A stretch of 29,861 nt of DNA, taken from NCBI GenBank assembly GCA_029717555.1, contig JAMDHS010000141.1, forward strand, positions 1 through 29,861, written 5' to 3'. The DNA comes from Peribolospora baueri. Lineage: Eukaryota > Basidiomycota > Peribolosporomycetes > Peribolosporales > Peribolosporaceae. The notes under the pieces are model-generated. The model did no database searches. It was not told the origin of the DNA and saw nothing but the letters and a program-made list of their open reading frames with translations. Below, piece after piece: positions 1 to 29,861 of this stretch; the stretch's first letter is position 1, and each line of letters begins with the position of its first letter. The position numbers and the translations under genes are program-made.

Positions 1-127
1 TTCTCTTTCTTTTCTCTTCCAGAGCACCGGTCTTAACGGATGGATCTTGGGCGACCCTCTCATCGAGAACGTCTACGCCGTCTTCTCCTTCTCCAGGAAC
101 CAGGTCGGCTTTGCCACGAGGGCCTGA
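1..127 (+). CDS. Pepsin-type aspartic protease, C-terminal exon (partial)
   Basis: Only the last exon is in the window. A pyrimidine-rich tract ending in CAG (to 22) is a splice acceptor, and coding runs from 23 to the TGA at 125-127, giving 34 residues. These include GWILGDPLIENVYAVF followed by a NQVGFA ending. This is the conserved C-terminal strand pattern of A1 (pepsin-like) proteases, where W-I-L-G-D-x-x-x-x-x-x-Y-x-V-F precedes a final hydrophobic strand. Both catalytic Asp motifs lie upstream, outside the window, so activity and secretion cannot be judged. No GPI-anchor-like tail follows; the protein stops just after the last strand, as in soluble secreted or vacuolar forms. The family call rests on one short exon. 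Confidence 0.8.
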   Translation, partial: SLSFLFQSTGLNGWILGDPLIENVYAVFSFSRNQVGFATRA

Positions 128-898
128 GCTGAGCGCCTCGCTTAGGTCGCCCGCGCCGCTGCCGGAACTCGAGTTGCCCCACCGAAACGGAATACCCTTG
201 GATATGCTCCCACTCGTCGCTTCCCGCCTCTTCTTGCCTAGCTGCCTGCCTACACTCCCGCCTCCCACTCCCTTCCCATCCTCCTTCGTCACGATCCTAA
301 CGTCCCCCTCCCACGATACCCCCGTTCGCCTTCTCATCGGACCGAAACAGCCCGCTCGCACGCCCACTCCACTCCAGTCCGGTCCAATCCAGTCTGGTCC
401 ACGGTCCGGTCCAGTGCTCGTAGCGACTCGCCCACCTCCTTCTTTGCTTTACATCTATCTGTGTTTGTGTTTGTGTTTGTGTTTGTTTTTTTTTTTTTCG
501 TCTGGAATTAGAATTACGTATCATTTGACGAGAAACGCATCAAACGAGACGACCCGACCGCTTCGCCCATCCGTATTCTTTCTTTCTGTCGGATCGAGTC
601 GGCGCTGGCGTCGTCTGACTGTCTGTCTCTCTGTCGGCCGGTCATCGTCCGTCTTTTTGGTTTGGTTTGGTTTGTTTGTTTGTCCGCTCGCGCCGATCGG
701 TCCGATGGGACGAGTTGATCGATCTCGAGATGGTCGGATGAAGGGTGGTCGGAGGTACGCCTTCGTCGGTTCTGCGGTTGTGAGGGGCTGGTGTAAGAGG
801 TGAGACGGACGGAGGAAAGGATCTATATTCACGGGTATGCGTCCTGGCCCGCCATCTGCGCTTGTGCATGCACCGTGCGCCTTCGAGCACACAAGCTG
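128..898. other. Convergent intergenic region with simple repeats
   Basis: This 771-bp stretch lies between the 3' ends of the aspartic protease (+) and the glutamine amidotransferase (-). It holds low-complexity DNA: four GTGTTT units at 461-484 followed by a T13 run (486-498), short GGTCCA-type reiterations around 370-415, and TTTGG/TTTG units at about 655-683. Open frames cross it on both strands, but their translations are low-complexity Pro/Ser/Arg with no recognisable motif. I see no gene here; most of it is probably 3' UTR of both neighbours. Confidence 0.6.
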
Positions 899-2066
899 CT
901 ACACGCCCAACACGCCGAGAACGGCCCTTCCGAGCCGTAAGCCGTCGTGCGCCTCCCTCGCCCTCCGCCTGCTCTCGTCTGCGAAAGCCTGCGTCAGAAC
1001 GCCCTTGGTCTCCCTCACGCTGATGATCTTCTCCACGATGGCCGTGTCGAACTCGGGGTGGCCTTGGAGGGTGAGAATGTGAAGTTCCCTCTGCGGCGTG
1101 GGAGCGCCGTCGACGCCGGGAGACGAGGCGCTCGGCAGAGCTGGGACGGGAGAGGAAGACGGGTAGGGCAGTGCCAGGCCTTGAATCGGCGAGATGGGGG
1201 TACAGGCCAGGTTGATGAACGACTCGGGAACGGAAGGCACGTAGTCTTGATGCACTTGTTGTATGCGCTGCGACGTCAGACGGACAAACGGAAGCCGGTG
1301 AGCGCTGGCTGGAACGACGTCTAGGCTCTCTAAAAAAAGCGCAGCTCACCATCACGCCCGCGCCGTCCACACCTTCGTAGCCCAGATACCGCTTTCCGTC
1401 GTCCGTGAGCGAGCACTCTGTCGTCCCGAGCTGCACAATGCGAGCGAGCGGCGAGGGCGGGAGCGTCAGCGTCCGGAAAATAGCATAGGTGGGCTATCAT
1501 GCTCTGCACTGAATTTGAAATGGGAGCCGTCCAACTCAAGCGCACTGAAGCGACCGTACGCTCACCTCCCATCCTTTGGGATTTTTCACCACCTCGGCGC
1601 CGAAAGCGCGCGCGACGATCTGGTGGCCGAAGCAGATGCCGATGATTCGGACCGCTGGTCGCTCCTCAGCTACCCGACGGGTGAAAGACACCAGCTTGTC
1701 AATCCAGGGCAAGGAAGCATATGCAGAGGCCGCTGGAGAACGTCGATTCGATGTAGGTCAGATCTACTTGGCTGGGAGAGCACACCCTCAACGGCGGCTA
1801 CTCCAAAAGACGCGCCACACACCGGAACCAGTGATCATGACGCAATCTGTCTTCGCCAGCTCCTCTTCGTCCGGGTACTCCATCTTGCCGACCACATCGT
1901 AGCTGTTGACCTTGATCTCGAACTCGGCCGAGCGGCCAGAGGCGTCGAGCGATTGCTGGAGGAGGTCGGAGAAGATGTCATGGTAAGTGCCGCGGGAGGA
2001 GAGCACGGATGGAACGGGGGTGTCGGCGAGAAGGAGTGCAATGCGCAGCGGCGTCTTCGTGGCCAT
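899..2066 (-). CDS. Class I glutamine amidotransferase-like protein
   Basis: Four exons on the minus strand (2066-1823, 1732-1566, 1430-1350, 1267-899) join in phase to give 286 aa. The start is ATG at 2066 in an ACAATGGCC context. Upstream in-frame residues continue without a better start. The protein has the GATase1 fold order: an N-terminal ALLLADTP strand, VMITGSAASAY, the nucleophile elbow GICFGHQ with Cys115, then LTLQGHPEF giving His234 and Glu236 of the catalytic triad. The segment KNPKGWELGTTE is typical of the stand-alone GMP-synthase-like amidotransferases of fungi, which lack a synthase domain. The family hydrolyses glutamine or gamma-glutamyl substrates; the true substrate is unknown. 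A Pro/Ser/Ala-rich loop (about residues 195-220) before the His motif is an insertion. The gene is divergent from XPF, sharing a 247-bp promoter. Confidence 0.92.
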
Positions 2067-2313
2067 TGTCGACAGCGAATGTAGCCGGTGGTGATGGATG
2101 GTGGCAGGTAGCGAGCTGATGGTGGTTATCAAGATAACGTTGCAAGCTCGCGCAAGATCGATCGTCCGCTGCGGCAAGCATCTTGCTTGCCATCCTAGTC
2201 GCCATCCTCAGTCCCTGACGCGAACGACGACGACAAAGACGACGACGGAGAAGGGAAGCAAAGCCAGTCACATAATCAGGATCGCCGTCGCCTGATGGAG
2301 AGCTGACGTCGCC
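2067..2313. promoter_or_regulatory. Divergent promoter, amidotransferase / XPF
   Basis: This 247-bp gap separates two divergent start codons, so it must hold the promoters or 5' leaders of both genes. No clear TATA box is visible. A TGACGTC (CRE/ATF-like) element lies at 2304-2310, only three bases before the XPF ATG, so it may be leader sequence and not a binding site. The XPF start sits in a good GCCATGGCC context. Confidence 0.5.
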
Positions 2314-5300
2314 ATGGCCCTCAGCCGACGCTCGCCCAGCCCGCCGCCGCCTTCCTACCCAGCCTCTCACCTCCTTCCCTTCCACCGCAACATCATCACC
2401 GAGCTCATCACCGACGAGGGCGATGGCCTACTCATTCTCGCCCGTGGCCTGGGACTCCGCCGGATCGTATGCGCCATCCTCAAGATCTACGACCAGCCCA
2501 GCAACTTGGTCATCGTTGTCAATGCCGGCCAGGAGGAGGAGAATGCCATCCAGGACGAGCTGAGCCTGCTCGGCGTTCGGAGGCCAGGGCTGAGGATTGT
2601 GCATCATGAGATGCCGGCGAAGCAGAGGTGCGTCCATGTCTTATCGATGCCTCGCTGTATGGTTACCTGATCCTGGTGTTCACTTGTGCCTGATTCCCGT
2701 AGACAAGAGATATATCGCGCCGGAGGCCTCCTCTCGGTGACCTCTCGGATCCTCGTGGTGGACATGCTCAGCAAGCGAATACCGATCGACCTCGTCACCG
2801 GGTTGATCGTCTTGCACGCAGAGAGGTGAGCTTGCAAGTACATGGGCACGAGAGTCGTCATGTTTACATGCGGCGGCTGATCTTGTCCGCCACGGACGGC
2901 AGGGTGTCTCCGACCTCTGTGGAGGCATTCATCGTGCGAATATACCGCCAGGAGAACAAGGTAGCTTTTCATCACAGTCCCTTCGGGAGATGTGTACACG
3001 TACGCTTATTGTTTTCTTATGCCCCGGACCACTGGCTGCTCAGGATGGCTTCGTCAAAGGGTTTTCGGACGACCCAGAGCACTTCACCTTCGGCCTCTCG
3101 CCCCTCCAGACTGTTCTACGTCAGCTCGCCATTCGAAAGGTGTTTTTGTGGCCAAGGTGAGGCACCTTTTGCACCACCATTTCGCACCGCCGTTTTGCGC
3201 CTTATGATGCTCCGGCTCCTCGCCTCTCATAGGTTTCATGAACAAGTAGCCATGAATCTCGGCCAGCGGAAAGCGGACGTCATCGAGCTTCACCAGCCTC
3301 TGAGCCGATCTATGCGTGATATCCAAACGGCCATTGTCGAATGTCTGGACGCGACTCTTTCCGAGCTTAAGAGAAGCAACACCACGGTGAGCCACATCCT
3401 TCCTTGTCCTTCCGGCCGCGGCGATGTATTGATGTGACTGTACCATTTGCTGTTGCCAGGTCGACGTAGACGATTTCACCGTGGAGAACGCGATCTTTCG
3501 CGCATTCGATGCGATCGTTCGGGTACAGCTCGATCCTGTGTGGCATCGAGTGGGCCCCAAGACCAAACAGCTCGTGGGGGACCTCAAGACGCTCAGAAGT
3601 CTTCTTCAGTGAGGCTAAGCTGCTCCTGGCGCTTGACTGGTCCGTCGATTTCATGTCGCTGATGTCCGGTTTCTCTGTCCGGACTGCTTGTCACCTTGCA
3701 CTATAATAGCTACCTCCTCTCCTACGATCCGGTGACGTTCAATTCCTTCCTCGAATCCATCCTCACCACCAACACCATTTCTTCTACCGGCAACACCCGA
3801 CAGAACCAGAGCCCTTGGCTGTTTATGGACGCCGCCAACACCATCTTCGGGGAGGCCAAGAGGCGAGTGTACGTTGTGAGCGATAAGCCAGAGGCGCAAC
3901 CACGACGCTCTGACTCCGTCGACCCGAGCGGAGGTCCGAATCAAGCGGCGAATGAGAGTGAAGGACGACCACCATCACCTGCGGACGGTACGAGTGCCTC
4001 GAATGCGATCGAGGTGGCCGAAGAAACGGCGACTCGGAAGCCGTGGATGCCGCCGAACGTGCAGCCGGTGCTGGAGGAACCTCCAAAGTGGGGCTTGCTC
4101 AAAGAGGTGCTGGATGAGATTGAGGAGGAAATCCACTTTTCCGATCAGGTCGATTTGAGTGAGTCGGAGCTTGGACGGAAAGGATGCTTCGCCGCTGCTG
4201 CCCCTCTGTGTTCTTGAGCTCTTTGGAAGCACTGAAGATGACCCTTTCCATCTTTTATTTTCCTGTAGCCGGGGCATCCAACAACACCATCCTAATTATG
4301 ACCTCATCCGACCGCACCACATCTCAGCTGCGCGAGTACCTCTCCACCATGCCACATGACGCCGAGTCGAGCACGACTTCACGCGGGAGACCTATGATGG
4401 AGCGACTGCTGAAGAACTACTTCTTCTGGAAGGGTGGGCTCGGTCAGATGACCGCCAACCTCAAGAGCGGTGGGCCTGGATCAGTCTCAGCTTCCGGCTC
4501 CATAGGGGCTGCCAGCGGCGGCGTGGCAGGAGAGGGACAAGAAAGCGAGGCGCTGAAGCGCAAGGCGATCTTCCAGCGCGGACGGCAACCTCCGAACAAG
4601 CGGCGAAGGGTCAGGGGTGGGAGCGTTGCCGCCAACGTCACCGGAGCAAGGACTCTCTCGAATGGAAGTGGGCCTGGAAGCTTGGAACAGGAGGCGGGAG
4701 AAATGGCGAATTTGTGAGCGTTCATCCATCGTTCCCGTGCTTCGATGCCCGTCGGCTTTGGCAAAGCGTTTGCTCACGGACCGCCAATATGGCGACTTTT
4801 GGGCTCCTATCGACCCGCAGCATCAATTCGGCCCTAGAACGTGCAAACTCCGATCTCGGTCTGCAAGGAGAAGAAGAAGTGACAACCAACGAGCTGCCAA
4901 CGAACATTACGGAGAACCTGGACGAGTTCGAGTTCGACAACTTTTTCGGCCTCTTGTCCATGGAGAGCTTGGTCGTCATTCGCTCCTACCAGGGCGATGA
5001 CGATGATAGGGTGCTTCAGGAGCTCCGGCCGCGGTTCATCGTCATGTATGACCCTGATCCTGGATTCGTGAGGCGGGTGGAGGTAAGTTCCTCTCGTTGT
5101 CTCTTCCATGCAGCTCGTGCCCGTTCTGACGTCTCTTTCGTGACGGTGATGAATTTTCACTTACGCAGGTATACCGGTCGACTCATCCCGGCGTCGGCGT
5201 CAGGGTATACTTCCTCATGTACGCCGACTCGGTCGAGGAACAGTTGTACCTCAGCAACCTTCGAAGAGAGAAAGAGGCGTTTGAGAAGCTGATCCGGGAG

Positions 5301-6561
5301 AAGTCTGTAAGTAACCGAGACTTGCGTTCAGCTTGCAGGACGACGTCTGACATGTCCGTGTACCTCAGGTAATGGCTATGCCGCTGCAAGCGGACGGTCG
5401 GCCCGCAGGAGCCGATGATGTGCACTTGCTCCGGACGATCAGCAGCCGGATCGCAGGTGGACAGAAGATCGCCGCGGCCGAACCGCCAAGAGTGGGTCGT
5501 TCCCGATGTCTCTGTGCTCCATTTGCCCACGTTTCCATTTGCTGACAGGGACCACAATATCCTCGGTCGTTGTCTCCTTCAGATTATAGTCGACATGCGA
5601 GAGTTCCGATCGTCCTTGCCGTCGATGCTACACGCGGCAAACATTCAGGTCATCCCGTGCACGCTCCAAGTGGGGGACTATATCCTGACACCGACGATGT
5701 GCGTCGAGAGGAAGAGCATTCCGGACTTGATTCAGAGTTTCAATTCCGGTCGACTGTAAGCCCGCGATTTTCCCTTCATTCTGCGATTCGAGTGCCACTT
5801 TGCACGGCTGGGAGCTGATATGGACACAGGATTCGTTGCTCGTCGCAGATACACCCAATGCGAGCTCATGTCGGTTCATTATAAGCACCCGATCCTTCTC
5901 ATCGAGTTCGAGCAGAACAAGTCGTTCTCGCTGCAGGTGAGATGTTTTGCAAGGGGTCCCCGCATCTCCTCAGCTGTGCCATCTGAACGCCGGCTCGCCT
6001 TGGCCTCCTTCGCGTCCTTGCATTTCGTCACGCGCTCTACAGACAATGTCGGAGAACAGACCGACGACAGCAAAGTCTCCGACCGAAGTTGACATTCAGT
6101 CCAAGCTCGTCCTTCTAACGCTCGCCTTCCCGCGCCTGCGCATCATCTGGTCATCGTCGCCGTATGCGACATCGGACATTTTTGCCGACCTGAAAAGCAA
6201 TCACGAGGAGCCGGACGCCAACACGGTGGCGTTGGTGGGCATGGAGGATGAGGAAACGGCAGCGGGCTCCACACCCTTGAGCCGCCAAGGTAGCACGGTC
6301 CGGGCGCAGAGCACGAGGACGCCTGGGGGAGGTGAAAACGCGTACAACCTTGTGCCGCAAGACGTGCTCCGCGCGCTGCCGGGGATCAACACGAAGAACT
6401 ACAAGTACGTGATGAGCCGGCTCCGGGACGTGGGCGAGCTGTGCGATCTGAGATTGGAGGAGGTGCAGGAGCTCGTAGGCGTCGAGCCGGGGAGACAGTT
6501 GTATAATTTCATCCGCAGGGACATCAAGACGAGAGGAGACGGAGGGGGCCGGGCGGCTTGA
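2314..6561 (+). CDS. RAD1: DNA repair endonuclease XPF / Rad1 (structure-specific nuclease)
   Basis: Fourteen exons join in phase to 1035 aa: 2314-2627, 2703-2825, 2903-2960, 3044-3156, 3233-3386, 3460-3608, 3710-4158, 4269-4713, 4821-5082, 5169-5306, 5369-5491, 5583-5755, 5849-5936, 6043-6561. XPF with its ERCC1/Rad10 partner cuts 5' of lesions in nucleotide excision repair and acts in crosslink repair and single-strand annealing. The N-terminal two-thirds is the degenerate SF2 helicase-like region ([40 protein letters not shown]). The ERCC4 nuclease domain begins near residue 777 ([11 protein letters not shown]). Its active-site signature is [18 protein letters not shown], with Asp808, Glu818, Arg819, Lys820 and Asp824. 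Tandem helix-hairpin-helix motifs lie at about 968-1023 (ALPGIN). All key nuclease residues are present. Exons 7-8 carry low-complexity Ser/Pro/Gly linkers, usual for fungi. Confidence 0.97.
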
Positions 6562-6798
6562 CGTCATACATTGTGTTGTTGTGGCAGCGTCACAGTGTCT
6601 TGGTCTTATCTGTATTACTAGATGGCTGTCACATTGAGCAACCAAACAGATGTCATGGGGAGGCTGAGGAGAAGGACCGGGGACGTACGTGCGGAGGCTC
6701 CGCCTGAGCGGAAGCAGATGGGAAGTGGGGACCCCAGCCCTTGATGGACAGCGAACTGAGAGCGAGCCACCACCTTGCCGCCGACCTCGACGTCCACC

Positions 6799-8303
6799 AT
6801 GGCGCCGGCCACACTGCCAGAGTTTTCGCTTGAGGGTCGTGTATTTGTCGGTGAGACGGAGAGCAGCCCTCGCCTCGCTCAGCCGCGAAGAAGCTCACCG
6901 TTGGCATATCTGACCACCTGCTTGCCTCGCAATCTCTTCTTCTACCCTCCAGTGACCGGCGGGGCGCGCGGCCTTGGCCTCGTACAGATCCGTGCTCTGC
7001 TCGAGTCTGGAGCGCGAAGGGTGTATTCCTTCGACGTGCTTCCCAAAGTTGACGAAGACTTCCTCGTCGTTCAGTCCTCCTTTCCCCTCTCTACCCCCGC
7101 GCCTGCCACAGCCACAGCCACTTCTGGATCAGCGGGCGAGTCGACGACATCGAAGCTTGCGTACGTTCGCGTGGACGTGACGAGCGAGAAGGAAGTGGAA
7201 GCGGCGTTTGATGCAGTGGCTGAGAAGGAGAAGAGGCTTGACGGGGTAGTTGCTGGAGCGGGGATCATCATCGAGAGGCCGGCGCTCGAAGTGGGAGAGC
7301 AGGAGTTCAGGAAGGTCCTAGATGTCAACGTGAGCTCGCTTTCATCCTCTCCGTACCCGTATCCAGGAAGCATGCGCTCGAAGTCTTACTCACTTTGCTC
7401 GCCTGGCTGGCTCCCCTGCCTTCATCTGAATTGTGGCCCGCCCTCGCAGGTCCTCGGCGTCTTCCTCACCGCTAAACACGCCGCTCGGGTGATGCTGTCC
7501 AAGAACGATGGCAGGCGAGGCAGCATCCTGCTCGTCGCGAGCATGTCCGGCCACATTGCAAACAAGGTGAGCCCATACTCCTTCACCAAGTCCTCCACCG
7601 CTAAAGAGCCGTATCGTATCTCACTCCTCTGTCTGCTCCTCTTTGGGATCACCAAGGACTGCCCCTACATCAGCTATAACAGCTCCAAATCGGCTGTGCT
7701 GCAGATGACCAGGAGCTTCGCTGCCGAGTTGGGCGGCAAGGGCATCCGGGTCAACTCCCTCTCGTGAGCTTTTTTTCCGCGTCTTCCCTTCTTCCCTTCT
7801 GCCCTTACGGCGAGATATCGTTAGAGATGTTGCCCGACGTCGCTGACCTCGTTCACGGCGGTCGCTATGTACGCTCACCTTGTCCTGGTAATCCAGACCT
7901 GGTCACATCCGCACCCCACTCACGGAAAAACTTTTGGCTGACACGCCGGGCCGTGAGGCGTTGTGGGGCGGGAGCAACCCGTTGGGCAGGATGGCCGAAC
8001 CCCATGAGGTGAGTGGGTCGGCCGGTATCCTATATGGTGCAGAGGTCGGTCTGCTCCTAATCACTCTACTTGTTTACCCGTTCTGCTTCCTTCATCTACG
8101 TGCGATGGCCCGTGGGTGCGGAACAGTTCCGAGGCATCACCGTCTTCCTCATGAGCGACGCTTCGACGTATGCAAATGGCGCTGACTTCAAGCTGGACGG
8201 AGGCCACACGGGTATGCACTCTTCTCTAGGTTGAGTACATCATGGTCTGTTGCTCCACTCAGCTGACGCATTTCGATTTGCCTCATGTTTTCCAGTGTGG
8301 TGA
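6799..8303 (+). CDS. Short-chain dehydrogenase/reductase (SDR), polyol/sugar type
   Basis: Seven exons (6799-6850, 6953-7329, 7450-7566, 7657-7763, 7897-8008, 8127-8211, 8296-8303) give 285 aa. The ATG at 6799 has an excellent CCACCATGG context. The last exon encodes only the final V-W-stop. This is a classical SDR: the dinucleotide motif TGGARGLG is at residues 19-26, catalytic Ser176 lies in ASMSGHIANK, and the YxxxK pair is Tyr189/Lys193 in YNSSK. The ending GADFKLDGGHTVW also fits. The usual NNAG is AGAG here, as in several fungal SDRs. The region NSLSPGHIRTPLTEKLL and the NPLGRMAEPHE loop resemble fungal arabinitol, mannitol or sorbose-type reductases, but the substrate cannot be read from sequence. 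It is probably cytosolic and NAD(P)H-dependent. Introns 1-3 are multiples of three without in-frame stops (see findings). Confidence 0.93.
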
Positions 8304-8808
8304 GGTCGTTCGTTGAGCAGAGTCGATAGGAAGGTTGGAGAGCGAGGCGTCCTACGATTGCATTGTACTAGCTTTGTCTGTCGGTCTGCTTGCGCGCAGA
8401 ATGTACCTTGGAACTGGAAGTCCTCTACAGATCTCGTTGCGAGCGCCAGTCGTTCATGTCTGTATCATCCCTATCCGTATCCCACGGTCGTCGAAAGCGC
8501 TTCCTGAGCATAATCTATCTGTCACTGCATACGGAAATGTGAGGTTAGCCGGTCACGTGGCCGATCACTTCCTGGCGCAGCCAACGGCACAGCACTCAGC
8601 AGTTTCAGGACTGAAACGACAACGACGACGAAGCGGGCAACGCCTGGAACGCATCCTCTTGTTTGTTCAGGTGCAGCACAGGGAGATAGTGCTCCATTTC
8701 ATACGCTTTCGCTTCCTCCTTTCCCCCGCCGCTGCCCGCTTTTCTCTTTTGGCGCACATAGTTACCCCCGCGGGGCGGCGTGACCGCAACGACCACCGGA
8801 CCATCACC
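8304..8808. other. Intergenic region SDR-DOP1 (promoter/5' leader of DOP1)
   Basis: These 505 bp lie between two genes on the plus strand. The DOP1 frame stays open upstream of its assigned start and contains an in-frame ATG at 8401. The translation there is not Dopey-like, and the CACCATGG at 8809 is the better start. A CACGTG palindrome is listed separately. A pyrimidine-rich tract (about 8705-8750) precedes the start codon. I see no other gene. Confidence 0.55.
8552..8560. promoter_or_regulatory. CACGTG E-box (bHLH / Cbf1-type site)
   Basis: The palindrome CACGTG at 8554-8559, in the context GTCACGTGG, lies about 250 bp upstream of the DOP1 start. GTCACGTG is the preferred core of Cbf1/Pho4/USF-type bHLH factors. 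A six-base palindrome occurs often by chance, so only its promoter position supports function. Confidence 0.3.
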
Positions 8809-11800
8809 ATGGCGTCCTCCTCTCCCTCTCCCGCGCTCTCCGACACCGCCTCTGTCTCCTCTCGCCGAGCACCGATGCACCCTCCCGTTGCACGCACCGT
8901 CGCCCCCTCCGAGCCTCAGGTTCACTTGGACACCGACGTCTCCGCCGGAACGTCCTCCGGCGCCAATGGCCATTCGAGGAAGGATAAGGTCTGGGAAAGT
9001 AGGGCGGCGAAGAAGGCAGCTGCCGCCTGGGCTAGCAGCGCCGAGAAGGGTGAGTAGTGCTGTGGTCAGCGTTTGGTGGTTGAAGAAAGGGGCGCGCCGG
9101 TACCGAGTAGTCAATGCCGCCGACGTCCTTAAGTTCCTGGCCCTGATGTTCCCGCCCTACTGCCGCCCTCTCACGATGACCGCCGGCAGCTCTCACGAAC
9201 GATCCCAAGTTTCGAAAGTACTCCCAGCTTGTGGACCGGAGCCTTCAAACGTTTGACAACGTCAACGAGTGGGCTGACTTCATCTCTTTCCTCAGCCGCT
9301 TGCTCAAGGTATGGTTGGCGAGAATCGAGCTCGGCAGGGGCTGCTTGAGAAGCTCGCACTGAGCACGCCTACCTTCTCTCCTTGGGTGCTTTTGGCTTTT
9401 AGACGTTCCAAACGTACCCGCAATTCAACGTTATTCCGCGGAAACTCATCGTTGCCAAGCGCCTCTCCCAATGTCTCAACCCTGCCTTGCCGTCTGGCGT
9501 GCACCAGCGGGCGCTCGACGTCTACGCTCATATCTTGGGCGTGATCGGGGTGAGCTTGCATTTGAGCCGGCTTTCTAGGTTGAAGGCGAGCATGCTCTGA
9601 TTTGGCCGCCTTTGCCTTGCTTTCATCCGGTAGCCCGATGGCTTGCGACGAGACCTTCAGGTGTGGTCCCCCGGCCTATTCCCGTTCTTCCAGTTTTCTG
9701 GGACGTCGGTCAAGGTGAGTGATCTTCTTTTCGCTTTGACTACTGTTCGTCGACGGTGCTCATCTGCCGTGCACCCGCGGCACTCCGCAGCCTCATCTTC
9801 TCGCTCTGTACGAGAAGTATTACCTGCCCTTGCAGGATGACCTGCGACCCGTCATGAAAGCTCTCCTGCTCGCGTTACTGCCAGGATTGGAGGAGGAAAC
9901 TGGCGAATACTTTGACAAAGTGAGTTCGCGCTCCTAGTTGTCGTCGGGCGATTGCCAGCTGTTCCCTACCGCTACTCGATCATTTACCATTTCATGATTT
10001 TTCGATGGTTGGACTTATGTCCCGGTCTTTTTAGGTCATGTCTCTCCTCGACTTCCTCTCCGGCACGGTTTCCCATGCGTTTTTCCTCCAGAACATCTGG
10101 CTAGTCATGATCACCACCCCATCCGCGCGACAGACCGCGCTCAACTACCTCGTCCGCAGGATGCCCAAATTGAACAGTGACGAGAGGCTGACCGACTTTG
10201 TGGGAGAGGACGTCGGCCTCATGGTCCGCGCTTTCACCGCCACTCTGGAGGATGAGCAGTTATTGGTAAGAAGAGCAATGCTGGACCTGCTCTGTTCGAG
10301 CTTTAGAATCGATAGCGCTGCGTTTAAAAGGTGAGTCGGAGGCAAGTCGAAGGATGAAGACATGCCACTGTACATCTGATCTCAACCATGCTCTCACTTT
10401 CACCTTACTCGCACAGATCGACACGGCAGGAAGATAAGATCCTTCTAGTCCACGCCGCGCTCAATGTTGTCCTTCGTCGCGACCTGAGTTTGAACCGCCG
10501 GCTGTGGAGCTGGCTTCTCGGACCGGACGGCGACGAGGACGTGCAGGACGCCTACTTGAACGAGCACGGCCTCGACCTCGTCTGCGCCACTCTAAAGCAA
10601 GACATGCTCGTCCCGCCCGGCCTTGACCCGGCCGCTCGACAGCGCCCTTACCGGATCTTTATTTCCCTTCTCGACAAGTGGGAGATCGGGCAGCCGCTCA
10701 CGAACGCGCTCCTGCTCGACGTGTTCAACAGCCTGCAGGCTGGCATGGCCAACGAGAAAGCCAAGGAAGAGATTGCGACGACGGCGAGCATGGTCTTTGA
10801 GTCCATCGATCCCTTCGCCATGTTCCGTCAGTTCTATTTCGCCATCCTCAAAGACCTCGGCGACGAGTCCTTGGGGCAGAAGAAAAATTTGGAGCTGCTC
10901 CGATTCGTCATGCGCACGTTCAAAATGCACGATGAGGAGACGAAGCGGATCCACTTGCCCATCATCTTTGCAATGCTCCTTCAGAAGCTCGACGCCGACT
11001 CCTCACAGCGTCTGCGCTCCGCTCCCGCGCAAGCTCGAGAGGCTGTCCAAGTAGCTCTCGATCTGCTCTCTGCCATCCCGAAGAGCTTGTTCGAGAGTGA
11101 GCCCTCTCGGCGCGCGTCTGCCGATGTCTCTTCCATCGCCGATCCATCCTCTTCGACCACCAAGGACTTCCTTGCGACGGCGCGAGCCTTTTACGAGTCC
11201 GCGGACGCCAAGGTCGCCTCAGATGAAGGCAGGCGCTTCCGCGGCTTCCGATCACAAGAGATGGCGTTGTTTGGTTGTGCGACCAGACTCTGCGAGATTG
11301 GAGCGGCTTGGGCGACATTGGAACCGAGGGACGAGGCGAAGGAGGAGAAACTGGGCATGTTCTTGGCGAGTTTGGACTTGGTCGGCGGTCTCACGGGCGC
11401 AATGGAGTCGAAGGAGCGCGACGGCTTTGCGTGGGAGCATGCCGAGTGGCTCGAGGCAATATTGGCCCGGCTAAAAGAGGTACATTCTTTCCCTCGCCTT
11501 CGTCATTTCTTTTTTTGGATGGCCCCAACGCTCACGATCAGAATCCCTTTCGTTCAGACCTCCATTTTCTCTGAAGTGGACAAAATTTTGATGACGCTTG
11601 TGAAGGCGGCGAAGAGCGAAGCTTTCTCTCCGGTTCTAGATATTGCTGCTCCTCAAACGACGACGTCTATCCTTGGCAAGGTGATATGCAGACTTTGATC
11701 GTTCGTTTTTAGAGACCCCGCTCGCTGACAGTCTTGAGTTGTTCCTCCCTCCCATATACCACCCTTAGCTCTTGCATTTCTTGCGGCCTGAGTTCTCCCC

Positions 11801-14800
11801 CTATCACATCCGCGTAGTCCAGCTTCTTTGGACACTGCAGGACTCGTGGCCATCACCTGTCCTAGAAGACTTGCTCACCGAACGGCTCACGTCTACCGAC
11901 CGCTCTACTCGTCTCGAGGCGTTCGACTTGTTCGGCACGTTGTGGCGCCTTACCGACGACAGCCAGATACCCGGCGGCGTATTTCGCAAGCCCATGTTCG
12001 TTGTGCTCGACACGTTGCGCGATCGGGATGCCGACCTCGGCACTCGGCAGGCGGGCGAGACTTGGATGCGCTGCAACCTAAAGTCTTACGTCCGAATCTT
12101 GGACCCCATCCTTTTGACACTCGTCGACCTCAAGGCCAGCCGCAGGCCTTCCAAGGTATCCTTGGAGGGCATCGAAGTCGTTGGTTACATGTATGATGAG
12201 CCATACGATCAGAGTCAGGCAGTGTACGTGCTGGAGACGCTCTTAAATTTGGCCAAATTCGGGGGCGCAGGCTTCGCCAAGGCTGCCAAAGCGAATCTGC
12301 CCAAGAAGTCGCACCACAAGCACTTGCTGCGTCGACTCGAGCAAGACAAATATTCGATGGAATTGTCATATCTGGACATTATGATGGACGTCGCAATCCG
12401 GTAAGGAATTGTTCGGTCGTACGAAACGAGCTTTCGAGCGTGCTCAGCCTCTTACCATGCGAATTGTCTCCCTTTCACAGATACCTGCAAAGCGAGCCTC
12501 AAGCCGCCGATTCGCAAGTGATGCGACGACAGAACTCTCTCATCCAGGCCACCGTGGCCGATCTGCTGCAAGTGCTTGTTTCGCGCGGGGAGGTGGAGCA
12601 CGTCCGTCTCAAGGACCTAGAGATCGCCTTGGCCGAGAAGGTGCTCGCTTGCGTTCACGCTGCGGACCTTGACCTGCAGAACAAGCTCCTGCACGTGCTA
12701 CACACGGTCATTCACGGCATCACGACAGGGGCAGGGCGCGAGTTGACCTTAAGGCGGCGTCCTGATATCGACGATCTCACCAAAGACGAAGAGACGTCGT
12801 TGCTGCTTTCGGCCCAGCAGGCGAACGCCACGCCGCTCTTTGTTGGCATGGTCATCGCCGGTCTTTCCCGCCCCAGCAACAGGCCGATCCTACAGTTCTG
12901 GGTCGACTTTGTCCTCATGACCGTACCTTATTACCGCCGTGCGCTCCATCAGCTGATCATTCCGCTGGCTGATTGTTTGTGCATCATGCTCAAGGACTCT
13001 CTTCGAGACGTTCAAGTCACCTACCTCGCTGCCGATGCCGAGGCGGGCACGAACAAGGTCACGGGGGTGGCGGCCGCGGACTTTATCATGCTCGTCAACG
13101 CCCTAGAGCGTATCGTCTTGCTCGCCCTCAGCGAGAAGCCCGTCTCCTTGGCCGAGGAAGAAGAGACGGAGAAGTCAGAAGGTGGCGGTGGGCTCCTTAG
13201 CTATGTGTCGAACGTGTTCGGAGGAGACGCGGCGCCCTCCAACGTCGACGAAAGCGCCAAGGTGAGTCATCTCGAGCGCACAGTCTCTCAATGTCTTTTT
13301 TGATGCCTGAACGCCGTGCCTCTTTCAACACACTGTCAGTCGAAGGTCTCCGTCATGCGCTGTCTCCGGCAGGCAGTGTCGACCCTGCGCTTGCTCTACA
13401 CGTGTGGTCGGCCGCCGTCGTTAGGGCCAAACAACAGCGTCTCCGACGCGTACGATATCCTGACATCGCGAACGAAGGTTAGGGCTCGAAGAGCGTTCGA
13501 GAGACTTCACAGCGCTAGATCTGGCGAAGTTCTCGAGGCCCTGATCGACACCTGGGCCACGGAAAAATCTGATCAGGAGCAGGTAGGTAGGCTCCTGCAC
13601 ATAACCATGTCGAAATGCTTGCACTCACCCTACTTCTTCTATCCTCAGTCTTCGTCCGCCGCCGACGACGCTACTCTGGAGATCATCGACTTTTTGGTAC
13701 CAAGTGCACAGGTCGTGGTCAAGTATCTGACCGAGTCTATCAATAACCGATCGAGTGTTGGCGTGCCAGATAAGGGCAAAAAGGTTCAGAATAACGAGCT
13801 TTTGTGAGTTCGATTTGAATAGTATCGTCTTCAGTTTGGTCGTTCTGGCTGACCTTTGTCTTTGTTCGCCATCTAGGTCGGAGGGAGTTCTTTTTGCTTT
13901 CCTGGAAAAATATCTCTCTAGACTGGACGGCCCCACTGCTCAGCAAATATGGCCTAGCTACACGGCCTTCACCAGAGACTTGCTATCGAACGCGCCACAG
14001 GCCAAATTTCAATTGTACCCCGGCGCACGGTGAGCCGTTTGACAGCCTTCTGCTTCGTTACAAGGGACGCAACTGACAGGTCATGCCTCTCAGATGCTTT
14101 ACTGTCGCCGCTGAGAAGGTCTGCCAAGCGAACGCTCTCGAGGACAGAAAGATGCGACGCGAGATCCAGGTAAGTCTTCATAGGCAGTTTCGTATGGACA
14201 CTAAGCTTCGGTTAGCTCATCAAATCTCTTATTTTCTATGTCTCGTAGGACTTGTTTCTCAAACTCGTGGACGCATGTGTTCTCATTGCGGGCAGGTCTT
14301 TCGACCAGTCCACCTGGATGCGTCGTTCAGCTCGGGACATTGCGAAGGATGCCGAGGACGGAGGTGAGGGCATCTTTGGATATTTCTTCCTCCATCTTTT
14401 CACTGCAGGCCGCAGGACCGAATCTTTTCCACCCTTCCTCTTTTTTTACCTTTGTTGAAAGGGGCATACACTGGCGAGAAGGACAAACCGTCTTCCGAAG
14501 TAACGGCAGCGAACCTCATCCCGAAGGTGGGTATTGTTGGAAGGGATAGTCCTTTGCAACGCGATGCTGGTATCTCAATGAGAGTTCTACTCTTCCTCCA
14601 GATGAACGAGTTTTTGGCGGGTTCGATAATGCGCGACTTCCGGCGCTTCATGATCGACAACGACAAGATCGCGTCCATAAGCTCCAACATGATGTACTAT
14701 ATCGTGGCACCCGCGCTGAAGGCGAGGACGAGGTGAGCGAGCGTCAGGACTGGTCCCTTCTTCGATATGCTTGACTTACACGATTTCGTCGAGCTTGTGC

Positions 14801-16172
14801 AGGTCTTTCGAAGTCGATCCCGTCATACTCGAGCTGCTCCTGGAAATGACCAAGTATCAGGTGACGGCCAAAGCATGGCGCACGCAAGTGGCAGAGGTCT
14901 TCTATGATAATCGTTTCTTCAAAGCTTCTCCAGCGGCGAGTCAGAAATGGCAGCCTCTTATCCAGGCGCTTATGAGTCAGGAGCGAGAACGATTCACAGA
15001 GATCATAGGTACGTTGCAAGGGCTCTTCACCGACAAGCTAAGCTTTATTTGACGGTCGCCTTCTGCACCCTACATGCTACGTCGACAGGCAAAGTCACTG
15101 CGGCGCCCTCGGCGAATATCTTTACCAACCGCGAGCTAGAGACGATGTCGAAGGCGCTCAACCTCCGGCGTCTTACTTATGCTGTCTTCTCGGGCCGTCC
15201 AAACGACTTTTTAACTCAATTCCCGAGCCTTCAGGAGATGCTCGTTGATGTGCTACGGGCCAATCCTCCGGACCTCGTGCATAGCCAGGTGGGCAATATT
15301 TTTTCCTGGTAGACGTCGTGTGGAGACGTCAACGCGGGAATTGTGACTGACGCTTACCATTCTCGCAAACCTGCCCGTTCTAGGTCTACCTATGCTTGCG
15401 TGTCTTGCTATGCCGCTTCGAGCCTCGTCTGCTGTCCAGCTTATGGCCCGTTATCCTGACTGAACTTGTGAGTGATAATGCGGTGGCTCGTAGGGATGGA
15501 TGTTCCGCGGATCACGACGACGGGCTCACACATTCGCCCTCCGGATTGCAGATGCGAGTGTTTGAAAATCTCATGGACGACTTGCCGCCTGATGGGTCGA
15601 ACCAGCTACGACTGGTCTTGTCAGCTTGCAAGTTCCTCGACTTGCTTCTGACTTTGCAGACAGCCGATTTTCAAATGTGAGCATAATTCACTCCCTCGCT
15701 CGTCCGCTTGTGTGAAGTTTTCGGCCTCGCTAAAAAGCATGACCTTTCTGCTCTCGCATGCAGTCACGAGTGGATGTTCGTCACGGACACCGTCGACGCT
15801 GTTTATCCGCCGGAGGAGTGGTTCCCGCAATCGATCATGGAGCGTCTGGCCGCCATCCTCGAGCAGCGCAAGCCTTCCGGAGGCTCCGTCCGGTCATCCT
15901 CGCTTGCGGAGCTCACGTCTTCCAACGGCCTCAATTTCTCCTCCATCCGGACGAACTCCGCCTCAGCAGATCGATCGCCGCCCACACCACTCCGACGGCC
16001 ACTGCTCTCGTCCGTGCAGAGCGTGTCTTCCATTGAAGATTTGGAGCCCTTCTTCTCTTTCGTTAGCATATCCGCCTATGAGAGCGTCTACGCGAACGCA
16101 GCCGTCGACTGGGCGGCGGTCGAGGACGGTTTGCTGGCGGACATATTCGAAGGCGATTCTAACTCGCCATAA
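8809..16172 (+). CDS. DOP1: Dopey family protein DOP1 (endosome-Golgi trafficking, morphogenesis)
   Basis: Twenty-two exons join in phase to 1857 aa: 8809-9049, 9190-9308, 9403-9549, 9634-9714, 9791-9919, 10035-10330, 10417-11479, 11558-11680, 11769-12400, 12481-13261, 13340-13582, 13649-13803, 13877-14029, 14094-14169, 14249-14363, 14462-14526, 14602-14732, 14803-15008, 15089-15288, 15384-15467, 15552-15676, 15764-16172. After a Ser/Ala-rich start, the Dopey N-terminal domain begins near residue 80 ([30 protein letters not shown]). Then come [13 protein letters not shown] and [18 protein letters not shown]. The rest is leucine-rich helical-repeat sequence, ending in the conserved [16 protein letters not shown] block. 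The length matches fungal homologues, so the gene looks intact. Known Dop1 proteins work with Mon2 and the Neo1 flippase on Golgi/endosome membranes, and with DopA in Aspergillus development. It converges on URA3 with a 142-bp gap. Intron 7 (78 nt) is in frame and stop-free. Confidence 0.95.
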
Positions 16173-16314
16173 TGTAGCGTAATGGTGCCCGGTGCCCGCT
16201 TGTCAGGACGAAGTCCGATAACCTGCAAGTAAAGGTGGAGGTTCTTCCAACCTGTACGTAATCTACTGGACAGATACCCAAGACTTTGACAATCTCCCAG
16301 GATGAAGCGTAGAA

Positions 16315-17454
16315 TCATGATTTTATCCTGTCTTCATACGCGCTCCAACCCTCAGTCCTGTACTTCTCCGCTTGAACGCGCACCTGTTCCATGGCCACCT
16401 TGGCCTCCTCCGTGCCCTTTCCTTTGGCCGCGAGTAGGGGTCCATAAATCGCTCGGCCGACGATGATGACGTCACACCCGGAGTCGTGGATCACCTGCCG
16501 CGGCGTTCGGTACTGCTGCCCCATCGAGTCACCCTTGACGTCCAAGGCCACTCCCGGCGTGAGGATCAGGAAATCGTCCTTGTCCCCCTGTGCTTGCCCG
16601 TCCTCCGGTGGAACGGTGAGCTCGACCCTGTTCATGGCGATGAAGCCGATGACAAACCCTCCATTACTGGAATCATCCCTATTCCGCCTTGCCTCCCGCA
16701 CTGTCTCGATCTGGTACTGCCCTTGAGCGAGGTTACCCTTAGAGGACATCTCGGCGAGGAGGAGCAGGCCCCTTCCGAGGGGTCGGCCAACGGAGGAGAG
16801 GCCGGAGATGATGCCTGGTCCGGGGACCATGTGGGCATTGGTGATATGAGACCAGGACGCTATGCGGTGAACGCCTGAGGAGTATTGGAGAGCAACGGTG
16901 TTGCCTGAAAAGCCGTGGCGCAAAGTTTGCAGATGACAAGATGGAAGATCAGCAAGTGAAAAACATTCTGAGGGAGGCTCGACGGAGCATTCGAATGGTC
17001 GTCCGACTCGCGAGGAAAACGCACCGATATCAGCGAATTTGCGATCTTCAAATATGATAAAGTCATGCTCCTTGCTCAGAGCCTGAAGACGGTCGATCAG
17101 GCCGTGGTCAAAGTCTTCTACAATGTCTATGTGCGTCTGAGGGTAGAAGAAGCAGAGCCAAGGGGGTCAGAGTATGCTCGCTCTGCAGACCGACGACCAT
17201 AGTTCCCGTCTGTCCCCACACCTTACCGCTCGCTCACCTTGCTCACGCGACACTCAGCGGTGCGAGCTCACCTTGACCATGCAAACGAATGGCGCGACGG
17301 ACTCTACGACGGCGAGCAAGTCTGCCTTCGTCGTCACGTCCACCGAGACGCAAAGATTCGTTTTCTTCCGGTCCATCAGCGACAGGATTTCCCTCGCCGC
17401 CGGGTTACGGTGGGAACCTACCCGGGAAGCGTACGGCAGACGGGTGACTGACAT
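16315..17454 (-). CDS. URA3: Orotidine 5'-phosphate decarboxylase
   Basis: Three exons on the minus strand (17454-17272, 17136-17025, 16904-16315) give 294 aa. OMP decarboxylase makes UMP from OMP, the last step of de novo pyrimidine synthesis, in the cytosol. The catalytic tetrad is present. Lys61 is the last codon of exon 1 (VCMVK, followed by THIDIVEDF). Asp92, Lys94 and Asp97 lie in [10 protein letters not shown], matching Lys59, Asp91, Lys93 and Asp96 of yeast Ura3. The phosphate-binding end is conserved as [12 protein letters not shown], and LTPGVALD precedes it. The N-terminal [17 protein letters not shown] and [10 protein letters not shown] are typical. A loop rich in Asp/Gln/Gly (about residue 192-205) is longer than in yeast, as in other basidiomycetes. 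It is divergent from NSA1 and converges with DOP1. Confidence 0.98.
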
Positions 17455-17640
17455 TGTTGAGGTGGGATGTTGATGGGGAGTTGGCGGGAAGCTGGTGAGA
17501 ATGGTGAAGATCAAACTGGAGAGGCCCGGGATACTGCGGCAACATGCTACCGCAGTCTTTCCGGACATCCTGAGCGCATTTCTTCCTCGCTCCTTTCTCG
17601 CTGCTCTGCTTGAAAGCGGGCGGGGAAAGTCGACATCATC
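17455..17640. promoter_or_regulatory. URA3/NSA1 divergent promoter with CGG-N10-CCG palindrome
   Basis: This 186-bp gap separates the URA3 (-) and NSA1 (+) start codons. At 17533-17556 it contains a perfect inverted repeat, ACTGCGG and CCGCAGT, separated by ten bases. That leaves CGG and CCG triplets with an N10 spacer. CGG-Nx-CCG is the known binding pattern of Zn2Cys6 binuclear-cluster factors: N6 for Ppr1, the yeast URA regulator; N10 for Put3; N11 for Gal4. The pyrimidine-rich stretch at 17573-17605 is probably the NSA1 leader. Function of the palindrome is inferred, not shown. Confidence 0.55.
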
Positions 17641-19832
17641 ATGTCGCCCGCCGCATCCACTTCGTACCGCCTTTTTCTCGGGGACGATCACGGCCTTCTC
17701 AAGGTCGCCCGTGTTCAGGTTCCAGGAGAGGGCGCGCAAACACACTTCCAGCTCCTAGATGTCGTCGTTGACGGCGCCGACTTTCCGCCTGCGGTGGAGA
17801 GAAGTGTGACGAGGATGGCCAAGGGGGAGGTAGACGGGAGGACAATTGTGGGTGTTCCTGTCTCCTCACGGGCGCAAATTGGTTGTTGATCTTCGTTTGA
17901 CTGGCCCTTGCTCATCTTGACTATTTCGCTCTTGTCTCTCAGATCGCAGTGGCCCGCAAAGACGGCATGATCGACGCGCTATGCATCGTCGATGAGGCGC
18001 AAGAAGACCCATCGAAATCAGCCGCTGAAGGAGACGCTGAGCCTGATGCAACGCGAAAGCGCGCTACGCTGCTCTTCTTCATTCACGAAGACCGCTTCTT
18101 GGCCGGCAAGGAGCGCTTCGTGGGATTGCGTGTTGGGAAGGAGTGAGTGTGCCTTTGACTTCATCACTCGCCGTCAGATTGGATTTACTTGGCTCTCACG
18201 TTTATCCACATGCAGTGGCATCACCTCCGTGACCTCGCTCGGCAACTTCCGGCACACCCCTTGGCCCTCCCCACTGTTTCCCGACCCTCCCCGTACCGCG
18301 CCCCTCACGCCCTCTGAGCTTCCGAGCCCGACCACCTTTGAACTTCCGTCACCGCTGCACGGGCTGGCTTTCAACAGTGCGCCGGGAGTTTTGGAAAGGG
18401 AGGACGTCCCTTCTCCTACGTACTTTGCGTACGGAGGTCTCGACGTGCCGCTCTCCATTTGGGAGCTGGAGAGAGCGCTGGGCGGTCCTTCCCCCACCGG
18501 CGAATCTGTGCAGAACGGTGGCAGAGACGAAGAGAAGGTGGAAGAGGGTGCGGAGACAATGAATTCTAAGCAGAGGAAGAGGAAGAGGCAAGCGGACGCG
18601 AGGAGGAAAAGAGAAGAACTGATGTGGGGAGAAGTGTGGAGGGCTAAGAATGTGAGTCTTTGCTGCAGGTCTCTCCATTGCTTCTCCGCTCGCATCCTCG
18701 TTCCGTGCTCGTACCAGTTTTTCTCACCGATTGAGCAATCCGTTTGGCGCACCGCACAGCTCCCCAATGACTCAACCTCTCTCTCCCGTCCACCAAACAC
18801 CACCTGCGTCGCCTTCCTCACGCGCCCCTCTCTCCCATCGACGCCCACCTCCTCGTCGTCTGCTACACCAGCACTGCGATTAGCGACGGGGACGAAAGAG
18901 GGATGGGTGCGGATCTACGAGACGTTTGGGAAAATGAATACGAGGAAGCCCTTAAAGGAGTGGAAGGTGCTGAGAGACGGTGGGGGCGCAATAAAGGGTT
19001 TGCAGGAGGGGTCGCACGAGGGGTGAGTCGAGGCCTCCTCTACCTGAATGTGGTGCTTTCGACCTCGATTTGACTCTTCCTGTCTCCTTATCGAATCATT
19101 CCCGGCAAAGGGAACTCTTCATATGGGATACACAGAGCAGGTTGTATGTCCTTGACTGGCGAACGGGCAAGGTCCTTTACCACCACAAGGGTGAGCGCGC
19201 CGGATCACAAGGTCCTTCGGGGCAATGCCATGCTGACCCACCGACGCGCTCGCCACTCCGGATTTTCGTACGCACCGAAAGACATCACCGGTGCCATCTC
19301 CGCCGTCGTCCCTCTTTCCTCCATTCCGGTTGCTCCCTCTTCTCTAATCTCAAATCAGAAAGTCAACTTTGTCATCTCGACCTCCCTTGACCGACTCGTC
19401 CGACTGCATTCCTCTCCACCGATGCCTTTGCTCGCTCCCGAGGTTGCTCTTTCCACGAATACTTCATCGAGCAACGGCCTCTCCAAGGGACCCAAACAAG
19501 TGGGCTCCAAGCCCCCTGCGCTACGCGGGGAGACTCTCGGACACGTTTTCACCGGCACGGCACCCACTGCCGCCATTTTGGAGGGGCACGAGACCGCCAT
19601 CGCCGCTGACGCCGGCCAGGCGCAGAGAGCGGGAAAGGACGGCTACGAGGACGAGAGCGGGGACGAGGAAGAGATGTGGGGCGCTCTTGGCCGAGTGGAG
19701 GAGGGGAGTGAGGGTGGGGATGAGAATACGAGCGACGAAGAGGAGGAGAGGAAGGAGAAAAAACGATTGAAGGAGGAGCGAGTGAAGGGCAGTGGGAGGA
19801 AGAGAGCGAAAGCGAAGGAGTCTGGGAAGTGA
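17641..19832 (+). CDS. NSA1: Ribosome biogenesis WD40 protein NSA1 (WDR74 homologue)
   Basis: Six exons (17641-17847, 17943-18142, 18216-18651, 18760-19022, 19111-19190, 19282-19832) give 578 aa. Nsa1/WDR74 is a WD40 propeller protein of early pre-60S particles in the nucleolus, removed by the AAA-ATPase Rix7/NVL2. Supporting motifs: RLFLGDDHGLLKVARV at the start, IAVARKDGMIDALCI, then FAYGGLDVPLSIWELE. Next come ELMWGEVWRAKN followed by LPNDSTSL, matching the AKNVxND signature of the family. Then come LATGTKEGWVRIYET, ELFIWDTQSRLYVLDWRTGK and VISTSLDRLVRLH. The C-terminal tail (from about residue 500) is acidic, then Lys/Arg-rich, as expected for nucleolar targeting. Exon 3 carries a Pro-rich and a KQRKRKRQADARRKR insertion between blades. 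The start at 17641 is the first in-frame ATG after the shared URA3 promoter. Confidence 0.93.
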
Positions 19833-20541
19833 CGCAGCCATATCCCGTTGGAACTGTGTCTGACCATCTTCATCAAGCGCGTGCACGGCAATGATTTCCC
19901 GGCATGTAGTGTCCCGCGTCCGTGTATAGAAGGATGTCTAAAGGGGAAGAGGACACCTAATCGTCTTGATTGGGTGGATGGGAGGTTGGACGTCGTTTGC
20001 GAAACATGAACGAGCGAGGAAAGGAAGTTCGAGTCACTCTGCTAGTGACGCTGTTCCCTGCCGCTTATTGAGGGATGGCTCAGATGGCCCGCTCACGCTG
20101 GTGCTAGCGTTGGCTGCGACGGGTCGTGGTGTTGACCAAACAGTCTGAGTCTCGGCTGGCTGACAACTATCTCTGCTGGCTCATCAGCACCTCTTTTCCC
20201 CCGCATTGTCTCTCTCCGCTCGACAGCAGACCTTGAGCCGTCCAGACAAATGACAGACATCCGACATGCGGAATGAGACGAGACCTCAGGCGAGACTCGG
20301 TCAGAACGAAACCGTCTTCGTCAGCTGTTGTGCTCAGCTTTCTCATGCTGAACCAAGGCTGTCGCAACCTGGATTCCCCCCCCCCCCTCGAAGATATATC
20401 TAGACGGGGGGCGGGGAGGGTTGCTGACTCGATAGCACCACGACCCCTCTTATCTTCCAGTTGTCTGTTCACTCGACCAAGCATCCGACTAATCCAGAAA
20501 ACGCATCGGTCACCATTCAGCGCCTCCACGAACTCTTTACC
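19833..20541. other. Intergenic region NSA1 to coiled-coil gene
   Basis: This 709-bp stretch lies between two plus-strand genes and should hold the NSA1 3' UTR and the promoter of the coiled-coil gene. Its most visible element is a C-run/G-run palindrome at 20376-20420, listed separately. Open frames here, including a long minus-strand one running on into the coiled-coil gene, show no family motif. I see no additional gene. Confidence 0.5.
20376..20420. repeat. C-run / AGATATATCT / G-run imperfect palindrome
   Basis: A C12 run (20376-20387) is followed by a spacer containing the perfect palindrome AGATATATCT. A G-rich block of the form CG6CG4AG3 follows (20405-20420). The C and G runs can pair around the central palindrome, with a few mismatches. 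It lies about 120-165 bp upstream of the coiled-coil gene's ATG, so it may be a core promoter or a structured DNA element. It could also be simple-repeat noise. Confidence 0.4.
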
Positions 20542-21249
20542 ATGTCGTCTAACACCGCCGCCGCCGCTCAGTCGTACCGCCAGAACCCTCAGGCGGCCGA
20601 GTCGAACGATGGAGCGCTGTTCGGCGATGAAGACACGAAGGCGCTGCTGAAAAAGATGGTCATGTACCTTGCCAAAATCGCTGAAGAGGCCAGGGGGTGA
20701 GTACTTGGTGGCGCCTAATTGATCCGAACAGGAAGAAAAGGCGAAGGAGGCGAGGAAACTGACATCCGAACTCGACTCGACTCGACTCGCTCCTGCAACC
20801 GCCTGCCTCGACGAATCAGCATCAAGGAGGAGACCCACCAGGCCAGGGTGGAGTGCCACCAGGTCAAGGAGCACTGCGCAGGCATCAAGGAGCACTGCGC
20901 AGGCACCAAGGAGCACTGCGCCAACATCGATAACCACAGCAAGGAGACGAGGGACCATTGCAAGGCCACCAAGGAGCATTGTGCCGATATGAAAGAGCAT
21001 TGCAAGGACATCAGGGTGAGCAGACGGGCGCAGAGCCGGCCGCCTTAAAAGGTCTGGCACTGGCACGCCGGTTGACCCTTCCATCTTCCTGACTCTTTGC
21101 AGAAATCCGCCGACTCGTGCAAGTCGAGCTGCGAAGACCTGAAGAAATCGTGCGAAGGGATCGACAAGAACTGCGACAAGGTCAAGAAATCGTGCGATGG
21201 CATCGAGAAGAACACGGGCGAGTTTGTGCCCCGCATGTCTGCCGCTTGA
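20542..21249 (+). CDS. Cysteine-ladder coiled-coil protein of unknown family
   Basis: Three exons (20542-20696, 20820-21015, 21103-21249) give 165 aa with consensus splice sites and intact phase. I recognise no family. From about residue 36 to 158 the protein keeps one uninterrupted heptad register. Residues at one core position are L36, L43, A50, T57, then C64, C71, C78, C85, S92, C99, C106, C113, A120, C127, C134, C141, C148, T155. The second core position is M39, I46, I53, A60, V67, I74, T81, I88, T95, T102, M109, I116, C123, L130, I137, V144, I151, F158. In exon 2 His precedes the core Cys in most heptads (EHCAG, EHCAN, DHCKA). In exon 3 Ser or Asn replaces it (KSCEG, KNCDK). There is no signal peptide or membrane segment, so it is probably cytosolic. 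A metal-binding or disulfide-laddered coil is inference. Confidence 0.82.
20866..20928 (+). repeat. 21-bp tandem repeat encoding one heptad
   Basis: Three adjacent 21-bp units at 20866-20886, 20887-20907 and 20908-20928 encode KEHCAGI, KEHCAGT and KEHCANI. The first two differ by one base and the third by a few. Because the unit is exactly one heptad, copy-number change by slippage would lengthen the coil without breaking frame or register. Confidence 0.85.
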
Positions 21250-21588
21250 GCATGCCTGTTCCTCGACGTCTCCTCTCCTCTCCTCTCTGCCTCTTGTAGA
21301 GTACATTAATGCGAGGTGACACGACAAGAGGTGGTGAATGAGAACAAACAAATGTTTCATTTTTCGACCGACCTGTACGAGCGCCACTCTCGTTGAACGC
21401 CGGCGGGTGTCGCAGCTCAACACCGCCGTGCCGCAGCACCGGAATGAACACCGCCATGGGGACGTGCACGCGTCGGTCAAAAGACTCGACGTCGGCCGGT
21501 CGCACGTCGCACACCGCTTTCATCTCCACCTCCATCTCCCTCCTCCACTTCCTCTTCGCCCTTGACGCCGCATCGCAGACGCACAAGC
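21250..21588. other. Intergenic region coiled-coil gene to M50B gene
   Basis: A 339-bp gap between plus-strand genes. It starts with a pyrimidine-rich 3' UTR-like segment. It ends in a CT-rich tract (about 21520-21560) just before the M50B start, as often seen in fungal core promoters and leaders. Two short upstream ATGs near 21443 and 21455 could form small upstream ORFs if transcription starts early enough. No gene is seen. Confidence 0.45.
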
Positions 21589-23249
21589 ATGCCCGCCGTC
21601 GTGCCGTCCGTCCTCGAGCCGTTGCTCGCCAGGGCCGCGGCCTCCACGGGATCGAACTCGAGCAGGCTCGAGCCGAACATCACTCGTGCGTCTCGTTCTC
21701 CTTCGTTAGACTCAAGTCTCGCTTGTGGCTCGCTTTGCGGTCATGTGTGTGTGCATGCGAACCTGACCGACCATTCCGCTTCCTCTACTTTTCGCCCCTT
21801 TGCCCCTCTCTCCACCGAAAACGGCCTCGCAGAGCGAAATACCATCATTGTTGCATGCGCCTATGTAGCGATCATCATCATCCTTTGGAACGTGCCCATC
21901 CTGAACTACATCATATATCCCTTCAAGGTGCGCTCCCTGCGGTGGCAGGTGCCTTGGTGGGCATGGGGAGACGGACTCGTGGCGTTTGGCTCAATTCGTT
22001 CTCTCTCCCTCTGCGTGTTCCGTTGCCTTTTTCTCTCTGGCGATGAAGCTTCTTACTGTTGGCATGCACGAGGTGCGACCCGCTCGCTGTCCATTTTTCG
22101 TCTTTTTCCTTGATCTTTGCTCACCCCGTCCGTCCGTTCGCTACTTTCGCGTCTCTCGCTCTCACCCCGCAGTTCTCCCACGCCCTTTTGGGTCTTCTTA
22201 CCGGCGCAAAGATCGAGTCCATCACCCTTGACCCGGACGAAGGGGGAGCGACGCGCATGAGAGGCGGCATCCCTTGGATCACCCTGCCTGCAGGCTACTT
22301 GGGGAGCAGCCTCATCGGCGCCATCTTCATCGCTTGCGGCTTCGATGAGAAGGTGAGGGCCGCTATCGATCGCGGCGCGCACGTGTGGTGGGGAGGTGTA
22401 GACGCTGGAGCGATAGCCAGGTCTGGTGGATGGACAGTAATGGTTCTGACCGTCCGTCCGTGCGCCCGACCTCCAGGCCAGCAAGATTGCCTCTATTGTC
22501 CTCGCCTTCTTCTTCCTTGTCACGCTCTGGTGGGCGCGGAGAAACTGGCTGTGAGTCTCGCACTTGCCACCCTTTGTATCGCTCCACCTTTTGTATCGCT
22601 TCTCGTGCCAGTTCCGCTCACGTCCTCATCCTGCCATTACACAGCACGTGGGTCATCATCGTCGGTGTGGCGGGGCTGATCGTGCTGTTCTGGTTCGTAG
22701 CCCATGGCACCGTTCTGCGCTATCTCGTGCTGTTCATCGGCGTGATGAGCTGCCTGTATAGCGTGTGGGACATTGTCGATGACCGTAAGTGTTTCCATTC
22801 CACCGACCTGGCGCCGCCAGCTTGACTTGCTTGGCCTTTATCGCCTTTTTGTTCTGACCCACCGGCTTTCGGCCGTGTGGATGGGCCCTCTCATGTTTCC
22901 TCTTCTCGACCAACGCTCACAGTCATTCGACGCAAAGTGAACACGAGCGACGCCAGCCAGTTCGCCCACGTCATCGGATGCTGCCCGCCGCAGGTGTGGG
23001 GCGTCGTTTGGCTGTTCATCAGCTTGGTGAGCGCCCTGCCCTGTCTCGATCTGTCAGATCGGGCGCGGGTGAAGTGGCAGAGACTGGGAGATGAACGCGG
23101 ACGATCGTCGGCTGACTTGCCGTTCTCCTCGCTCGCTCCTCCGCGTACAGGGCTTCTTCGCGCTCGGCATCATCGTTGGCATTCTCGCCTTCAAGGACAG
23201 CGCATCGCAGCAGCAGCAGGAGAACCAATCATTCCTCCCGACCAGATGA
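21589..23249 (+). CDS. M50B-like membrane zinc metallopeptidase
   Basis: Eight exons (21589-21685, 21833-21927, 22049-22072, 22173-22352, 22477-22550, 22645-22784, 22923-23026, 23151-23249) give 270 aa. The third exon is only 24 nt. The sequence matches the fungal M50B-like peptidase family: VGMHEFSHALLGLLTGAKIE, TLDPDEGGATRMRGG, LPAGYLGSSLIGAIFIACGF, VLFIGVMSCLYSVWDIVDD and QVWGVVWLFISL. The zinc motif HEFSH (His71, Glu72, His75) is formed across the exon 3/4 junction. Asp residues in SVWDIVDD are the likely third ligand, by analogy with site-2-protease relatives. About six hydrophobic membrane segments are visible, the first at residues 37-56. The short Gln/Ser-rich C-terminus is cytosolic or lumenal. 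Its substrate and organelle are unknown; M50 peptidases cleave within or near membranes. Confidence 0.92.
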
Positions 23250-24728
23250 TCGGATCGGAATCTCGCAGCGAACGACGTCCCGACGACGACGTCCGATGAA
23301 CCATGCTGCGCGTGGGAAGACGCGAATTGGAAGGTGTATATACCTATACCCGGATGAGCGAATCGACGGACGGACGGACGGACGGACGGACGATGGGCCG
23401 GCCCGGATTCGCGCTCAACTGGACGATCCCTCTCTTCTATCGATCGGGCAGGGTGCCCGGCAGCTCGTCGCGGACGCCCTCTTCTTCTTCTTCTTCTCCT
23501 TCCTGCCTACACCTTGTATTTTCTCCCAACCGCACCCGGTTCCGGTTGTTCGAATCCATCGATTGTATTCCCAGCGCCATCCTTCCGGCTCAACCCTACC
23601 CTGTTCGAGTCGTGGATAGGAAACTCAAAACCGAACGAGGCGGAAGGAAGTAAAAGACTGGAAGGGGGAACAGAGAAGGCATGTCCCTGACCTCCGAACC
23701 TCTCGACCACGAGGGCAGGTCAGTCGACGACGACGACGACTCGAGGCCAGGACGAGAGGCTGGAAGAAGGCAGGGGCGAAAAAGCAGAGAAGAAGGGTAA
23801 GGCGCGGGACCAACGAGCGTCCGTCCCCGTCCCAGTCCCCTCCCCTCCGTCCCTTGCTCGTTTTCGCACCGCGCTTCACCTCGCTCTTCATGGGCATCAT
23901 GTCCGGCGGGCATAAAGCGATGCTAGAATGGCCAACTCGGTGGCTGGCGACTAGGAGAGACGAGGAGAAGAACAGAACATGGAAAATGGAACGAAGAAGA
24001 TGACCCGGGATGTCGAATCCCGGAAGAAGCCCGATTGCCAACGCGGCAAGGCAGGCAAGACTCGCAACAACGGGTCCCGTGCGCCCAAAAACTGACGATT
24101 CCTATCCACTTGCCAGGAACGGCACTCTGAATACGCACAACAGCGGTGCCTCGCCCCATCCGATGCCGCTTACCTCCGGTACTTGTTCCTTTCCTTCCGA
24201 GATGTCCACCCCCTGCCCTCGGCCAACAACACGGACAAGAAAGAAAGAAAAGAAAGAAAATTGTCGGTGCTTCTCGAACCTCCCGCCCAAGTCGCGATCC
24301 TCTCCGTCCAGGCGAGGCCTCTTAGAGCGGAAGGCGTCAAGGTACACCGAACAGTGGAAACTCCGCTCCGATCGACAGACCGAATCGGCGTCCCTTGTCA
24401 TTATTGCACCGTAATACAACCATGACGACGCGTCCTCCGCCATTTCCTCCCCTCTCGAACCTGCGACACGAGGGGGAGGTTCGGAGCGGGCTTAAACCGG
24501 TGCTTTGACGCATGACTGGACGGGCAATGGGTGGACAGACGATGGATGTGGGGGAGAGAAAAGAAGGGTTGCGTGAAAGCAAAACACCACGCGACGAGCG
24601 GGCTTGGGTCATGGCTGCTTTGGACGAGCGCGGGGAACGAGTGCTCGCATGGTTCGTGTTCGTGCCGATGACGAGTAGAATTCCGGAGCGAGGAGCTCTT
24701 GCACACCAGCGCAGCTCCGGACACGCCA
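23250..24728. other. Long convergent intergenic region with microsatellites
   Basis: This 1479-bp region lies between the 3' ends of the M50B gene (+) and the rescue factor (-). It holds a GACG microsatellite of seven units (23365-23392), a CTT tract (23481-23496) and purine-rich AAGAAAG stretches near 24235-24262. Two unconvincing open frames are a 38-aa Lys/Arg/Asn-rich ORF on plus (23979-24095) and a 113-aa ORF on minus (24102-24443, starting MAEDASSWLYYGA). Neither shows family motifs or a clear promoter. A diverged, lineage-specific gene cannot be excluded. Confidence 0.45.
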
Positions 24729-26089
24729 CTACCAATCGATAGCGCCCCTACCCCTTGAGCGTTTCACGTCTCCCCTCTTCTTCTTCTCTTCCTTCCTGCG
24801 CGTGTCCTCCGCAGCGGCGAGCCTTCTTACCCGTTCGCTCTGCTCCGGAGAAGTCTCGCCCGTTAGGCGGGAGGAAGCAAGGGTGAGGAGGTGTGCGCTG
24901 AGCTGGTGAAGGAGATCGCGCGGGCATGAAATCCAGCGAGGAGGATGACCTAGTTGGTAACCGGACGTCGAAGGGTCACACGGAGGGAGCCGCGCAAGCC
25001 ACACGCGAGGATACGAACAGAAGAACGTACTTTGTATAAGGCATCCTCTACGTTTGCATCTTGTGTTCGGGAGCGCTGAGAGGAGACGAGGAGCGAATGT
25101 GACGAAGTCACGTAGTAAGGCTGCACGAGGACGACATCGACGACGAGAACGAGGATGCGGCAGAAGTTAATGATGGGCAAATCGTCAGATAGCTCAGCGC
25201 CCAGGGAGCGCACGGCCTATGCAATCGAGCGGGAGCCATTCCCGCAAAGGATGAACGCCTCAAAGATGGGAGCGAGAAGGCGATGACCGCACCGAACGGA
25301 GGGCCGATTCGACCACGAAATCTGGTAGGAAGGCTGCAGCTTTCTTGAGGTCCAGCCGGACCGTCGCTTTTGTGCTTACTGGAACGATGAAATGGATTAT
25401 TAGAGGATGGAGAAAACAAAGTGGGGGATAATGAAAACGTCAGCGGTGCTTGGGGCGTGAGGGGAGGTAAGGGCTGCCACGGAAGGATGGGAGGCTGGGA
25501 TAAGGAGTATGGGGAGGGAATGCGGAATGGACGTCGGCACGACACGACCGCGGTCGCCAGACCGAGCGACGCTAAGACTCACGTTTGTTGACATTCTGTC
25601 CTCCAGGCCCGCTACTTCTGGAGAAAGAAATCTCGACGTCCTCTGCGAACAAAGAAAAGAGTGTCAAATGAATCGGTCGAGCGGGCGCTGCAGGAAAGAT
25701 GGGGCGGACAGACTGTTGAGGATGGCATCTCGAAGCGCATGCTCACCTATTCGCAAGCCCCTTCGCTCGAGAGCCTTAGCCTGCTTTCTCCATCTCCGCA
25801 TCTCCTCTTCGTCTGGGTTGTTTGCCGGCGAGGACGATGGAGCGGAACGGTGAGCATCGTACTTTGGCTTCACCTTGCTCAACCTCGCGGCGGTGAAAAA
25901 GGTCCTGCCCTTCCGTGTTCGGCTGTCCCCCGCGGGAAAAAAGCCGGCCCGACGGGCCCATATAGAGTGACCAGTCGAATTCGCATCGAACAAGTACGGA
26001 AAGGAGGCCAGCCGTGGCAGAGAGGGCAGCGAGTAGGGACCAAGGGGTGCTCGGCAGACGAGAAGGTCCACGAAGCGTGCCTGCCTCAT
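24729..26089 (-). CDS. Mitochondrial GGQ peptide release / ribosome rescue factor (ICT1/ArfB-like)
   Basis: Five minus-strand exons (26089-25747, 25642-25583, 25378-25293, 25120-25031, 24902-24729) join in phase to 250 aa. The core is unmistakable: EDVEISFSRSSGPGGQNVNK with the GGQ at residues 128-130, LSTKATVRLDL, ALRSPYYVTSSHSLLVSSQR and SRTQDANVEDALYKL. The C-terminal tail KEEKKKRGDVKRSRGRG is basic. This is a class I release-factor catalytic domain lacking the codon-recognition domain, plus the basic tail that ICT1/ArfB proteins place in the mRNA channel. Known members hydrolyse peptidyl-tRNA on stalled mitochondrial ribosomes. The first ~75 residues are Arg-rich and nearly free of acids (MRQARFVDLLVCRAPLG), fitting a mitochondrial presequence. 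Exact exon-1 structure is less certain than the rest. Intron 3 (172 nt) is the longest supported in the window. Confidence 0.88.
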
Positions 26090-26252
26090 CCTCGTCCCAG
26101 CCGGCGGCAGAAGAGGGAGAAGGGGATGGAGAAAGGAGGGGCGAAAGAAGAAGAGGTGCTATGGGAGCAAGTGATGAGCGGAGGACATAGCGTGGCCGAG
26201 GTAGCCAGGATGGATGTGATGGGGAAGGCCGTGGTGGTCGAGAAGGAAGAAC

Positions 26253-26268
26253 TTAGGGTTAGGGTTAG
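26253..26268. repeat. Short telomere-type TTAGGG array (telo-box)
   Basis: Sixteen bases read TTAGGGTTAGGGTTAG, 2.7 units of the telomeric repeat used by most filamentous and basidiomycete fungi. It is 164-179 bp upstream of the rescue-factor ATG, reading CTAACCC on that gene's strand. Two explanations fit. It may be a telo-box promoter element, of the type bound by Tbf1/Teb1-class Myb factors. It may instead be a small interstitial telomere left by break repair or former subtelomeric position. Confidence 0.75.
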
Positions 26269-26475
26269 ACTACCCCTTACGTGACGAGAGCCTGAGTGAA
26301 CGCCTTGGCAGTGGTCGGCATTGTATCTCTCTTGAGAAAATTTATGATGCCTTCGAAGCCCATCAGACGGAGGGTTTACAACGCCGTGTCACTCTACATT
26401 TGCGCGCTCACATGAATGTCCCAGACGTGAAAGTGAGCAAAGATCTTGGTTTCTTCACGCAACACGGCTCCAGAG

Positions 26476-26489
26476 CACCGTTTATATAC
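26476..26489. repeat. Left arm of 14-bp inverted repeat flanking recombinase relic
   Basis: CACCGTTTATATAC here is the exact reverse complement of 27863-27876. The two arms lie about 1.4 kb apart and enclose the recombinase relic. Similarity does not extend beyond the 14 bp on either side. The arm contains a TATATAA core, so a shared AT-rich promoter-like motif is an alternative to a transposon end. Confidence 0.35.
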
Positions 26490-26638
26490 ATACCACGGGT
26501 CAATCTATACAGCTGCAGCTGGCTAGAGAGAGGGCGTCACTGGAACATACGAAGAAGCGGTGGGTGCTCCGCTCCGCCATACTAATCACGTTAAATGCCT
26601 CAGAATGTATACCAGTCGGACCCAACGGGAAGACCTTA

Positions 26639-27840
26639 CTAGTCATGTTCAAGGGGCCACGAGTCGCACAGCTTTTGCAGTTTGTAGGAAAACTGCGAGC
26701 CGAGGCGACGATGGCGGGCCACCAGTACATCGCGCGTCGCCTCGGCCAGGGACTTGTAGGCGAGCTTGATTTGGGATTCAATATGCGGCAGTCAATGGGA
26801 GGGGTCAGCGCTGCACCGTCCTTCCAGAAGGACTCGTCCAAGACAAGCCCGGAGAGCCATGCGGTGTGCTGGGCGGCTTCCGTTTGATTTTCGTAATACT
26901 CGTCCAGTGCCGGACCTTCGAGTCCACTAGCATCGAGGTCTTGGAGGATGCCTAAAGCCATTTCAATGTCCATAATGTCAGTATCGCCGGAGTCAATCCG
27001 GTCGACTTGCATGGCACTTGCGCCGCTGTCCGACTGGCCCGCATTGGTGAGGTCCATCAGGGGTACGCGCGATGAGGCGACACCCTTGGCGATGGGCTGG
27101 ACATGGCTGGCGTTGGACGGAGTGGCGGCCGTGACTTCGGGATTCAAACAAAGTTGAGCTTGGCGCTCACTTTCGAAGCTGTGCAGCTCTTTGCGGAACT
27201 TGCGTGGGGCCAGGAGCAGTCTTCGGTGAGTCAACCTTCGTGCCGCCGTCCTGCAGACAGGCGCGACGACCTTGAGTAGAGATCTCCTTGGGGAAGTCGC
27301 CCCAAACGCGACGAAGCCCGTTCACTTGGGAGATCACGTCTGCTTTGTTGGTTGTGCGGCCCATCGCAACACTATGCAGGTCGGTCTGAAGGAATCCCAC
27401 CTGGTACGCCGTGCCGAACACCTTGGATCCCGTCGCATGTCCCATGCCAGCCTCGCGATCGGCGACGGTGATGCCCCGCGTTGTTGAGAGCATTACCGAC
27501 AAAACGACGAAACATGTATGGGACGACGCGGTCTGTTACGATGGGAGAGTGGCTTCAGAAGGCAGGCGAAGGAGGGGGCATCGCACGCACCATTCATAGA
27601 TGCTCACCTGTGATACCAACGCAAACGCCAATCCACTTCAGGTCCTTCCGAAAGATTTCGTCGTGTAGCGGCCGATCAATGGCGACGCTGCCAGATCCAC
27701 GCTCGACGCGTCGCATGACGAACGTGTTCTTGGCCTCCGGCTTGATTTCGAGGCGCATGGTCTCGCCGCGCTTGAGCCGGTCGAGCGCTTGGAAGAACTG
27801 GTCGGCCGAGGTGATGTGCATGAAAATTTGATCATGCAGA
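26639..27840 (-). pseudogene. Decayed tyrosine recombinase (DUF3435/Crypton-like DNA transposon), 5'-truncated
   Basis: Minus-strand coding fragments resemble the C-terminal catalytic part of fungal DUF3435-type tyrosine recombinases. In order they show KNTFVMRRVERG, then RPLHDEIFRKDLKWIGVCVGIT up to 27608. A 75-nt intron follows (27607-27533). Next come YMFRRFVGNALNNA, with the catalytic Arg region, and EAGMGHATGSKVFGTAYQ, matching the conserved GH...Y box. FLQTDLHSVAMGR follows. A long Asp/Ala-rich segment (TDIMDIEMALGILQDLD) and a basic end (SLAEATRDVLVARHRRL) reach a stop at 26639. The frame changes about three times, so it is probably dead. Nothing like the N-terminal half of such proteins precedes about 27840. 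Family assignment rests on motif memory and is moderate. Confidence 0.55.
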
Positions 27841-27862
27841 GCCACCTCTTCAACGTCTCGTC

Positions 27863-27876
27863 GTATATAAACGGTG
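27863..27876. repeat. Right arm of 14-bp inverted repeat flanking recombinase relic
   Basis: GTATATAAACGGTG is the exact reverse complement of 26476-26489. It sits just at the point where recognisable recombinase coding stops, which is why a boundary role is worth noting. On its own the length is close to what chance could give in a 30-kb window. Confidence 0.35.
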
Positions 27877-28693
27877 AACAAGAATGCATACTAGTGGAAA
27901 CTTGCGCGCCGCGCCGCTCATCAGAATCCAAGCGTAAAAGAGATCAAAAGGGCAATGTCTGGCACCCAAGCGACTCTGCACAAGCTCTGCTGAGACGACC
28001 GCCGAAAGGATGTACAGACAGAGAGGAAGAAACAGATGACACCAACGCAGCCGTAGAAGCAGGAAATGATCTCAGTGTGAAGCCGGTGGTCAGCGACACG
28101 TGAAGAGGCCGGCCCTTCCTGTGGCCGGGAGAAAGGACAAAAGTGGAAAAGTGGTGGACGAGCTAGCTACGGTGCTGCACCTGTTCATGAACATGTATAT
28201 AAAGAGAGCCCGACAGGGCGTCCGCATCTTTCCTCCCCAAGCTAAGAATACTTTTGTCACCGCTCAGGTTTCCTCCAGAGTTCCCCGTCCAGCATCAGCT
28301 CCTCTGTCCCAGCCTCCGCCCCATCCTCATTCCTGTCCTCGTCCCTGTCCCCGACTTGCCTGCTCCTTGCTTTGCGTCGACTTCCGGTGGACCTCCATTC
28401 CGGCCTCCGTCCCTCGCTCGTGACCCGACCTGCGTAGGGAAGTCCTCCCTGACAGACTCAAGGTTGGACGGGAGAGAGGTCTAGGCCGCGCGGGACTTAC
28501 CCCAGGAAAGATGGCCAGTCATGGCTGAATTTCAGGCAGCAGGGAGGGAGCTAGAAGCTAGGACGGATGGCTGAAGAAAACTATAGGAAGGCGCGGGTTA
28601 TACCTTGGACAATCGCCAGTTCGGAAGGTTCCGGTATCGGGAGATCCCGAGGTCGATTCCTGACACTCATTCTGAGACACCTAGTTTGCCACG
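27877..28693. other. Accessory intergenic region between recombinase relic and WD40 gene
   Basis: No confident gene is seen in these 817 bp. There is a TATA-box-like TATATAAAG at 28196-28204 on plus, but no substantial ATG-initiated frame follows. A CACGTG lies at 28097-28102. At 28241-28259 a plus-strand string encodes AKNTFV and resembles part of the recombinase relic at wobble level (see findings). The stretch 28290-28350 is a CT-rich tract. The end of the interval should be 3' UTR of the minus-strand WD40 gene. Confidence 0.45.
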
Positions 28694-29860
28694 TTAAACT
28701 ATACCCAATGCTTTCCGGCCATCCACGATAGTCACAAAGCCAGCGGGACTTCCGACGACCAATCGGCCGCTGTGCAATGCTTGAGCAACCCCTCTGTTTT
28801 CCAATGGCATCCACCATTGTCTCCTGCCCCAGTCGTCCTTCACCCATCCATCCTTGTCGACCAAGAGCAACTTCTGCTGCGACATTTCAGCAAGTTCTTG
28901 GCTTTCCATGCCTTCGCCACCAGACGGAATAGCAGCATCATTAGCCATCTTCCACACAAGGACTTCTTCCACCGACATCGAGACGATCCGCTTCCCGTCT
29001 CGGGAGAAGGCGACCGAGAAAACCGGACCCGTATCACCTTCGAGTCTACCGACCGCCTCGCCCGTCGACGCGTCCCACATCCGGAGGGTGCTGTCGCCCG
29101 TGCTGTCGCCCGAACGAGAGACGATTCGTTTCCCATCTGGGGAGAAGGCGACCGAGAGGACCCGACCCGTGTGACCTTCGAGCGGTCTACCGATCGCCTC
29201 ACCCGTCGACGCGTCCCGCATCCGGAGGGTGTTGTCGTGGGAACCAGAGACGATTCGCTTCCCATCTGGGGAGAACGCGACCGACGTGACCCAACTCGTG
29301 TGACCTTCGAGCGGTCTACCGATCGCCTCACCCGTCGACGCGTCCCACATCCGGAGGGTGTTGTCATCCGAATCAGAGACGATTCGCTTCCCATCTGGGG
29401 AGAAGGCGACCGAGAGGACCGAACTCGTGTGACCTTCGAGCGGTCTACCGATCGCCTCACCCGTCGACGCGTCCCACATCCGGAGGGTGTTGTCATACGA
29501 ACCAGAGACGATTCGCTTCCCGTCTGGGGAGAAGGCGACCGAGAGGACCCGACCCGTGTGACCTTCGAGCGGTCTACCGATCGCCTCGCCCGTCGACGCG
29601 TCCCACATCCGGAGGGTGTTGTCGTGGGAACCAGAGACGATTCGCTTCCCATCTGGGGAGAAGGCGACCGAGAGGACCGAACTCGTGTGACCTTCGAGCG
29701 GTCTACCGATCGCCTCACCCGTCGACGCGTCCCACATCCGGAGGGTGTTGTCGTGGGAACCAGAGACGATTCGCTTCCCATCTGGGGAGAACGCGACCGA
29801 CGTGACCCAACTCGTGTGACCTTCGAGCGGTCTACCGATCGCCTCACCCGTCGACGCGTC
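28694..29860 (-). CDS. WD40 repeat protein with near-identical repeats, C-terminal part (NLR-type candidate)
   Basis: The minus-strand frame enters from beyond the window and ends at TAA 28694-28696, giving 388 codons. Six 43-46-residue WD40 units (LEGHTSSVLSVAFSPDGKRI, SGSHDNTLRMWD, ASTGEAIGRP) are followed by a seventh, degenerate unit (LEGDTGPVFSVAFSRDG, VLVWKM). A non-repeat tail follows, with LLLVDKDGWVKDDWGRRQWWMPLENRGVAQALHSGRLVVGS. This GW...WWMP...R ending is typical of fungal multi-domain WD40 proteins whose N-terminus often carries a NACHT or NB-ARC NTPase. Here the N-terminal domains are outside the window, so NLR status is inference. No intron is needed within the visible part. 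High repeat identity with variation at few positions suggests concerted evolution and recognition-type diversification. Confidence 0.9.
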   Translation of the reverse strand, partial: DASTGEAIGRPLEGHTSWVTSVAFSPDGKRIVSGSHDNTLRMWDASTGEAIGRPLEGHTSSVLSVAFSPDGKRIVSGSHDNTLRMWDASTGEAIGRPLEGHTGRVLSVAFSPDGKRIVSGSYDNTLRMWDASTGEAIGRPLEGHTSSVLSVAFSPDGKRIVSDSDDNTLRMWDASTGEAIGRPLEGHTSWVTSVAFSPDGKRIVSGSHDNTLRMRDASTGEAIGRPLEGHTGRVLSVAFSPDGKRIVSRSGDSTGDSTLRMWDASTGEAVGRLEGDTGPVFSVAFSRDGKRIVSMSVEEVLVWKMANDAAIPSGGEGMESQELAEMSQQKLLLVDKDGWVKDDWGRRQWWMPLENRGVAQALHSGRLVVGSPAGFVTIVDGRKALGIV

Positions 29861-29861
29861 C
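29031..29861 (-). repeat. Tandem 129-bp WD40-coding repeats
   Basis: Six units recur with an exact 129-bp period, as seen from the identical GTGACCTTCGAG strings starting at 29171, 29300, 29429, 29558, 29687 and 29816. The array runs off the window end. Units are almost identical in DNA, differing mainly at two short windows per unit. The unit nearest the C-terminus is 138 bp because of an internal 12-bp duplication and a lost codon. Confidence 0.93.

Follow-up and report, generated by a model that had tools for sequence, protein, structure and literature searches.

Designed coiled coils, including the TRI family, carry one or two layers of cysteine on a core of leucine or isoleucine. A natural precedent for a cysteine-lined helical bundle that holds metal is the bacterial protein Csp3, a four-helix bundle in which each monomer turns 18–19 cysteines toward the core and takes up about 20 Cu(I); the protein is cytosolic, has no signal peptide, and its thiols can stay reduced (PMC5171941). 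The Cryptococcus proteins CnMT1/2 and the Tremella protein TmMT are copper-thioneins that grew by tandem amplification of a cysteine unit; in TmMT, 48 of the 57 cysteines lie in CXC motifs, and the units contain 7 cysteines and proline doublets (PMC4755600). Conserved cysteine and leucine mark the motifs of the Msg proteins, of which families I–III have predicted coiled coils (PMC5676039). The literature searched, which was largely open-access, listed no natural coiled coil in which cysteine recurs every seven residues.

The locus described here lies on contig JAMDHS010000141.1 of Peribolospora baueri (assembly GCA_029717555.1); the window is the whole stretch of 29,861 nucleotides that was analysed. 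Three exons join in frame across two GT..AG introns, which bears out the 165-residue product of the initial annotation, and the features are collected in Table 1. We propose, as a possible rather than a probable reading, that the product is a mostly helical fungal hairpin that would pair into a cysteine-lined bundle and buffer a soft metal in the cytosol.

Table 1. Coordinates of the gene, its repeats and its predicted elements within the window.
Feature	Position	Strand	Description
Exon 1	20542..20696	+	Residues 1–51 plus two bases of codon 52; N terminus (1–26) disordered, then start of helix 1
Intron 1	20697..20819	+	123 nt, GTGAGT..CAG; retention leads to TGA in the exon-1 frame
Exon 2	20820..21015	+	Remainder of codon 52 to residue 117
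Exon 2 heptads		+	Eight units from residue 64: seven Cys, one Ser (S92)
21-bp tandem repeat	20864..20921	+	TRF: 2.8 copies, 97% match; source of three near-identical KEHCAG units
His-Cys part of array	20872..21003	+	Residues 70–113; His at 7/7 g positions, adjoining Cys six times and Ser once
Predicted turn	20929..20940	+	Residues 89–92 (Asp-Asn-His-Ser); seen in the best full-length and fragment models from AlphaFold2
Intron 2	21016..21102	+	87 nt, GTGAGC..CAG; TAA in the exon-2 frame
Exon 3	21103..21249	+	Residues 118–165 and stop; Cys 123, 127, 134, 141, 148
42-bp tandem repeat	21129..21213	+	TRF: 2.0 copies, 81% match; two heptads per unit

The start codon has A at position −3. A CTGAC sequence begins 14 nt before the end of intron 2, whereas the nearest one in intron 1 begins 61 nt before the end, so the branch point of intron 1 is less clear. 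Coding scores, trained on five neighbouring frames that run from stop to stop and may include intron, are 0.171, 0.124 and 0.046 per codon for exons 1–3 in the chosen frame, with lower values in the other frames and values of at most 0.017 in the introns. The GC3 of the gene is 0.81, compared with 0.65–0.72 in five neighbouring frames (again stop to stop, with possible intron), a hint of good expression; the G+C content of the window is 57%, which, together with the gene style, would fit a basidiomycete yeast. Elsewhere the window encodes OMP decarboxylase, DOP1, a short-chain dehydrogenase, a Peptidase_M50B-like protein and WD40 repeats, a gene content that is eukaryotic and most likely fungal. 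The gene is flanked by the M50B gene and by a frame at 19074–19832, which we take to be the end of a WD40 ribosome-assembly protein and for which Pfam gives a weak EF-1_beta_acid match alone. At 28980–29861, near-identical WD40 repeats are encoded on the minus strand by 129-bp tandem repeats (5.8 copies at 29112–29861, 93%); they form a propeller array that was amplified recently and continues past the end of the window, as in HET-E-like proteins of fungi.

The protein contains 12 cysteines, at residues 64, 71, 78, 85, 99, 106, 113, 123, 127, 134, 141 and 148. The eleven at 7-residue spacing that were first reported do fall into one heptad class, with S92, A120 and T155 occupying the gaps in the series; C123, which had been overlooked, occupies position d, the second position of the core. 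The heptad register can indeed be written without a slip from residue 36 to 158, across the introns, and with the main cysteine class as position a, the 13 units have, in order, V, I, T, I, T, T, M, I, C, L, I, V, I at position d. The binomial probability of 11 out of 12 cysteines in one mod-7 class, multiplied by 7, is 3.7e-8, and none of 20000 random placements of 12 cysteines in residues 40–165 equalled the observed periodicity (periods 2–20); since the units are tandem duplicates, these values overstate independence, and the divergence of the units is the fairer argument. As a control within the window, 110 of the 397 stop-to-stop frames of at least 50 residues have at least four cysteines; by cysteine heptad bias, the exon-2 frame came 1st, the antisense of exon 2 2nd, an unrelated frame at 18177–18914 (minus strand) 3rd and the exon-3 frame 4th. 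There is a single CXXXC (C123–C127), and no CXC among the 12 cysteines.

Over the 13 units, position g holds seven histidines and then S, S, S, N, S, N. The histidines, at residues 70, 77, 84, 91, 98, 105 and 112, directly precede the cysteine position and were not mentioned in the initial annotation. In the seven consecutive heptads of exon 2 the histidine is more regular than the cysteine; it is not found at that position in exon 3.

The 21-bp (97%) and 42-bp (81%) repeats lie within the array, which shows that it grew by duplication. The array is not a fresh minisatellite throughout: the mean DNA identity between units, with the cysteine codon excluded, is 0.495 (0.484 between exon-2 and exon-3 units), against a background of 0.298 in N-terminal windows of the same gene. 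Despite this divergence the cysteine is kept in 11 of the 13 units, one unit having alanine. The cysteine column is the most conserved of the unit at both codon and residue level, with an amino-acid identity between units of 0.71 at position a and 0.17, 0.12, 0.18, 0.38, 0.26 and 0.36 at positions b to g. We take the retention of cysteine in diverged units as selection in its favour; the alternative is gene conversion between units.

The predicted shape was approached with a COILS-type score and with AlphaFold2. The COILS-type score is 0.35 at residues 39–55, 0.30 at 111–119 and 0.91 at 127–151; across residues 63–103 it was sampled at six positions and is 0.00–0.10. When cysteine is scored as neutral, values of 0.48–0.96 are obtained from residue 103 on, while residues 79–95 still score 0.02–0.07 and the best register places C64–C85 at e, not a. 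Replacement of cysteine by leucine leaves the score at 0.06–0.09 at 71–87, and replacement by alanine raises it at 95–151. Glycine in the units of 63–103 disfavours helix.

AlphaFold2 was given a single sequence, an input from which helical models are easily over-trusted. The best full-length model has helices at 30–88 and 93–157 (mean pLDDT 80.3, pTM 0.58), with pLDDT below 50 for residues 1–26; the other four models have a mean pLDDT of 61.1–69.4. The best model of fragment 55–156 has helices at 56–65, 67–88, 93–134 and 140–155 (mean pLDDT 83.0). The helix break at 89–92 is common to both best models, and the breaks at 66 and 135–139 occur in the fragment alone. We have moderate confidence in the predicted helices and the turn at 89–92. 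The unbroken coiled-coil rod that had been described is thus not well supported, given this turn and the low score at the sampled positions of 63–103; the predictors give a mixed picture, the helical AlphaFold2 prediction over 30–157 and the high COILS-type score at 127–151 standing on the other side.

A Foldseek search of the PDB with the best model gave 579 matches at E 10, of which none reaches E 0.001. The top match is YfmS (E 7.1e-3, TM 0.65 by query, 2.8 Å over 135 columns), followed, among the best 50 of the 579, by other chemoreceptors and by VIPP1, PspA and the p85 inter-SH2 hairpin. VIPP1, PspA, p85 inter-SH2 and the chemoreceptors are long antiparallel hairpins, and the cytoplasmic domains of chemoreceptors pair into four-helix bundles. 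The model is hairpin-like by these matches, although any long hairpin would match them. Counting by index alone, a hairpin that pairs a with d' (index sum 180) has 16 layers and no Cys-Cys contact within the chain, and one that pairs a with a' (index sum 184) has 8 layers, three of them Cys-Cys (71–113, 78–106 and 85–99).

The statement that no named family is recognizable holds for Pfam, NCBIfam, PADLOC and the PDB, where the matches are generic coiled coils, weak or driven by pattern. The sole Pfam match above its cut-off among the best 25 of 35 families at E 10 is MSG (PF02349), with 25.1 bits against a cut-off of 22. After three shuffles that keep the heptad with cysteine fixed, the MSG score is 21.7, 24.2 and 22.1 bits, two of the three remaining above the cut-off, whereas the match is lost with Cys-to-Ser and Cys-to-Ala replacement and in all three register-breaking shuffles, two of which keep cysteine in place. 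Since the match survives the heptad-keeping shuffles, the MSG profile detects cysteine heptads with coiled-coil filling, and homology to MSG was rejected in favour of a shared pattern. Matches of the SMC, Rad50 and JetC type were also rejected: coiled coils commonly give such hits, and wherever NCBIfam sets a curated cut-off these fall far short of it. No similarity to Csp or DUF326 was found among the best 25 of 35 Pfam families, the 23 NCBIfam families or the PDB matches. The best PDB sequence match is weak (E 0.014), to a chain titled sc-apCC-6-SLLA.

A protein scan of viral contigs matched five stretches, none of them a relative at a tblastn E of 1e-3. The one plasmid record found by tblastn (Streptomyces, E 5e-3) reads at that place as a 7-residue minisatellite with cysteine and was rejected as a relative. 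A double K-E-H-C motif occurs in two stretches of the viral contigs, L260 and L261; the L260 match is out of frame with a 244-residue phage frame and was set aside, and the L261 match lies in an 88-residue frame.

Cysteine-heptad arrays were also sought in viral contigs and prokaryote genomes, a scope in which the frequencies do not speak for fungi. Eight cysteine codons at exact 21-base spacing occur in at least 120 stretches of viral contigs, with an open frame at 31 of the 120 listed loci; five cysteine heptads with polar e/f positions occur in at least 116 stretches of prokaryote genomes; and four such heptads with a fifth cysteine codon occur in 23 stretches of viral contigs. Among the matches listed, the three scans together cover 259 loci, of which 131 contain the 134 open arrays, with a mean unit identity above 0.7 in 104 arrays and below 0.55 in 12, so that low unit identity alone is not unique to the array in the window. 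A COILS-type score (cysteine neutral) of at least 1.3 is reached by 30 of these 134 listed arrays, and three of the matches listed combine it with an identity below 0.65: L026, a Cys/Leu/Arg-rich frame; L155, an Asn/Arg repeat; and L251. The array in the window scores 1.51 (cysteine neutral) at an identity of 0.50. L251, the most coiled-coil-like cysteine array with diverged flanks among the matches listed, has five near-identical CARAEED heptads in a 391-codon viral-contig frame. In five viral contigs (L003, L009, L025, L096 and L108), long heptad arrays that stay in frame follow the pattern C-(S/T)-x-L-x-G-(N/D) and have diverged units; these look like a solenoid repeat and not a coiled coil.

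The 708 bases upstream of the gene (19834–20541) contain 16 GCTG/CAGC sequences, compared with a contig mean of 7.4; this count is in the top 1.2% of contig windows and was equalled in 2 of 500 mononucleotide shuffles. GCTG/CAGC forms the core of Ace1/Cuf1-type copper sites in fungi. Six motifs were tried upstream. With two sites, a count matched by 11.6% of contig windows, the full Ace1/Cuf1-type motif is not significantly enriched; the MRE-, STRE-, Mac1- and Yap1-type motifs are not enriched in the same region, the Yap1-type being absent from it.

In the proposed mechanism, the repeat array arose by duplication of 21- and 42-bp units, and two long helices (about 30–88 and 93–157) would fold back at 89–92 into a hairpin. 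Hairpins would then pair into a bundle whose core consists of rows of cysteine alternating with Val/Ile/Thr/Met, with histidine beside six of the cysteines in the half of the bundle near the turn. The thiol rows would stay reduced in the cytosol, where they may act as a buffer that binds a soft metal, most likely Cu(I). The pairing of hairpins, the binding of metal, copper as the metal and the cytosolic location are all inferred. The metal-buffer reading is favoured by the single heptad class of 11 of the 12 cysteines, by the retention of cysteine in 11 of 13 units that have diverged to an identity of 0.495, by the coding scores of the exons, by the helices and the shared break at 89–92 in the best AlphaFold2 models, by the chemoreceptor hairpins at the top of the Foldseek list, by the upstream GCTG/CAGC excess (16 against 7.4) and by the precedent of Csp3. 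It is weakened by the lack of significant enrichment of the full Ace1/Cuf1-type motif among six motifs tried, by the a–d' pairing (sum 180), which leaves no Cys-Cys layer within the chain, and by the shape predictions: a low COILS-type score at 63–103, four AlphaFold2 models at pLDDT 61–69, no Foldseek match at E 0.001 and additional breaks at 66 and 135–139 in the fragment. One cysteine per heptad is also sparser than the CXXXC arrangement of Csp.

The main alternative, which is also possible though on the doubtful side, is that the protein is an ordinary coiled coil or a close-packed antiparallel helix pair, in which repeat expansion has spread cysteine simply as a core residue that is small and mildly hydrophobic, with no metal or redox chemistry. 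In the antiparallel 'Alacoils' a small residue likewise recurs at every seventh position. The residues in the three gaps are all small (Ser, Ala and Thr), the alternate core positions hold V/I/T/M/L, Cys-to-Ala replacement raises the COILS-type score at 95–151, and the title of the weak PDB match, sc-apCC-6-SLLA, points the same way. A neutral rule for small residues would, however, be suited no less well by alanine, yet cysteine fills 11 of 13 units and alanine one, and the seven consecutive histidines beside the cysteine positions are left unexplained. It is rather unlikely that this is a young repeat protein under little constraint, in which a minisatellite grew recently inside a real exon and the cysteine periodicity is a by-product. 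The near-identical 21-bp units at 20864–20921 and the 42-bp repeat of exon 3 are of the kind expected from such growth, as is the high unit identity (>0.7) of 104 of the 134 arrays listed from the phage and prokaryote scans; against this, the array as a whole has diverged, its cysteine column is the most conserved, and the register is maintained across an intron.

The stacked cysteines might instead serve as an oligomer lock in oxidative stress, by way of reversible disulfides between chains, since paired helices would bring equivalent cysteines close, as in the three a–a' pairs at index sum 184. We consider this decidedly unlikely: the N terminus shows no secretion signal by eye, so that a reducing cytosol is likely; the upstream region has no Yap1-type site; and the rigid bundle of Csp3 keeps its core thiols from coupling (PMC5171941). 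An error in the gene model, with the true product antisense or spliced otherwise, is very improbable. An antisense frame of 450 codons is open at 20167–21519 (minus strand) and spans the whole gene, but it has no Pfam family at E 0.01 and its best coding scores opposite the three exons are near zero (0.046, 0.040 and 0.028 per codon), so it was rejected as the product; the sense exons have canonical splice sites and the top coding score in the frame used.

Metal binding by the thiols would make the protein a natural counterpart of the cysteine-core coiled coils, which have been known mainly from design work, and would show that simple repeat growth gave rise to metal-holding helical bundles outside bacterial Csp. 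If the thiols bind none, the protein offers a test case for how far cysteine can serve as a plain core residue. A more specific possibility, which we regard as unlikely, is an independently reached eukaryotic answer to Csp, in which an ordinary coiled-coil hairpin grew by 21-bp duplication into a cysteine-lined, histidine-edged bundle that stores a soft metal such as Cu(I) in the cytosol of the fungus; this would add a third architecture to the CXC metallothioneins and Csp.

The protein resembles the TRI-type designs in having cysteine at core heptad positions, and differs in that 11 of 13 units carry one, where the designs have one or two cysteine layers. Its Pfam score exceeds the cut-off for MSG (PF02349), the domain of the Pneumocystis major surface glycoproteins, whose motifs likewise hold conserved cysteine; the Msg proteins are surface adhesins, however, whereas no signal or anchor is evident here by eye, and the present match reflects a shared pattern. 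Like Csp1 and Csp3, it has many cysteines on helices, which are predicted here and whose cysteines face the bundle interior in Csp, and Csp too has histidine near the bundle opening (PMC5171941). Whereas Csp is a compact four-helix bundle of one chain with many CXXXC pairs, the present protein has two long helices, by a low-depth prediction, with one cysteine per heptad and one CXXXC; its mode of action would, mostly by inference, be like that of a bacterial Csp without its being a Csp. With the basidiomycete modular metallothioneins (PMC4755600) it has in common a fungal origin, a length unusual for a thiol protein and tandem cysteine units, but it has no CXC and places one cysteine per 7 residues on predicted helices. 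The present protein would thereby join the repeat growth seen in metallothioneins with a predicted helical scaffold.
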